DNA from: Pedobacter puniceum
Lineage (GTDB): Bacteria; Bacteroidota; Bacteroidia; Sphingobacteriales; Sphingobacteriaceae
NCBI RefSeq assembly: GCF_009674685.1
Contig: NZ_WKJI01000001.1
Coordinates: forward strand, 1,426,001-1,490,000
DNA length: 64,000 bases
Reading direction: 5' to 3'
Both the position numbers and the translations under genes were made by a program. This document shows, piece by piece, positions 1-64,000 of the stretch; position 1 is the stretch's first letter, and the number at the start of each line of letters is the position of its first letter. The notes beneath the pieces are model-generated. The model was not told the DNA's origin. It made no database searches and worked only from the letters and a program-made list of their open reading frames with translations.

Positions 1-622
1 CATAGGTATTTTTGTAAGGTAAGCCCTCTACAAAAGGAATAAGGATATCTAATAACTGATCGAAATTTACTCGTGGAAACTTATTGGTATCTTTTATATC
101 ACTTAAATCTTCTAAAGGATCTGTAATATAAGGGATAGTACCAAAATGGATTCCTAATTGCAAATACACCCATGATCTTACACATGCAACATCAGAATAA
201 CGCTGGTTGTATTGGTCTTGGGTAAATTTATTCTCCCTTAACATGATATCAAAATTGGCCAAGACATCATTACAATTTATGATAACTTCATAAAATGGCT
301 TAGGGCTAATGTAAGGGTTAGAAGCGCTTACTTCGTGGTTGTTTATTTCTCTTAAGAAAGGATCTGAGTTTTCAGTAACCGTCATATAATCAGCCCTTAG
401 CTCGTTTAAAATAACATACTGCTTGGCTAAATTCATCATTTTACCATAAACACCTAGTACGGCAGCATCGGCATCAAATACGTTCCTGTAATATTGCTCT
501 TTAACTAATCTATCTTGTGGTTCTACTTCTAAAAATTTATTACAAGACACAGTGGTTAGCGCCAACATAGCCATTGCCGCATAGCTTAACCATTTTCTTT
601 TATTGATTTTTAATTTCATCAT
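1..622 (-). CDS. SusD/RagB-family lipoprotein (3' part beyond left edge)
   Basis: Reading from an ATG-ATG pair at 622, the minus strand stays open to the window edge, giving about 207 residues. The N-terminus has a lysine-rich start, a hydrophobic stretch and a lipobox ending at Cys27 (TTVSC), followed by NKFLEVEPQDRL, the usual opening of mature SusD proteins. The next segment (about residues 45-200) fits the TPR-like N-terminal half, including the CVRSWVYLQLG helix. SusD proteins sit on the outer membrane as lids over a SusC transporter and help capture glycan. The partner is the SusC that ends 25 bp upstream at 648. It is the last visible gene of the long leftward FAS1/SusCD operon. The family call is secure; the substrate cannot be read from it. 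Confidence 0.9.
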   Translation of the reverse strand, partial: MMKLKINKRKWLSYAAMAMLALTTVSCNKFLEVEPQDRLVKEQYYRNVFDADAAVLGVYGKMMNLAKQYVILNELRADYMTVTENSDPFLREINNHEVSASNPYISPKPFYEVIINCNDVLANFDIMLRENKFTQDQYNQRYSDVACVRSWVYLQLGIHFGTIPYITDPLEDLSDIKDTNKFPRVNFDQLLDILIPFVEGLPYKNTY

Positions 623-647
623 TTCTATGCTAAAAATTCTTAAGTGG

Positions 648-3600
648 TTATAGTCCTAATTTGAAACCTAATTGGAAAGTTCTTACTTGTGGTACTAAAC
701 CAATATCAACACCTTGAGCAAATAATGCCGAGTTAGCACTAAATTCTGGATCAAAACCTAAGTAGTTAGATACAGTAAACAAGTTATTGGCTGTTACATA
801 AACTTTTGCTCCTTTAAAGATTTTACTTTTTACCGGTACATCGTAAGCTAAGGCTAGGGTTCTTAATCTTAAGTAAGAGCCGTCTTCTATCCAACGGTCA
901 GAAAATTGTGCATTACCCATTGGGTCTCCCCAGTTTGCTCTTGGTGTATTGGTAATTTGGCCATCCGCTCTCCATCTGTTTAAAGCTACCTGAGTTTGGT
1001 TTTCATAACCAGACATTTTTTCTAAAGTATTTCTGGTACCGTTATAAACATCATTACCAATAGAGAAGTTAAAGAAGGCGTTTAAAGAGAATCTTTTATA
1101 TGTTAAAACGCTGTTAAACATCCCTACAAAATCTGGATTTGGGTTGCCAATAACTTGTCTGTCTAAATCATCAATCACATTGTCATTATTGGTATCAACA
1201 AAACGAACATCACCACCTTGGTAAGGCACTAAAGAAGCATTAGGTAATCTTCTTAATAATCCAGATGCGGCAGCATCTGCTTGAGTAGCAAAAATTCCGT
1301 TGCTTTTTAAACCATAAAACAAATTAGCATCTTGACCTTCTTTGGTGATAAAAGTAGCACCACCGAAATTGGTCACAAACTCTCCAGATGGCAAAGAAGT
1401 AATTTGGTTTTTATATCTAGAAATGCTTAAGCCTAAATCTAATTTTAGTTTAGATTTACCAATTACTCTGCTATTTGCAGTAACCTCAAAACCATTGGTT
1501 TTCATGGCTGCATTGTTGTTGATAGCAAAATCAAAACCAGTGAAAGCGTTTAAACCTTCAAATACAATCATGTTTGTGGTTTGGTTGTTATAGTAATCAA
1601 AAGTAAAGCTTAGTTTTTCTTTCAATAAAGCTACATCAAGCCCTATATTGGCTTTTTTAACGGTTTCCCATTGTAAGGCAGAGTTACCAATATTACCTCT
1701 TACTAAGCCTTGTACACCAATTAAGTTTTGAGATACATAGTATGATCTTGCAGCGTAATTACCAATATCATCATTACCGGTAATGCCATAAGAGGCTCTT
1801 AGTTTTAAGAAGTTTATAAATTTATTATTGGCCATAAAATTCTCTGAAGAAATTAGCCATGCTGCACCAACAGAAGGCATAAAGGCAAACTTATGCTGGC
1901 CAATTTTTATAGCACCATTATCGGCATCTTTTCCAAATCTGCTAGAACCATCTAAGGCAAGGTTTACAGAAAGGAAGTATTTATTCATTAAACCGTAATT
2001 ATTGGCCATATAAAGGTTCATCCAATTCCAGCTTCCAAGAGTACCTCCTATTTGTCTTAAAGTGGTACTACCAGCGCCAACGCTTAAGAAATCATCTGTT
2101 GCCGAGTTGAAACCTAAGCCTAAATCACTTTCAGAATCATTAGTTTGGGTACGTAAACCCAATCTTGAGCTAAAACTGTGCTTATTGGCTACTGTTTTTT
2201 TGTAATCTAAATAGGTATCGTTAAAAACGCTAAACAATCTAGAAATTTCGCTTCCAGAACGGTTTAAAGCAATTGCTGTTCTTAAAGTATCACTAGTAAC
2301 ACCTAGTTGTGGTAAGAAAAAGTTCTCTCTACCTTTATCAAAAGTAATAGCTGATATGGTTGCCAAATTAAGGTTCTTATTTAGCTTATAGTTGAACTGC
2401 AGATTACCAAAAAAGCGATAGTTTCTATTGATACCCACTGTATTATCAGAAACTAAAACAGCTGGATTACTTACATTAAAAATATCAGTATTGGCAAAAT
2501 TAGGAGACTGTGTACCATCGGCAGCAAAAACATTAGAACCTAAAAAAGGTGCTTTTGTTAAACCTAAATAAAGCGGACTGGTAGTATTAAAATTATTTCC
2601 TTGATCTCTTAAATTTTGTTGATTGTAGTAAAAAGATAAATTAGCCTGCATGGTTAATTTTGGCGTTAAGTTTAAATCGCCGTTTAACCTCATGTTGTAT
2701 TTAGAAAAATCGGTATTTTCTACAATCCCACCATTATTTACATAACCTAAAGACAAAGAGTATTTAGCAATGTTATCTCCACCTGTTACTTTCATGTAAT
2801 AGTTTTGATTATAGCTATCTCTTAATACCCTATCTTGCCAATTAGTATTGTTATTATAAGTATAAAAGTTTGCATTTTCAGGGTTATCGTTCATGAAAGG
2901 CTGGCTTTGTATTTGCGTTTGACTTAAACCTCTTGTTTGAAGAAGCTGAGTTAAGTAAGAGCGATATTGACCAGCATTTAATAAAGGTATATTTTGTGGC
3001 TGCTGATTAAAGCCTCCATAAACAGCAAAATCCATTTTTGTGGTTAACTCTTTAGTGTGAGTGGTGTTTATCAATACCACGCCATTTGCACCTTTTGTAC
3101 CGTATAAAGAAGAACCATCTTTAATGATGCTGATATCTTCAATATCCTTAACATCTATATTTGCTAAAGCGTTATTAAAGAAGTTACCCATCATTTCTGA
3201 GCTATAATCTTCTGTATCATAAATAGCACCATCAACAATTATTAATGGCTTATTTGTAGCATATAAAGAGTTAAAGCCTCTTAACCATAAAGTAACATCA
3301 CTATTTGATGTACCAGAACGACGGATAGCGTTTACACCCGCTAACCTACTTTGTAAGAGTGTACCAGGTGTTTCTGATGCTGCTTCCCACTGTGTTTTTT
3401 CAACGCTTAAAGATTTTGTTGCAAAAGTAACATGACTCTCTGGCGTTAAACCAACTGACGTGTTAACTTCTTCATAAAAAGAGGTATAACCAGATTCATA
3501 AAGGAAAATATCTACTTCTGGTTTGCCTTTTAAAGCAACTTCTTTAGTTTGATAACCGCTACCACTAATAAGAATAGTAGAGTTTGGATAACGTACAGAT

Positions 3601-3842
3601 AAAGTAAATCTACCTTTATCATCAGTAATATTAGCTGAGAAATTTGGCTGAGAAACGTTTATACCAGCTAAAGGCATCCCTGTTATAGCATCTTTAACTA
3701 CACCTTTTATTTTAAGTGCTTTCACACTTTTAATAGTTTTGGTAGTAACACTATCTTTTTGTTGAGCAATAACGTTAAAGCTTAAGACACTTAAAGTAAA
3801 TAAGCAGCTATAAGTTAGTATATGTTTAGGTTTTATTTGCAT
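648..3842 (-). CDS. SusC/RagA-type TonB-dependent outer-membrane transporter (divergent)
   Basis: The protein has about 1064 residues. I start it at the ATG at 3842 because this gives a clean signal peptide (MQIKPKHILTY...NVIAQ); an ATG at 3866 would add eight residues in front of it. A carboxypeptidase-regulatory-like beta domain follows the signal (GVVKDAITGMPLAG...DDKGRFTLS), then the plug (IIVDGAIYD, IIKDGSSLYGTKGANGVVLI) and a long beta-barrel ending in FQLGFKLGL. Unlike the other three SusC proteins here, it lacks the VVVGYG-type segment before the plug. It should import oligosaccharides with TonB energy and pairs with the truncated SusD downstream. It follows the FAS1 gene ending at 3870, so the two are probably co-transcribed. 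Confidence 0.93.
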   Translation of the reverse strand: MQIKPKHILTYSCLFTLSVLSFNVIAQQKDSVTTKTIKSVKALKIKGVVKDAITGMPLAGINVSQPNFSANITDDKGRFTLSVRYPNSTILISGSGYQTKEVALKGKPEVDIFLYESGYTSFYEEVNTSVGLTPESHVTFATKSLSVEKTQWEAASETPGTLLQSRLAGVNAIRRSGTSNSDVTLWLRGFNSLYATNKPLIIVDGAIYDTEDYSSEMMGNFFNNALANIDVKDIEDISIIKDGSSLYGTKGANGVVLINTTHTKELTTKMDFAVYGGFNQQPQNIPLLNAGQYRSYLTQLLQTRGLSQTQIQSQPFMNDNPENANFYTYNNNTNWQDRVLRDSYNQNYYMKVTGGDNIAKYSLSLGYVNNGGIVENTDFSKYNMRLNGDLNLTPKLTMQANLSFYYNQQNLRDQGNNFNTTSPLYLGLTKAPFLGSNVFAADGTQSPNFANTDIFNVSNPAVLVSDNTVGINRNYRFFGNLQFNYKLNKNLNLATISAITFDKGRENFFLPQLGVTSDTLRTAIALNRSGSEISRLFSVFNDTYLDYKKTVANKHSFSSRLGLRTQTNDSESDLGLGFNSATDDFLSVGAGSTTLRQIGGTLGSWNWMNLYMANNYGLMNKYFLSVNLALDGSSRFGKDADNGAIKIGQHKFAFMPSVGAAWLISSENFMANNKFINFLKLRASYGITGNDDIGNYAARSYYVSQNLIGVQGLVRGNIGNSALQWETVKKANIGLDVALLKEKLSFTFDYYNNQTTNMIVFEGLNAFTGFDFAINNNAAMKTNGFEVTANSRVIGKSKLKLDLGLSISRYKNQITSLPSGEFVTNFGGATFITKEGQDANLFYGLKSNGIFATQADAAASGLLRRLPNASLVPYQGGDVRFVDTNNDNVIDDLDRQVIGNPNPDFVGMFNSVLTYKRFSLNAFFNFSIGNDVYNGTRNTLEKMSGYENQTQVALNRWRADGQITNTPRANWGDPMGNAQFSDRWIEDGSYLRLRTLALAYDVPVKSKIFKGAKVYVTANNLFTVSNYLGFDPEFSANSALFAQGVDIGLVPQVRTFQLGFKLGL

Positions 3843-3869
3843 CTTAATAATTCTATATTTTAACAATTA

Positions 3870-5294
3870 TTACTTTATGGTTGGAACTAGCCTTAAATAA
3901 TCAAGGGTTACTGTATTATTTCCGTTGGTAGTTACAGCAGCACCTATTAAAGCAAGCGGAATATTACCTGTACTTGTAAGTGTAAAATCACCTATATAAA
4001 CCTCAGAATAATCATTAACATTAACATTGATGTATGGAAAAGTAGTAATGGTATTTACCACTACACCAGCAGTATTTCTTACACCCCCTACTCTTAATCT
4101 TTGTTGGAAAACGTTGGTTTGGATATCATTAATGGCTCTCCAGAAAACCCTATAAGTGGTGCTATATAATAATGGTGTTTGATAACCTACCTCAAATAAA
4201 GAAACACCATGATTTTGCACCATTAAATCATTAAATAAAATACCTTGTGGATCTCTTTTAGCTCTGTAATAGGTGTTACCTCTTCTATCACCAGGGATAA
4301 ATTGTCTTGGGTTTTCACCTTCAATTTTTGTGGGTACTAAACGATGTCTAAGCTCAACATTCATATTGCTCACAATATGAATAAGGCCGTTACTTGTCTT
4401 TATAGTTTCTACAATATTATTTTTGTTAACTGGCACTTTAACACCAAACTTTGAAATTAAGGTATCGGGTAAACTACTAACTCTTAACTCTCCAGGGAAT
4501 ACTAAATCTCTAATAGCATATTGCGTAGCTATATTGGTATTGGTATCTACAGATGGGCGTAAAAAATAAGGTAATAACTTATTTACTTCTGAGGTTAGTG
4601 CTGCATCTTGCATCAAAAACATGGTATATTTTACCTCTTCATTTCTGATGTTATAAGTCTCACGTGTAAACTCATTATCTACAGTAGGGTTACCAGTATT
4701 AGCAGGCCCGTTTGGATAAATATTTAGTGTATCTAAAGAAGTTATAAAAGCCGCTTGGCGGTAATTGGTCTTATTAGTTCTTAAATATTCCCAAATACTA
4801 CTTCTTGGAGTTAAAGCACCATTAATTACATGATAGATACCATTAGCTGCAAATTTATTAGCTGTAGTTATTTGAATCTCGTCTATTTCATTTTGTAAGA
4901 AAACAAGATTTTTACCACTAAACATTTTCAGTTTCACAGAATCAGAAGCCATATCTGTACGGTATGCAGAGATAGCTATATGGTTACCAATAAAAGCTTT
5001 AAGCCTTGTTGTATCTTCTATTAAAGACGGACTTAAAGTTGCTATTATATTATTATTAGGCGCAAAAACAGTATAGGTTTTAGATGCTGATATTACTTTA
5101 TCATAACCGGTTTTTACCAATAACTTGTTAAACTCTGATACTTCATTGTTTTCTGAAAGCTGCTCAAAAAGATTATCATTAACAATCTCATCGGTTACAG
5201 CTACATGCTCGTCCCATTTATCATTACATCCGTATATTGCTAAGGATAGCAAGGCTGCAGATAATATTGTATTTATATGTTTGCGAATATTCAT
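3870..5294 (-). CDS. Fasciclin (FAS1) lipoprotein with C-terminal beta-sandwich, likely surface glycan-binding
   Basis: The protein has 474 residues and a lipobox at Cys23 (LAIYGC). Residues about 38-165 form a FAS1 domain, recognisable from the YTVFAPNN strand and the closing ANGIYHVINGAL. A second, weaker FAS1-like unit (about 165-320) closes with SNGLIHIVSNMNV. The last 150 residues look like a beta-sandwich ending in VTLDYLRLVP, the terminal-strand style of CBM6/CBM35-like folds. FAS1 domains are known as adhesion modules. Its place directly before a SusC/SusD pair suggests a surface glycan-binding role, which is an inference. A hairpin at 5322-5357 separates it from the preceding FAS1 gene. 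Confidence 0.85.
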   Translation of the reverse strand: MNIRKHINTILSAALLSLAIYGCNDKWDEHVAVTDEIVNDNLFEQLSENNEVSEFNKLLVKTGYDKVISASKTYTVFAPNNNIIATLSPSLIEDTTRLKAFIGNHIAISAYRTDMASDSVKLKMFSGKNLVFLQNEIDEIQITTANKFAANGIYHVINGALTPRSSIWEYLRTNKTNYRQAAFITSLDTLNIYPNGPANTGNPTVDNEFTRETYNIRNEEVKYTMFLMQDAALTSEVNKLLPYFLRPSVDTNTNIATQYAIRDLVFPGELRVSSLPDTLISKFGVKVPVNKNNIVETIKTSNGLIHIVSNMNVELRHRLVPTKIEGENPRQFIPGDRRGNTYYRAKRDPQGILFNDLMVQNHGVSLFEVGYQTPLLYSTTYRVFWRAINDIQTNVFQQRLRVGGVRNTAGVVVNTITTFPYINVNVNDYSEVYIGDFTLTSTGNIPLALIGAAVTTNGNNTVTLDYLRLVPTIK

Positions 5295-5321
5295 CCTTTA
5301 TGGATTATTTATAAAACTTTA

Positions 5322-5357
5322 ACTATCAGCTATTATGAAATGATAATAGCCGATAGT
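5322..5357 (-). terminator. Intercistronic hairpin between two FAS1 genes
   Basis: Two 15-nt arms (5322-5336 and 5343-5357) enclose a 6-nt loop. In the minus-strand RNA every position pairs, one as G-U; in the plus-strand RNA that position would be A-C. This fits a structure kept in the leftward transcript. It has no long U-tract, so partial termination or mRNA stabilisation is more likely than full termination. It separates the first SusCD-FAS1 block from the second. Confidence 0.55.
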
Positions 5358-5370
5358 ATTCATTGGTTAA

Positions 5371-7083
5371 TTAATAAACTATCTCCCCGTTAGGTCCAAA
5401 CTTTGGTGTTAACTGGTTTTGGTCTACAGGTATAAAATGTATCATATCTATGGTTGCAGAGCTTGCATTACAATTGGTTAAAGCATCTAATCTTAAGATA
5501 TGTCTATCTGTAGTTTGGATATCCATAGTACCTAATAAACGACAGTTCCAGTTAAGGTTGTTGAAGGTAATTGGGTTCTTATAACCTTGTGCCTCTAACT
5601 CCTCGGCAGATGGGTCTGTTGCCAAACCACCTGGATCTGTTTTAGTTCTGATTCTATACTCTCCAAAACTTACTGTTCTTGAGAATGGTACACCGTCTAA
5701 AGAAGCACTAGCCGTATTTTGACAGTTACCACTACCACGTATCGCTCTAAAAGAAATCCATACTTTATAGCGTCCTCTGATGATAACAGGCGTTCTAAAC
5801 TCTACCCATTGTGCAACAGCTGTTCTTAAGCTTATTGAAAAATAATCTGAGAAATAAGCTCCTGCAAAGCTCCCTGTATTAGCTACGCTATAAGTAAATG
5901 CAGGATTTAAATTACCACCCCATTTAATATCTCTTAATGTATTTAGATTAAAAACTTGAGACTTGCCAGGCACTCTAAAAATAGAAGGTAACTGGCGTAA
6001 CTCTGGCTGGTCTGCAATATCAAAAAATACAGCTGTTGGTACTCTTTTCTTGATAGAGAAATCACCATTAACAAAATGTAAAACACCATTTGTGGTAGAT
6101 ACATCACTTAACTCACGGTTAGCACTTACACCTTTCTCTAATACACCACCAAAAATATCTTCGTTAAATAAAATAGTATCCTTAGATAATTTAACACTGA
6201 TAATTTCTAAAGGAGCTTTTGTTTCATGTGAAGGAGCAGAAACAATATCTGCCATATATTTTAAACCTGGTAAAACCTTGTAAGCAATGTAAAGATTTAA
6301 GCTATCTGTTAAACTTGCTGGATTACCGTTTCTTGAATACTTGTTTTTTAAATCGGTAAATGAATTTATACCAGATTTCCTATAAACATCATTAGTAACA
6401 GCTAAAACAGAAACATAACTTGGCACACCATTATTTACAGTTAAAGCCGCATTTAACTTCACATCCCAACCTGTAGCAACCAGGGCTTCATTAAATATAG
6501 ATAGCTCTGGTTTAGATGCGATTTCTTGTGCTAGCGTTCTAACAGATTTTTGTAAAACGCGGTCTAAACAATGGATAATACCATTACCTACTTTTACATT
6601 ACTTCTAGTGATACGAGCCGTTTTATTGATGATAATGCTGGTTACACCACCTTCATTGCTTGCTCCAGTAGTTAAATATTGCCCAAGCGCTGTTGGCTTT
6701 TTTATTTTACCATCTGTAAAAGAAGTAGTGGAGATGGTATCTTGGATGATGTGCAATTTTACAACATCTTTTAAAACATCTAAGTCTACCTGTTCTAGAC
6801 TTGTTTTACCTTGTTCTTCTAAAAACAATTTAAAAGCATCATTATTTGGCGCAAAAACGGTGTAAGTACCATAAGCAGCTAAATAAGAAGCATTACCGGT
6901 TAATTTTAAAGCTTTCTGAAACTCAGAAAACTGAGAGGCCTCCTGCTCAAAAAAACCAGTTATATTTACACTCTCATCTGTAGTTTGTGTAAATAATTCT
7001 TTTTTACAAGCGGAAATACTTGCTACTAATAATAGAATTACAGCTATTATAGGTAAGCGGTTGAGTTTAAATAACTTTTCCAT
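5371..7083 (-). CDS. Tandem FAS1 lipoprotein with C-terminal carbohydrate-binding-like domain
   Basis: The protein has 570 residues with a lipobox at Cys26 (ASISACKK). FAS1 domain 1 spans about 40-175 (YTVFAPNNDAF; GIIHCLDRVL). FAS1 domain 2 spans about 180-345 and closes with NGVLHFVNGDF. The remaining 220 residues are rich in beta-strands and aromatic residues and end in a strand resembling that of the FAS1 protein at 3870-5294 (ATIDMIHFIPVD), so the two share architecture. The gene begins 17 bp after the SusD at 7101-8606 and belongs to the same operon. I infer an outer-membrane surface glycan-binding lipoprotein, comparable in position to SusE/SusF, although FAS1 is not the usual fold for that role. 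Confidence 0.85.
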   Translation of the reverse strand: MEKLFKLNRLPIIAVILLLVASISACKKELFTQTTDESVNITGFFEQEASQFSEFQKALKLTGNASYLAAYGTYTVFAPNNDAFKLFLEEQGKTSLEQVDLDVLKDVVKLHIIQDTISTTSFTDGKIKKPTALGQYLTTGASNEGGVTSIIINKTARITRSNVKVGNGIIHCLDRVLQKSVRTLAQEIASKPELSIFNEALVATGWDVKLNAALTVNNGVPSYVSVLAVTNDVYRKSGINSFTDLKNKYSRNGNPASLTDSLNLYIAYKVLPGLKYMADIVSAPSHETKAPLEIISVKLSKDTILFNEDIFGGVLEKGVSANRELSDVSTTNGVLHFVNGDFSIKKRVPTAVFFDIADQPELRQLPSIFRVPGKSQVFNLNTLRDIKWGGNLNPAFTYSVANTGSFAGAYFSDYFSISLRTAVAQWVEFRTPVIIRGRYKVWISFRAIRGSGNCQNTASASLDGVPFSRTVSFGEYRIRTKTDPGGLATDPSAEELEAQGYKNPITFNNLNWNCRLLGTMDIQTTDRHILRLDALTNCNASSATIDMIHFIPVDQNQLTPKFGPNGEIVY

Positions 7084-7100
7084 ATTCTATTTAATTAGAT

Positions 7101-8606
7101 TTATTTATAAAAAGGATTTTGTACCAAGGCTTTATTAGTTCTTAACTCGGTAAAGTTTATTGGTAAATAATGACTATTAAAATCTCTGTATTTAGAAATA
7201 ATTGATTGTTGTTTATCAACTGGTGCACTATTAGTAACCATTTCTATAATTAAGTCTAAGCGCTGGTAATTATTTCTTTTTGCATTTCTTAAAACATCAA
7301 ACCATCTTTTTCCTTCAAAAGCAAACTCTCTTGCTCTTTCTTGTAAAATATAATCTGTTACACCTATTTTATCAGAATTTGGATCTGCAAAGGTTTTACC
7401 TGTTTGTGCTAAAGCGCTAGCTCTTGTTCTAATAGCTTCTACATAAGTAATTGCTCTTGCACCATCTCCTATTTCATTAAGTGCTTCTGCCTTCATGAGC
7501 AGGATATCTGCATATCTGTATGCAAACCAGTGGGTAAATGATTGCTCTAGTGTTTTCCTATTGGTTCTATCTTCACCTAAATATTTATAAATGGTATTAT
7601 CACTAGCTATTAAAGAAGCGCCATTACCCCTGATATCAAATTTGGTATCATCAGTAAAATTGATTTGATAGATTTGTTCCATTACTCGTGGTGTAGCAAT
7701 AAATCTCGGACGTTGGAAAAACATCACATAAAATGTATTTAATTGCTGTAAATCAAACTGGAACTCGAAAATACCTTCAGATGAATTACCATTAGCATAA
7801 AGAGTACTAAACCAAGCGTTATTACCTGGTACAAGAGAGAATCTGCCAGAATTTTCTATTTTCTCACAAGCCTCTATACATTTGTTATAATCTTCTAACC
7901 AAAGATAAAGCTCGGCCTGCATGGCATTAATGGTGTATTTAGTGATACGACCTTTATCTGCCGCTACGCTACCATGTGAGGTTTTAGCTTTGGCTTCTGC
8001 CTCAAGCAAATCTTTTTCTATTTGTTGAAAAACTTGTAATTGGGTAGATTTTGGTATCTGAAAATCATCAGCATCACTTTTTGTAGCCGTTAATTTTAAA
8101 GGCACATCGCCCCAAGTTTTAGCAAGTGTTAAGTATAAAAATGCTCTTAAACCTAGTGCTTCTGCTACATAACTATTAAGTTCTGTTTGTGTTAAAGTTG
8201 GGTCTCTTTGTAAAACCGCCGGAGCCAACTCTATTACATTATTACAATAATTAATAATTCTGTAGAAAGGTCTCCAGTTTGTTAAACTGTTAGTTTCTAA
8301 AATATTTACGTTGGTAACATCAATCTCATCAATACTAGCAAAAGGGCCTGGTGTAACCATATCACCTCTTAGCTCGCCATACATAAATAATAGTTCTGCT
8401 AGGGGAATATCTCTGTTTCCCGGAGGAGAGGTTAATAAAGAACTGTAACAGCCTATTACAGCAGACTGTACTTGCTCTTTGGTTTGCCAAAACTCGCTAC
8501 CAACGATACCATCTTGTGGTTTTAACTCTAACCATTTGTTACAAGAAGTAAAGCTTCCTAAAAACAAGGTTAATAAAAGCGTGATATAAATTTTTCTAAA
8601 TTTCAT
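7101..8606 (-). CDS. SusD/RagB-family outer-membrane lipoprotein
   Basis: The protein has 501 residues with a lipobox at Cys22 (GSFTSC) followed by NKWLELKPQDGIVGSEFW, a standard SusD opening. The middle contains AEALGLRAFLYLTLAKTWGDVPL, the conserved TPR helix region. The C-terminal part holds the SusD signature RYADILLMKAEALNE (about residue 366) and ERAREFAFEGKRWFDVLR. It would cap the SusC encoded immediately upstream (8624-11914, 17 bp away) and present oligosaccharide to it. The full-length, intact sequence leaves little doubt about the family. The ligand is unknown. Confidence 0.95.
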   Translation of the reverse strand: MKFRKIYITLLLTLFLGSFTSCNKWLELKPQDGIVGSEFWQTKEQVQSAVIGCYSSLLTSPPGNRDIPLAELLFMYGELRGDMVTPGPFASIDEIDVTNVNILETNSLTNWRPFYRIINYCNNVIELAPAVLQRDPTLTQTELNSYVAEALGLRAFLYLTLAKTWGDVPLKLTATKSDADDFQIPKSTQLQVFQQIEKDLLEAEAKAKTSHGSVAADKGRITKYTINAMQAELYLWLEDYNKCIEACEKIENSGRFSLVPGNNAWFSTLYANGNSSEGIFEFQFDLQQLNTFYVMFFQRPRFIATPRVMEQIYQINFTDDTKFDIRGNGASLIASDNTIYKYLGEDRTNRKTLEQSFTHWFAYRYADILLMKAEALNEIGDGARAITYVEAIRTRASALAQTGKTFADPNSDKIGVTDYILQERAREFAFEGKRWFDVLRNAKRNNYQRLDLIIEMVTNSAPVDKQQSIISKYRDFNSHYLPINFTELRTNKALVQNPFYK

Positions 8607-8623
8607 AATGTAATTCTTTTCAA

Positions 8624-11600
8624 TTAAAACCTAGTTGATAAGCCGAAAGTAAAACGCTTAGTAGGCGGAGTTCTTGAATTATCAAGCGCAATACCGAATA
8701 CTCCACGTTGCATGTTTACCTCTGGGTCTTGACCCCTGTAATTGGTTAAAGTGAAGATGTTTTCACCGGTTAAGAATACCCTAACATCAGCCAGTTTAAG
8801 TTTCTTTAACATGTCTTTTCCTAAGCTATAGCTTAAGGTTGCAGTTCTGAAACGTACAAAAGATGCATCTTCTACATATCTGTCTGAACCTAACCAGTTA
8901 TAACCAGATGCAAATAATGCTCTTGGGATATCAGTAACATCTCCTGGATTTCTCCATCTTCTTAATACAGCTGTACTTTGGTTGCTATATCCGGTAAGGT
9001 TAGTGGTAAACATATCGGTTTGGTTAATTACCTCATAACCTATTCTGTAACTAAAGAACATGGATAATCTGATACGATTTTTGTAATTAAAAGACGGCCC
9101 AAAACCTCCGGTAAACTTAGGGTTACTATTACCTAGGTATACAATATCTCTAGAATCTATATTACCATCTTTATTAATGTCTTCATACATTGCATCTCCA
9201 GCTTGGAAAACATAATCAGTTCTTGGATAGTTAAAGCGCATGTAAATAGGCTGACCATCAGGACCAAAAATTTGATTCCCATCAGCATCTCTAGCAATAG
9301 TTGCGTCTTGGTCTTTATATACACCTTTGTATTTGTATCCGTAAAAAGAACCGTAAGGGTTATTTACTCTTAAGAATCGCTTATAACTACCATTTCTATC
9401 AGCAAAACCTTCTTCTGCCGGGAAAAATTCTGATATCTCACGTATAATATTTACGTTTCTGGCAACGTTGAAACCAAAATCTATAGTTAAATTTTTTGAT
9501 TTGTATGGTGTAGCATTAATACCAACTTCCCAACCTTGGTTATCTAATTTACCATAGTTTAAGTCGATATCATTAAAACCAGAAACTGAAGAAATTTGTA
9601 AGTTTTCAAATAATAAATCGGTTGATCTGTTTCTATATAAGTCAACATCAACTTTTAATTTTCTGTTGAACATTTCTAGGTTGAAACCAAGATTGGTACC
9701 CGCAACAGTTTCCCATTTTAAATTGGTAAGCTCTATGTTAGCCGGATAAACACCAGATAAACCTAAGTAGTTAGATTGGAAATTGTTATAGAAATTATAG
9801 AACAAGTAATCTGTTCTTGGTACTCTTCCAGACTCACCGTAACTAGCTCTAATACTTAAATCATCAATAAATTTAAACTTCTGCATAAATTTCTCTGCAG
9901 ACATTCTCCAACGTGTTGATATAGATGGGAAATATCCAAATCTATTATTAGGACCAAATTTTGAGCTACCATCTGCTCTAATACCTACGTTAATGATGTA
10001 TCTATCATCATATTTATATTGTGTACTTAATAAAGTACCAATACTTCTAGATTCTCCGATACTGGTTAATAATCTCAACTCGGTATTTTGAGTTCTTGAT
10101 GGTACAGATGGATCTGTTAATAAAGAAGATGCTGTGTTAGAGGTTAAGGCCTCATGAAAAACGCCTCTATAATCATCTGTTTGAATAGAAAGAATACTTT
10201 GCCACTCGTGTTTATCACCAATAAATGGTTTATAAATAAAGTTAGCTTTAGATTGAACTCTAAACTGATCTAAATCAGAATCTCCTGCTCTGTTTACAAC
10301 AGTTTCTGTATATGGTCTTCCTGTTGCATTTTGAGGTAAAAAGTTATTGATTTTACTGTTATTGATATCAAACATCACAGAAAAATCAGAGAAAAGTACT
10401 TTAGGAATGATATCGTACTTTAAGTTAAAAATAGGTGTTATCCTCTCTCCTCTTTGTCTGTTATAAGCAAACTCTGCCATAGCTACAGGGTTATAAGTAC
10501 CACTGTAAGCCCCTTGAATATTTCTTGCTGGTGAGAAAAAGTTTGGTGTTAAGTTTCCAAATTCATCATACTCATAAATGCTCATGTTTGGCATTTTGGT
10601 ATTGGCAACACTTCTCAATCCGTCTACATTATCACGGTCTCCGTTAACATAATTTCTATCTGTTACAGAGTGTGTATAGGCAATATCAGTTCTAAATCTT
10701 ATTCTATCAGATACGGTATAATCTAAGTTTAAACGGGCAGAAATCCTATCTAAACCTGTGCCTTTAGTTACCCCAATTTGGTCTAAATATCCTACTGAGG
10801 TATAGTATCTGGCTTTCTCGCCACCACCTTGTAGAGATAAAGTATGATCGCCAGATAAACCTGTCTGTGTAATTGCATCTATCCAATCTGTATTATTGCT
10901 ATAGTTTTTATACCAATATACATCACTTGGATCGTACTGAAATTCTTTAACCGTTAAGGTGTTAAGAGGTGTACCATTTCTATTCATCACCATTTCTGGG
11001 ATTAATTGAGAATACTGGTCACCATTTAAAAGCGGAATACCTGTTGGTACTGTTGCCATAGAGCCTCTAAAAGAATAATTAATGGTTGGTTTACCAATAG
11101 CACCTCTTTTGGTGGTAATTAATAAAACCCCGTTTGAAGCTCTTGCACCCCATACAGCAGTTGCGGCAGCATCTTTTAAAATGGTTATAGTTTCTATATC
11201 TGCCGGAGCAATATTTAGCAACTGAGCATAACCATCTTGATCTGCGGTACCAAAATTAAAATCTGATGGTACTGTGGTTTCGTATGGTAAACCGTCTACA
11301 ACGATTAAAGGATCTGCAGTACCGCTGATAGAAGAAGTACCTCTAATTCTGATAGCCATACCAGAACCTGGGTCTCCGGAGTTTGAAGCGATATCCACAC
11401 CCGCTATTCTACCTTGTAAGGCTTCATCAATAGATGTAGATTGCATTTCTTGCAAAGATCTTGCGTTAATAGTAACACTAGAAGTTGTTAAATCACGCTC
11501 ATCAATAGACATTAAACCAGAGTTACCAGATTTTGCTGCACTTACTGTTACACCTTCTAACTCGTTAAAATTTGACTCTAAAGAAAAGTTGATATTTGTT

Positions 11601-11914
11601 CTTCCGTTAACTGCTACTGATTGAGATTTATAACCCAAATAAGATACTGAGATTGTATGTTTTGGGTCTTTCATTTTTAAAGCAAAATTTCCGTTTAAAT
11701 CTGTAACAACGCCCGTAACAGTACGCTTATCTTTATCTTGCTCTACAACAGATGCCCCAATAACTGGCTGCTTATCTGTTCTATCTATTACCCTTCCTCT
11801 TACAATAAACGTAGTAGAAGCGGCTGGACTTTGAGCCATAAGCGCTTGCGTACTAAACACACAAACAATTATTGCTACTGTCCTTAAAAAATAACTATTT
11901 ATTATATTTCTCAT
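8624..11914 (-). CDS. SusC/RagA-type TonB-dependent transporter
   Basis: The protein has 1096 residues with a signal peptide ending near ALMAQ. A carboxypeptidase-regulatory-like domain (FIVRGRVIDRTDKQPVIGAS...DLNGNFAL, about 37-115) precedes the plug, which carries PLIVVDGLPY and TILKDAAATAVWGARASNGVLLITTKRG. The barrel ends in RFTFGLSTRF. The start at 11914 lies 2 bp after the stop of the upstream FAS1 gene, which indicates co-translation. It is the main importer of the first SusCD pair in this operon, fed by the SusD at 7101-8606. The specificity is not readable from sequence. Confidence 0.95.
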   Translation of the reverse strand: MRNIINSYFLRTVAIIVCVFSTQALMAQSPAASTTFIVRGRVIDRTDKQPVIGASVVEQDKDKRTVTGVVTDLNGNFALKMKDPKHTISVSYLGYKSQSVAVNGRTNINFSLESNFNELEGVTVSAAKSGNSGLMSIDERDLTTSSVTINARSLQEMQSTSIDEALQGRIAGVDIASNSGDPGSGMAIRIRGTSSISGTADPLIVVDGLPYETTVPSDFNFGTADQDGYAQLLNIAPADIETITILKDAAATAVWGARASNGVLLITTKRGAIGKPTINYSFRGSMATVPTGIPLLNGDQYSQLIPEMVMNRNGTPLNTLTVKEFQYDPSDVYWYKNYSNNTDWIDAITQTGLSGDHTLSLQGGGEKARYYTSVGYLDQIGVTKGTGLDRISARLNLDYTVSDRIRFRTDIAYTHSVTDRNYVNGDRDNVDGLRSVANTKMPNMSIYEYDEFGNLTPNFFSPARNIQGAYSGTYNPVAMAEFAYNRQRGERITPIFNLKYDIIPKVLFSDFSVMFDINNSKINNFLPQNATGRPYTETVVNRAGDSDLDQFRVQSKANFIYKPFIGDKHEWQSILSIQTDDYRGVFHEALTSNTASSLLTDPSVPSRTQNTELRLLTSIGESRSIGTLLSTQYKYDDRYIINVGIRADGSSKFGPNNRFGYFPSISTRWRMSAEKFMQKFKFIDDLSIRASYGESGRVPRTDYLFYNFYNNFQSNYLGLSGVYPANIELTNLKWETVAGTNLGFNLEMFNRKLKVDVDLYRNRSTDLLFENLQISSVSGFNDIDLNYGKLDNQGWEVGINATPYKSKNLTIDFGFNVARNVNIIREISEFFPAEEGFADRNGSYKRFLRVNNPYGSFYGYKYKGVYKDQDATIARDADGNQIFGPDGQPIYMRFNYPRTDYVFQAGDAMYEDINKDGNIDSRDIVYLGNSNPKFTGGFGPSFNYKNRIRLSMFFSYRIGYEVINQTDMFTTNLTGYSNQSTAVLRRWRNPGDVTDIPRALFASGYNWLGSDRYVEDASFVRFRTATLSYSLGKDMLKKLKLADVRVFLTGENIFTLTNYRGQDPEVNMQRGVFGIALDNSRTPPTKRFTFGLSTRF

Positions 11915-11916
11915 TT

Positions 11917-14139
11917 CTATCTATAATCAAGATAATTATCAACTAAATGAATTAAAGCTCTGTCTGCAAGGTTATTACTTGGCCCATTGATGACCCTTGC
12001 CGTACGGTTGTTGTTTTGACCAGAAAAAGAAAGATTATTTAACTGATTATTGATTCTTACGGTTACAACCTCATCGTTTACGTTTTTGTAAAGGGTTTCT
12101 GTAGAAGTTATATTTTGGTTACCATCTGGTGCTACCGTATTTCTAACCAGAATATGGTATCTGATAAAGGAAGATACTTTTTCTATATCAACACCAGTTG
12201 CAGGCGTTACACTAGCTGGTAATAAGCCTGCTGTAACAGCCGCGGCTATGGCAGCATTATTTGGTACTAATAAAGTATAAGAAGTACCCAACGCTACTCC
12301 GTTAATAACACCTGTGGTACGGTTGTATAATGGAGAGTTATTTAAGTAATCAAAAAATCTTTTAAATTCTGAAGTTGTAGGGGCTGCTAAAGCTGCTAAT
12401 TCTAAACCTATGGCTCTTTCGCTAAACTCTAGTAAATTATCTGTATAATAAACTCTACCGTTTCTAGTATCTTCAAAACCAGTAATGTTTACCACATTAC
12501 CTAAATCTTCATTACCTGCAGCAAATACAGTATTATTATTCCACTTAATGTATTCACCTGGGATATCTCTGTCTCCGGTTCTAATAATTCCAGAACCTGA
12601 TAAGTTATTTAACTCGTTATTAGGTGTAGCAACAATATGATTATATAATATTCTTTGTAATCTTGTTCTTGCCGCCGGACCAGAAACCCTTGCTCCTGTT
12701 GTAGGCGATACATAAACCCACTCGTTTCTGGTACCGTCAAAATCAAATCCTTTTGCTTTTAGAACCTGATCAGACATCATGAATAATGTAAATCTTATTC
12801 TTAAGTTGTTGATGATTCTTTTATACTCTTCGTTAAGAGCTCTTGTCATTAAAGTATAAGCCGGATTCAAATATGGAGCACTGTAAACAGAGTAAAAAGT
12901 ATTAGCTTCTTGTACTTTGTTTGTACCATAGAAAATACCATTACTCAATACTTTTTTATCTACAATATTGGTGTTAGGATTAAATCTGGCTTCTTCTTCT
13001 AAAAGATTGATACTTGCATTAAACTTACTTGGCCATACTGTATTTTGCCACATGTGGGCGTTAATCAAGTCTGTTAAAATATAGGTTGGAAGCGCATCTA
13101 AAGATGAATAATGCTCTAAAACAACATTATTGATAAAATCTTGTAAAACCGCATTGGTAGGTACAAATATGCTATATCCATCTGCCTGTCCATCATTATC
13201 CATAGCTTTAAGGAAGTTCTCATTATTAGGTGAAAATGCTAATGCCGGATTATAAACTTTTATAAAAACATCTTCTGTACTTCCAGTTAAAATTCTGTAT
13301 CTCCTTGTTGCTAGTTCGTTTCTTTGATAGGTTACTAAATATTTATCTAATATAGATTTGAATAGGCTATACTCTGGCTTACTTGCTAAGTATTGATCTA
13401 TACTTGGTAAAGGAACATTTACAGAGGTTACTTCATGTATGATACCGTTTTCGGCAATAATATCGGCTGTTTTAACAGAACCAGCACCTACATTAAAACC
13501 TGTATATGTTTGGTTTGGATAGAAATAATTATAATCTGCAGCTGTTAAGCCCGCAGCGGTCATGTATTTTTCGTGAAAATAGGGAAGATACTTATTGTTG
13601 TTATCACCATCCACATAGTAAGGTGTACCTGTACCACCTACTGTATTATTTCTATTAGAAGAAAACACAACCCTTTCTTGCCCATTAACAATTTCTTTAT
13701 AAAAACCGTCGTAGTAAGCTGTTCTTCTCTTGTAAGCCGCATTTGGCACCCAACCGATATTTGATTGATAATCAGAAATTCTATCAGTTTTAAAAGCATT
13801 AAATACCAAAGCATATTTTACAATTTTCTCTGCCAACTCTTTAGAAACAGCATCTGCATTAGCGATACCATTTTCTTGAAAAAATAGTTGGAAAGCTTCA
13901 TCGTTAGGTGCAAAAATTGTCCAGTAACCTGCTTTGGATAAAATATCTTTGTAAGATGCTTTATCAATAAGTTTGGTAAAACTGGTAAAATTACCTCTAG
14001 CAACTAATTGCTGGTAGATAGGATCTGCTAAGGAATCCGGTCTTCCATAGTACTCGTCAAATTTATCTTTTTGGCAGCCTAACAATATTAAATTGGCGGC
14101 AACAACCAAAAGGATAACACGTTTAATTGATGTTAACAT
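11917..14139 (-). CDS. Multi-FAS1-domain lipoprotein, first gene of the operon
   Basis: The protein has 740 residues with a lipobox at Cys22 (ILLGC). It appears to contain about four FAS1 units. The first (about 38-235) has WTIFAPNDEAF and closes with NGIIHEVTSVNV. The second begins near PSIDQYLASKPEYSLFKSIL and carries YSIFVPTN. The third has FTLFMMSD. The fourth (about 595-740) has YTLLVPNNAAI and closes with ALIHLVDNYL. It lacks the beta-sandwich tail of the other two FAS1 proteins, so it may act as a spacer or adhesin rather than a carbohydrate binder. As first gene it sits behind the 14140-14456 control region, which contains an M1 motif 248 bp upstream of its start. Confidence 0.85.
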   Translation of the reverse strand: MLTSIKRVILLVVAANLILLGCQKDKFDEYYGRPDSLADPIYQQLVARGNFTSFTKLIDKASYKDILSKAGYWTIFAPNDEAFQLFFQENGIANADAVSKELAEKIVKYALVFNAFKTDRISDYQSNIGWVPNAAYKRRTAYYDGFYKEIVNGQERVVFSSNRNNTVGGTGTPYYVDGDNNNKYLPYFHEKYMTAAGLTAADYNYFYPNQTYTGFNVGAGSVKTADIIAENGIIHEVTSVNVPLPSIDQYLASKPEYSLFKSILDKYLVTYQRNELATRRYRILTGSTEDVFIKVYNPALAFSPNNENFLKAMDNDGQADGYSIFVPTNAVLQDFINNVVLEHYSSLDALPTYILTDLINAHMWQNTVWPSKFNASINLLEEEARFNPNTNIVDKKVLSNGIFYGTNKVQEANTFYSVYSAPYLNPAYTLMTRALNEEYKRIINNLRIRFTLFMMSDQVLKAKGFDFDGTRNEWVYVSPTTGARVSGPAARTRLQRILYNHIVATPNNELNNLSGSGIIRTGDRDIPGEYIKWNNNTVFAAGNEDLGNVVNITGFEDTRNGRVYYTDNLLEFSERAIGLELAALAAPTTSEFKRFFDYLNNSPLYNRTTGVINGVALGTSYTLLVPNNAAIAAAVTAGLLPASVTPATGVDIEKVSSFIRYHILVRNTVAPDGNQNITSTETLYKNVNDEVVTVRINNQLNNLSFSGQNNNRTARVINGPSNNLADRALIHLVDNYLDYR

Positions 14140-14456
14140 AATCGGGTATATCTAAAAAAATATAAAGTGGATTCTTGTAAAAAAGAATTATAAAAGGTTT
14201 ACAAACCAATACTTAGTGTATCATACATTAAAATGTTTTAAATAATGTACACTTAAATAAGGCTTACTTTGGCTAAAGTAAAGTTTCATCATGTTTGGCT
14301 TTTTTTAGGTTACTATTTGGTTTTTATAACAGTATCATAGCTACTGCTATTGGTTATCATCTAAGGTAGATGAATAAAAAAACACCCGCAACCTGTAGTA
14401 TCCTGCAAGACAGGCAAACGAATTAAAAAACATGATTATTAGATAAAAATAACCCT
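14140..14456. other. 317-bp intergenic control region without a gene
   Basis: This lies between the start of the FAS1/SusCD operon (14139) and the stop of the CE12 gene (14457). It holds the M1 site at 14387-14406 and a short perfect palindrome at 14357-14373 (7-bp arms TCATCTA/TAGATGA around AGG). I see no protein of plausible length and no strong terminator. The long stretch from M1 to the start codon leaves room for a 5' leader of about 200 nt. Confidence 0.6.
14387..14406 (-). promoter_or_regulatory. M1 direct-repeat operator candidate upstream of the FAS1/SusCD operon
   Basis: The minus strand reads GCAGGATACTACAGGTTGCG: two CAGG units spaced exactly 10 bp apart, then TTGCG. It matches 16 of 20 positions of the site at 18283-18302, and the orientation towards the regulated SusC-containing unit is the same in both. 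Binding by a regulator is inferred. Confidence 0.6.
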
Positions 14457-15770
14457 TTAATTACCGTCTGGCCTAACTAAATCATTCCTCAAGCTTAAAG
14501 GCCAATTCCAGCTATCGGGATGATCTGGTTTGCTAGGATGGTAATTTTTAAAATTCCTGATATACTTCTTTAAGTTTATATCTTGTTTCTTAATTGCTTG
14601 AACAATGATTTTGGCAATCTGAAAAGCACCGTAAGTACTAAAGTGTGTATTATCTGCAATGGCTTGGGTTTGCCCTGGATAAGTATTTGCAGCATAGTGT
14701 ACCAAAGCCTTTTTTGATTGTTCTTCTCCTAATGCTTCGTACAATATTTTTGTTTCTTTATTAAGATCTATCAAAGGGACATTTAAATCTCCAGCTACTT
14801 TTCTGGCTGCGTTAGGAAAATCACCTAAAGTTTCTACCACTTTACCTTCTTTATTAAAAGCCCTCCTACTGGTAGAAGTAACAATAATAGGTATGGCATT
14901 TTTACTTCGGGCACTGTTTACAAATAACTTCAAACGTTCTGTATAAGATTTATAAGCACCATCATCAATACCTTTATCTTTTTGGTCATTATGTCCAAAC
15001 TCTATAAATAGATAATCTCCGGGTTTAATAACACTTAAAACTTTTTCTAAACGTTTTGAGCCTAAAAAACTTCCTAAAGTTAAGCCAGACTCGGCATGGT
15101 TAGCAATAGCAACACCGGGTTTAAAGAAGTAAGGTATCATCTGCCCCCAGGAAGCCCAAGGCTCGGTATCTTGATTAACCACCGTTGAATTTCCTGCCAA
15201 GTAAACAGTTATTTGATCATCAACCGGAGTGATTTCTAAAGCGGCTAAATAGGTTTTACCGTTAAACTCGAGGGTTAATTTATCATCCCAATCTAATTTA
15301 GTAAGCTCTCTTTCTTTTAAAGCTACTTTTTTGTCTGGCGTTATGTTTCTGTCTTTGATGTTTACAATAAAGCTTTCATACTTATATTTCCCTTTCGGGA
15401 TTTTAACATCTTTTAGCATCAGCCTTCTAGACTCTGCTTTTACGGTACTAAGTGCATCACCATGAGGGTTTGCTAAAAGCACTTTTACTTCATAGTTACC
15501 TTCTGGTAAATTTACCGAGAAATAAAAAACTTTGTCTGATGAAACTATATCATAATTACCCTTTTTTACCTCGCTAAAAACAGGCTGAGTTTCTAAATCA
15601 AAACCAAAAACTGATGCTTTGGTATATTCATCGCCTTGTTTAACATTTTTATAGTCTGCACCTAAATCGGCTTTGCCAAAATCAAATTTATAACTAGGTC
15701 TGGCGGCTGGCTGTGCCTGTAAATTCACTGAAATGGCAATAGCTAAAAGTAAAGAACTTAGAATCCTCAT
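14457..15770 (-). CDS. CE12 rhamnogalacturonan acetylesterase-like SGNH hydrolase
   Basis: The protein has 437 residues with a signal peptide (MRILSSLL...NLQAQ). An N-terminal beta-rich domain (about 25-180) opens with YKFDFG, as in other two-domain CE12 proteins. The SGNH catalytic domain follows: block I AGNST with the nucleophile Ser195, block III GHND with Asn261, and block V DNTHFS with Asp373 and His376, so all the key residues are present. The family removes acetyl groups from rhamnogalacturonan and related glycans in the periplasm. The start codon overlaps the stop of the upstream GH95 gene by 4 bp, so translation is probably coupled. Acetyl removal would expose backbone or side chains to the galactosidases and fucosidase nearby. 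Confidence 0.9.
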   Translation of the reverse strand: MRILSSLLLAIAISVNLQAQPAARPSYKFDFGKADLGADYKNVKQGDEYTKASVFGFDLETQPVFSEVKKGNYDIVSSDKVFYFSVNLPEGNYEVKVLLANPHGDALSTVKAESRRLMLKDVKIPKGKYKYESFIVNIKDRNITPDKKVALKERELTKLDWDDKLTLEFNGKTYLAALEITPVDDQITVYLAGNSTVVNQDTEPWASWGQMIPYFFKPGVAIANHAESGLTLGSFLGSKRLEKVLSVIKPGDYLFIEFGHNDQKDKGIDDGAYKSYTERLKLFVNSARSKNAIPIIVTSTSRRAFNKEGKVVETLGDFPNAARKVAGDLNVPLIDLNKETKILYEALGEEQSKKALVHYAANTYPGQTQAIADNTHFSTYGAFQIAKIIVQAIKKQDINLKKYIRNFKNYHPSKPDHPDSWNWPLSLRNDLVRPDGN

Positions 15771-18202
15771 ATTTTTGTTAGGGTGTATAATTGGTTGCTT
15801 TGGGTTTTAAAATTTAGTTGATGATAGGTTTTATTGTTGATGATAATTTGCTTACTAAACTGGCCTGTTTCCTTTAGTTTTAAGGGAACCAAACTTAAAA
15901 CATTGCAATCTTCGCCTTTGCGAGATAATATTTCTGCTTTTACCAATTCCTTTTGTTGCCAAGACATATTGATAACAAAATTTCCTCTGGCCACAAGCCC
16001 TTTTACTTCTCCAACAGGCCAAGCATTTGGTAAGGCAGGCAGTAATTGCACATATTGTAAATGACTTTGCAAAAGCATCTCGGTTATGCCAGAGGTTGCC
16101 CCAAAATTTCCATCTATTTGGAATGGCGGATGTGTATCAAAAAGATTATTAAGGGTTGAGTTTTTTAATAGCTCTTGATAAAGTAAATAAGCATGATCTC
16201 CGTCTAGCAACCTTGCCCAAAAATTTATTTTCCAAGCTTTACTCCATCCTGTCCCACCATCTCCTCTTACATTTAAAGTTTGTTTTGCAGCATCGGCATA
16301 TTTACTTGCTAATAAAGGAGATATTTGCCTACCGGGATGCAATCCAAACAAATGTGAAACATGTCTGTGTTGAGGGTCTTCATCCTCCCAATCGCCGTAC
16401 CACTCCATTAAATTACCCTTTTTACCAATTTGTAATGGATGTAGAAGAGCTTTCTTTTGCTCTAGTCTTTTAATAAGCTCTTCATCAGTCTTTAAAACTT
16501 TTGCAGCATCAATAACATTGGTAAATAAATCCCAAATGATTTGTATATCCATTGCTGATGCAATAGTTACTGCCCCTTTATAACCAGCTGGATGCAGGTA
16601 AACATTTTCTGGTGATGTTGAGGGCGCTGTTACTAACTCTCCTTTATACTCTACCAGCCAATCCTCACAAAAAGCAGCTGCTGTTTTCATTAATGGATAA
16701 GCCACACTTTTTAAGTATTCTTTATCTTTGGTGAACTGATAATGCTCAAATAGATGCTGTGATAACCAGGGGCTACCTAATGACCAGTTGGCCCATTTAG
16801 GGTCGCCACCACCTTCACCTACCGGATTAGTTTGAGCCCATAAATCAGAATTATGGTGTAGCACCCAGCCTTTCATTTTATAATAATTTTGCGCTGTTGC
16901 TGTTCCGTTTTTTGCCATTAAGCCAATATGATTTATTAATGGCTTTGTAAGTTCAGACAGGTTAGTTATTTCTGCAGGCCAATAATTCATTTGCAGATTG
17001 ATATTGGTAGTGTAATTACTGCGCCATGATGGTCTTAATAAATGATTCCAAATTCCCTGCAAATTTGCAGGCGGACTGCCAGCTCTAGAGCTAGAAATTA
17101 ATAGGTATCTACCAAACTGATAATATAAAATCTCTAATCCTATATCTTTCTTTCCGCTTTTATAAAGCGCTAAGCGTTGTTTGGTATCAAAATCAGGCTG
17201 AGATTCTCCTTTTAGTGATAAGGACAACCTATTAAAATAAGATTGATAATCTTGCTGATGCACTTTTAGCAAAGTTTGGTAGCTTTTTTTTGCCACTCTA
17301 TGAATATCATTAGTTACAGCTTGTTTTTCATCTTTACCATCTTTATCTGGGCATTTATCTATCCCGTTAAAAGAGGTTTGTGCTGCTATGATTAGAACTA
17401 CTTCTGTAGCATTTTTAAAAGTAAGTGTACTATCTTTAGAGCTGATTATACCATCGTTTTTTAGGATTTTAACTCGCCACTCAAAACGCATTCCTTTACA
17501 AGCATCATCATCATTAAAAACTATTGGTTTAAGATTTCTGCGTTCATCACTTTCTATTCTTGCTTTACCTTGTAATACCAATTCGTTTTGTTTATTAACA
17601 AAGCTTTTATGTTGTAACAGATGAGAATTAGATACACTAAAATTCAGCATTTTAGCTTTATCACTATGTATACGTAAAACCATCACTTGGTCTGGAAAAG
17701 AAGAAAACATTTCTCTTGTATAGGTAACTCCATCAAGCTGAAAAGTTGTGGTGGCTAGTGCTTTCTCTATATTTAAAGTTCGTTTATAGTTTTTTACTTC
17801 TTTATTTATTTCTTGATGGATGAGTATATCGCCCAAAGGCTGATACATATTGGTATTTGGCCCCTGCATTTTCTTCAATAAAGAAATTGCTTTTGGCACA
17901 CTATCGGCAAACAAAGCTGAACGTACTTGTGCTAAATAAGGAAAAGCGTTGGGGTTAGGATTTAAATCTACCGGACCACCTGTCCAAAGTGTGGCTTCAT
18001 TTAATTGTATCAATTCTTTAGATGGATGCCCAAATATCATAGCTCCTAATCTACCATTACCAATAGGCAGAGCTTCATTCCAATCTTTTGCTGGCTCTTT
18101 ATACCAAAGTTCTAACTTTTCTTTTTCTATAATCTGGGCTTCACTATCACATAAAACAAACAGGATAGCTACCGTTAGCAAATAACGTACAAGATTTTTC
18201 AT
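15767..18202 (-). CDS. GH95 alpha-L-fucosidase or alpha-L-galactosidase
   Basis: I choose the ATG at 18202, giving 811 residues and a clean signal peptide (MKNLVRYLL...DSEAQ). The frame can be extended to a TTG at 18274, but that adds a non-signal leader. The GH95 N-terminal domain is recognisable from LPIGNGRLGAMIFG and LNEATLWTGGP. In the catalytic (alpha/alpha)6 barrel the residues corresponding to AfcA Asn421/Asn423, Glu566 and Asp766 appear as Asn400/Asn402 (TTNINLQMNYW), Glu532 (APSTSPEN) and Asp697 (QIDGNFG). An inverting exo-hydrolase on terminal alpha-1,2-L-fucose is the commonest activity, and some members prefer L-galactose. An M1 site lies 49 bp upstream of the start. Confidence 0.92.
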   Translation of the reverse strand: MKNLVRYLLTVAILFVLCDSEAQIIEKEKLELWYKEPAKDWNEALPIGNGRLGAMIFGHPSKELIQLNEATLWTGGPVDLNPNPNAFPYLAQVRSALFADSVPKAISLLKKMQGPNTNMYQPLGDILIHQEINKEVKNYKRTLNIEKALATTTFQLDGVTYTREMFSSFPDQVMVLRIHSDKAKMLNFSVSNSHLLQHKSFVNKQNELVLQGKARIESDERRNLKPIVFNDDDACKGMRFEWRVKILKNDGIISSKDSTLTFKNATEVVLIIAAQTSFNGIDKCPDKDGKDEKQAVTNDIHRVAKKSYQTLLKVHQQDYQSYFNRLSLSLKGESQPDFDTKQRLALYKSGKKDIGLEILYYQFGRYLLISSSRAGSPPANLQGIWNHLLRPSWRSNYTTNINLQMNYWPAEITNLSELTKPLINHIGLMAKNGTATAQNYYKMKGWVLHHNSDLWAQTNPVGEGGGDPKWANWSLGSPWLSQHLFEHYQFTKDKEYLKSVAYPLMKTAAAFCEDWLVEYKGELVTAPSTSPENVYLHPAGYKGAVTIASAMDIQIIWDLFTNVIDAAKVLKTDEELIKRLEQKKALLHPLQIGKKGNLMEWYGDWEDEDPQHRHVSHLFGLHPGRQISPLLASKYADAAKQTLNVRGDGGTGWSKAWKINFWARLLDGDHAYLLYQELLKNSTLNNLFDTHPPFQIDGNFGATSGITEMLLQSHLQYVQLLPALPNAWPVGEVKGLVARGNFVINMSWQQKELVKAEILSRKGEDCNVLSLVPLKLKETGQFSKQIIINNKTYHQLNFKTQSNQLYTLTKI

Positions 18203-18250
18203 TTGTTGGTTATAATTGGTGTTTGAAAGATAAAAGATAATATTATTTAC

Positions 18251-18270
18251 AGCATCCTGTAGCATCTTGT
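18251..18270 (-). promoter_or_regulatory. M1 direct-repeat operator candidate for the GH95-CE12 unit
   Basis: The minus strand reads ACAAGATGCTACAGGATGCT: a CAAG and a CAGG half-site 10 bp apart followed by ATGCT, the same tail as the site at 29301-29320. It faces the GH95 gene, whose start is 49 bp downstream. A second M1 site on the opposite strand lies only 12 bp away (18283-18302), so this divergent promoter region would have one site per direction. Confidence 0.6.
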
Positions 18271-18282
18271 ACAAAATAAAGT

Positions 18283-18302
18283 TCAGGACACCGCAGGTTG
18301 CG
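18283..18302 (+). promoter_or_regulatory. M1 direct-repeat operator candidate for the plus-strand SusC/SusD unit
   Basis: The plus strand reads TCAGGACACCGCAGGTTGCG: CAGG half-sites spaced 10 bp apart, with the TTGCG tail shared with the 14387-14406 site. It points to the SusC start 162 bp downstream. Confidence 0.6.
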
Positions 18303-18463
18303 CTTCTTTATAGGTATCTATAGTTTAGCAAATATCAATCTAGAAAAACATCATTCATTTTAGCCAATAATACCTTTTAATAATTCTTTACATCTGTATC
18401 TATTCGGCTTGGTTTATTTTTTCTGAATTGATTATAACCTTTTGTTAACCAAATTATTTCACT

Positions 18464-21400
18464 ATGAAAATTAAACTCTATTCGCCGCTTTGCAGGTATT
18501 TGCAAGGTGTTTTCCTACTCTTTATCCTTATTACTTTAAGCCTCAAAACATTTGCCCAACAGAGTATTAGTGGCCAAGTAAAAGATAATGCCGGCTTAGG
18601 TATTCCTGGTGTTTATATATCTGTTAAAAACGGAAAAAACACAACACTAACGGATATTGATGGAAACTTTAAGATTTCTGCTAATGCAGGTGAAACATTG
18701 GTTGTAAAATCATTAGGATATACAACCAAAGAAATTTTAGTTACACAAGCTACTAGCAGCTTACAAATTCAGCTAGAAACCAATACCGAAAAATTAACTG
18801 AAGTGGTAGTTGTAGGTTATGGTACAGTAACTAAAAAAGAAGCTACCGGAGCTATTGCCCAAGTATCATCCAAACAAATTGAAGAAGTACCGGTACAAAA
18901 TGCCATACAAGCTTTACAAGGAAGAGCAGCTGGTGTTGATGTAACTTCTAATGCCAGACCCGGAGAATTGGGAAGTATAAGAGTAAGGGGTAACAGATCT
19001 TTATTGGCTGGAAACGACCCTTTATATGTTGTTGATGGAATACCGCTTACCGCAGGTGGGATAGACGCTATAAATCCACATGATATTGAAACTATTGATG
19101 TTTTAAAAGATGCTGCCTCTACCGCCATATTTGGTTCTAGGGGTGCTAACGGCGTAGTAATGATTACCACAAAAAAAGGTAAAAGTGGTACAGCAAAAAT
19201 TAATTACAATGTCATAACCAATTTTGATAACATCAATTACCTAGATGAAAATTTTACTGCCGGAGAATATGCAGAATATAGAAGAGATGCTTACCGAGCC
19301 TTATCAAACAACCCTAGTTCTGGCTACTCTACCCCTTACCCAAACCCAGTAGAAGATAAACGTATTTTAGGGAACGACCCTAATGCTTGGGAAAACATTG
19401 CAAGAGGTTATACTTGGCTAGACAAGGAAAACCTGATTGCACAAACAAGACCTACAACAGCCGCAGAGCAAGCCTTGTGGGGTGTAACCCAAGTACCTAT
19501 CTATAATGGCGATTTAATTCCTACTACCAATTGGACAGATTATGTAAGCGGAACGGGTATCACCCAAGACCATACTTTAAGCCTAAGTATGGGTTCAGAA
19601 AAAATGAATGCTTATGTTTCTGGCGGGTATTTAGACCAAGTTGGCACCAATAACGGACAAGATTATAAAAGATATAACCTTAAAACTAGTTTTGATTTAA
19701 AACCTACTACATGGTTTATTTTAGGAGGTTCTATCACAGGAACATGGAGCGTACAAAACTTTGGTTTTATGGGTACTGGTAGCAGAGGCGCAAACGGTAT
19801 TTATGCTGCTGCACTTGGTATGTTGCCTTTTGCTGTTCCATACGATGCTAATGGGCAATTTATTTACAATCCAGGAGCAGACATCAACATCGTAAACCCT
19901 ATACAAGAAGATAAATTTGTGATTAACGAAAGAACAAGTTTAAGAGCTTTAGGTAGCCTATATGCCGAGCTAAATTTCTTAAAAGATTTCAAATACAGAA
20001 TCAACTTCGGACCAGATTTTAGAAACTTCAGAAACGGACAGTTTCAAGACAAGCAATCTCTATTACGAGGTGGAGGTGCCCCTACATCTACCAATTTTGC
20101 AAGATTAAGCCAAAACCAAGCTTTTGCATGGACATTAGACAATCTTATTTATTATGATAAAACCATCAACAAGCAACATAAAATAGGCTTAACCTTATTA
20201 CAAAGTTCTACTTTTAACCGTATTGAGGGCTCTGATATGTCTGCCATAGATTTACCTTATAACAGTCAGTTATGGTATAATTTAGGTTCAACATCGCAAG
20301 GGAAATTACAAGGCTGGGGCTCTAATTACAGCAAATACACCTTATCATCTTACATGGCAAGGGTTAATTATTCCTTATCAGATAAATATATCTTAACGGC
20401 TTCTGCCAGATGGGATGGCTCATCTGTTTTAGCCGAAGGTAATAAATGGGATTTCTTCCCCTCAGCATCTGTTGCATGGCGAATGGAGCAAGAAAATTTC
20501 ATCAAAAACATCAATTGGATATCGCAATTAAAACCTCGTTTAGGTATCGGGGTAACCGGAAACTCTTCTGTTGACCCCTACTCTACAGCCGGAGCCATTA
20601 TTTTAATGCCAATTGTTTTTGGCACTCAAGTTTCTACGGGTTATATCCCATCAGACCCTAAAGCGGCTAACCCAGGCACTTTGCCAAATAGAGAGTTAAG
20701 TTGGGAAAAAACCACATCAGTAAACTTGGGTATTGATTTTGGATTTTTAAGAGATCGGATATCAGGAAGTATAGATTTTTATAGAACCACTACTAACGAT
20801 TTACTATTTAACCGCCCCGTAAATTTAGTAACAGGCTTTACTTCTATTTTCTTTAACACCGGCCAAACCCGTGGTAAAGGTTTAGATTTTAGTGTAAATA
20901 CTGTAAATATTGATAGCAAAGATTTTAGATGGAACACTACGCTTAACCTTTCATTAAATAATGCAGAAGTTGTTGAAACCGCTTTTGGTAAAGTTAATGA
21001 TGTAGGGCAAAACCTTTTTATTGGTGAAAATCCATACATTTTTTATGATTACAAAAAGATAGGAATTTGGCAAACTTCTGATGCCGATGAACTTGCAAAA
21101 TTTAATGCCAATGGTTCTAATTTTAAGCCAGGCGATATACGTGTTGAAGACGTTAATGGTGATTATAAAATTGATGCGATTAATGACAGACAAATTCTAG
21201 GTAACCGTTTTGGAACTTGGAATGGAGGTATCACCAATACACTAGCTTACAAAAATTGGAATTTATCTTTCTTTGTTATTGCCCGTGGTGGCTTTTTAAT
21301 TGAGGGTGGCGCATCTGATTTGCAAGGGCGTTATAACTCTAGAAAAGTTAATTATTGGACACCAGACAACCCAAGTAATGAATACCCTAGAGCCGATTTT

Positions 21401-21652
21401 GGTAACGGAGGGCAGCCTCTTTTCTATTCTGCTATGAATTATCAGGATGGTACTTTTGTTAAAGTTCGTAATATCTCTTTAGGCTATAATCTTCCTAAAA
21501 AAGCTATTCAGCCTTTAAAAATGAGCAATCTAAACATCTATGCTCAAGTATTAAATCCATTCTTATATACTAAAAACGGGTTTATAGACCCTGATATTTT
21601 CAGTTCTATCAGTTCTAGAACTTTTGTATTAGGTCTTAATGCTTCATTTTAA
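18464..21652 (+). CDS. SusC/RagA-type TonB-dependent transporter
   Basis: The protein has 1062 residues with a signal peptide ending FAQQ. The N-terminal regulatory-like domain ([20 protein letters not shown]...[10 protein letters not shown]) is followed by [11 protein letters not shown], the plug ([38 protein letters not shown]) and a barrel ending in [10 protein letters not shown]. It is the only large transporter gene on the plus strand and runs divergently from GH95-CE12, sharing a 261-bp control region with two M1 sites. The neighbouring CE12, GH95, GH97 and GH35 suggest it imports acetylated, galactose/fucose-containing oligosaccharides. Confidence 0.95.
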
Positions 21653-21662
21653 AAACATCATC

Positions 21663-23543
21663 ATGAAAAAGATAAAAAACTTAATTATAGCAGGGCTGGC
21701 AAGTACAGTTTTAGCTATGCCTGCTTGCAAAAAATTTATAGACGAAGAATTGGTTGCTACCTTAACCAATGATTATTATAACACACCAGACGGAATTGAA
21801 AAACTTGTTACCGGTATGTATGATGGTTTAAGATTCCATTTTAACTATGAATGGGCTTATACTACTACCAATTATGGTGTAGATGAGTTTACCAATGGTG
21901 GAGGTTTAGACCGAGTTTATATGAACACCTATTCTAGCGTTTTTGACCCCAGGGTAGAAGATATTAATGCTGTTTGGAATAATATGTATGCAAACATCAA
22001 TACTGCAAATACAGGTATCAGTAAAATTCCGCAGGTTTTTCCGCAAGGTGGTACATTAGCTAATACGCGTTTAGGCGAGTGTTATTTCATGAGGGCTTTT
22101 GATTATTTTAAACTGGTAAAGCAATTTGGTGGTGTACCTTTAAAATTAACACCAACAGAGGGCTTACTTACCGAGTTTTCTAGAGCTAGTGCAGAAGAAG
22201 TTTATGCGCAGATTATTACAGATTTTAGAAAAGCTATTGATTTATTACCGCCAACAGCTGCACAAACGGGCAGAATTACCAAAGCTGCAGCACAACACTG
22301 TTTGGCCAAGACTTATTTGTATAGAGCGAGTGAATTAAATGCTGCTTTTAGTAAAACTACAGATTTAGACAGCGCCATATTTTATGGCAAACAGGTTATA
22401 GAAGCTTCTACCCATCGTTTAGCTACAAATTTTGCAGATATTTTTAGATACACCAAAGTAAATGATGTAAATGAAACTAATCCGGAGATTATTTTAGCTG
22501 CCCAATTTGATAATAATGATGCCTTAGCCGGTAGGTACGGAAATCAAACACACCTACATTTTTTATCGGTTTACCAAAACCTGCCGGGTATGACAAGAGA
22601 TTTAATTAATGGTAGAGAGTTTCAGCGATTAAGACCTACCAATTATGCGTTAGATATTTATGATAGAACCAACGATTCTAGGTTTTACAAAAGTTTTAAA
22701 ACTTCTTACTTAGCTAATAATGCTAACACTTTACCAAGCTGGAGTGCCGCAAACGCCCCTACTCCGGCACAAGTTGGCCAAAGAAAGTTCTTAGTTGGCG
22801 ATACATCTATTATTTACATTGTTAATGCAGCAAACGACACAAGGTTTACACTGCAAACCATTAACCGCTCTGCTCCATCTTTATATGTAAGATATTATTT
22901 AGATAATGGGGTAGTAAAAACCAATTGGAGCTTAAGTCAGTACCCAAGTTTATCAAAATATTTAGACCCTTTTAGAACATCAGTTGCTAGCCAGTTAGGT
23001 ACTAGAGATGGTATTATAGCCAGAATTGCCGAAACCTATTTAATTGTAGCAGAAGCGTATGGCAGAAAAGAAGATTATGCAAATGCTGTCATCTATATCA
23101 ATAGGGTAAGAGAAAGAGCCGGCTACGATACTAATGAAACACGTAGCCCAGTTTATTTTAGAGCGCAAAACTTGCCAAATACGGCAGCTGGTTCTACCAA
23201 AAATGCGATGCTAATTACAGAAAATGCCTTTGTACCAGGTACTACCGAGGCTGCCAAAGAGCTATATATTTCAGGTGTTAATACCAAGAAAGATGGTTTT
23301 GTACATTTCATGTTAAATGAAAGATCAAGAGAATTGATGGGCGAATTTCATCGTTGGGAAGATTTATCTAGAACCAGAACATTGGTGAGCAGAGGTAAGG
23401 CTTTTAACCCAGAAGCAGCACCAAACCTAAGCGATAAGTTTTTATTGAGACCAATTCCTCAATCTTTCTTAGATGTTAACGAGAAAGATGGCAGACCCTT
23501 AACGCCAGAAGAAAAACAACAACAACAAAATCCGGGTTGGTAA
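21663..23543 (+). CDS. SusD/RagB-family lipoprotein
   Basis: I start at the ATG at 21663, 10 bp after the SusC stop, giving 626 residues with a lipobox at Cys22 (AMPAC). An upstream in-frame ATG at 21639 would overlap SusC and precede the signal. SusD hallmarks include the mature start [35 protein letters not shown] and, towards the C-terminus, [17 protein letters not shown] and [22 protein letters not shown]. It is longer than the other SusD proteins here, so it may carry extra surface loops. It is the last gene of the plus-strand pair and is followed by a strong hairpin. Confidence 0.95.
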
Positions 23544-23566
23544 TTATCAAAAACCTAGCAAACAAG

Positions 23567-23598
23567 AAAGGGATTCTCTCTAATCAGAGAATCCCTTT
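23567..23598. terminator. Strong bidirectional terminator between convergent SusD and GH97
   Basis: A perfect 13-bp stem (23567-23579 with 23586-23598, AAAGGGATTCTCT and its complement) closes a 6-nt loop. It is followed by a T-rich run (CCTTTTAT) on the plus side, and the A-run of the left arm becomes a U-run on the minus strand. It lies in the 79-bp space between the two convergent stop codons, as expected for a shared terminator. Confidence 0.85.
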
Positions 23599-23622
23599 CC
23601 TTTTATAATTAAAAGACATTTT

Positions 23623-25542
23623 TTACAGCTTAATTTCTAAAATAAAACCGCCTTTAGGCTTTATTTTAATATCATAAAACTTGCTAAACTTTAGTTGTTT
23701 CTCCTCAAATAAAGAAGTAGATCCATCTGTTATCAAACGCATATTTTTTCCTTTTATGAAAGATAAATCTATGGTTTTAAGCAAATCATCATCACCAGCA
23801 TTTAAACCGGCAATTAGCCATTTATCTTTTACTTTTCTAGCCATAACAACAAACTTACCCGGATAACCATCTATAAACTTAGTATCTATAAAAGTTGCTG
23901 GTAAGCTTTTTAGAAAATCTATTACATAGCTTGGCATTTGTGCCATCCCCTTTGGTGTTTCTGCTAAATGCTGTATACCCGATTGAAAAACAACCGTTGT
24001 AGCCAATTCAAATGCGCTTGTTGTAACGCGTTTTATATTTGGTATTTTGTATAAGCTCATGGGTGTAAAGTCCATAGGATCAAATAGATTACGGGTAAAC
24101 GGAATGGTAGTAGCATGGTAAGGCTCTTCGTTAGCATTTACTTGTTCAAAAGTGATAAATTCCATCCCTTTAATAGATTCCATGGTCATTAAATTAGGCC
24201 AAGTACGTTGCCATCCTCGGGGTAAAGTTGCGCCATGACAGTTTACGCTTAAGCCATAATCGGCAGCATCAGCAAAAATATCAAAGTAATATTTTATCAT
24301 AGATTGTCCATCACCACCAAAAAAATCAACCTTTACTCCTTTTATACCCATTTGTTGAAGTCGGCTAAACTCGGCTCGCCTTACTTCTCTATTTAACAAT
24401 TTATCTTTAGGAGAGTATTTTACGGTATTCCAGTCTCCGGCAGAATTGTACCATAAAATAAGTCCTACATCTTTGGTTTTAGCATAAGCAGCAAGTTCAG
24501 CAATTTTATCGTATCCAATTTTTCTATCCCAATCAGCATCAATTAAACAATAAGCCCATTTCATTGCTGAAGCATAATCAATAAACTGCTTTTGGACATG
24601 GTAAACGGTAGAATCATCTTTAAGTAAAACCCAACTCCAAGATGCTACGCCGGGCTTAACAAAATCAAAATTCTTTTTAACAGCTGGCTTTGCTAAATCT
24701 GTCCCTAAGGATGACTCTACTAAGTTTTTTAAACTCCCTAAACTAATAATTCGCCAAGGTGTAGTTAAGGGTAAGCTACTGATTGGGTAAACATTTTTGC
24801 CCGTAAATTTCTCTCTTTCATCGGGAAAAGTAACGCTATAATTGCCTTGCGGCGATAAATGACTTAAACGAGTTGCGCAATAATTAGTATCTAACCCAGC
24901 TTCTGTAACAGAAAACCAGTACTTTTTATATTTAAACAAAGCAGGATAAACCCAACCTGTACCTAAAGTAGAAGGTGTTGCTACTGGTATTTCTTTTTGA
25001 TAGTACTCTTCATAAGAAGGATTGGTTTTCTCCCATCCAGTTTTAGCCACAGACATAGGTTGCAACCAAGCTTTAGCATCATTAAAGAAATTAAAAGAGC
25101 TTGATTCTTGAAGTACAGCCACCGTTTTAAAACCTTGAATTTGAGGGATATGATATTGGAAGGCTACACCATCATTAGATAATCTAAATACAACTTCTAA
25201 AGCTACTTGTTGTTTATTTGTAAACGTAAATATTTTCTCGTTTGCCTGATAAACATTGTGTTCTCTTTTACCATTTAGTAATTGATATTGCTCTTTTACT
25301 GCTTTAACAGCAGAAACCTTTGATAATATTAACCCTTCGGTTAGATTAGCTTCTTTTAAAACCAACCCTAAAGACGATGCTTCAAGTAATTGTTCTCCAT
25401 TTTTAAAAACCTTGTAATATGCTTGTCCATGCTCTAAATAAACTTTTATAGCTATAGTTTTATCAGGACTTTCCAAATCATAATTCTGAGCATATAAGCC
25501 TACAGAAAATATCATCAATAAACTAAAAAACACATTCCTCAT
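23623..25542 (-). CDS. GH97 alpha-glycosidase, probably the retaining alpha-galactosidase type
   Basis: The protein has 639 residues with a signal peptide (MRNVFFSLLM...GLYAQ). It shows the GH97 order: an N-terminal beta-supersandwich opening with LESPDKTIAIKV (about 20-280), a TIM barrel with WSWVLLKDDSTVYHVQKQFIDYA (about 302-325) and a C-terminal beta domain. The segment GVKVDFFGGDGQ carries Asp406 where retaining members of the family place a nucleophile, whereas inverting SusB-type alpha-glucosidases rely on glutamates elsewhere. I therefore favour alpha-galactosidase over alpha-glucosidase, with moderate certainty. The start lies 2 bp after the GH35 stop, and both genes follow the BNR_4 gene in one operon. 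Confidence 0.9.
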   Translation of the reverse strand: MRNVFFSLLMIFSVGLYAQNYDLESPDKTIAIKVYLEHGQAYYKVFKNGEQLLEASSLGLVLKEANLTEGLILSKVSAVKAVKEQYQLLNGKREHNVYQANEKIFTFTNKQQVALEVVFRLSNDGVAFQYHIPQIQGFKTVAVLQESSSFNFFNDAKAWLQPMSVAKTGWEKTNPSYEEYYQKEIPVATPSTLGTGWVYPALFKYKKYWFSVTEAGLDTNYCATRLSHLSPQGNYSVTFPDEREKFTGKNVYPISSLPLTTPWRIISLGSLKNLVESSLGTDLAKPAVKKNFDFVKPGVASWSWVLLKDDSTVYHVQKQFIDYASAMKWAYCLIDADWDRKIGYDKIAELAAYAKTKDVGLILWYNSAGDWNTVKYSPKDKLLNREVRRAEFSRLQQMGIKGVKVDFFGGDGQSMIKYYFDIFADAADYGLSVNCHGATLPRGWQRTWPNLMTMESIKGMEFITFEQVNANEEPYHATTIPFTRNLFDPMDFTPMSLYKIPNIKRVTTSAFELATTVVFQSGIQHLAETPKGMAQMPSYVIDFLKSLPATFIDTKFIDGYPGKFVVMARKVKDKWLIAGLNAGDDDLLKTIDLSFIKGKNMRLITDGSTSLFEEKQLKFSKFYDIKIKPKGGFILEIKL

Positions 25543-25544
25543 AC

Positions 25545-27890
25545 TTAAAATTTAAAAGGTTCTTGTTTAAGAAAAATTCGATAATCTTTTACCATACCGT
25601 TTTGGCTTTTATCAGATCTTGGAAGGTATCTTAAGCTATTAACTTCTACTAACTCTCCTAAATCTATCACAATTTGGTGCGGATGTTTGGGTTTTACGCC
25701 AACGGACTGTGTTTGCCAAAAGGTAGATTCTTGCTGGTCGTAAACTTTATCTGCTGCATGGTTAGCCGCAGTAATTTCTTCAGAATCTGCATAAATTACC
25801 TTCCATTTTAGGGTTGATAAAGGTTGTCCATCTGCACCTGTAAGTTCTAACTCGGCAATAGAGCTTAAAACATCTTTTTCTTGTTGCGCATTTAAAGCCT
25901 CAAAACATAGGTGTCTGGCTTTTATAGTTTTCTCAAACTTTACTTCTTTCCAGCCTGTACCGGCTGTAAAACTTCCAACGGCAATAGGTTTTTCTGCTGC
26001 TAAATCTAAATTTTGGTTTTTCTTACGATGAAGCAAAGACTCATCGGGGTTTAGTTGGTCTAAAATAGCTTCTTTTAAACCCGCCAATTTGGTTTCTTTA
26101 GGACTATCAACATCTAAAATAATAACTTCGTTTTTACCCTTTTTAAGCCAGGCACCGGGTATAAATAACGTTTGTTGCGGACCAATTTTCCAAAACCTGC
26201 CCATATTGTATCCGTTTACCCAAAGCATACCTTTTCCCCAAGTACTTACATCTAAAAAGGTATCTCCTACTTTATCTATTACAAAATATCCTTTATACCA
26301 CCCAGGAGTTTGAATTTGTTGCGTTTTAAAATTAGCCTTGGTTTGAAATTCATAATCTACCGGAAAATTATAAACCGTCCAATTGGTAAGTATCTTTTTA
26401 TCATTTCCATGGATGATTTCTACCTTTTCTGTGATGCCTTTTCTATCTATAATAGCTTTACCATAATTTACTCTTCCGGTAGCTTCAACTAAAATATCTA
26501 ATCTGGTAGTTTTGGATAATGCTGGTATTTCTAAGGTATTATCGCCTCTTCTTCTGTCTAATCTGCCAATAGATTTTCCGTCAATAAACACATTAGCCCA
26601 ATCATGCAACTCGGTAATTAAAAGTTTTTGCTTGTGAGCTGATGGCTTTAAATAAGTTCTGTATAAAATACGGCCCCAACCTTGGTTAAACATTTCCATA
26701 GGTTTTATTTCTTTTGATGGGATGCCTTTGGGAAGATTATCAAAAATTGAAGCTGCTTGGTTTAACTTAAATTCAGGAATTTCTATAATGGGCATAGCTG
26801 GCGGAATTTCGCCTAAAGTCTCGCCTTCCTGAAGGTAATTTTTTAATAAATTTCTTACAGCATAAAACTTCTCTGTGGTATTTCCTTGTTCGCCGATAGG
26901 CGCATTATAATCGTAAGAAGTTGCCATGGCAGAATAAGGCGGAGCGTTTGCGCCTCCCCACTGACCAAAAGAAGTTCCACCGTGTGCCATGTATAAGCTA
27001 AAAGATATTTTTCTATCTAACATATCTTTTAAACTACCTATAAATGAAGCTACTGAGCGTGTTTCATGCGGGCGACCCCAGTGGTCAAACCAACCCGACC
27101 AATACTCGCTACACATTAAAGGCGAGTTTGGATATTTCTCTTGAAAAGTTTTAAACTGTTTATCAATATCAGAACCTGCACCAAAATTTAAGGTGGTGGC
27201 TACGCCGTCTAACTCGTACTTACTAAAATTTGAAGACCAATCGCATCTAAATAGTTGAACTTTATCAAAACCTGCTGTTCTTAACTCGTCTCTTACAGCT
27301 TCCATATAAGGTTGCTCGTTCCCAAAGGCAGCAAATTCATTTTCTACCTGCACCATAATAATGTTTCCACCATTTTGGATTTGTAAAGGAGCCAACTGCT
27401 TAGCTACTTCTTTTAAATATTTAGCGGTTCTTTGCATAAAGAAAGCATCTTTTGCAGTGCGTACTTGTATGTCTTGCTTTTTTAAAAGCCACCAAGGTAG
27501 GCCGCCCATATCCCACTCGGCACAAGCATAAGGGCCTGGCCTAACAATGCAATACATCCCATTATCTTGAACCAACTTCACAAAAGCTGCAACATCTTTT
27601 TGTCCGCTAAAATCAAAAACATCTTGCTCTTGCTCATGTAAATTCCAAAACAGGTAAATACAAATGGTATTCATACCCATGGCTTTACAAAGCTTAATCC
27701 GCTGATCCCAATACTCTCTAGGGATTCTTGGAAAATGCAATTCGCCAGCCCTTATTACATAAGGTTTTCCGTTAAGCAAGAAACTTTTATCGCCTGCAAT
27801 AAAGGTTTGGTTTTGAGAAGTTTGAGCAAAACCAGAAAAGGATAAAAAAACTAAATATAAGCCTATTAAAACGGCACTTATTTTCTTCAT
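25545..27890 (-). CDS. GH35 beta-galactosidase with C-terminal F5/8-type (CBM32-like) domain
   Basis: The protein has 781 residues with a signal peptide (ending GFAQ). The GH35 barrel is clear: AGELHFPRIPREYWDQRI, YLFWNLHEQ, VRPGPYACAEWDMGGLPWWL, then QVENEF with the acid/base Glu185 and CSEYWSGWFDHWG with the nucleophile Glu262. Beta-galactosidase jelly-roll domains follow (WVNGYNMGRFWKIGPQQTLFIP). The last 150 residues resemble an F5/8 C domain (KVYDQQESTFWQTQ; HQIVIDLGELVEVNSLRYLPR), which may hold the enzyme on galactan. It would remove terminal beta-galactose in the periplasm. It is the middle gene of the BNR_4-GH35-GH97 operon, 15 bp after BNR_4. Confidence 0.95.
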   Translation of the reverse strand: MKKISAVLIGLYLVFLSFSGFAQTSQNQTFIAGDKSFLLNGKPYVIRAGELHFPRIPREYWDQRIKLCKAMGMNTICIYLFWNLHEQEQDVFDFSGQKDVAAFVKLVQDNGMYCIVRPGPYACAEWDMGGLPWWLLKKQDIQVRTAKDAFFMQRTAKYLKEVAKQLAPLQIQNGGNIIMVQVENEFAAFGNEQPYMEAVRDELRTAGFDKVQLFRCDWSSNFSKYELDGVATTLNFGAGSDIDKQFKTFQEKYPNSPLMCSEYWSGWFDHWGRPHETRSVASFIGSLKDMLDRKISFSLYMAHGGTSFGQWGGANAPPYSAMATSYDYNAPIGEQGNTTEKFYAVRNLLKNYLQEGETLGEIPPAMPIIEIPEFKLNQAASIFDNLPKGIPSKEIKPMEMFNQGWGRILYRTYLKPSAHKQKLLITELHDWANVFIDGKSIGRLDRRRGDNTLEIPALSKTTRLDILVEATGRVNYGKAIIDRKGITEKVEIIHGNDKKILTNWTVYNFPVDYEFQTKANFKTQQIQTPGWYKGYFVIDKVGDTFLDVSTWGKGMLWVNGYNMGRFWKIGPQQTLFIPGAWLKKGKNEVIILDVDSPKETKLAGLKEAILDQLNPDESLLHRKKNQNLDLAAEKPIAVGSFTAGTGWKEVKFEKTIKARHLCFEALNAQQEKDVLSSIAELELTGADGQPLSTLKWKVIYADSEEITAANHAADKVYDQQESTFWQTQSVGVKPKHPHQIVIDLGELVEVNSLRYLPRSDKSQNGMVKDYRIFLKQEPFKF

Positions 27891-27905
27891 GTTCTTGATA
27901 AGCTA

Positions 27906-29186
27906 TTATTTTAAATCTACTTGGATAATCTTCACCATTTGAGCCGGCTTATGCTCGGTTTTTTCACCATCGCCCTGCCCGGTTTGCTGCACAAATAGCT
28001 GAAGTTTATTTTTTCTTTGCCATAAGGAGGTATCATAAGAAGGTTCCCATTGTTCCTGACTTTCGGCTGAGACATCTTTCACTTGCCATATTCCTTTTTC
28101 TATGTCTTTGGTGGTGGCTACAGAAATTTTGCTACCTCTTTCTTCATCTCTAAAAACCAAAGCTATTTGCTTTTTATTCACTACAATCTGAGGTCTGGAA
28201 ATAGGAATTCTTTTAGTACCTACACCGCTTAAAGTAAAAGGTATTTTCCTTTCTGCTACCTGCTTTATCAGCCATTTTTCACCATTGTAATAGATAATTT
28301 GGTATTGCGGAATATTAGAATTTACCGAACGCCAATAGCTGGCGATGTAAGGCATACCGCTTGGACTGGTTGTCATAGATGTGGAGTTTATCAACTCACT
28401 TTTTTGCGGTATCAACACAATGGGTGCGGTGTTTTCTATGTTCATAGGGGTAGGATATGCTTTACCTGTTTCAGAAATCCAGGTTTTACCCTCGTCTAAA
28501 GATTTCGCATAACTCATATCATGATTGGTAGCTACATCACTTTGCTCTCGCCATACCCAACTGATGTGGAATACCCCACTTTTATCAATACATGCTTGCC
28601 AATAGGCATTTCTTTTTCCTTGTCCATCAATTAAATTATCATGAACACGTTCCCATTTTTTTGTTTTGGTATAGTATCGGTTTAAAACCAAATTACCTTT
28701 CCCAGAAGCGCCCTCACGGTAAAGAAAAAGTAAATCGCCATTTTTTAAAGCATAAAACTCGGGGTAAGTAGCTTTTTGCTCATTACGGCCAATCATAACC
28801 ATTTCTGCTCCAAGTTCTAAAGCGCCTGGCGCTATGCTTCTAGCATATCTTAATTTACTAGCGTGTTGATCCCAAGAGACATGTAAGTAACCATCCCCAT
28901 CTATCATGATACTGATACTGTTATGTGCATCTTTTATGTTTCCACGATATTGGCTTTGCCTAACTTCCCATTTGTTGGTATGAAGTTTACGTTTAGCTAA
29001 AACCAGATAACCAGCATCATTATAATAAGAAGTGTATTGCCAATTTTTATGACTGATAACCGAGTTCTTTCTGAATACAACGGTATTTACGCTATTACCT
29101 GCCCAGCCTAAACCAACATCAGAAACCTGAGCCGTTGCTAGTTTGCAGCAAACGGTAAATAAAATGATAAGCTTTTTTAGCTTCAT
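27906..29186 (-). CDS. BNR_4-family beta-propeller protein, possible polysaccharide lyase
   Basis: The protein has 426 residues with a signal peptide (MKLKKLIILF...LATAQ). The rest matches BNR_4-type seven-bladed propellers (GWAGNSVNTVVFRKN, HNSISIMIDGDGYLHVSWDQH, TYPEFYALKNGDLLFLYREG, SLDEGKTW). Ulvan lyases PL24/PL25 and the rhamnose-glucuronate lyase PL27 adopt this fold. His88 and His108 are 20 residues apart, and Tyr141 and Arg157 are 16 apart. As I recall, the PL25 enzyme PLSV_3936 uses His123/His143 and Tyr188/Arg204 with the same two spacings. That makes a lyase acting at a rhamnose-uronate linkage plausible but unproven. It is the first gene of its operon, 115 bp from an M1 site. Confidence 0.8.
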   Translation of the reverse strand: MKLKKLIILFTVCCKLATAQVSDVGLGWAGNSVNTVVFRKNSVISHKNWQYTSYYNDAGYLVLAKRKLHTNKWEVRQSQYRGNIKDAHNSISIMIDGDGYLHVSWDQHASKLRYARSIAPGALELGAEMVMIGRNEQKATYPEFYALKNGDLLFLYREGASGKGNLVLNRYYTKTKKWERVHDNLIDGQGKRNAYWQACIDKSGVFHISWVWREQSDVATNHDMSYAKSLDEGKTWISETGKAYPTPMNIENTAPIVLIPQKSELINSTSMTTSPSGMPYIASYWRSVNSNIPQYQIIYYNGEKWLIKQVAERKIPFTLSGVGTKRIPISRPQIVVNKKQIALVFRDEERGSKISVATTKDIEKGIWQVKDVSAESQEQWEPSYDTSLWQRKNKLQLFVQQTGQGDGEKTEHKPAQMVKIIQVDLK

Positions 29187-29300
29187 ATAATTTAAAAGAT
29201 TACCATCAAATTATTAGAATGCTAATATTTTAGGTAAGTAAGTTTTAATGAGATGAACCTATTAATTGGATGTTCTAATATGAATAAAATTAGTTAAAAA

Positions 29301-29320
29301 AGCATCCTGCCTTGTCCTGC
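29301..29320 (-). promoter_or_regulatory. M1 direct-repeat operator candidate for the BNR_4-GH35-GH97 operon
   Basis: The minus strand reads GCAGGACAAGGCAGGATGCT: perfect CAGGA half-sites 10 bp apart, followed on the minus strand by a run of T. This is the cleanest copy of the motif. It begins 10 bp beyond the stop codon of the GH1/RmlD gene but is not palindromic, so I do not read it as that gene's terminator. Confidence 0.62.
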
Positions 29321-29329
29321 TTATTAAAA

Positions 29330-31483
29330 TTACAAAACCAGATCAAACAACTTAACCTCTTCAAAATAACGTTTTAAGGCATCGTTTAAACTAGGTAATA
29401 AAGAACCATTTTTACTTGCAAGAACACTATAAAGAGGTCTTTTAGCTTTTAAGTTTATCTCTTCAATAGGTTTGGCTATAATTAAAGACTCATCTAAACC
29501 TTGGTGTTTAGCTACTAGAAGTGCAAATTCTACGAAGCTGAGCGCTCCTGTATTGGCAAGATGCCAAATTCCGCTTTCGTTATCTATCAATAAATCTAAA
29601 CTGATGTTAACTAAATTTGGTACATAAGTTGGCGAAATCACAACATCATTTGGCGCAATAAAAGGCAAACCCACTTTTAAACAATTGATAACTTGATGAA
29701 TATAGTTGTACTCATCCCAAGGGCCAAAAAATGTGCTGCTTCTTATAATTAATCCATTTGGGTGATGTTTGAGCACCTTTTCTTCTCCCCTAAATTTACT
29801 TTTGCCGTAAATGTTTAAAGGGTTTGGCTCATCATCTTCTGTGTAGGGATAATTTTTAGCACCATCAAAAACCAAATCTGAAGAAAATGTTAACAGCTTT
29901 ACGCGATGCTTCTCGCAGAGGATAGCTAAATTTCTACATCCGATAGTATTAGTGTTATAGCATTCTTCTTGCTGTTCCTCAGCATCATCAACCCTTACAA
30001 AACCTGTGGTATTGATGATGGCCCAAGGCTGTTCTTTTAAGATGATTTGCTCTATTTGTAATGGGTTAAGAATATCTACATCAGCCCTACTTAAAAGCTT
30101 AAAATGTAAATCTCTTTTGGTACAAATTTTAGCGAAGGCATTGCCTAAAGTGCCGCTTTTACCCAATACCAAAATAGGTTTGCAATCAAATTTACTGGCT
30201 AATTCTTTTGGTAGTTCTCCATACAATACTCGGTAGTGTTTTTCCCACCAACCACCACCACAAAGAACAGGGTGAGTAAAATCTTCTTTTTTAGCTAAGG
30301 CTTTAACCATAGCCACCAAAGCTGTTTTTCTTAATATTCCAGCTCTTATATCAAACACGCCTGATTCGTAATTTCCATTTGGCTGTGTTAAAAGTTTATC
30401 CCAACCAAATGCACCTAATAGTGCCCAAATGGTTATCGCTTTTATATCAATACCTTCATTTTCTAATTGTTGAGCTTCTTGATGAACGTAATTTAACCAA
30501 CGCATTTGCTCTTCTCGGGTACAATGTAAATGTACTTCGGTTAGGGCTAAAGGAATTTCATATCTGCGCCAAGCCTCTTTTAACAATTTATAAGGACCTA
30601 AAATTTTCACTTTTGATGATCTTACGGCTTCAATATCCGCATACTGATGTTTGCCATTACCGCCATGTGTATGTTTAGGATAAGTATCCAAATCTTCATC
30701 TATAAAACGTTCTGAAGTGATGTAATAATTAAAACCTAAAACATCAGGCACACAGGTATGCTTTTCAAAAAAAGCGATTTCTGCTGGTGTAATACCATTT
30801 TCTATCAAATAAACATATAACGGATGTTGTTGATTAACCCTGCCGCATAATAAATCTAAACCCAGCCACCTACGCTTATTTTCTAATTCGGCCTGGTAGC
30901 CTAATAAAGCCGTAGCATGTGTTTTACCCAAATCTTCTGTATGTACCAACTTGGCCTTAGGATTTACCGTTCTTATAGCTTGCATAGCCAAAACAGTTGC
31001 TTTACATTCTTGAAATAAGATTTTTAGAAAACTATAATCATTACTTTCATGCGGCCACCATAAACCGTATAAACCACAAAATCTAGCAGTGGTTAAAGGC
31101 TCATTTATGGGGGTATAATGGTTTATCCAAGGGAAAGCCGTTGCAACTTCTTTGGCATATTTGGCTAAGCCTGCAGAGAAAGAATCATTTAAAATATCAA
31201 CATATAAAGGGCCACTTCCGTGATGTACTAAGCCTGCAATAACTTCAATATTTTGCTCTTTTAGATATAAAAGTTTTTCTCGGGTTTTATGCCAATTTAT
31301 AACTGTATTTAGCTGGGGCTGATGTTTTTCCCATAAAACCGGGTAACGAATGCTGGTCAAACCCAATGCTGCAATATCTTCTAAATCAGTTGTTCTATCA
31401 TCATGCCCAGCATCATCTAGCTGACTAAAATATTGGTATCCAACCCTATTAATGGTACATTCTAAACCTCCCCAAATCTCCAT
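29330..31483 (-). CDS. GH1-like hydrolase fused to RmlD-type dTDP-sugar reductase
   Basis: The protein has 717 residues and no signal peptide, so it is cytoplasmic. Residues 1 to about 400 are a compact GH1-type barrel: TPINEP with the acid/base candidate Glu128, DVLGFNYYITS, and ALTEVHLH with the nucleophile candidate Glu316. Both glutamates are present, although the usual TENG motif is altered. Residues about 436-717 form an extended short-chain dehydrogenase of the dTDP-4-dehydrorhamnose reductase type: GKSGTLG (441-447), SSDLVFDG (534-541), and the catalytic Tyr559/Lys563 of YGKSK. The gene begins 1 bp after glf and 15 bp of spacing joins glf to a glycosyltransferase. The context points to synthesis or editing of a cell-surface glycan or nucleotide sugar, not to foraging. 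The reaction is unknown. Confidence 0.85.
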   Translation of the reverse strand: MEIWGGLECTINRVGYQYFSQLDDAGHDDRTTDLEDIAALGLTSIRYPVLWEKHQPQLNTVINWHKTREKLLYLKEQNIEVIAGLVHHGSGPLYVDILNDSFSAGLAKYAKEVATAFPWINHYTPINEPLTTARFCGLYGLWWPHESNDYSFLKILFQECKATVLAMQAIRTVNPKAKLVHTEDLGKTHATALLGYQAELENKRRWLGLDLLCGRVNQQHPLYVYLIENGITPAEIAFFEKHTCVPDVLGFNYYITSERFIDEDLDTYPKHTHGGNGKHQYADIEAVRSSKVKILGPYKLLKEAWRRYEIPLALTEVHLHCTREEQMRWLNYVHQEAQQLENEGIDIKAITIWALLGAFGWDKLLTQPNGNYESGVFDIRAGILRKTALVAMVKALAKKEDFTHPVLCGGGWWEKHYRVLYGELPKELASKFDCKPILVLGKSGTLGNAFAKICTKRDLHFKLLSRADVDILNPLQIEQIILKEQPWAIINTTGFVRVDDAEEQQEECYNTNTIGCRNLAILCEKHRVKLLTFSSDLVFDGAKNYPYTEDDEPNPLNIYGKSKFRGEEKVLKHHPNGLIIRSSTFFGPWDEYNYIHQVINCLKVGLPFIAPNDVVISPTYVPNLVNISLDLLIDNESGIWHLANTGALSFVEFALLVAKHQGLDESLIIAKPIEEINLKAKRPLYSVLASKNGSLLPSLNDALKRYFEEVKLFDLVL

Positions 31484-31484
31484 A

Positions 31485-32606
31485 TTATTTAATTAAAGTT
31501 TCGGTAACTTCAGCTTCCTTTTTTAGGATATTTTTAAACGTAGCCAAAGCTTGCGCCACTACCTGATCCATATTATAATACTTATAAGTAGCTAAACGCC
31601 CCACGAAATAAGTATTCTCTAATTGGTTAGCTAAAGCTTGATATTTGGCATATAAAGCCGCATTATCTTCTTTAGGAATAGGATAATAAGGGTCTCCTTC
31701 TGCCTGAGGAAACTCGTACACGACTGATGTTTTATGGTGCTTTTGCCCACTGATGTACTTAAACTCAGAAATACGTGTAAAAGCATAATCGTTTGGATAG
31801 TTTACAGTTCCGGTTTCTTGAAACTTTTCTTGGCCATGCGTTTCAAACTTAAATGCTAAAGAGCGGTAAGGTAGTTTACCATAACAATAATCAAAATACT
31901 CATCTACAGGGCCTGTAAAAATGAGTTTCTTATAGTTAATCTCACCTATTATCTCCTTATAATCTGTATTTAACATGATTTTTATGTTCGGATGATTTAA
32001 CATTTGCTCGAACATTTTGGTATAACCATGTAGCGGCATAGCCTGATAGGTATCGGTAAAATACCTATCATCTTTATTGGTTCTGGTAGGTACTCTGGCT
32101 GTTACCGAGGCGTTAAGTTCTGATGGGTCCATTGCCCATTGTTTACGGGTATAACCTCTAAAAAATTTCTCGTAAAGCTCTCTCCCTACTTTGGCAACCA
32201 CCACATCTTCAGAGGTTTTTACTTGTTTTACATCCTCGGCCCTTGAGGCAAAAAAATCTTCTAACTCATCAGAATTAAGGTTTAAACCATACATGTTATT
32301 GATGGTGGTAAGATTTATTGGAATAGGAAGCATTTGCCCATCTACACTAGCCAAAACGCGATGTTGGTAATTACGCCACTCGGTAAATTCAGAAAGGTAA
32401 TCAAACACATCTTTACTATTGGTATGAAAAATATGAGGCCCATATTTATGAACCAATATACCTGCTTCATCATAATGGTCGTAAGCATTGCCACCAATAT
32501 GATTTCTTTTATCAATCAACAAAACTTTTTTATCAGCTACACGAGCCAAACGCTCGGCCAGTACGCTTCCTGCGAAACCAGCGCCAACAATTAAATAATC
32601 AAACAT
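31485..32606 (-). CDS. glf: UDP-galactopyranose mutase
   Basis: The protein has 373 residues, the usual length. The N-terminus carries the FAD dinucleotide-binding motif GAGFAGSVLAERLA, followed by LIDKRNHIGGNAYDHYDEAGILVHKYGPHIFHT, diagnostic of Glf. PIPINLTTINNMYGL, KFFRGYTRKQWAMDPSEL and the C-terminal FVGRLATYKYYNMDQVVAQAL are also typical. The enzyme interconverts UDP-galactopyranose and UDP-galactofuranose in the cytoplasm to supply galactofuranose for glycan synthesis. It is the middle gene of a tight three-gene unit: 15 bp from the glycosyltransferase upstream and 1 bp from the GH1/RmlD gene downstream. It implies that this cassette makes a galactofuranose-containing or similarly modified product. 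Confidence 0.96.
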   Translation of the reverse strand: MFDYLIVGAGFAGSVLAERLARVADKKVLLIDKRNHIGGNAYDHYDEAGILVHKYGPHIFHTNSKDVFDYLSEFTEWRNYQHRVLASVDGQMLPIPINLTTINNMYGLNLNSDELEDFFASRAEDVKQVKTSEDVVVAKVGRELYEKFFRGYTRKQWAMDPSELNASVTARVPTRTNKDDRYFTDTYQAMPLHGYTKMFEQMLNHPNIKIMLNTDYKEIIGEINYKKLIFTGPVDEYFDYCYGKLPYRSLAFKFETHGQEKFQETGTVNYPNDYAFTRISEFKYISGQKHHKTSVVYEFPQAEGDPYYPIPKEDNAALYAKYQALANQLENTYFVGRLATYKYYNMDQVVAQALATFKNILKKEAEVTETLIK

Positions 32607-32621
32607 AGGTTTTCTTTAAAA

Positions 32622-33767
32622 TTAGCTGGCTATAGATATATTTTGTTTACTGTTAAGGGTTTTTAACATCAATTCTTGCATATTTTGGCAAGTATTATCC
32701 CAAGAGTTATCTGCTAAAAAAGCGTCTACTTTTGCTAACCATTCTGATTTATCTTTTTGACTGAGCTCTATTGAAATAGCCTCAATAAATTCGGCATTGT
32801 AATTAGCTATATTTACAAAGTTTTTAACACCATAAGGTTTAACCACATCTCTAATAGCCGATGATACTACTGGTACGCCTGCTGCTAAATACTCTGGAGT
32901 TTTGGTTGGGCTGATAAATCTGGTAGACTCGTTCAACAAAAACGGAATTAAAGCTACATCCCATCCAGAAAGATAAGCTGGTAGTTCGGCATAGCTTTTT
33001 TGCCCCAAATAATGAATGTTTTTGTTTTTTGGTAAAGTTGCAGGGTCTATTTTAACTACTGGGCCTATCAAAACAATTTGCCAATCTGGTTTTTCTGTTG
33101 CGATGGCTTCAATAAGCTCAATATCAAAACGTTCATCTATTACGCCATAAAAACCAATTTTCGGACCTAGGATTTGTTGTTGGTCGGCCGGAATTGTTTT
33201 AATAGTTCTGGCTTTTTGAAAATGCTCTTTTTCTATACTGCTTGGGAAAGGATGAATATTAGCGTGTAAATGCTTTTTAGCCTCGTACAAAGAATGGCCT
33301 CCGGTAAAAATAATATCAGCTCTTTGAATAAGCCTTTTCTCTAAAATTTTTAACTCTTTTGGCGCAAACTTAAAAGCCGATAATTCATCCATACAATCGT
33401 ATATGGTGAGCTTAGGTCTAAATTTATCTGTAAAAGCCAATGCCATTGGGGTGTAGTACCAAAAAGCAAAATCTTCTAAATCTTTTTGCGATAAGAAATT
33501 ACTCAAAAAGCTAGTTAATAAATTATTTATATCATCTTCTTCTAAACCGGCAGGCAAGTGTGGTGTGCAAACCCATAAACCAGGCAGTTTATTTTCAACA
33601 GAGAAATAAGGTTCTTCGGCATCAAAAAATGGTTCTTCTATAAAATAGGTTTTCATTTGTTTAGCAAACCTGCTTAATAAATGTTGTGGTCTTTGAAATA
33701 CAAAATCCCATCTTAAGTGAGAGAAGCATAACAAGTTTTTCGGTAGTGATTTAGTGATGTTTTTCAT
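32622..33767 (-). CDS. GT4-like glycosyltransferase partnered with Glf
   Basis: The protein has 381 residues with no signal peptide. The opening segment LLCFSHLRWDFVFQRPQHLLSRFAK is characteristic of a TuaH-like glycosyltransferase group often seen beside glf. The C-terminal GT-B half contains GPKIGFYGVIDERFDIELI, WQIVLIGPV and TPEYLAAGVPVVSS, the nucleotide-sugar-binding region of GT4 enzymes with its conserved Glu. It probably transfers a sugar, possibly galactofuranose made by Glf, to a lipid- or glycan-linked acceptor at the inner membrane. It is the first gene of the cassette, with a 383-bp upstream region holding two inverted repeats. Confidence 0.85.
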   Translation of the reverse strand: MKNITKSLPKNLLCFSHLRWDFVFQRPQHLLSRFAKQMKTYFIEEPFFDAEEPYFSVENKLPGLWVCTPHLPAGLEEDDINNLLTSFLSNFLSQKDLEDFAFWYYTPMALAFTDKFRPKLTIYDCMDELSAFKFAPKELKILEKRLIQRADIIFTGGHSLYEAKKHLHANIHPFPSSIEKEHFQKARTIKTIPADQQQILGPKIGFYGVIDERFDIELIEAIATEKPDWQIVLIGPVVKIDPATLPKNKNIHYLGQKSYAELPAYLSGWDVALIPFLLNESTRFISPTKTPEYLAAGVPVVSSAIRDVVKPYGVKNFVNIANYNAEFIEAISIELSQKDKSEWLAKVDAFLADNSWDNTCQNMQELMLKTLNSKQNISIAS

Positions 33768-33836
33768 AATAATTAGCTGTCATATGTTGGTAGATAATGG
33801 TAGGCTAAGAATAAGAATTATAGAATTTTATCTAAG

Positions 33837-33871
33837 CCATACAGCTGATAAAGTTAAGATCAGCTGTATGG
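33837..33871. repeat. Perfect 13-bp inverted repeat upstream of the glycosyltransferase
   Basis: Arms CCATACAGCTGAT (33837-33849) and its exact complement (33859-33871) flank a 9-nt loop. It starts 70 bp upstream of the glycosyltransferase start codon. It lacks a U-tract on either side, so it may be a leader hairpin or an operator rather than a terminator. Confidence 0.5.
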
Positions 33872-34027
33872 TAAAATTCAAAGTTTATGCCGCTAACAAA
33901 AGAGAAATTTTCATTAAGCACTTAATATTAAACTAAAAGAAATGTAATTAATCTACACCAAAACCACTGCTTTACCTTATTTTTAAGACTAATTTTATGA
34001 GGCTTTTGGATTCATGACCTAAAAATT

Positions 34028-34045
34028 TAACGTATAAATACGTTA
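34028..34045. promoter_or_regulatory. 18-bp palindrome, operator candidate
   Basis: TAACGTAT-AA-ATACGTTA is a perfect palindrome with a 2-bp centre, the format expected of a dimeric helix-turn-helix repressor site. It lies 261 bp upstream of the glycosyltransferase and 106 bp past the end of the GH2 gene at 34151. The regulator is unknown. Confidence 0.4.
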
Positions 34046-34150
34046 TTAAATTGAGCATTTAATTCTGATTTAAGTATTTATCCTGGTTAAGTTTACCAAT
34101 AAAATAGTATAATTTTAGCTACAATTAAAGGCCAACGCTATACAGTTAGG

Positions 34151-35995
34151 CTATTTATAATGATTAGAATTTAATAAGCCAGCAGTAACATCTAGTGCCC
34201 CTGTTTTAAAATCAATGATACCGTTTTTCTCATCTTCTATATTAGTTGCTTGGGTGTAAACATCACCAGCAATTTCTCTTTTTCTTAATTCTGTCTTAAA
34301 TTGTTTGATGTATGCTTCCCTTTGTTCGGCATCTTGCGGCCCTCCGTAATCTGCAAAGCCAAAACCACCCCATTCGCTTACTAATAAGGGCACCTGTTTG
34401 CGGTAGAAAAACGGATCGCCTACTACCAAAGGTAAAACTGCCACATGGTCTATCTGCCCTGAGATTAAACTGTCTAGCATTTCTTTCCACCTTTTAAGTT
34501 CTGCAGTATATAAATGAGCTGTTAATAAATCGCTTTTTAAACGGCCCTGATGAGAGATATGCTGCCAGCCATCATTATCAACAACTAAAAATTGTGGATG
34601 CTCTATCTGCATAAAATGATACCTATCCATAATGTAATTACGTGTTTCTATATTACTAGCAATGTCTTGTGCTCCCCAATCCTCGTTATATAAACTCCAT
34701 ATCACCACCGATGGATGCGTTTCTATCAAAGCCAACATCCGATGTAGTTCTTCTTTATGATTCATACGACTTTTATGGCTAGAGCTATGCGGGCTAGGTA
34801 CTTCTACCCAAAGTAAAAGACCAATTTTATCTGCAATTTTATAGATACGAGGGTCTACACCTGCAATATGAATTCTCACCAAATTGCAACCCAGTTCTTT
34901 CATAGCGTACATATGTCTTTTTATTTCTTCATATGTAGCAGTACCGGGTTGATAAAGTATGCCGTCTAAATAAATTCTTTGGTTATTGAGGTAAACATAA
35001 GCTCCACGAGCTTCTATTTTCCTTAATCCGAAATGTGTTTCTATCTCTGCGGTATAACCATTAGCATCAACCAATTGCGCAACCAATCTATACAAATGTG
35101 GGGTTTCTGGCGACCAGTAAATAGCATCAGGAATTCCCATAACTAATCTTTGCTGTTTTTCTCCTGCGCTTAAACGTAAAGGAAACTCATCTACAGCAAT
35201 TGGCTCATCACTTTCTTGCTTTTTATGATAAACTTTTAGTTTAATGGTATATAAACCTGGGTCGTGTATACGAGTAGTAAAATTAAACCTTACCAAATTA
35301 TCTTCAACAACACTTACTACCCCTACTCTAGAGCGTAACCTGTTTCTTTCTACCGTTTCTAGCCATATACTTCTAACCGCCCCAGTATAAGTTTGGTACC
35401 AAATGCCGCCTCTTTTGTAAACATGAGATTCTTGTTTCCCTCGGGGGATATCTGCATCCATACTAACCGCAATTCTTACCGTGATACGGTTATTAGCTTG
35501 TAAAAGCATCTCATCTAATTCATAAGAAAAAGAGGTGTATTCTCCATAATGAATATCCTCACCATCAATGGTTTTTAAATGATGACCATTTAACCAAACT
35601 TGAGTTTCATAACCACAAGCACCAAAAGTTAATTGTAATTGCGATGATGGATGAACATCTTCTTTAGGTATTACAGGTTTAGGAAAACTTCTTTCGTACC
35701 AAACTACATATTTATCATACCAGCCAACATCAGACTGTAAACCATTTTTAATATGCTCTTCTACGCTTCCGGGCCATTGGGCAGTATATTTATAATCATG
35801 ATTCACATACCAACTTTCTTGTAAACCTACATTCTCTGGATCTACAGAAAATTTCCACTCGCCGTCTAATAAAATAAAATGATTAGGGCGTATAACTGCT
35901 CTCGGCAAAGGACTGATAAAGTTTTCATCTAAGGAGTTTTCATCTTTACTTTTTGATAGCCCATAATTAGGATGTATAGGTGTTATTTTAATCAT
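34151..35995 (-). CDS. GH2 beta-galactosidase/beta-glucuronidase-like hydrolase without signal peptide
   Basis: The ATG at 35995 gives 614 residues. A GTG at 36100 would add a hydrophobic leader but has no supporting start signal, so I rejected it. The GH2 order is visible: a sugar-binding jelly roll (FILLDGEWKFSVDP; WYERSFPKP; ETQVWLNGHHL), an immunoglobulin-like domain, and a TIM barrel with HPSVVIWSLYNEDWG (acid/base Glu) and VPLLVSEWGGFG (nucleophile Glu). With no export signal it should be cytoplasmic, unlike the secreted GH2 at 37402-39822. It shares a 154-bp divergent promoter region with uxuA. Its proximity to the glycosyltransferase cassette may be meaningful, but the 383-bp gap argues against one tight operon. 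Specificity among GH2 activities is undetermined. Confidence 0.88.
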   Translation of the reverse strand: MIKITPIHPNYGLSKSKDENSLDENFISPLPRAVIRPNHFILLDGEWKFSVDPENVGLQESWYVNHDYKYTAQWPGSVEEHIKNGLQSDVGWYDKYVVWYERSFPKPVIPKEDVHPSSQLQLTFGACGYETQVWLNGHHLKTIDGEDIHYGEYTSFSYELDEMLLQANNRITVRIAVSMDADIPRGKQESHVYKRGGIWYQTYTGAVRSIWLETVERNRLRSRVGVVSVVEDNLVRFNFTTRIHDPGLYTIKLKVYHKKQESDEPIAVDEFPLRLSAGEKQQRLVMGIPDAIYWSPETPHLYRLVAQLVDANGYTAEIETHFGLRKIEARGAYVYLNNQRIYLDGILYQPGTATYEEIKRHMYAMKELGCNLVRIHIAGVDPRIYKIADKIGLLLWVEVPSPHSSSHKSRMNHKEELHRMLALIETHPSVVIWSLYNEDWGAQDIASNIETRNYIMDRYHFMQIEHPQFLVVDNDGWQHISHQGRLKSDLLTAHLYTAELKRWKEMLDSLISGQIDHVAVLPLVVGDPFFYRKQVPLLVSEWGGFGFADYGGPQDAEQREAYIKQFKTELRKREIAGDVYTQATNIEDEKNGIIDFKTGALDVTAGLLNSNHYK

Positions 35996-36149
35996 GATGT
36001 TTATGTTTTTCAAATGAAGATTATACCTTAAAATGCTCAATACGTATGCCATACCTAAAAACAGCACAAAAACTATTATGCCACCGATTGCATAAATCAC
36101 CTCACATTTTCTATTTTTGAGACTCTTGAATATCTTTTAAACATCAATT

Positions 36150-37397
36150 ATGGCATTAGAAAAGACCTGGCGCTGGTTTGGAGCTAAAGATTCTATACAA
36201 CTATCAGATTTAAAGCAGTTTGGTGTAGAAGGTATTGTAACCGCCTTACACCATATTAAAGCTGGCGCAGTTTGGCCTATAGATGAAATTTTAAAAGTTA
36301 AGCAGGAAATAGAAAGCCATGGTATGCATTGGAGCGTAGTAGAAAGCCTTCCTGTTTCAGAAGAAATTAAAATTTGTAGCCCCAAAAGAGCAGAACTGAT
36401 AGCAAACTATAAAACCTCTTTAAGAAATTTAGCGGCATGTGGTATAGATACAGTTTGCTATAATTTTATGCCGGTATTAGATTGGGCTCGTACCAGCTTG
36501 CATTATACACATGAAAGCGGAGCAGAATCTATGCTATACAACCATGAAACTTTTGCAGCTTTTGATATTTTTATCCTTGCAAGACCAAATGCCGCTCAAG
36601 ATTACACTACTGAAGTTGTTGAGAAAGCAAAAACTATTTTTGATGGGATGAGTGAGGATGAACAAAACACCCTTGCCTTTAACATTATTGTGGTAACCCA
36701 AGGCTTTATAAATGGTACTGTTGATAATGCTGCTACTTTTAAACAAGACTTCTTATATTATTTAAGTAGATATGAACATATTGATAAAGCTGTTTTAAGA
36801 GACCATTTATCATTGTTTTTGGAAGATGTTTTACCAGTAGCAGAAGAATGTGGTATTAACTTATGTATACACCCAGACGATCCTCCTTTCCCCTTATTAG
36901 GTTTACCCAGAATTGCCAGTACAGAAGAAGATTTTGAATGGTTATTTAATCAACATCCATCTTTAAACAATGGCTTAACTTATTGCAGTGGTTCTTTATC
37001 TGCAAGAGAAGATAATGATTTGCTTGCAATTGCAAAACGTTTTGCAGAACGCATACATTTTGTACATCTCAGAAATATCAAAAAATTGGATGAAAGAAGC
37101 TTTTATGAATCGGCACATTTAGATGGTGTGGTTGATATGTATAGCGTTTTAAAAGTTTTATTAGAAGAACAAAGAAGAAGAATTGCAGAAGGCAGAAAGG
37201 ATACCCGTATGCCTTTTAGACCAGACCACGGCTTAAAAATATTAGATGATTTTAATAAAAAAAGTAATCCAGGTTATCCATTAATTGGGCGTATGAAAGG
37301 CTTGTGTGAAATTACAGGATTAGAAATGGGAATTGAAAAGGGTTTAGAAGTATGGAGTTATAAGTTGAAAGTTAAAAGTACTTGTTCAACTAACTAA
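36150..37397 (+). CDS. uxuA: Mannonate dehydratase
   Basis: The protein has 415 residues and is cytoplasmic. Family motifs include WRWFGAKDSIQLSDLKQFGVEGIVTALHH, CYNFMPVLDWART, the metal-site segment IHPDDPPFPLLGLPRI, YCSGSLSAREDNDL, FVHLRNIK and PFRPDHG. It dehydrates D-mannonate to 2-keto-3-deoxy-D-gluconate in the hexuronate pathway, so it would process glucuronate released by the lyase and GH88 system. It lies alone on the plus strand, divergent from the cytoplasmic GH2 and convergent with the GH2 at 37402, with only 4 bp between stops. The last residues (SYKLKVKSTCSTN) look unlike the family C-terminus and run into a short tandem repeat, so the tail may be a recent extension. Confidence 0.95.
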   Translation: MALEKTWRWFGAKDSIQLSDLKQFGVEGIVTALHHIKAGAVWPIDEILKVKQEIESHGMHWSVVESLPVSEEIKICSPKRAELIANYKTSLRNLAACGIDTVCYNFMPVLDWARTSLHYTHESGAESMLYNHETFAAFDIFILARPNAAQDYTTEVVEKAKTIFDGMSEDEQNTLAFNIIVVTQGFINGTVDNAATFKQDFLYYLSRYEHIDKAVLRDHLSLFLEDVLPVAEECGINLCIHPDDPPFPLLGLPRIASTEEDFEWLFNQHPSLNNGLTYCSGSLSAREDNDLLAIAKRFAERIHFVHLRNIKKLDERSFYESAHLDGVVDMYSVLKVLLEEQRRRIAEGRKDTRMPFRPDHGLKILDDFNKKSNPGYPLIGRMKGLCEITGLEMGIEKGLEVWSYKLKVKSTCSTN

Positions 37398-37403
37398 CTA
37401 ACT
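37388..37403. repeat. (AACT)4 microrepeat at the uxuA/GH2 junction
   Basis: Four perfect AACT units span the uxuA stop codon and reach the stop region of the convergent GH2 gene. Slippage here would change the C-terminal tail of either protein without touching catalytic parts. Confidence 0.6.
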
Positions 37404-39822
37404 ACTCACTACTAAGCGCTAAAACACCATCTTTTAAACCTTTACCACTAACTAAAAGCTCTATTTTACCAGCTTTTTTTACTGATTGTACTAACACCAC
37501 CAATTTACCACTAAACAGTTTCATAGTGGATAAGTTAAACTGCTCTAATGAAGTAGCATCTCCATTGCAAGCGGCCTTAAAAACACCCTCTCCTTTTACT
37601 TTAAAATTTAGTTGATTGCTAGCTGTAGGACAAGGGTTTCCATCCTTATCAACTACAGAAACGGTTACAAAAGCTATATCATCGCCATCGGCAGTGATAC
37701 TTTTACGATCAGGTTCTAGTATAAGACTATGAGGTTTACCCGCTGTTACCATTGTTTTTTCTGCTGCTACCTTTCCATCATCATCATAAGCTACAACTTT
37801 TACGGTACCCGGTTCGTACTTCACATTCATCCACATTAAGCGGTATTGATGTTGCAAACTACTGTTATTTTTACGCTGTACGCCCATACTTTTGCCATTA
37901 ATAAAAAGCTCGGCACTTTTAAAATTGGTATACACAAAAATTGGTATGGTTTGTCCTTCTCTACCTTCCCAATTCCAATGTGGCAGAATGTGTAAAGTAG
38001 TATCGTGGGTATTCCACTTGCTGCGGTATAAATAATAGCGGTCTTTAGGTAAACCCGCTAAATCACAAATACCAAAATAAGAACTTCTTGATGGCCACTT
38101 ATCATCATAAGGTGTTGGCTCTCCTAAATAATCAAAACCAGTCCATACAAACTGCCCAATTACCCATGGTTTGGTATCCTCTAAAATAAAATCATCTTCT
38201 GGTAAATTAGACCAACGGCAATATTCTAAATCGTAAGAAGAGCATTGGTAATCATCATGTTGCTTATCACTAGCTTTAACAACCGGAAATTTATAAACCC
38301 CTCTTGAACTTACGGTAGAACCAGTCTCAGAACCTAAAATTAAACGTTGTGGAAAAGCTTTATAAGCATCTTCATACAAATGTGTACGGTAATTTAAGCC
38401 CGGAATATCCATAACAGCACCAAAACCACTAGCCATAGTGGCTTTCACCTGATCCATACCTACCGTAACCGGACGAGTAGGGTCTTCTCTATGAAAAATA
38501 TCTTGCAACCATTTGGCAAGTTTAGCTCCATCAGAACCAAATTGGTCTGGTACCTCGTTTCCAGAACTCCACATCACAATACTAGGGTGATTTCTGGTAG
38601 CCCTTACCAAATTTAAAATATCCTTTTCAGCATCAGTTTTAAAAAAACGATGGTAACCATTTGCTACTTTTGCTTTAGCCCATTCATCAAAACTTTCTGC
38701 TAAAAACATAAAGCCCATCTCATCACAAAGCTCTAGCTGCTCTCTGGAAGGCATATTATGTGAACTTCTAATGGCATCGCAACCCATATCTTTCAATATT
38801 CTTAACTGCCTGCGCATGGCAGCAATATTTACAGCAGCACCTAAAGGGCCTAAATCGTGGTGTAAACAAACTCCTTTAAACTTACGTACTTGGCCATTTA
38901 AGCTAAAGCCTTTATTAGGGTCAAAAGCAATACTTCTAACACCAAATTTAGTATGCAACTCATCTTTTAAAACACCATTAGCATATAGTTTACAAACAGC
39001 TGTGTATAAATAAGGTTGCTCTGGGCTCCATAATTGAGGCTGTTTTAGTAATAAATTTTGGTCAAACTCTTTTGCAAAAGTTTCATTGGTAATTTTTGTT
39101 ATTATGGTATCGCCTTTAGCGTTAAGGATAATGGTTTTTAACGTTAGGTTTTCACCATTAACTTTGGTTTTGATATTCACTTTTGCCTCGTTATCAGTAA
39201 TCATTGGCGTGGTGATAAAAGTTCCCCATTGCTCTATGTTAGCGTCCTCTTTGATGATGATTTTTACATTTCGGTACAAGCCTGCTCCAGGGTACCATCT
39301 CGATGATTTTTCTCGGTTGGTTAAATGTACTGCTAAAAGATTAGCACCTTGTTGTACCTGCTTACTGATATCGAAATAAAAATAATTATAGCCATAGTTC
39401 CACTCGCCCACTTTTTCACCGTTGATATAAACTTTTGGCTCGCTCATGGCCCCTTCAAAAAGGATTAAAACTTTTTGATTTTTGTTTAGAGTAGGTAAAT
39501 TAAAGTTATTTCTGTACCAAGCCTCGCCAACATGAGGTAAAGCACCTGTTCTACCTGTTTTCTCACTTGCTGTTTTCTCACCATTTTGCACAATAGCCAC
39601 CACTTGCTTATCTACCTCTTTATCAAAAGGGTTGTTTATGGCCCAATCATGGGGGATATTGACTTTCTCCCATTTTGCATCATTAAAACTTTTCTCATAA
39701 GCTTGAGCATGAACTCCTCTAGAAAATTTCCATCCCGTTTTTAAAACAAATTCCTGTCTAGATTGGGCAAAAGAAAAACTGGCGAAGCAACAAAATAAGT
39801 ATAGCAGTAACTTATATTTCAT
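37402..39822 (-). CDS. Secreted GH2 beta-galactosidase with DUF4982-type and Ig-like C-terminal domains
   Basis: The protein has 806 residues with a signal peptide (MKYKLLLYLF...SFAQ). The jelly roll contains WEKVNIPHDWAI and EAWYRNNF; the barrel has GVCLHHDLGPLGAAVN, HPSIVMWSSGNEVPD (acid/base Glu) and LILGSETGSTVSSRG (nucleophile Glu). The segment after the barrel (WEGREGQTIPIFVYTNFKSAELFINGKSMG) matches the DUF4982 type of GH2 extension. The last part (ITADGDDIAFVTVSVVDKDGNPCP) is an Ig-like domain common at the end of Bacteroidota beta-galactosidases. It probably cleaves beta-galactosides in the periplasm. An M1-like site lies 57 bp upstream, linking it to the left-hand system although it sits beside the right-hand operon. 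Confidence 0.93.
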   Translation of the reverse strand: MKYKLLLYLFCCFASFSFAQSRQEFVLKTGWKFSRGVHAQAYEKSFNDAKWEKVNIPHDWAINNPFDKEVDKQVVAIVQNGEKTASEKTGRTGALPHVGEAWYRNNFNLPTLNKNQKVLILFEGAMSEPKVYINGEKVGEWNYGYNYFYFDISKQVQQGANLLAVHLTNREKSSRWYPGAGLYRNVKIIIKEDANIEQWGTFITTPMITDNEAKVNIKTKVNGENLTLKTIILNAKGDTIITKITNETFAKEFDQNLLLKQPQLWSPEQPYLYTAVCKLYANGVLKDELHTKFGVRSIAFDPNKGFSLNGQVRKFKGVCLHHDLGPLGAAVNIAAMRRQLRILKDMGCDAIRSSHNMPSREQLELCDEMGFMFLAESFDEWAKAKVANGYHRFFKTDAEKDILNLVRATRNHPSIVMWSSGNEVPDQFGSDGAKLAKWLQDIFHREDPTRPVTVGMDQVKATMASGFGAVMDIPGLNYRTHLYEDAYKAFPQRLILGSETGSTVSSRGVYKFPVVKASDKQHDDYQCSSYDLEYCRWSNLPEDDFILEDTKPWVIGQFVWTGFDYLGEPTPYDDKWPSRSSYFGICDLAGLPKDRYYLYRSKWNTHDTTLHILPHWNWEGREGQTIPIFVYTNFKSAELFINGKSMGVQRKNNSSLQHQYRLMWMNVKYEPGTVKVVAYDDDGKVAAEKTMVTAGKPHSLILEPDRKSITADGDDIAFVTVSVVDKDGNPCPTASNQLNFKVKGEGVFKAACNGDATSLEQFNLSTMKLFSGKLVVLVQSVKKAGKIELLVSGKGLKDGVLALSSE

Positions 39823-39878
39823 GTTATAAGAATTTATAATGGTGAATGGATTTCAAAATTAGAACTATTAAACTAAAA

Positions 39879-39898
39879 ACCATGCTGTACCATACTGC
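39879..39898 (-). promoter_or_regulatory. Weaker M1-like operator candidate upstream of the secreted GH2
   Basis: The minus strand reads GCAGTATGGTACAGCATGGT: two CAG half-sites 10 bp apart, matching 14 of 20 positions of the 18251-18270 site. It lies 57 bp before the GH2 start codon in the right orientation. It is the least conserved of the five copies. Confidence 0.45.
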
Positions 39899-39924
39899 TC
39901 TAAAAACATCAGCTAGTTAATATT

Positions 39925-39959
39925 AAAAAACAAAAAAGCCTTGGATTTAAACCCAAGGC
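39925..39959 (-). terminator. Rho-independent terminator of the SusC-to-CBM9 operon
   Basis: On the minus strand, GCCTTGG (right arm 39953-39959) pairs with CCAAGGC (39938-39944) across an 8-nt loop and is followed by TTTTTTG and a further T-run down to 39925. It lies 25 bp past the CBM9 gene stop, at the end of the long leftward operon. Confidence 0.85.
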
Positions 39960-39984
39960 CAACAAACAACACATTTTCAAAACA

Positions 39985-40632
39985 TCATGATTCAAAAACC
40001 AGTTCACCAAAATAGGCTGGCAAATGAAAATTAGGCTCATGGTTTTCTACTTTGTTCCAACAGAAAAAATGAGGATATGCTAAATCATCTCCACATTTAT
40101 AAAAATTGGCTTTACAATGTTTACCTTTTAAAGTTTTTAATTGATGATGGCTAAAAGCTTGTAATGGTAATAAAACCGTAAGCTCCCAGCTGTATGGAAG
40201 TTTACCATTTTGATCTTGCTTAAAACTTTTATGCATCCTTATTTTGCGAATATCAGCAGCTAAAATAAACTCTCTTTTATGTTTACTTATACCAAACTGG
40301 GCTAAACAAGCTCCGTTAGCGTTAAACTCGAAATTATAATAACCACTATCATCAAAAGCTATAAAAAACTCTACACAACTGTCACTATAAACAGGTTCGT
40401 TGGGGTTAATATACCTTGCCAAATAATCATTCTCTTGCACTTCGTATTTTAAAGCCAACATATCAGCAGTATAAAGTGTTGCCACAGTACACACACCTTT
40501 ATAATTGGGGTTTGGCCAAACGGTATCGGCTATTTGATGCTTTGTTTGCTGATCTAGTGCCGCAGATACAAGCTGTATATCACTTAAAAAATTAAGTTCT
40601 TTTACTTCTGATATGACAATTTTTTTAGCCAT
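39985..40632 (-). CDS. CBM9-like (DOMON-type) carbohydrate-binding protein without signal peptide
   Basis: The protein has 215 residues. The beta-sandwich signatures of the CBM9-like family are visible: VATLYTADMLALKYEVQEN, EPVYSDSCVEFFIAFDDSGYYNFEFNANGACLAQFG and YSWELTVLLPLQAF, ending in WNKVENHEPNFHLPAYFGELVFE. Members occur as accessory genes in many PULs and bind or sense sugars. No signal peptide is evident, so a cytoplasmic location is likely unless export is non-classical. It shares one base with the GH20 stop (TAATG), so translation is probably coupled. It is the last gene of the operon. Its biological role is not established. Confidence 0.8.
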   Translation of the reverse strand: MAKKIVISEVKELNFLSDIQLVSAALDQQTKHQIADTVWPNPNYKGVCTVATLYTADMLALKYEVQENDYLARYINPNEPVYSDSCVEFFIAFDDSGYYNFEFNANGACLAQFGISKHKREFILAADIRKIRMHKSFKQDQNGKLPYSWELTVLLPLQAFSHHQLKTLKGKHCKANFYKCGDDLAYPHFFCWNKVENHEPNFHLPAYFGELVFES

Positions 40633-42287
40633 TACAAACCTTTCTCTTGTTTGGTTAAATCATCCGTATTGGTACTCTGTTTTTTACGCTGTACCGGACC
40701 TTGGAATTCTTGAAATTTCTCTGGTAAAAAAGGATGGAAATAGTACAAACCACTCTCTCCAAAGTATCTTAAATGAACATTTAAACGCTGTTTAAATAGT
40801 GTATAATCTTTAGCATCTGGTTTAACCCATGCTGCTTCTGCCAAAGCTGTAATTCTTGGAAAAAGCATATAATCTAAATGATTTTCTGTAGAGATAGACT
40901 CTGTCCAGATGTTAGCCTGTATACCCTGTACTAGTTTTGCAGCGCCTTCTAAACTTAAAATATCCTGATTAGGGAATTGATAAACCTGCTCTATGGTAAC
41001 AAATTTACCATCCCACTTACGCCCTATTTGATGTTTTTCATCCTGCACAAAATCAAAATACAAAGGCAAACGCGGACATAATACCGTTTTAAATCCTTTT
41101 ACTAAAGCTTGCTTTAGAACTTCGGGCTTGTCATGTCGCCACCAAAAAACGGTAGTTTGTGCAACTGGTAATTTAGAATCTACCACCTCATCCCAAGCTA
41201 AAATTTCATTATCCATTTTCAAGATGCTATCTCCCATCCTGTACAAGAAATGATGTTCTACTTCTTTTAAGGATGTGAAATTCTTCTCCTTCATCAGTTT
41301 TTGAACATCTGCATCAACATTCCAATGTTGGTTTCCAAAATGTACTTCATCAGCACCGATATGTATTTTCTGAGAAGGGAACAGCACATTAACCTCTTTT
41401 AAAATATCAGTTAAATATTGGTAAGTGCCTTCTTTAGCAGGATTAAAGGTAAATTCTGGATATTTTGGAGAACCACCACCGCTAAACTGCGGATAAGCTA
41501 AATTAGCCGCTGTAGCATGGCCCGGCATATCTATTTCTGGAATAACCTCTATAAACCTATTGGCTGCATAAGCTATAATTTCCTTAATATCTTCTTGAGT
41601 GTAGTATTGAGCTTTAGCATTTGCATTACTGTAACTGCCCACACCACCTACTGTTGTTAAACGCGGATATTTCTTAATCTCTATACGCCAGCCCGGTTGA
41701 TCTGTTAAATGCCAGTGAAACTTGTTAAGCTTATAAAAAGCCATCCAATCTAAAATTTGTTTCACCTTTTCTTTACCAAAGAAATGTCTTGATTCATCTA
41801 GCATTAAACCTCGCCACTCGAAAAAAGCTTTATCTGTAATATTCCAACAAGTAAGTGTGTAAGTGCCGTTGGCGTTTTTAGATTGCTTTAATACTTGTAA
41901 TAAGCTAGCAGCACCTCTAAACAAACCCTCTTCTGTAGCAGCGGTAACTTCTACCTTTTGGAAAGTCATTTTTATTTGATAAAAATGGTTTTCTTTACTT
42001 TTAAGTGGAACTAGCTTAAAGCTGATGACATTGTTAAGTGCAGTTTTTTTTATCCCTAAACTTAATCCTGTAGCATTTAAAACCTCATTTTGGAAGTAGT
42101 AAGCTGCCTGTGCATTACTTTTCTCATCAGTTTGTATGGCTGTGGCCTGATGAACTAAAAAAGAAGCCGCTACTTTTTCATAAGAAAAAGGTTTTGGAAT
42201 AATTGCCAAATCATGATCTTGAGCTTGACTAGCTAAGCTAAAGCTGATGAATAAAATGAAGATAAAATGTTTAATAAGTTGATGCAT
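40632..42287 (-). CDS. GH20 beta-N-acetylhexosaminidase
   Basis: The protein has 551 residues with a signal peptide (MHQLIKHFIF...SQAQ). A GH20b-type N-terminal domain (about 28-155) precedes the barrel, which contains EWRGLMLDESRHFFGKEKVKQILDWMAFYKLNKFHWHLTDQPGWRIEIKKYPRL and the catalytic pair Asp313-Glu314 in IGADEVHFG. The enzyme uses substrate-assisted catalysis to remove terminal GlcNAc or GalNAc. In this operon it fits after GH88, taking the hexosamine exposed when the unsaturated uronate is removed. The gene starts 12 bp after the GH3 stop. Confidence 0.95.
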   Translation of the reverse strand: MHQLIKHFIFILFISFSLASQAQDHDLAIIPKPFSYEKVAASFLVHQATAIQTDEKSNAQAAYYFQNEVLNATGLSLGIKKTALNNVISFKLVPLKSKENHFYQIKMTFQKVEVTAATEEGLFRGAASLLQVLKQSKNANGTYTLTCWNITDKAFFEWRGLMLDESRHFFGKEKVKQILDWMAFYKLNKFHWHLTDQPGWRIEIKKYPRLTTVGGVGSYSNANAKAQYYTQEDIKEIIAYAANRFIEVIPEIDMPGHATAANLAYPQFSGGGSPKYPEFTFNPAKEGTYQYLTDILKEVNVLFPSQKIHIGADEVHFGNQHWNVDADVQKLMKEKNFTSLKEVEHHFLYRMGDSILKMDNEILAWDEVVDSKLPVAQTTVFWWRHDKPEVLKQALVKGFKTVLCPRLPLYFDFVQDEKHQIGRKWDGKFVTIEQVYQFPNQDILSLEGAAKLVQGIQANIWTESISTENHLDYMLFPRITALAEAAWVKPDAKDYTLFKQRLNVHLRYFGESGLYYFHPFLPEKFQEFQGPVQRKKQSTNTDDLTKQEKGL

Positions 42288-42299
42288 GATACCTAGATT

Positions 42300-44678
42300 T
42301 TATTTAACCGTAAAAACTGCACTTTGTCTAATATCTTCTGAAGAAGAACCCAACATAACTTTAAAATCTCCGGGCTCTACAACACGTTTCATATCTCTAT
42401 TCCAAAGCATTAAATCATCAGAAACAAGTTTAAAAACCAGTTTTTTGGTTTCACCAGGGTTAAGACATATACGTTGAAAGCCTCTTAAATTTTTCTCGTA
42501 TGTGGTAACTGTACTTAATAAATCTCGGGTGTATAATTGTACAACTTCATCTCCTGCTAATGCACCTGTATTGGTAACATCAACACTTACCATAACTTCA
42601 TCTTTATCAGCCAATTGATTGTCAATTTTAATATTGCTGTATTTAAAAGTAGTATAGCTTAAGCCAAAACCAAAAGGATATAATAAGCCTTTTACTCTGG
42701 CAGATTCACCTTCATCTGTTTGTGCGTAAGGTTTAGTTGGAAAATTAAGCGGCAGTTGCCCTACAGATTTTGGAAAAGTTAAAGTTAATTTCCCTCCCGG
42801 ATTATAGTCGCCAAACAAAACATCGGCAACAGCCAAACCACCTTTTACTCCTGGGTAACCAGCATAAACAATAGCAGGCGCATAACGGTCTAGCCAATTG
42901 ATAGTCATGGGTTGCGAACCTGTTAAAACCACCACATAAGGTTTCCCGGTGGCATGAATAGCTTTGGCTAAAGCCATTTGATGGCCAGGTAAATCTAAAG
43001 AAGTACGACTTTTATTTTCACCGGCGGTTTTGGTATTTCCGCCCAATACTAAAATGGTTAATTCTGATTTTTGAGCCTGTTTAACAGCAAAATCTATAGC
43101 TGCTTGTTCTTCAGCATTTGGTGCTTCTGGGAAAATTTCGCTCTCTGGCCAGTTTTTATCAATTAAAGCACTACCCTCGGCATATAAAACTTTGGCTTTA
43201 CCTATTTTATTTTGGATACCTTCTAAAATGGTAACACTTGCCGATTTTAGAGGGCCATAATGCGTATGCGCATAATCATTATCTTTTGCGTTTGGACCAA
43301 TAACTGCTACAGAGGTTAATTTCTTTGAAAGTGGCAAAGCATTATTGCTGTTTTTTAAAAGTACCAAACTTTCTTTTGAAGCCTGTAAAGCAATATTTTG
43401 ATGGCTAAGGTTGTTTACCAATTTTGCACTTTCTTCGGCATTTTTAACGTAAGGCTCATCAAACAAACCTAATTTAAATTTAACTCTTAAAACATCTTTC
43501 ACACGACTATTGATGGTATCCATCGGGATTCTGCCCTCTTTCACCAATTCTCTTAATGAATAAATGATGCTATCCGGCGTTCTAAAAGTTGTTCTTACAT
43601 TCATACCAGCCATAAAAGCCTGATAAACGGCCTCTTTCAAATTGGCTGCTACATGGTGTTTATTATATAGATATTCAAGAGCATCGCTATCACTCACTAC
43701 ATAACCGGTAAAACCCATATCGGTTCTTAACCTATCTATTAACCAATATTTACTTCCAGAAACTGGGATGCCGTTATAATCGTTATAAGAACTCATAACG
43801 CCCATGATATTGGCTTCTTTGATTACTTTTCTGAAAGGATAAAGCAAAATATCTTCAACTTCGCGAGGAGAAACCTGTGGGTCTGTACGAGCTAAACCTT
43901 CCCTAGCTCCTTTATTTGCACTATAAACTGCAAAATGTTTTGGTGTTGATGCCGCACCGGCAGCTTGTATACCTTTTGCCATCTCTACACCTAACCGAGC
44001 GGTTAAATATGGGTCTTCGCCATAAACCTCTTCTAAACGTCCCCAGCGTTGGTCGCGGGCAACATCTAAAATAGGTGCATAAACATTGGTATAACCTAAG
44101 GCTCTGGCTTCTTTACCAGTAATAACGCCCATTTGGTGTACTAAAGAAGGGTTCCAAGTCATACCCATATTGAGCTGTGTAGGAAAACCTGTAGCTTCAT
44201 ATGCCTCTATACCACGGATGCCTTCATTGGTAAAATCTACCGGAATACCTAAACGAGTTTGCTCTATAAAAAAGCGTTGTGTCTCGTTCATAGCCCATAC
44301 ATGGCGTTTAATATCGGTAACTAAATCTAGTTTGGTTTCTACTTTAGTCCAATTTAAAAAGCCGTTTAAATGTTCGTCAATATTGGCAATGCCATCTTTC
44401 CAAATCTCGTTTTTCCAATTGGCGGTAGGTAAAGAATCTTTTAATATTCTTTTCCAGCCGTATAAAGTAGCCATCTGATTGGTTTTTTCGTTCAGGTTCA
44501 TCTGCGAAAGCAAATCGTTAACACGTTCATCAATAGAGCGTGTTTTGTCTTCGTAGATGTCTTTTTTACCGTTTTTATTAAGGTCTATCCAATCTTTTTT
44601 ATAAATCTTGTATGGATTAGTGAAAGACACCGAAACCGTTAATACTACTAATAATGCTGGAAAAAGCTTTTTGTTCAT
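42300..44678 (-). CDS. GH3 beta-glycosidase with fibronectin III-like tail
   Basis: The protein has 792 residues with a hydrophobic signal segment at the N-terminus. The mature N-terminus has an Asp/Asn-rich segment (DLNKNGKKDIYED) that resembles a calcium loop. GH3 domain 1 contains LDVARDQRWGRLEEVYGEDPYL, KHFAVYSANKGAREG and the nucleophile Asp330 in GYVVSDSDALEYL. The second alpha/beta domain (VAVIGPNAKDNDYAHTHYG; LPGHQMALAKAI) and an FnIII-like tail (VSVDVTNTGALAGDEVVQLYTRD) follow. Beta-glucosidase or beta-xylosidase is the usual annotation. The setting with GH88 and GH20 would also allow a beta-glucuronide or hexosamine-linked substrate. The gene lies 57 bp after GH88. Confidence 0.92.
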   Translation of the reverse strand: MNKKLFPALLVVLTVSVSFTNPYKIYKKDWIDLNKNGKKDIYEDKTRSIDERVNDLLSQMNLNEKTNQMATLYGWKRILKDSLPTANWKNEIWKDGIANIDEHLNGFLNWTKVETKLDLVTDIKRHVWAMNETQRFFIEQTRLGIPVDFTNEGIRGIEAYEATGFPTQLNMGMTWNPSLVHQMGVITGKEARALGYTNVYAPILDVARDQRWGRLEEVYGEDPYLTARLGVEMAKGIQAAGAASTPKHFAVYSANKGAREGLARTDPQVSPREVEDILLYPFRKVIKEANIMGVMSSYNDYNGIPVSGSKYWLIDRLRTDMGFTGYVVSDSDALEYLYNKHHVAANLKEAVYQAFMAGMNVRTTFRTPDSIIYSLRELVKEGRIPMDTINSRVKDVLRVKFKLGLFDEPYVKNAEESAKLVNNLSHQNIALQASKESLVLLKNSNNALPLSKKLTSVAVIGPNAKDNDYAHTHYGPLKSASVTILEGIQNKIGKAKVLYAEGSALIDKNWPESEIFPEAPNAEEQAAIDFAVKQAQKSELTILVLGGNTKTAGENKSRTSLDLPGHQMALAKAIHATGKPYVVVLTGSQPMTINWLDRYAPAIVYAGYPGVKGGLAVADVLFGDYNPGGKLTLTFPKSVGQLPLNFPTKPYAQTDEGESARVKGLLYPFGFGLSYTTFKYSNIKIDNQLADKDEVMVSVDVTNTGALAGDEVVQLYTRDLLSTVTTYEKNLRGFQRICLNPGETKKLVFKLVSDDLMLWNRDMKRVVEPGDFKVMLGSSSEDIRQSAVFTVK

Positions 44679-44735
44679 AATTGAATATCTTCAAATATAA
44701 TCCAAACTTATTAAATTTTTTAAAAAGAATGGTAT

Positions 44736-46004
44736 TTATTTTTTTAATTGTTGATAACGTAAAAGCGCCTCTAAGAAATAATAATCGGCATAAATTAAAG
44801 GAACATCTACTTCTGATTTATGCGGAATACTACCTACAGAATGTTTTAAGATAAAGCCTAAATTACCACCTTCTTGCGCTAAATAAGGTTTGTTAGATAA
44901 AGATTTAAGCATTTCTTCTGCTGCTTTAAAGTAGACTTTACCTTTTGATTTACTGAAGGTGCTTAGCTCAAACAAAGCAGAAGTTACCAAGGCACCCGCA
45001 GAGGCATCTCTTGGGATATAATCTAAGTTTTTATACTCTGGATACATCCATTGTGGTGTATAACCTGCTTGGTTGGCGTTAAAATCCCAATAAGGAATTT
45101 TATCTTTTGGTAAGTTTGGATGATTGATAAAGAAATCCGCAGCTTTTTCTGCAATGGCTAAAAATTCTGGATTTTGTGTTTCGCGGTACATCATGGTGAA
45201 GCCATAAATAGCCCAACCCTGCCCTCTAGACCATGTAGAATTATCGGCATAGCCTTGGTTAGTTTGTTGATGTAAAACTTTACCTGTTTTCTCATCATAA
45301 TCTACCACATGGTAAGTACTATAATCATCTCTGAAATGATTTTGCATGGTTTTAGTAGCATGGCTGATGGCTACATTTTTATATTTAGGGTTACCTGTAA
45401 TTTTAGAAACATAGCAAAGCATCTCTAAATTCATCATATTATCTATGATTACTGGATACTGCCACATGGTTTTCTTATCCCAAGACATTTTAGGGTTCCA
45501 TGATTTGATAAGCCCTACTTTTTCATCGTAACGGGTTAAAGCAGACTCGGCAGATTGAATTAAAATATCCTGATATTCTTTAATTTTTTGAGGGTCTTTT
45601 TCTAAGCGAATAGCATTGCCATAAGAACAATACATCACAAAACCTACATCATGATGCTGGGTTAAAAACTTACCGGCTTCTAAAGCTTCTGTCCATTGTT
45701 TGGCTGCCGCCTTCCATTCTGGCTTTTTGGTGTACTCATAAATATACCACAAACCGCCTGGGAAAAAGCCTCCTGTCCAATCCCAAACATCAGTAGACTT
45801 CATCGTACCATCTGGGTAAATAGACCTTGGAAAAGCTGTTAAATCTTTTGATTCATTTAACAAGGTTTTATATTGTTTTTCTGATACCTCAAAATCTTTT
45901 TTGATAAGATTTTGAGTGCTGCATGATATCATGAGCAAAGAAAGACTACCTGTTATAATGGTATTTTTTGTTGTTGAGATAAATGAACTTCTTTTCTTCA
46001 TCAT
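44736..46004 (-). CDS. GH88 unsaturated glucuronyl hydrolase (lipoprotein)
   Basis: The protein has 422 residues with a lipobox at Cys28 (LMISC). The (alpha/alpha)6 barrel carries the two essential aspartates of the family: Asp75 in DVWDWTGGFFPGGLWY and Asp188 in PVIIDNMMNLEML. Other matches are STWSRGQGWAIYGFTMMYRET and YIPRDASAGALVTSALFELS. GH88 hydrates the 4,5 double bond left on the non-reducing uronate by polysaccharide lyases and releases it, so it logically follows the PL8 lyases encoded from 53527 to 64000. The 120-bp gap before it contains a hairpin (46041-46064), which may set its expression relative to the upstream SusCD genes. Confidence 0.95.
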   Translation of the reverse strand: MMKKRSSFISTTKNTIITGSLSLLMISCSTQNLIKKDFEVSEKQYKTLLNESKDLTAFPRSIYPDGTMKSTDVWDWTGGFFPGGLWYIYEYTKKPEWKAAAKQWTEALEAGKFLTQHHDVGFVMYCSYGNAIRLEKDPQKIKEYQDILIQSAESALTRYDEKVGLIKSWNPKMSWDKKTMWQYPVIIDNMMNLEMLCYVSKITGNPKYKNVAISHATKTMQNHFRDDYSTYHVVDYDEKTGKVLHQQTNQGYADNSTWSRGQGWAIYGFTMMYRETQNPEFLAIAEKAADFFINHPNLPKDKIPYWDFNANQAGYTPQWMYPEYKNLDYIPRDASAGALVTSALFELSTFSKSKGKVYFKAAEEMLKSLSNKPYLAQEGGNLGFILKHSVGSIPHKSEVDVPLIYADYYFLEALLRYQQLKK

Positions 46005-46040
46005 TACTGTACGGCTATTTCTTGGAGTGTATGATAGCAG

Positions 46041-46064
46041 GGCTAACCAATTTCTTGATTAGCC
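46041..46064 (-). terminator. Intercistronic hairpin with GAAA tetraloop
   Basis: In minus-strand RNA, GGCUAAUCAA pairs fully with UUGGUUAGCC (one G-U) around a GAAA tetraloop; the plus strand would have an A-C mismatch. It lies between the DUF5017-like gene and GH88 and has no U-tract. It probably acts as an RNA stabiliser or attenuator that separates binding-protein genes from enzyme genes. Confidence 0.6.
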
Positions 46065-46124
46065 TTTACTACTTCTACTAAACCAAACTATTTCTAAATT
46101 TTATTTTTTGAGTTTAAAAGGGTA

Positions 46125-47054
46125 TTAAGGATTTATGGTAAGTTCTAGTTCTTTTACAACTTTACTTTCGCCGTAAATATTAACATTAGAACCTACGAAA
46201 GTAACTTTGTAAGTACCGGCTTGCTTGTATATGAAGGTATAACTATCTAAACGGCTGCTCATGTTTTTTAAAGCGGTACCAACATCAGGTTTAACCTTAG
46301 TAAGATTTAAGGCATTAGAAACCGCCCATACCTGATTGCTTAAAACAGTTGTACCACCACCTGCGTATTTTAAAATTTTATCTGAACCAAAAACCCATGC
46401 TACAGGGGAAGTTCCAAATTTTACTGATGTCCAGCCAGCAGTACCAATATCTGCAACGGTTAACAATTGCCCGTCAGTAGTGGTCATCTTAATATCAAAC
46501 TTATTTACCCACCAACGTGGCTGTGTAAAACCTGTTATTGCGTTATATTTGAAAGCAAAGTATACAGGCTTAGTTTTATCGATAGTAAACCCTAAACTAC
46601 TTAATGTTAACAAGTTAACCACACCAGAAGAAACATAAGTAGCATCGCCAGTTTGAAGGCCAGACAAGGTAAAAGCTGAGGTTATATCAACCCAATCTGC
46701 AGATTCGTTGATATTAGCTTCTGTATACTGACCATTAAATTTTTGAGAGGCAAAAACCTTTAATGATTGAGGCTGCTGAGCATCAGAGCCATACCTTCTA
46801 TTGGTTGCAAACTCTAAAGTGATGTTTTCACTTTCTGCATTAGTTCTATCTTTATAAGCATATTTACTTCCTTCTAAACCAGAATAGAATATCAATTGCT
46901 CTGGGTTGCCAGAAAGTATGAACTTTACTGTATCTCCTACTTTATAGCTTGTTTTCTCTGTTCTTACAGAAAAATTTAGCTCTGCTACTTCCTTTTTGTT
47001 ACATGCAGAAAGCAACATCAACAAAAGGGGTACTATAAATATCTTTTTCATCAT
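46125..47054 (-). CDS. DUF5017-type surface lipoprotein, likely glycan-binding
   Basis: The protein has 309 residues with a lipobox at Cys18 (LLSAC). It opens with ELNFSVRTEKTSYKVGDTVKFILSGNPEQLIFYSGLEGSKY, the beta-sandwich start typical of DUF5017 proteins, and closes with an Ig-like strand set (SYTFIYKQAGTYKVTFVGSNVN). The centre (about 110-260) resembles a jelly roll with aromatic residues suited to sugar stacking. Such proteins follow SusD in Bacteroidota PULs and act as surface glycan-binding proteins. The gene starts 19 bp after SusD. The family assignment is good; the ligand, possibly a glycosaminoglycan, is inferred from context. Confidence 0.82.
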   Translation of the reverse strand: MMKKIFIVPLLLMLLSACNKKEVAELNFSVRTEKTSYKVGDTVKFILSGNPEQLIFYSGLEGSKYAYKDRTNAESENITLEFATNRRYGSDAQQPQSLKVFASQKFNGQYTEANINESADWVDITSAFTLSGLQTGDATYVSSGVVNLLTLSSLGFTIDKTKPVYFAFKYNAITGFTQPRWWVNKFDIKMTTTDGQLLTVADIGTAGWTSVKFGTSPVAWVFGSDKILKYAGGGTTVLSNQVWAVSNALNLTKVKPDVGTALKNMSSRLDSYTFIYKQAGTYKVTFVGSNVNIYGESKVVKELELTINP

Positions 47055-47073
47055 GACGTTTAAAAATTAAATA

Positions 47074-48714
47074 TTACCATCCTTGATTTTGTACCATTCC
47101 ATTATTTAAAGAAAGCTCTAACACCGGAATAGGCAATAAATTATGTCGTGGTGCAACATTACTTCCTGCCAAAGCTGCAAACCTAAAATTGGTAGGCGCT
47201 GTATTTTGGATATCTCTAGCTAACTGATTCATCTCTGAAGTAAAAATATCCCATCTGATTAAATCAAACTTTCTTAAACCTTCAAATGCTAGCTCTAAGA
47301 ATCTCTCTTCTCTAATTAATCTACGTAACTCTTCTTTACTTGTTGCTAAAGCCGTTACATCAGTAGCCCCTGCCCTATCTCTTACTTCTTTTAGTGCCGA
47401 TGTGGCAACGCTGGTTGGCCCGTTAACCTCGTTTTCTGCTTCTGCTAACATGAGTAAAACATCAGCATAACGCAGTAAAGGATAGTTCATTGGGGTATAA
47501 TTCTTATTTTTAGGTTTTACAACTTCATAAACCCTTCTGTATTTACCGCAGTTTCTGTTATAAAGTTGTGAGCTTGTCCAAAAAGTAGAATCTCTTACCA
47601 CTTGTAAATTGTTTACGGTATTATATACATATTGATATGAAGCAATTGTCCAGTCTCTTCTGGTGTCTGTAGCACCATAGCGACTGTAAAGTTTTGGTGT
47701 TGCATTTATAAAGCCATAACCATAACCAAAAGCTTCATCGTTGCATTGTAAACCTAGAGTATTACCCACGCGGCCTGCCTCAAAGTCTCCGCCTCGGTTA
47801 CCAAAAAATTCTACTTCCCAAATAGACTCGCCAATATCATATTTATCAGCAGCATAATTGATGAATATTTGTTTAAAGTCTGGATTTAAGCGATGTTCTT
47901 TGGGACCATTATCTGGATAAACAATTTTTCTAGCCCATTTTAAAGCCTCGGCATATTTGCTTACATCATTTAAAGGAGCACCAGCCATTTTTAGATAAAC
48001 TCTGGCTAAAATACCTCTCACAGCAGATTTTGAAACTCTACCACCAGCACCTATTTGCGTAGCAGTTTTCACTAAACCTTCTGCTTCTTCCATTTCTTTC
48101 ACTATAAAATCATAAACCTCTCTTTGCGGAGTTCTTTTGATATTTACATCATTTACAGAAGATGTTGGTACGGTTTTCAAAGGTACATCGCCCCAATTAC
48201 TTACTAATAAAAAGTGATAATAAGCTCTTAAAAATTTAGCTTCGCCTTTTGCCGCAGCTTTATTAGCCTCTGGCATTTGTACTTGATCAATTCTACTTAA
48301 AAACACGTTAGCTCTTTCTATACCTTCGTAAAGAAATCTCCATAAATTACTTACTGTACTTGTAGATGCATCAAAATTATAAACGGCTGTACCAATGGTA
48401 AAGGCGCTTCTAGAATAAAAACCATCATCGGCAACGTTTAAGTCTAGTAGTAAAGCACCACCATAAACTTCTTCTTTACCCATGATATCATAAATACCTG
48501 CAAGACCAATATTTACATCGGTTTCATTATTGTAATAGTTCTCTTTTACAATGAAAGTTGGATCTTTCTCTAAGAATTTCTCGCATCCGGTTTGCCCTAA
48601 CAATAGCATAGATGCAAAGCCGAGCAATGCTGTCTTTTTTATGATAGTTATTGAGCTTAGTGCTTTCAAATAAGACTGAGCTTTTATTGTGGTGTTTTTA
48701 TTTTGAGTTTTCAT
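47074..48714 (-). CDS. SusD/RagB-family lipoprotein of the uronate/hexosamine operon
   Basis: I start at the ATG at 48714, 10 bp after the SusC stop; an ATG at 48747 would overlap SusC. This gives 546 residues. The leader is unusually long, with about 30 residues before the hydrophobic stretch and the lipobox LGQTGC. SusD motifs include EKFLEKDPTFIVKENYYNNETDVNIGLAGIYDIM, AKGEAKFLRAYYHFLLVSNWGDVPL, LLRYADVLLMLAEAENEV and IREERFLELAFEGLRKFDLIRWD. It should bind oligosaccharides for the adjacent SusC. Gene order suggests a uronate/hexosamine glycan produced by the PL8 lyases. Confidence 0.95.
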   Translation of the reverse strand: MKTQNKNTTIKAQSYLKALSSITIIKKTALLGFASMLLLGQTGCEKFLEKDPTFIVKENYYNNETDVNIGLAGIYDIMGKEEVYGGALLLDLNVADDGFYSRSAFTIGTAVYNFDASTSTVSNLWRFLYEGIERANVFLSRIDQVQMPEANKAAAKGEAKFLRAYYHFLLVSNWGDVPLKTVPTSSVNDVNIKRTPQREVYDFIVKEMEEAEGLVKTATQIGAGGRVSKSAVRGILARVYLKMAGAPLNDVSKYAEALKWARKIVYPDNGPKEHRLNPDFKQIFINYAADKYDIGESIWEVEFFGNRGGDFEAGRVGNTLGLQCNDEAFGYGYGFINATPKLYSRYGATDTRRDWTIASYQYVYNTVNNLQVVRDSTFWTSSQLYNRNCGKYRRVYEVVKPKNKNYTPMNYPLLRYADVLLMLAEAENEVNGPTSVATSALKEVRDRAGATDVTALATSKEELRRLIREERFLELAFEGLRKFDLIRWDIFTSEMNQLARDIQNTAPTNFRFAALAGSNVAPRHNLLPIPVLELSLNNGMVQNQGW

Positions 48715-48724
48715 AAAAATCAGA

Positions 48725-51700
48725 TTATAAGGAAACATTAAAACCAAATACTATTGTTTTAGGACGAGGGTATGATGAATAATCAAAACCTGGTGTTAGT
48801 GGCGAATAGTAAACTGCAACCTCTGGATCAAATCCGGTATAATTGGTGAAAGTGAGTAAGTTTTGTGCCGAAGCATAAACTTTTGCAGATTTCACTTTTA
48901 AACGTTTTAATACGGCTGGAGGAATATTATAACCTAAAGCAACGGTTTTTAATCTTAAATAAGAACCATCCTCAACAATACGACTAGAGTATGCATTTGG
49001 CCCTTGTCCGTTTACCCTAAACATAGTGGTATTAGTGTTTTCCGGTGTCCATCGGTTTGAGAAAGTAGCATATTGATTTAAGCCTGGTCTGTTACCTGCT
49101 TCAAATAACAATCTGTTTGCGTTTAAGATATCATTACCATAAGACCATTGGAAAAACACATTTAAATCGAAGTTTTTATATCTAAGGTTATTGGTAATAC
49201 CACCTTGATGGATAGGATAACCTCTACCAATTACGGTTCTGTCTAAATCATTCACCACACCATCAGCATTTAAATCTCTGTATTTGATATCACCTGGCTT
49301 GATAGAAGCTCTTGTATTACCATTAGTGGTTACATTGTCTTTTAACTGATAAGCTCCGCTTGGTAATAAGTCAAAATCATCGTAGCCATACACACCTTCC
49401 CAGATGTAACCATACATTTGCCCCAATGGCTGTCCTAGTTTGGTGATGTATGCCGGTATCTCTCTAAAGTTTTGATCCCAAGGAACTGTACGTATTAAAC
49501 TTTCTTGATTTTGTGTAAGCTCTAATACTTTATTTTTATTGAAAGCAATGTTTATAGAGGTACTCCAATCAAAATCTTTAGTATCTATATTTTGGCTTAA
49601 AATGCTTAATTCTAAACCTTGGTTAGATGTTTTACCGATATTTTTAAATGCAGAACTATATCCGCTAGAATATGGTAATAAAGCGTTCAATAATAAATCA
49701 GAAGTTACTTTTTTATAGTAATCTGCAGTAAACGTAATACGTTGTTTTAAAAATCCTACATCAAACCCAATATTGGTTTGGGCAGTTGATTCCCATTTTA
49801 ATTGAGGATTAGCTATAGAACTTAAATAAATACCTTGTACCAAATTATTATTGAAAGGATAATAACCATTGCTAGTAGGTCCTGTATTATCAAAATTTAT
49901 TTCAGCATAAGTGGCGTATTCGCTTACGCGATTATTACCGGTTACACCATAACCTAACCTAAATTTAGCATCAGAAAAAATGGTTTGGTTTTTCATGAAG
50001 TCCTCGTTAATCACTCGCCATGCAAATGCTGCAGAAGGAAAATAACCCCACTGGCTACCCTTTCTAAATTTAGAAGAACCATCGGCCCTAAAAGATGCTG
50101 TTAATAGATATTTACTCTTGTAATTATAATTAATTCTTGATAGGTAAGACATTAAAGACCACTCGGTATTTAAAGCTGTTACCGGCTGTTGTGTACCTTG
50201 ACTTAAACCTGCTAAGCCTAAAATCTCGTTTGGTAATTGCGTAGCTCTTAAACCATATCTTCTAAAAGTATTCTCTTGGAAAGTAAGACCTCCAACAAGA
50301 TTAATGGTATGGTTCTTATTTATTTTTTTATTGTAGGTGATGATATTCTCATTTAACCAAGTATTGTTATCGGTATAAGTAACAGAACCGTTTACCTTAT
50401 CTGTACTACCAAAATAGCCATATCTGGTTAAAGAGTTATTAAAGCTTTCTTGTCTTAAAGCCGAATTATTTACCCCCCCAGAGATTTTAATTTTAAGATC
50501 TTTAGTAAAAGCATATTCCAAGAAACCATTGGCTACTAAACGATTGTTAAAAGTTTGTCTTAATTCGTTTCTTGCAGAAAGAATGGGGTTAATACGATAA
50601 TCATTTAAAGGATTATCAATCTCTGGATCCAATAATAAATCATCCAACTCTACCCCTGTAGCGGTTACCGGACGATAGCCCCAAACGCTATACATCAGAT
50701 AATTCATTGCAGAGAAATTTTGCTCTGGTGTAGCTGGGTTAGAACCAAAAGTTTTAGTACCAGAATATAAAATGTTAGTACCTGCTTTTAACTTATCATT
50801 AAAAGTTTGGTCTAATGTAAACCTCCCTTGTTTACGGTTAAAACCAGAGTTAATAATAACCCCTTTTTGATCAAACAAATTACCAGAAACAGAATATTTA
50901 GTATTTTTTGTTCCTCCTCTTATAGATAATGAATGATCTTGCATAGGCGAACTTTGGAAAAGTTTATCTTGCCAATCTGTACCTTCTGCATTTCTGTAAT
51001 CTTCTAAAGTTTTACCATCTCTAAAGTAATTAAGCAGGATTCCTGTTGGGTCTCTTTCTGCTTGTAATTTTACAAATTCATAAGGCCCCATTAAATCAAT
51101 AGAATTAATCACTTGCTGAGAGCCTAAATAACCTTGATAATTAATTGAAGGCGGCCCCTCTTTACCTCTTTTGGTTGTAATTAAAATTACACCATTTGCA
51201 CCTCTAGCACCATAAATAGCTGTTGCAGAAGCATCTTTTAAAACCTCAATAGATTCTACTTCGGCCGGGTTTAAAGTACCGCTATTTGCATCTTCAGTAG
51301 GGAAACCATCTATCACATATAAAGGAGAATTATCTTGTGTTAAAGAGTTGGCACCTCTTACTACTATATTAACTCCAGAACCTGGCTTACCACTTTCAGA
51401 ACTTACTTGCACCCCTGCTATCCTACCAGCTAAAGCTTCTATAGCAGAACCAACAGGCGCCTTCTGTACATCGTTCATGTTAACAGAAGAAACAGAGCCT
51501 GTTAAATCTTTTCTTTGTACCTCGCCGTAACCAATTACTACAACCTCACTTAAAGCTTTGTTATCCATTCTTAAAGCAATGTCTATAACGGTCTTAGTTC
51601 CTACCACAACTTCCTGTGAAGAATAGCCCAAGTAACGAAACTCTAAAACTGTATTTGCTGTTGTAGGTACTTTTATACTGTATTTACCATTAATATCAGT

Positions 51701-51862
51701 AACTGCCCCCATGGTACTGCCCTTAATAGCTACACTTACACCAACTAATGCATCTCCTAAACCAGCATCGGTAACTTTACCAGTTATTTGTCTGGTTTGT
51801 TGTGCTTGTAAGCTTACAAGCGGAATCATTAATAAGATTAATAAAGAAATCTTCCGAATCAT
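48725..51862 (-). CDS. SusC/RagA-type TonB-dependent transporter, first gene of the operon
   Basis: The protein has 1045 residues with a signal peptide ending SLQAQ. The regulatory-like domain (RQITGKVTDAGLGDALVGVSVAIKGS) leads into LSEVVVIGYGEVQRKDLTGSV, the plug (PLYVIDGFPT; EVLKDASATAIYGARGANGVILITTKRG) and a barrel ending TIVFGFNVSL. It heads a seven-gene unit (SusC, SusD, DUF5017-like, GH88, GH3, GH20, CBM9-like) that ends in the terminator at 39925. The M2 direct repeat at 51963-52002 lies about 100 bp upstream. A 7-bp-arm hairpin at 51902-51918 lies in the leader. Confidence 0.96.
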   Translation of the reverse strand: MIRKISLLILLMIPLVSLQAQQTRQITGKVTDAGLGDALVGVSVAIKGSTMGAVTDINGKYSIKVPTTANTVLEFRYLGYSSQEVVVGTKTVIDIALRMDNKALSEVVVIGYGEVQRKDLTGSVSSVNMNDVQKAPVGSAIEALAGRIAGVQVSSESGKPGSGVNIVVRGANSLTQDNSPLYVIDGFPTEDANSGTLNPAEVESIEVLKDASATAIYGARGANGVILITTKRGKEGPPSINYQGYLGSQQVINSIDLMGPYEFVKLQAERDPTGILLNYFRDGKTLEDYRNAEGTDWQDKLFQSSPMQDHSLSIRGGTKNTKYSVSGNLFDQKGVIINSGFNRKQGRFTLDQTFNDKLKAGTNILYSGTKTFGSNPATPEQNFSAMNYLMYSVWGYRPVTATGVELDDLLLDPEIDNPLNDYRINPILSARNELRQTFNNRLVANGFLEYAFTKDLKIKISGGVNNSALRQESFNNSLTRYGYFGSTDKVNGSVTYTDNNTWLNENIITYNKKINKNHTINLVGGLTFQENTFRRYGLRATQLPNEILGLAGLSQGTQQPVTALNTEWSLMSYLSRINYNYKSKYLLTASFRADGSSKFRKGSQWGYFPSAAFAWRVINEDFMKNQTIFSDAKFRLGYGVTGNNRVSEYATYAEINFDNTGPTSNGYYPFNNNLVQGIYLSSIANPQLKWESTAQTNIGFDVGFLKQRITFTADYYKKVTSDLLLNALLPYSSGYSSAFKNIGKTSNQGLELSILSQNIDTKDFDWSTSINIAFNKNKVLELTQNQESLIRTVPWDQNFREIPAYITKLGQPLGQMYGYIWEGVYGYDDFDLLPSGAYQLKDNVTTNGNTRASIKPGDIKYRDLNADGVVNDLDRTVIGRGYPIHQGGITNNLRYKNFDLNVFFQWSYGNDILNANRLLFEAGNRPGLNQYATFSNRWTPENTNTTMFRVNGQGPNAYSSRIVEDGSYLRLKTVALGYNIPPAVLKRLKVKSAKVYASAQNLLTFTNYTGFDPEVAVYYSPLTPGFDYSSYPRPKTIVFGFNVSL

Positions 51863-51962
51863 ATATTCTAAGTTTATAATTTAGTTCTGCTTCATTACAT
51901 CATCAGTTTTTAACTGATTTTGTAAACCTGCTCTTCAAAATTGAGAATAGCACCATAAAAAA

Positions 51963-52002
51963 CAGGGGTAAAATTTAGTTTGAATGAGGGTAATAATTCT
52001 TT
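51963..52002 (-). promoter_or_regulatory. M2 direct-repeat operator candidate upstream of the SusC operon
   Basis: On the plus strand, AGGGGTAAAATTTAGTTT (51964-51981) and TGAGGGTAATAATTCTTT (51985-52002) form a direct repeat whose GGGT cores are 22 bp apart. The first copy matches 15 of 18 bases of a unit upstream of the PL8 gene (57054-57071). The site starts 101 bp before the SusC start codon. Confidence 0.55.
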
Positions 52003-52006
52003 AAAT

Positions 52007-52040
52007 ATTAGAAATAGCTAGTGATTAAGCTATTTCTAAT
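52007..52040. terminator. 13-bp perfect inverted repeat after the PL8/T9SS operon
   Basis: Arms ATTAGAAATAGCT (52007-52019) and its exact complement (52028-52040) surround an 8-nt loop. It is 49 bp past the stop of the T9SS protein gene, where leftward transcription should end. A T-run follows on the plus side rather than the minus side, so termination efficiency is uncertain. Confidence 0.6.
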
Positions 52041-52088
52041 ATAATTTTTTTCATCAAATCATTTATCATGATTGATGCTGATTGCAAT

Positions 52089-53507
52089 TTATTTTTTAAC
52101 AAATTTAGTTTCTGCATTTAGGCCATTAGCTAGAACTCTGGCAATGTAAACGCCAGCTTGAATAGCTGGTAGAGCTTTACTAATAGTGTTATTACCTTCT
52201 TGCAAGCTTACTTGCTCTTCAAAAATCTTTTTGCCGCTCATATCGTAAACAGCTATTTTTCCTGACGCATAAGACGTAGCATAAATGTGTGCATTTAAAA
52301 CACTTTCTTCACTTACAGAAACTTTAAAGTTTTGATTGTTAAATGCTGATTTAACCGCTACTAATTGATTAAAAATTGTTTCTGTACCATCAAAATCAAC
52401 TTGTTTTAATTGATAATAGTTATTACCGTTAAGGGGGTTATTATCATTAAAGATATAGTTTTGTACAGTTTCTGAATTTCCTTTACCATTAATGCGAGAA
52501 ATAAATTTAAAATTTTTGTCTTCTCCGGCTCTTAAAAGCTCAAAATGAGAATTATTTTGCTCTGATGCTGTTTTCCAATTTAAACGAATACCACTGGCTG
52601 TGTTTTCTCCTGTGAAAGAGGTTAGAGAAACTGGAAGAGTTGGGTCTGTTTCAACTTGATAAGTGATTACTATATTAGAGATCCCAACTTTTTCAGCTCC
52701 TGCTGTTCCAGAACCAGATGCATAAGCAAAAGATATTGCATTTATCGCTGTTTGACTATATGTTGTACCAACTTTAGGAAATTCTTGAGTATATTTTACA
52801 CCATCAACATAAATATGATAAGTATTTGAGTTAAGAGATACAGAAGATGCAGGAGTACCATAAGAATAATTTATGCTACCTGAAGTACTATTCACAAATA
52901 TTTCAACTTTCTGTGATTGAGAAGCTTTAATTAATGAAGTACTAGGAGTGGTAGTAGTGTTAGCACTTCCATCTGCACTTCTAAACTGAGTTATTAAATT
53001 ACCACTTTTTACAATTCTAAAAGAAGCAAAAATATCAGCAAGGGGAGTCGAAGTTAAAGAATTAGTATTAACCAAATTTGTAGCTCCGCTTACTGAAGAA
53101 TTACCAAAAGCTATCATAAATTCTTTTAAACCTGTATAAAGAGATAAATCTAAATCAAAAGAAAATTTAACTATACCTGTTGCATTTTGAATATTAAAAA
53201 CTGTAGCTTTAGCTAAACCTGACATAGAATTTTTGATAGTTAATTTACTACTAGCTAAAGTAAATTCGGCATCTGTTTGATAAGATATCGCTCTTAATTT
53301 ATATGCACTTTTTACAAATGGAAAAAATTGTCCTTGTACACTTGTTGAAGTGGATAAAGGAGACTCATACCATTTCGAATTAACACCATTGACTGTTGCC
53401 GTGGTATCTAAATTAACATTAATTGTTCTGTTAAAAGGAGAAAATTGCCCTTTCACAAAACTTGCGCTTAATAATAAGCCTAACACTAAAAGTAGTTTTC
53501 TTTTCAT
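52089..53507 (-). CDS. T9SS-sorted secreted protein of unknown function
   Basis: The protein has 472 residues with a signal peptide (MKRKLLLVLGLLLSASFVKG). Residues about 22-285 are beta-rich and low in charge, with no catalytic motif I recognise. DPTLPVSLTSFTGENTASGIRLNWKTASEQNN begins the linker domain common before T9SS tails. The C-terminal 75 residues (KIAVYDMSGKKIF; AIQAGVYIARVLANG; FVKK) match a type A sorting domain, so the protein should be exported and attached to the cell surface or released. It follows the T9SS-tagged PL8 lyase by 19 bp, which suggests a carbohydrate-binding partner or second enzyme for the same polymer. No established function is claimed. Confidence 0.8.
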   Translation of the reverse strand: MKRKLLLVLGLLLSASFVKGQFSPFNRTINVNLDTTATVNGVNSKWYESPLSTSTSVQGQFFPFVKSAYKLRAISYQTDAEFTLASSKLTIKNSMSGLAKATVFNIQNATGIVKFSFDLDLSLYTGLKEFMIAFGNSSVSGATNLVNTNSLTSTPLADIFASFRIVKSGNLITQFRSADGSANTTTTPSTSLIKASQSQKVEIFVNSTSGSINYSYGTPASSVSLNSNTYHIYVDGVKYTQEFPKVGTTYSQTAINAISFAYASGSGTAGAEKVGISNIVITYQVETDPTLPVSLTSFTGENTASGIRLNWKTASEQNNSHFELLRAGEDKNFKFISRINGKGNSETVQNYIFNDNNPLNGNNYYQLKQVDFDGTETIFNQLVAVKSAFNNQNFKVSVSEESVLNAHIYATSYASGKIAVYDMSGKKIFEEQVSLQEGNNTISKALPAIQAGVYIARVLANGLNAETKFVKK

Positions 53508-53526
53508 AATTTTAATTTGTTTGGTT

Positions 53527-56500
53527 TTATATTTTTATAATTTTTTGTGTGATTTTCTTTTGATTTTCAGAGACTTGAAGTACATAAACCCCGGCAGATA
53601 AATAGGATATATCTAACATCAATTCCTGAGTAGCATTTACCAAATGACTCTGTTTGTAAAATTCTTTTCCTAGCAAATCCAGAATTTGAACCTCTATTTG
53701 TTTAGAAAAATAAGCAGGATAACGAATATTGATTTCTCTCTGGCTAGGGTTTGGATATATGGTAATTATTTCAATTTCTTGTTGAGGTACATCTACCAAA
53801 ATCACCTTTTCGTAACTAATTGTCCCATCCAAATCTGTTAACAACAACTTATAATAAAGCTGTGGGTAATTACTCGGGTAGTTTTTGTCTACATAGCTGT
53901 AATTGTTTATAGATACAGCATTATTAGCAGCTTTTACCGTAGTAATTTCCTCAAAATCAACACCATTTGTACTTCTATAAAGAGTATAAACATCTGTATT
54001 ATGTTCTGATAAGCTTTGCCATGTTAAGGCTATACCTTCCCGTTTTAAAGTCCCTTCAAAACCATGCATTTCTACAGGTAGGGTAACATCTTTAACCAAT
54101 TTTAAAGTAGCAGAAAAACCATCTTTTAAAGTAAAACCTGCATTTAATCCGTTGGTTACTTGTGTAATGTTAGCATTATTGGTATTGGTTACTACTCGCC
54201 ATTTTCCTGAAAGAGATACGGTTATTAAACTGGCAGATGAAACCCAATCACTATCTACATTGGCTACCGCATTTAAATCTGGATTAGCGATTTTAACAAT
54301 TAAAGTGTCTCCCACTTCCCGTAGCGTTAGCAAAGCCCTTCCTGATATCCCTTTCAAATAACCTATGTTAATATTAGGCTGTGCTAAATAACAAGCATAA
54401 GCTCTTATCTGGGCCGGTAAATAATGTACAGCATGAACAGAATCTGTTTGTTTTAATACCTGATAAACTTCTCCGTTCCTAATTTTTTGTGCCAAGGCAC
54501 TCATATCTTGAGGTGTAATACTTGGCACTACAGTATAATGGTATTTCGCTGCCGATGGCCTTGTACCATGTAATAACCAAGCTTTACTAGCATTAGCGGT
54601 TGAAGTAGTACTGGTATTATTAGTAATATGCTGCGGCGTAGATTGTTGCCCTCTAAAAACTTGTATATTTCCATTTCCTACCGGGATGTAGTAACCTGTA
54701 GTTTGCCCATTTACCAACCACACCGGATTAGTTGCCGTAGAAAGCTCTCCACTATAAGTAGCACTTGTTGGTGTTAAAGAGTTTAAATAAATAGATGGAT
54801 TTGAACTGGCATTAATGCCTTGAAAAAGCGTAGTAATTACTTGATTGGTGGTATTGGTAGCGCTGATATTTGAGCCCAAACAAACCATCAAAGAATCAAA
54901 AGTAAAAACAGATTTTCTAAACCTTAGGTTATTAGCATTATATTTAGAACCTCCGTCTTCGATAAAATTCATTCCAAATACACCATAATTACCATCTGCT
55001 AAAGCACCTGCAAAATCATCTGCTTGATATTCTGATGCAGTACCACTTATAAGAGGCTTTAAATCATCATAAGCTAAACGCAAACTGGTTGTACCAGGCA
55101 TCATGTTCCAATCCCAACCAGCACCACCAGCTATATAACCTGATGCTGCCAAACTACCATCGTATAAAACTTCTAAAGAACCGTAACTTTGGTAACGACC
55201 GTATCGGTTGGCTTCTGTATAAATTTCTGAACCAAACATAATATTGGTAAAACCCCGCATAGCTGCTACCCAATTTCCTTTCCTCATCACACCGGTTTGA
55301 CCATAATTAAATTGGTGATAGCCATCTAAATTGATATTAGCGACACTGTATCTGTTGGTTTGGAAGATATAATTGTAAAACTTAGCCATCTCTGGCTCAA
55401 AACTACTTCCTACCAAATCTCCGCCAACGGTAATCAACCTTTCAAACGCAGTAACATTTACAGGAACATTAGACGGGAAAGGTCCTCTTCCAGAGGCTGC
55501 ATGCGGATATATTGCTCCTTTTGAAGTTTCTAAAAACAAACTCTTCATGAAGAAACACATGTTTTGATAAGCCGCCTGACTAATTTTAAAAGGTGTAGCT
55601 CTAAGCTCAAATGCTCTGGCTATCCAAGTAGCATAAGCATAAGCATAGCTAATGTGTTGAGAATTATGGTGGAAGAATGTACCATCTGGCTTTATACCAT
55701 CTAAAGCACCCTGGCTAATTTCTACTGCATAAGCAAGAAAACCAGAAAAACCTCTTAAATCTCTGGCAATTTCATCATTAGTTGCTCCTAGTAAAGCTAA
55801 TTCTACCAAGAAATTAGATTTTACATGTACAAAATCTGTGTTTTGCCCAGGTATTTGATTAGTAGCGTATATCTTGTTAAACTCATTAGACCATTTTAAC
55901 ATTTTTAAGACTTCCGCTTTTAGTGTAGCATCTTGTATATAAGGATATGCCTCTAGAAAGCCTATTGGGAAATTACGTGACGCGGTATAATCATTATAAG
56001 GCATTATATTTCTGGCTCCTTCTGCTAAACCTTGCTCAAAAACCAAATAAGCCAACAAGCTTTGCAACTGATTATACGCTGTAACATCACTACTTACTGC
56101 ATGAGCTCTAGCTAAAGCACCACAATGGGTAGAAATGGCTAATAAAGTAGCCTCATCAAACACATTAACACCTACACCTTTTAAAGAACCATCGGTATTG
56201 GTTGTGATAGATAAACTGCTTACGTAATCCTTTGCTGCTTGTAATACAGTGGCTGTTGGTGCTGCAAGTGTTCTATTATAAGTGGTTCTAATGCTTTGAA
56301 TGGCAGAAATTTCTGCTTGAGTAGCAGCAGTAATATTTTGCTGTGGCTGATTTAACCAATTTGCCAAAGCCGAAGTATATGGCGAAGTAACCACAAAATG
56401 CTGACGGTCTAATATTAAATGCGGACCTGGTATTCTTTGCTCTGCGTTACCTACGAAAAGCATTTCATCAAGATAAAGCGTGTTTAAGGTACCTGATGCA

Positions 56501-56958
56501 GGACGATAAACCAACTCCATCCTATTTAAAGTAAAGGAAGAAGACTCGTTACCATTGTTGTAATCGTACCTATAACTTCTGTGGTATTCCCTCCACCCAG
56601 CATAGTTTAACAACATACGGCCTTGCCTTCTTAAGACACCGCCAGTATCGTAAAATCTAAAAAGTAAAGTATCATTGCTTTTTCTTGAGCTGTAAATTAA
56701 AAACTGGGCAGCACTTGCATAATAATCTCCTATTTCTGATGATGGAATATTTAAGCTATTTGCCGTCAAAACCGAGCCACTTTGAGGTGTCCATTTCAAA
56801 GCTTTTGTTCCGCCTTTCACATGCTCCTCGCTTAAAACAATTTGTCCGTTACTTGCCGTCCAATTACTAGGTATACTTGTATTAAAGTCTACAAAGCGTT
56901 GCTGTGCAAATACAGAAATGTTTGAACCCAGAATAAGCAGCAGTAAAAGTCTCTTCAT
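53527..56958 (-). CDS. T9SS-secreted PL8 lyase with chondroitinase ABC-like N-terminal domain
   Basis: The protein has 1143 residues with a signal peptide ending SVFAQ. Residues about 22-170 form a beta-sandwich of the chondroitinase ABC N-terminal type (FVDFNTSIPSNWTASNGQI...LYLDEMLFVG). An (alpha/alpha) toroid (about 190-480) contains DGTFFHHNSQHISYAYAY. His431 and Tyr438 are 7 residues apart, the same spacing as His501/Tyr508 in chondroitinase ABC. Beta domains follow, with RYGRYQSYGSLEVLYDG and PGTTSLRL. The end has a linker (LPVEMHGFEGTLKREGIALTWQS) and a T9SS tail (YPNPSQREINIRYP; LSAGVYVLQVSEN). It probably depolymerises chondroitin/hyaluronan-like glycans outside the cell. An M2 repeat lies 72 bp upstream. 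Confidence 0.9.
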   Translation of the reverse strand: MKRLLLLLILGSNISVFAQQRFVDFNTSIPSNWTASNGQIVLSEEHVKGGTKALKWTPQSGSVLTANSLNIPSSEIGDYYASAAQFLIYSSRKSNDTLLFRFYDTGGVLRRQGRMLLNYAGWREYHRSYRYDYNNGNESSSFTLNRMELVYRPASGTLNTLYLDEMLFVGNAEQRIPGPHLILDRQHFVVTSPYTSALANWLNQPQQNITAATQAEISAIQSIRTTYNRTLAAPTATVLQAAKDYVSSLSITTNTDGSLKGVGVNVFDEATLLAISTHCGALARAHAVSSDVTAYNQLQSLLAYLVFEQGLAEGARNIMPYNDYTASRNFPIGFLEAYPYIQDATLKAEVLKMLKWSNEFNKIYATNQIPGQNTDFVHVKSNFLVELALLGATNDEIARDLRGFSGFLAYAVEISQGALDGIKPDGTFFHHNSQHISYAYAYATWIARAFELRATPFKISQAAYQNMCFFMKSLFLETSKGAIYPHAASGRGPFPSNVPVNVTAFERLITVGGDLVGSSFEPEMAKFYNYIFQTNRYSVANINLDGYHQFNYGQTGVMRKGNWVAAMRGFTNIMFGSEIYTEANRYGRYQSYGSLEVLYDGSLAASGYIAGGAGWDWNMMPGTTSLRLAYDDLKPLISGTASEYQADDFAGALADGNYGVFGMNFIEDGGSKYNANNLRFRKSVFTFDSLMVCLGSNISATNTTNQVITTLFQGINASSNPSIYLNSLTPTSATYSGELSTATNPVWLVNGQTTGYYIPVGNGNIQVFRGQQSTPQHITNNTSTTSTANASKAWLLHGTRPSAAKYHYTVVPSITPQDMSALAQKIRNGEVYQVLKQTDSVHAVHYLPAQIRAYACYLAQPNINIGYLKGISGRALLTLREVGDTLIVKIANPDLNAVANVDSDWVSSASLITVSLSGKWRVVTNTNNANITQVTNGLNAGFTLKDGFSATLKLVKDVTLPVEMHGFEGTLKREGIALTWQSLSEHNTDVYTLYRSTNGVDFEEITTVKAANNAVSINNYSYVDKNYPSNYPQLYYKLLLTDLDGTISYEKVILVDVPQQEIEIITIYPNPSQREINIRYPAYFSKQIEVQILDLLGKEFYKQSHLVNATQELMLDISYLSAGVYVLQVSENQKKITQKIIKI

Positions 56959-57029
56959 AAAAATATCTTCAAATAATTGGTTTTAGCTTGGTTAGCTGTT
57001 ATCCGAATTTGATGAAGTTTTAGTTTTTA

Positions 57030-57071
57030 TGAGGGATAATAATTGGTTTGTTGAGGGGTAAATATTGGTTT
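57030..57071 (-). promoter_or_regulatory. M2 direct-repeat operator candidate upstream of the T9SS PL8 gene
   Basis: On the plus strand, TGAGGGATAATAATTGGTTT (57030-57049) and TGAGGGGTAAATATTGGTTT (57052-57071) match at 17 of 20 positions with a 22-bp period. A truncated third copy (TGAGGTTTT) starts at 57073. The site lies 72 bp from the PL8 start codon and resembles the repeat at 51963-52002. Confidence 0.6.
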
Positions 57072-57144
57072 ATGAGGTTTTAAGGCAGATTTAGATGGTT
57101 TTTGGTTTTATATCTTGAGATTTAATTTTTTGAAAAAGTACAAC

Positions 57145-57561
57145 CTATATTATAGTTTCTAAAAATTGCTTAGCTGTAAGAATAGGTAATTTTGAACTCT
57201 TAAAATCTTTAAGATTTCTAGTAATAATCAAATCCTGTTCATTTCCAATTGCGGTAAAGTACTGAATAGCGTCTTCAAAATCAATAAAAGTATCATCATT
57301 CAAAGCCATATCAATAATTTTATCATCAAACGGTAAAACGTGAAGAACTAACCTTAATTTTCTTAAAACCGATTTTGCTTTTTGAACACCTAACTGCTTT
57401 AATAATACATAGCTCGTATCCGCAAAAGTTAAAGATGAAACAGAAAGCTTAACTTGCTTTTTATCGGCCAAAGAGAATAATATTTCTGCTTCTTTGAAAA
57501 AAGGTTCCCTTCGTGATAATAAATCTATCACAATATTGGTGTCAACAAAAAGCTTTTTCAT
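57145..57561 (-). CDS. PIN-domain toxin of a VapC-like toxin-antitoxin pair
   Basis: The protein has 138 residues. The PIN fold is indicated by KLFVDTNIVIDLL at the N-terminus (first catalytic Asp), DFEDAIQYFTA near residue 93 (acidic pair) and LIITRNLKDFK towards the end. PIN toxins are metal-dependent RNases that typically cut tRNA or mRNA. The start overlaps the antitoxin stop by 4 bp, the standard arrangement. The pair sits between two PL8 lyase genes on the same strand but has no obvious role in glycan use. Confidence 0.9.
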   Translation of the reverse strand: MKKLFVDTNIVIDLLSRREPFFKEAEILFSLADKKQVKLSVSSLTFADTSYVLLKQLGVQKAKSVLRKLRLVLHVLPFDDKIIDMALNDDTFIDFEDAIQYFTAIGNEQDLIITRNLKDFKSSKLPILTAKQFLETII

Positions 57562-57812
57562 TTATACTTTTTGTCTAAGTAATCACGATAATCTTTCTTA
57601 TAATCAAATTCTTCGGGCAGGTCAATAACACCACACAAGCTTTCTATGAATGGGGTTATGGTTATGTGTTTTTCCTCCTGAAACTTCTCTTTTGTAACGC
57701 TATCTAGATAAGATTCAATCATTTTTGAAAGACTCATATTATGACTTCGAGCATAGATTTTGGCTCTTTCTATAACATTTTCATTAAGTCTTAATGTTAA
57801 TTTAGCTTCCAT
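57558..57812 (-). CDS. DUF6364-type antitoxin partner of the PIN toxin
   Basis: The protein has 84 residues. The N-terminal half (AKLTLRLNENVIERAKIYARSHNMSLSKMIESYLDSV) is a ribbon-helix-helix-like DNA-binding motif of the DUF6364 type. The acidic, aromatic C-terminus (EEFDYKKDYRDYLDKKYK) would wrap the toxin. It precedes the PIN gene with a 4-bp overlap and likely represses its own promoter in the 57813-57887 stretch. It is a stand-alone addiction module. Confidence 0.87.
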   Translation of the reverse strand: MEAKLTLRLNENVIERAKIYARSHNMSLSKMIESYLDSVTKEKFQEEKHITITPFIESLCGVIDLPEEFDYKKDYRDYLDKKYK

Positions 57813-57887
57813 AGCAAAGTGTTTATACGTACAAATACAAAAAAATTACACGTCAAAACTATATTTTCTGTTTTACTATAAATTTAA

Positions 57888-57914
57888 ATAGCCCATAGTT
57901 AAACCTTGGGCTAT
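57888..57914 (-). terminator. Hairpin terminator candidate after the chondroitinase AC-like gene
   Basis: On the minus strand, ATAGCCCA pairs with TGGGCTAT (8 bp, 57888-57895 with 57907-57914) around an 11-nt loop and is followed by TTTAAATTTAT. It lies 70 bp past the PL8 stop and ahead of the antitoxin start. A second small hairpin (7-bp arms, AATGATT) lies at 57924-57940. Confidence 0.65.
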
Positions 57915-57983
57915 AAATGATATAATGATTTTTAATCATTTAATTATAATCAGCAAATCACTCTAGAGATTATTCTAGTATCC

Positions 57984-60083
57984 CTAAAAAGCCAGAAGAA
58001 CTTCTTTACTAGAACCTACATAAGGTTTCTGAGGCATGTCTACTGCTATGTCTATCTTTTTGCCAGATTTAATATCGCTTATACTAAATTTGATTTGCTT
58101 TTCCTGCTGTAAAGGATCTGCAACGTATAAAGTCTTTTTACCTTTTATATTTTTAATCATGAAAACACAAGGTTTATCAGTTTTTATACTCAGCTCATCT
58201 GTTTTAACTTCTGTAGCCTCGTGTAAAACGGCCTGTAATATTTTTAAACCTTTGTGATAAACCACTTGCTGAATAGCCGTATTGCTGATGGTTTGTATCT
58301 GCTCTGGGTTAAAGCTTTTCACATCTTTTACTGCTGGTAAAACTACATAATTATAACTTGCAGCTCGTGGTTTGCTGCCATGGTTTATCCATAATTTAAA
58401 TACATGACCGCTTATTTCGTTTTTAGGTTGTGAGTTATTGATTTTCTGCCATGTACCAGTTTGCTTTTGAGAACTAAGCTTTACATTTGCTCCACTTGGA
58501 AAATAATAAGCAATGCCATCATGTAGTACCCAACTATTATTATTTAAAGCGTATTCATTTAACTCATCTTTCTTTTGCGCTTTACCTACAGAAAGCTGAA
58601 TATTGCCATTTAACCAAGCTTGGTTTAGCGTAGTAGTAACAGGTAAAGCACTGGTAGATTGTATATCTGCACCTAAACAAACAATTTCCTGATCAAAGAA
58701 AAACCATGCTTTTTTTGCGGTAACACCATCGTAATTTAAATGGTAAGCTGTAGCACCATAAACACCATCAGAAACGCCTCCTGCATAGGTATTTACTGCA
58801 AACTCTCCCCATTGTTTTTCTAACAAAACATCTTCAGGATTATCTACACTGGTTGTTCCAGGGATTTTATCCCACTCCCACAAAGGCATAATATCAAAAT
58901 ACTCTGGGCCTCTTACTTGTATATTAGTTGCTCCATCAGAAAGGTAGCGGCCATATAGATTTTCCTTATTTCCGCTTTCCGACCTTTTAGTACGATTACT
59001 TGCAATACGCACATGAAAAGCGTATTGAGGACGTACATGTTGAGTATAATCGCCTTTCCAATAATGTTGATGAAAAGGTTTAAGTTCATAATCTGGTGCC
59101 GCTAAGCTATCTACCCTTTGTCTGATGTTTTCCCACTCTTCTTCTCTTGTAGCATCAATTGATTTTACCGTTTGGATACGATACTTTTCAGAAGTTTTCT
59201 TGAGATTACCTTTTCTAGTAATACCTCTACCCTCTACATTAAAATCTATATATCTAGACCTAAAAGCATTGATAAAGGTTTGTCTGTAAAATTTAGAAAA
59301 AACCTCCAACTTCTCTACACTTAACGCATAAGGAGTTGCCTTTACGTAATTAGCAATTTTAGTTACCCCACCAATAAACACATTACCATAGCCAGAAATA
59401 TACAATTGAGGTCCGTGTTGCAGGTAAGAATAATCATGTTGTAAGCCTTCTTCTGCTTCAGTTAAAACCACAGGTTCAAACAATTGGTCTAGGGATGACT
59501 TTAGTAAATCTTTATCTTCAGTAAGCAATGCTCTATAAAAATAATGCATGGCTATATCTGTTTTATTAGCTCCGGTTTTATCCTCAACAACACCTCTTTT
59601 CATTCGCTCTATAAGCCTTTTCTCAAATTCTTCTGGTAAATAGCTTTCACTAAACTTGAGCAAAATCAAAGATGCACCTATTCTTTGCGGTACGCTAATT
59701 TCATTATGCCACCAATTATCACTTTTAGGGTCTTTAGCATACCAATATTCATAAGCTTTGATGATAGCATCTAAAAAAGCTTTATTATTATAGTAAGAGC
59801 CACCTTTGTTAACGTAGGCTTGTATAAGTAAATGTATTTTTTCAAGATGATTTACAGGTGCCCAGTTAGAAATATCTCTAGCTTGATAATTGATATTGCT
59901 CCAGCTACCATCGGGCTGTAAAGCGTCTAAAGCAGCCTTTGCAGGAGCATCTGCTTTAGCCAAAGACTTACTCTCATCGTCAAAAATCCTTTTCATTATG
60001 GTGCCAAAAGGATAAGTTGCTTGTGCCTTTACCATAAAAGGTAAAAAACTGATAAAAATTAGGGTAATGAATACTTTTTTCAT
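57984..60083 (-). CDS. PL8 chondroitinase AC-like lyase
   Basis: The protein has 699 residues with a signal peptide (MKKVFITLIF...MVKAQ), the length of the F. heparinum chondroitinase AC. The active-site residues of that enzyme (Asn175, His225, Tyr234, Arg288, Arg292, Glu371, numbering from memory) are all matched here with a constant shift of two: Asn173, His223, Tyr232, Arg286, Arg290, Glu369. Surrounding motifs are GANKTDIAMHYFYRALL, YSYLQHGPQLYISGYG, VEGRGITRKGN and YGRYLSDGATNIQVRG. It should cleave chondroitin 4- and 6-sulfate or hyaluronan by beta-elimination, releasing unsaturated disaccharides for GH88. It lacks a T9SS tail, so it is probably periplasmic. It follows the sulfatase by 9 bp. 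Confidence 0.93.
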   Translation of the reverse strand: MKKVFITLIFISFLPFMVKAQATYPFGTIMKRIFDDESKSLAKADAPAKAALDALQPDGSWSNINYQARDISNWAPVNHLEKIHLLIQAYVNKGGSYYNNKAFLDAIIKAYEYWYAKDPKSDNWWHNEISVPQRIGASLILLKFSESYLPEEFEKRLIERMKRGVVEDKTGANKTDIAMHYFYRALLTEDKDLLKSSLDQLFEPVVLTEAEEGLQHDYSYLQHGPQLYISGYGNVFIGGVTKIANYVKATPYALSVEKLEVFSKFYRQTFINAFRSRYIDFNVEGRGITRKGNLKKTSEKYRIQTVKSIDATREEEWENIRQRVDSLAAPDYELKPFHQHYWKGDYTQHVRPQYAFHVRIASNRTKRSESGNKENLYGRYLSDGATNIQVRGPEYFDIMPLWEWDKIPGTTSVDNPEDVLLEKQWGEFAVNTYAGGVSDGVYGATAYHLNYDGVTAKKAWFFFDQEIVCLGADIQSTSALPVTTTLNQAWLNGNIQLSVGKAQKKDELNEYALNNNSWVLHDGIAYYFPSGANVKLSSQKQTGTWQKINNSQPKNEISGHVFKLWINHGSKPRAASYNYVVLPAVKDVKSFNPEQIQTISNTAIQQVVYHKGLKILQAVLHEATEVKTDELSIKTDKPCVFMIKNIKGKKTLYVADPLQQEKQIKFSISDIKSGKKIDIAVDMPQKPYVGSSKEVLLAF

Positions 60084-60092
60084 CTTTATTAA

Positions 60093-61490
60093 TTAAGGAT
60101 ATTTAATCTCCATCTCTCTTCCAACCACTTCCATACGGTGCTTTTTTATTTGATTATCATCGCCATAATCACTTACCCAATGTGGTTGTTGCATTTTTTG
60201 CTCCCAGTTTTGGAGCTTCTTTTCTAATTGTTTTACTTTTTGCGGATAGGTATTCGCTAAGTTATTTTGTTCGCTTATATCATCCTTTAAATTGAATAAG
60301 AGTAAAGGATTATTAGCTGTTTTAATCAATTTCCAATCGCCACTTCTAACGGCTGCAGCTACGCCTCTTCGCCAAAACAAATCTTGATGAGGCATAGCTT
60401 TTTTAGGATTTAACAAATAAGGAAAAAGATTTACACCATCTAAAACCTGCCCTTTTAAGGCTTTCCCCTCACTAGCGGCAATAGCCGTAGGAGTAATATC
60501 CATAGCAGAAACCATAGGATGATAAATTTGATTAGCTGGTAATTTTGCAGGCCATTGCATGATATAGGCTACACGAATGCCACCCTCCCATTTAGAACCT
60601 TTTAAACCCCTTAGCACTCCATTATCAGCAGCGTTATTGGTTGCAGCGCCATTATCATTTAAGAAAACAATCAAAGTATTTTCGTAAAGCTTTTGCTCTT
60701 TTAAAGTAGCTACCAATTTACCTATGTTACGGTCTAAAGAAGTCATCATAGCTGCATAAGCTCTTCTTTCTGCGTTTTGGATATGAGCAAATTGTTGCAT
60801 CAATTCTTGTTGCGCATTTATAGGGGTATGCACCGCATTATAAGCCAAATACATAAAAAATGGATTCTTTTGATTTTCTTTTACAAAAGATATGGCCTTA
60901 TCGGTAAACATATCTGTAAGATAATACACCTCTCCTTCCGGTACAGCTTTTCTGTTGTGTAGCAATTGTAACTCTCGTTTAGGTTGCTTGTTATAAGCAA
61001 AAAAGTTACGATGCCCGCCAATAAAACCATAAAACTCATCAAAACCTCTATTTAAAGGGAAGTGCTTTTCTTCTTCACCCAAATGCCATTTACCAATCGC
61101 AATGGTTTTATAACCATTAGCTTGCATTTGGTTTCCTATGGTTTTCACTGATGGATTTAAACCAACATCTGTTAACTGAAAACCGTTAACGGGCTTGCTA
61201 GAAGTATTGTGCTCAAACCCGAAACGCTGCTGGTAACGCCCGCTAAGTAAACCCGCTCTTGATGGTGCACAAACTGCCGCTGTAACATAAGCATTTGTAA
61301 AGCGTACTCCGTTTTTTGCTAGTGCATCAATGTTTGGAGTAGGTATTTCTTTACCTCCGTAACATCCAAAATCAGCATAACCGGCATCGTCACTTAAAAT
61401 AACAATGACATTGGGTTTTGCCTTTGACTGTGCTACTACCTGTAAAGTTATAGCACATAATAAAGTTGTTATAAATAGCTTGATGTTCAT
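60093..61490 (-). CDS. S1-family formylglycine sulfatase
   Basis: The protein has 465 residues with a signal peptide (MNIKLFITTL...QVVAQ). The metal site is formed by NVIVILSDDAGYADFGCYG (Asp34/Asp35). The CAPSR motif places Cys74 for conversion to formylglycine, followed by SGRYQQRFGFE and IAIGKWHLGEE. The C-terminal segment AVRSGDWKLIKT is typical of S1 sulfatases. It would remove sulfate esters from oligosaccharides between two lyase genes, consistent with chondroitin or dermatan sulfate, though the attacked position cannot be told. It needs a formylglycine-generating enzyme, which is not in this window. The gene starts directly at the stop of the PL8 gene upstream and ends 9 bp before the chondroitinase AC-like gene. 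Confidence 0.93.
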   Translation of the reverse strand: MNIKLFITTLLCAITLQVVAQSKAKPNVIVILSDDAGYADFGCYGGKEIPTPNIDALAKNGVRFTNAYVTAAVCAPSRAGLLSGRYQQRFGFEHNTSSKPVNGFQLTDVGLNPSVKTIGNQMQANGYKTIAIGKWHLGEEEKHFPLNRGFDEFYGFIGGHRNFFAYNKQPKRELQLLHNRKAVPEGEVYYLTDMFTDKAISFVKENQKNPFFMYLAYNAVHTPINAQQELMQQFAHIQNAERRAYAAMMTSLDRNIGKLVATLKEQKLYENTLIVFLNDNGAATNNAADNGVLRGLKGSKWEGGIRVAYIMQWPAKLPANQIYHPMVSAMDITPTAIAASEGKALKGQVLDGVNLFPYLLNPKKAMPHQDLFWRRGVAAAVRSGDWKLIKTANNPLLLFNLKDDISEQNNLANTYPQKVKQLEKKLQNWEQKMQQPHWVSDYGDDNQIKKHRMEVVGREMEIKYP

Positions 61491-64000
61491 TTAATTTCCT
61501 TTCATTAATTTCAATGGAGTAGCCAAACCATAAGCACAATTTACTTTAATTAAAGTATTACCTTGGGTTGTTTTTGCAACTTCATATTTCTTACTATCAT
61601 CGGCTTTTAGCCAATTACCTTTTAATTCTAACTGTATTACTGATGGTTGAGCATCGGTTTTAAACCAATAACGAGAGTAAATACTTACCTCTTTTCTAGT
61701 ACCATCGCTGTTTAGGGGTGTTTCATCAGCACCTTGGTAAAAGCCCAAATCTGGGTCGGTGACAGCCAAATTTAATTTTTCTGCTTCTTGCTGATATAAA
61801 ATTAAACAAGCTTTACTGTTGTTGATGATAAGCGGGTCTGTTGATTTACTATTTTCTTTAAAAAGAGCCAAACCTGTAAGTTGTTGTGCTATATATTTTA
61901 CGCTATGTGCCTCAGCGTTTTTTTGCAAAACCTGATAAACAGGAGTTTTACCAGACATTTGCATTTTAAAAGCCTGCATTTTTTGATCATCAGCACCTAT
62001 CAGCATAGCATATTCATAAGCTTCACTTTTGGGTGCAAAACCATGTTGTAAAACTAAGCTTGCAAAATTACCCTGCGTGTTTTGTGTATCTTTTTGGTCT
62101 CTAGATTGCTGCTGATTTTTACTTAAAGCCATTTTACTATTGGCAGTTAAATAATAGCCTATCCCTCGGTTATCCAATACGAAAGCTGGCTTTGTTAAAG
62201 CTTTAGATACTTGTGTAGGAAAATCAATTGGCTGATGATCAAGCAATACAGCTTCGCTAGGGTTGTTTAAATAGTTTTGAAAAATGGTTGTTTCTGTTGG
62301 ATATTCCTTGATGTTATTTTCAATATCAGAACCTAAACACACTACCAAGCTATCAAACATAAACCAAGATTTTATCGCCTTAAAGCTTCCCAAATTGTAT
62401 TTATCATGCCCTCTAAGCTTCATAGCAAAAAGCCCTTGTTGGTTTAAAGAAATACCTCCGGCAAAAACTTCATCTGTTAAAAGCATTTCTTCTACACCGC
62501 TAAAATCATCCACATTAAGAATATGAGCTCTTAATTTATCAAGCGGAACATGTAAAGTAGTTGCTCCGGGTATGCGGTTCCAATCCCAACCTTTATCGGC
62601 AAAATTACTTCCTGTATAGCCTGGCGTTTCTGGAAACAAAACTTCCAAATGCCCGTAATTTAGATACCTGCCAAAAACATTGGCTTTAGGGTAAGCTTCA
62701 TGACTTACCATATATCTGTTATGACCTTTAACCGTTAGCAACCAGTTATTTCTTCTGTGGATAGCCAGTAAGCCATAGTTTAAATTCCAATGTCCGTTTG
62801 GGTATTTTGCAACTTGTACATCTGCTTGCTTAAATCTTTTCTCCCAAGCCAAGCTTTTCTTTTTAGATACCAACAAATAAACAGCAGCCATTTCTTTATC
62901 TATGGCTTCTTTACCATCAGGAGTACCGGCAAGCGCTAGGTAAGCATAAGGTTTGTCTGGTATGCTCCAAGTTCCTGTTGGATGCCTTCCCGAAATACTG
63001 ATTGGCCATTTATAAGGATTGGTGTAATAATGCATCATCAATAAATTTTCTTTAAATTTTTGATGCGCTTCCTGCTCTACTTGATAACTTGTTTTACTCA
63101 GCACATAAACAATCGGAGCTAGACCATTATAGCCTCCAACACCATAAGCCGGATACAAAGTTGCATGATGAAAAACTGCTCCATCGGGTTTAAAAGCACC
63201 TGTTATGGCTACATTGGGTTTCATGTTAAAAGACAACCAACGCGAGTAATATTGTAGAAAGCGCATTTTTTCTGGAGTATCATCTAAAATTAAAATACTA
63301 CTCAACATTCCTTGTAAAAGCGTATTTAAAACATCAATATTAGATTCTGGCATTTTTTCTGGCACTTCCATAGCTCGGCCCAAGCCGCTAAACCAAAACA
63401 TACTTTTAAAAGTTTGTTCTAACTTTCCGGATGCCTTAATAACGTCTTTCATGAGTAGGCAGGCGGTATAATAATTTTCTAAATTATAGCCTAAATGATG
63501 CAAAGCGCCCATACCACTACCAAAAGACCAACCTTGATTTTCTGCATGGTCTAGCAGATTTATAAACATTGTTGCTAGCTTATCTTTATGGGTTTGGCTG
63601 GTACTAAAGTAATGAGCTTCTGCTACAGCTAGCATCAGATTACTATATTTACTAATATTTGTTGTAGCGTTAATTTTCTTTGCAGAGTCTAAATCATTTT
63701 CATTAAACAGTTCAATATCATTAGTAGAAAAAATGGTTCTTCCTGTAATAAATTGGCCGCTTCTCTTGATTGTCCAGAAGGCATAATCTTTTTCTAGTTT
63801 CCTGATAATAGTATCTGTTATAACTTTTTTTGAAGGAAGAATTACCTCTAAGAAACGTTTATAAATTTGGCTAACTTCTTTTTTGTCTTGTGTAGTTATA
63901 GCCGCTTTTAGAGGCAAGTTATCTGGCGTTGTGCTAAATTTATAGAGTGCATTCCAATGGGCATTTGCAGCATAGTCAGCATCTAAATTCACAAAAGGCA
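61491..64000 (-). CDS. PL8 lyase, chondroitinase ABC-like (5' end beyond right edge)
   Basis: The frame is open to the window edge (PFVNLDADYAANAHW...), so the start and probably an N-terminal domain lie outside; about 836 residues are visible. A GTG at 63992 is not a credible start. The toroid contains DGAVFHHATLYPAYGVGGYN with a His-Tyr spacing of 7, as in chondroitinase ABC (His501/Tyr508), and lacks the tyrosine at +9 found in chondroitinase AC. Downstream motifs are NVFGRYLNYGHLEVLFP and IPGATTLHVPL. No T9SS tail is present. It probably starts the lyase-sulfatase-lyase operon and would give broad-specificity depolymerisation of chondroitin/dermatan-like glycans. Confidence 0.9.
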   Translation of the reverse strand, partial: PFVNLDADYAANAHWNALYKFSTTPDNLPLKAAITTQDKKEVSQIYKRFLEVILPSKKVITDTIIRKLEKDYAFWTIKRSGQFITGRTIFSTNDIELFNENDLDSAKKINATTNISKYSNLMLAVAEAHYFSTSQTHKDKLATMFINLLDHAENQGWSFGSGMGALHHLGYNLENYYTACLLMKDVIKASGKLEQTFKSMFWFSGLGRAMEVPEKMPESNIDVLNTLLQGMLSSILILDDTPEKMRFLQYYSRWLSFNMKPNVAITGAFKPDGAVFHHATLYPAYGVGGYNGLAPIVYVLSKTSYQVEQEAHQKFKENLLMMHYYTNPYKWPISISGRHPTGTWSIPDKPYAYLALAGTPDGKEAIDKEMAAVYLLVSKKKSLAWEKRFKQADVQVAKYPNGHWNLNYGLLAIHRRNNWLLTVKGHNRYMVSHEAYPKANVFGRYLNYGHLEVLFPETPGYTGSNFADKGWDWNRIPGATTLHVPLDKLRAHILNVDDFSGVEEMLLTDEVFAGGISLNQQGLFAMKLRGHDKYNLGSFKAIKSWFMFDSLVVCLGSDIENNIKEYPTETTIFQNYLNNPSEAVLLDHQPIDFPTQVSKALTKPAFVLDNRGIGYYLTANSKMALSKNQQQSRDQKDTQNTQGNFASLVLQHGFAPKSEAYEYAMLIGADDQKMQAFKMQMSGKTPVYQVLQKNAEAHSVKYIAQQLTGLALFKENSKSTDPLIINNSKACLILYQQEAEKLNLAVTDPDLGFYQGADETPLNSDGTRKEVSIYSRYWFKTDAQPSVIQLELKGNWLKADDSKKYEVAKTTQGNTLIKVNCAYGLATPLKLMKGN

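Follow-up and report, generated by a model that had tools for sequence, protein, structure and literature searches.

A patchily distributed gene cassette of a GT4-like glycosyltransferase, UDP-galactopyranose mutase and a GH1-like protein in Pedobacter puniceum and scattered bacteria

Judged from sequence comparisons, UDP-galactopyranose mutase (Glf), a GT4-like glycosyltransferase (GT) and a GH1-like protein constitute a real, albeit patchy, module in scattered bacteria. Glf here travels with one GT subfamily and one GH1-like branch in distant bacteria, and this branch is scored weakly or not at all by ordinary family models. No description of the cassette, or of the fusion protein that it encodes in Pedobacter puniceum, was found among the top matches by title and abstract opening in the open-licence literature.

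The cassette lies on the minus strand of the window, the 64,000-nucleotide stretch of P. puniceum DNA analysed here. Its first gene encodes a 381-residue GT4-like glycosyltransferase of GT-B fold (32622..33767), followed after 15 bp by Glf (31485..32606; 373 aa) and after a further 1 bp by a GH1-like/RmlD fusion protein (29330..31483; 717 aa); coordinates and spacing agree exactly with the first-pass annotation. The fusion consists of a GH1-like barrel (residues 1–418; 30230..31483), a linker with model pLDDT under 50 (residues 419–429; 30197..30229) and an RmlD-type domain (residues 430–712; 29348..30196), all on the minus strand. The acid/base E128 (31100-31102) and nucleophile E316 (30536-30538) lie in the barrel, and Y559 (29807-29809) and K563 (29795-29797) in the RmlD-type domain. 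All of the previously noted residues were recovered in the translation, with NE at 127–128, TE at 315–316, GKSGTLG at 440–446 and the Y559/K563 pair. The cassette proteins are probably cytoplasmic, with no signal peptide seen by eye and the first barrel strand running from residue 2.

Co-occurrence of these genes was scored across genomes, and the GT, Glf and a GH1-like protein are found together far beyond chance, as the proposal that they form a unit would predict. The GT subfamily is present in 21 of 395 Bacteroidota, window genome included, and all five of the 395 with a GH1-A protein (four full fusions and one GH1 half alone) carry it (Fisher p 2.6e-7; 4.9e-6 without the window genome). 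Glf was found in 19/21 GT-positive versus 45/374 GT-negative genomes (p 1.3e-14; 7.0e-14 without the window genome), p-values that, like those for GH1-A, treat genomes as independent. This first look scored the best two candidates per genome for GH1-A and the best four for GT and Glf, so that absences are not firm, including that of a Glf match among the best four candidates in the GT-positive genomes G206 and G371. The GT scores at least 340 bits in 21 of 21 fusion-family genomes searched (20 of them distinct; the genome of L016 lies outside this set), and Glf is present in 23 of the 24 GH1-A genomes searched. In Runella Glf is on another contig, and G397, a MAG, is without it. A chance neighbourhood is rejected on the co-occurrence counts.

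In the 21 GT-positive genomes, physical linkage was assessed within approximately 9 kb of the GT, where Glf was present in 14, a GH1-like gene in 14, both in 11 and neither in four. A length-greedy gene caller had missed genes in high-GC loci (L128, L129 and L132), and the counts are from a tblastn repeat. The order GT-Glf-GH1 on one strand is seen in ten of the 11 loci holding both partners, and it is often kept without the fusion, the separate GH1-like protein being about 380 aa. GT-Glf gene fusions occur in Gloeothece, in Sinorhizobium and at two Segetibacter loci, and a GT4-GH1 fusion in Sinorhizobium; GT, Glf and GH1-like genes also occur together in Deinococcus, Alpha- and Betaproteobacteria, and a cyanobacterium. 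A Pedobacter glucosidilyticus locus has the same cassette with a GH2 gene and uxuA, and a different downstream gene. Recurrence elsewhere and this different flank bear out the view of an anabolic-looking module separate from the polysaccharide utilisation locus (PUL). Similarities of the GT and the GH1 correlate over 21 loci (r 0.72; L017, L025 and L134 omitted as near copies), a pattern that shared ancestry alone could give.

Both halves of the fusion, described initially as a GH1 barrel joined to an RmlD domain, are borne out by Pfam, with PF00232 (GH1) covering residues 31–363 at 30.0 bits (cut-off 22.6) and PF04321 (RmlD) residues 437–692 at 191.3 bits (cut-off 27), and by an AlphaFold2 model (pLDDT 89.3, pTM 0.88). 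Model residues 1–403 match GH1 beta-glucosidases (Z 36.1, about 372 residues aligned), the T. maritima enzyme superposing with an rmsd of 2.9 at 16% identity, and residues 434–712 match RmlD (Z 38.2); these Z values are from VIA-align as a second look at Foldseek's own matches, which leaves room for other folds. The fusion is a conserved protein, with 18 loci from one scan. In a profile alignment to a GH1 chain, both catalytic glutamates fall on its NE and TEN motifs, and the pair is present in all 33 relatives. Ordinary GH1s have Gln and Glu at the positions equivalent to 8 and 360 of the cassette GH1, whereas here Glu8 is invariant and 360 is Gly, Asp or (in L028) Glu. The window fusion scores 30.3 bits with TIGR03356 (BGL equivalog; cut-off 478.5), placing it as GH1-like and outside the beta-glucosidase equivalog; one GH1-C protein gives a weak score with the BGL model (32.1 bits), and at E 0.001 no Pfam model was matched by any of the four GH1-C proteins scanned. 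A 100/100 branch sets all three GH1-like classes off from nine ordinary GH1s in a tree from which five of 52 rows (canon_L146, canon_L147, canon_L152, Blike_L164 and Blike_L167) were omitted for a longest open frame that is probably wrong or a very long branch; a companion tree holds 50 rows.

The RmlD half is a dispensable, optional extra rather than part of the cassette core, as far as comparison of relatives can tell. The Rossmann GxxGxxG (GKSGTLG) and YxxxK (Y559/K563) motifs are intact in the window fusion, which resembles dTDP-4-dehydrorhamnose reductase in fold and motifs. The Tyr/Lys pair is intact in 23 of 33 relatives and may matter where it is kept; it is lost in seven, and in three the domain is absent or vestigial. 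Such decay with the GH1 pair kept throughout points to Glf, GT4 and the GH1-like protein as the core, and gives no support to the initial view that the system hinges on the RmlD half. GH1-B and GH1-C proteins have no RmlD half, being 372–406 aa in length (457 in L123), with one fused to a GT. A reductase-centred core function is rejected by the decay of the motif across relatives. MAT2B, an RmlD relative, is a regulatory rather than a reductase subunit, and MAT2B chains are among the Foldseek matches to the fusion. The first-pass annotation suggested that the fusion couples glycan trimming by the GH1 half to supply of a 6-deoxy donor (dTDP-rhamnose type) by the RmlD half. Completeness of the window motifs, their retention in most relatives and the close fit of the domain to RmlD speak for such coupling, but we regard it as very improbable, given the loss of Tyr/Lys or of the domain in 10 of the 33 relatives, the GH1-like proteins that lack the RmlD half, a TIGR01214 (RmlD equivalog) score of 198.4 bits against a cut-off of 224.05, and the separate RmlD-family, RmlC and RmlA genes in the same genome. 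Counts of RmlD by genome are uninformative because the family was found in 14 of 14 control genomes.

The label GT4-like holds for the first cassette gene, which matches PF13692 (35.4 bits) and whose AlphaFold2 model (pLDDT 90.9) shares the GT-B fold of MshA, glycogen synthase, sucrose-phosphate synthase and BshA (Foldseek probability 1.00). It also matches the TuaH model (E 1.5e-25), although at 89.9 bits it is far under the equivalog cut-off of 550, and a PDB sequence search, profile included, gave no match at E 0.01. The enzymes with the nearest folds, such as MshA and BshA, use pyranosyl donors, which counts against a reading in terms of galactofuranose (Galf) transfer.

Assignment of the second gene as Glf stands on its score with TIGR00031 (419.1 bits; curated cut-off 303.75). 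Its nearest solved chain is 3hdq (634 bits), listed as DrUGM in a review (PMC3624792), and it shares 74% identity with a plasmid-encoded D. radiodurans protein that is itself identical to this crystallised UDP-galactopyranose mutase over 358 residues. Given the likeness to 3hdq, the galactofuranose suggested initially is retained as the best guess at the sugar. The D. radiodurans plasmid glf overlaps a gene of the same GT type, so an enzyme of known structure gains a partner and a testable role. No GH1-like match is present in the 25 kb read at that locus. The cassette Glf is linked to the GT (fused to it in some species) and in many genomes to a GH1-like gene.

A fourth gene, the neighbouring GH2 glycosidase gene upstream (34151..35995, minus strand; 614 aa), probably also belongs to the unit. 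Its length is counted from Met36 of the GTG-initiated ORF as listed, a start from which no signal peptide is evident; the ORFs of two P. glucosidilyticus homologues, 93% identical, begin at that Met. GH2 genes lie near the cassette also in L022, L027 and L145, at 25–27% identity. The best PDB match of the window GH2 is a beta-D-galactofuranosidase, although at only 96 bits, with a beta-glucuronidase close behind (84 bits), and for two other GH2 genes linked to the cassette a beta-glucuronidase is the higher-scoring of the two. GH2 membership is reported for a galactofuranosidase of Streptomyces (PMC11084152).

Starting from the observed gene linkage, folds, conserved catalytic residues and Glf family membership, we tentatively read the cassette as a cytoplasmic module for transfer and trimming of Galf, a reading to which we give slightly less than an even chance and in which product, acceptor and reaction are putative. 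Glf would convert UDP-Galp to UDP-Galf, the presumed donor from which the GT4-like enzyme would transfer the furanosyl residue to an intracellular acceptor. The GH1-like protein, as a retaining glycosidase, would then trim, recycle or re-transfer the GT product, its presumed substrate, in the same compartment, with the GH2 as a second glycosidase for that product. The RmlD half would be an accessory domain at the C-terminus, serving perhaps as a structural element or as a sensor of nucleotide sugar or NAD(P), and able to decay while the GH1 half remains intact. The cassette may also have a role under stress. A bolder and unlikely version has the GH1-like protein as a cytoplasmic transglycosidase that rearranges the Galf-bearing GT product into a new protective galactofuranosyl glycolipid or solute, the GT-Glf-GH1 set being a portable stress-tolerance module spread on plasmids and islands across four phyla or more, among them Bacteroidota, Pseudomonadota, Deinococcota and Cyanobacteriota. 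Were its product identified, the cassette could reveal a new class of Galf compound and a biosynthetic-side function for GH1 in the cytoplasm of bacteria. In some genomes the cassette is beside stress genes.

Glf normally serves surface glycans, and the cassette might be part of ordinary Galf surface glycan synthesis (LPS, capsule or glycolipid), with Glf and the GT adding Galf, export by an ABC exporter or a housekeeping route, and GH1 acting in quality control. Such service in pathogens is described in PMC3624792. In some Alphaproteobacteria, Skermanella (L144) and Azospirillum (L145), the GH1-like gene is followed by one for an ABC exporter (ABC_membrane and ABC_tran); L129 has a relative at 56%, and L130, L128 and L010 give weaker matches. 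Against this, in what is a weak test, 20 hand-picked neighbours from 13 loci included no recurring Wzx/Wzy, flippase or polymerase family and no recurring initiating transferase, with one GT9, one MFS and one ABC protein and the remainder mostly unrelated, and we consider the surface glycan role rather unlikely; a surface-polymer operon, as suggested initially, is likewise weakly disfavoured by the lack of recurring export or polymerase genes in this sample. Alternatively, the GH1-like and GH2 proteins could be catabolic cytoplasmic glycosidases of the surrounding PUL, with Glf and the GT as incidental neighbours. The window flanks (GH35, an alpha-rhamnosidase-like BNR protein and uxuA) would suit this, as would glycosidases near some other loci (GH28 in L110, GH97 in L107). 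It is nonetheless improbable, since GT/Glf/GH1-like sets occur in distant bacteria, mostly beside annotated genes that do not make up a PUL, and the P. glucosidilyticus flank differs.

The first-pass annotation held that the cassette lacks two operator-like motifs marking the surrounding PUL genes; this contrast was not confirmed by a general word search, in which 23 14-base words (up to two mismatches) occurred in at least three of 13 intergenic regions, nothing beyond the 3 to 30 given by ten shuffles. An Rfam search of 29000-37500 gave no match, and a scan of 29000-36200 was uninformative, with 24 promoter-like sites versus 29.2 expected and eight terminator-like sites versus 4.7 expected. 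The 383-bp gap 5' of the GT gene (33768..34150, minus strand) may hold the cassette promoter; it is of similar length in two relatives, and the 18 bases preceding the start codon are identical in all three.

The three genes of the cassette lie on the minus strand and are separated by 15 and 1 bp, as the first-pass annotation had described. The gene at 32622–33767 encodes a GT-B transferase of GT4-like type (GT) that is akin to TuaH yet scores far below the TuaH level in Pfam and NCBIfam searches, and the UDP-galactopyranose mutase gene (Glf; 31485–32606) scores above the curated NCBIfam cut-off. The third gene (29330–31483) encodes the fusion, with a weak Pfam match to GH1 (residues 31–363; 30.0 bits) and a strong match to RmlD (residues 437–692; 191.3 bits), and its translation contains all of the residues originally named for it. 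AlphaFold2 models the fusion confidently (pLDDT 89.3, pTM 0.88), with a GH1 barrel at residues 1–403 (Z 36.1), an RmlD domain at residues 434–712 (Z 38.2), and a low-confidence linker (419–429) between them.

Comparison with related loci shows that the core is GT-Glf-GH1 rather than the GH1/RmlD fusion. In eight genomes lacking the fusion, GT and Glf are followed in that order by a separate GH1-like protein of class GH1-C (L110, L111, L114, L116, L117, L119, L122 and L123), 372–399 residues long (457 in L123, where the start is uncertain) and 19–23% identical to the fusion barrel across the eight aligned sequences. In three GT-positive genomes (L113, L115, L121), GT-Glf is present but nothing within 9 kb matches a GH1-like protein. 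Proteins of a third class, GH1-B (∼405 residues), sit beside GT or the fusion in L011, L012, L015, L018 and L108. GH1-B is divergently oriented next to GT at L012:6276–7493, L015:6250–7467 and L108:7598–8818, and GH1-B relatives are also found elsewhere in GT-positive genomes.

Both catalytic glutamates of the GH1-like proteins align by profile to those of a GH1 chain, and the invariant positions among 25 aligned proteins of the three classes include E8, H87, N127, E128, Y254, E316 and W361. The GH1-C proteins at L111:11190–12326 and L107:7829–8980 match no Pfam family at an E-value of 0.001 and retain the GH1 catalytic residues. In a maximum-likelihood tree of 47 sequences, for which the program warned of long branches, the fusion-type GH1 halves (GH1-A), GH1-C, and GH1-B with B-like sequences (mostly genes distant from the cassette) are each supported at 100/100, and together they split from nine ordinary GH1s at 100/100. 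GT and Glf are fused in Gloeothece (L027), Sinorhizobium (L031) and Segetibacter (L135, L136), and GT4 is fused to GH1 in Sinorhizobium, next to a 1080-residue protein that reads as GT4 plus a Gfo/Idh-type dehydrogenase and a zinc alcohol dehydrogenase. These Sinorhizobium genes, on an accessory megaplasmid (L031:10911–18804), encode three consecutive multi-domain proteins (GT-Glf, the 1080-residue protein and GT4-GH1); similar DNA is present in 35 plasmid records, and most of the stretch in 28.

The distribution of the genes bears out their proposed association. Among 395 Bacteroidota genomes, including that of the window and with only two to four first-look candidates scored per genome for GH1-A, GT and Glf, GH1-A is present in five (four full fusions, and G249 without RmlD), GT in 21 (E 1e-60) and Glf in 64 (TIGR00031, E 1e-40). 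GT is present in all five GH1-A genomes, or four of four without the window genome. Glf occurs in 19 of the 21 GT-positive genomes (18 of 20 without the window genome) versus 45 of the 374 others, and in 23 of 24 GH1-A genomes searched (G000 aside), the single miss being a MAG. Within ∼9 kb either side of GT, 14 of the 21 genomes have Glf, 14 have a GH1-like gene, 11 have both and four neither (G363, G206, G371, G249). Tests of co-occurrence assume that genomes are independent, which is not true of these; more weight falls on effect size, gene order and gene fusions than on the p-values.

The RmlD half is dispensable. Among 33 tabulated loci, which include the close pairs L009/L017 and L024/L025, the GH1 catalytic pair is kept in all, while the RmlD Tyr/Lys is intact in 23 and lost in seven (L019, L020, L022, L024, L025, L030, L129); in the other three (L021, L126, L131) the domain is missing or reduced to a vestige. 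With RmlD lost or decayed in 10 of 33, the emphasis that the first-pass annotation placed on the RmlD pairing is to be dropped. The reductase of the window fusion may still work; the same genome also has a strong RmlD-family gene (C3), RmlC (C2) and RmlA (C5).

The cassette is most likely a candidate galactofuranose (Galf) pathway in which an unusual GH1-like protein is a partner; the claim that it is undescribed stands as far as the literature search reached. Glf would make UDP-Galf, the GT4 would pass Galf to an intracellular acceptor, the GH1-like enzyme would trim or re-transfer the product, and a GH2 would act as a second glycosidase. We put this whole chain somewhat short of an even chance; functional linkage of GT, Glf and the GH1-like protein is far surer.

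Window Glf is nearest (634 bits) to the crystallized enzyme 3hdq, listed in a review as DrUGM with UDP-Galp (PMC3624792). The GH2 upstream of GT is listed on the minus strand at 34151–36100 with a GTG start at 36100, although it probably starts at a conserved Met at 35995; the extra 35 N-terminal residues appear to be a spurious membrane segment, and from the conserved Met no signal peptide is seen by eye. Among proteins of solved structure, its best relative is by a narrow margin a beta-D-galactofuranosidase, and this is not so for two other cassette-linked GH2s. Galactofuranose is thus favored and not proven. GH2 relatives also lie near the cassette in Rhizobacter, Gloeothece (with galK and galT) and Azospirillum. 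The GH1 barrel has Glu8 and Gly, Asp or Glu at 360, changes from the glycone site of ordinary GH1s, which suggest that it does not bind ordinary glucopyranose.

The D. radiodurans plasmid glf product is identical to 3hdq over 358 residues and 74% identical to window Glf, and its gene overlaps one for the same GT type (50%; L142:10842–13107). A zinc alcohol dehydrogenase gene lies ∼7 kb upstream of this pair, with no GH1-like match across the surrounding 25 kb. The biological role of this glf beside GT seems worth testing. D. aetherius has GT, Glf and the fusion inside 8 kb; Skermanella has GT-glf-GH1-C followed by an ABC exporter; and ∼18 kb of an Azospirillum thermophilum plasmid (L145:13710–31822) contains GT, two GH1/RmlD fusions, GH2, an ABC exporter, GH1-C, glf and aldose 1-epimerase.

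In the window, the cassette borders a utilization locus containing GH35, uxuA and a rhamnosidase-like BNR protein (BNR_4; 27906–29186, minus strand, beside GH35), which scores 632.9 bits against a BT3686-type alpha-L-rhamnosidase model with a cut-off of 700. The P. glucosidilyticus copies retain GH2, GT, Glf, fusion and uxuA; at L009 an arabinofuranosidase-like gene lies downstream instead, a difference that speaks for the cassette as a unit in its own right. Genes for DUF892 ferritin-like proteins are found no more than 10 kb from GT or GH1-A in eight of 41 genomes (0.39 expected if evenly spread), although not in the window, whose genome has its only DUF892 gene ∼258 kb away. In L116, L019 and L024 the cassette has a long catalase gene beside it.

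One scan of the genome collection recovered 18 distinct fusion loci (best segments 40–82% identical), including Pedobacter, Mucilaginibacter, Flavisolibacter, Paracnuella, Segetibacter, Hymenobacter, Runella, Rhizobacter, as well as MAG contigs labeled as Rhodoferax, Williamsia and others. Of these loci, 14 have GT and eight have Glf within ∼3 kb, with several cut by contig ends. The GH1 half is in five of 398 Pseudomonadota genomes (E 1e-50; center genome counted). Plasmid records add relatives in Deinococcus, Sphingomonadaceae, Caballeronia, Azospirillum, Microvirga, Gloeothece and others; at E 1e-30 there are 30 such records, of which 19 span 80% or more of the query and four match by the RmlD half alone. 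In Hymenobacter negativus (L023) each half has its own reading frame, and the two frames overlap. The 'Williamsia' fusion (L020) pairs with Segetibacter in the tree, and those of L020 and L011 (filed as Rhodoferax) are as close to Bacteroidota copies as these are to each other, so both contigs may be misbinned. Two Segetibacter MAGs have two fusion copies each (L135 and L014 in G400; L136 and L026 in G411); in each MAG one copy adjoins a GT-Glf fusion gene, and the other has no GT beside it within the stretch examined.
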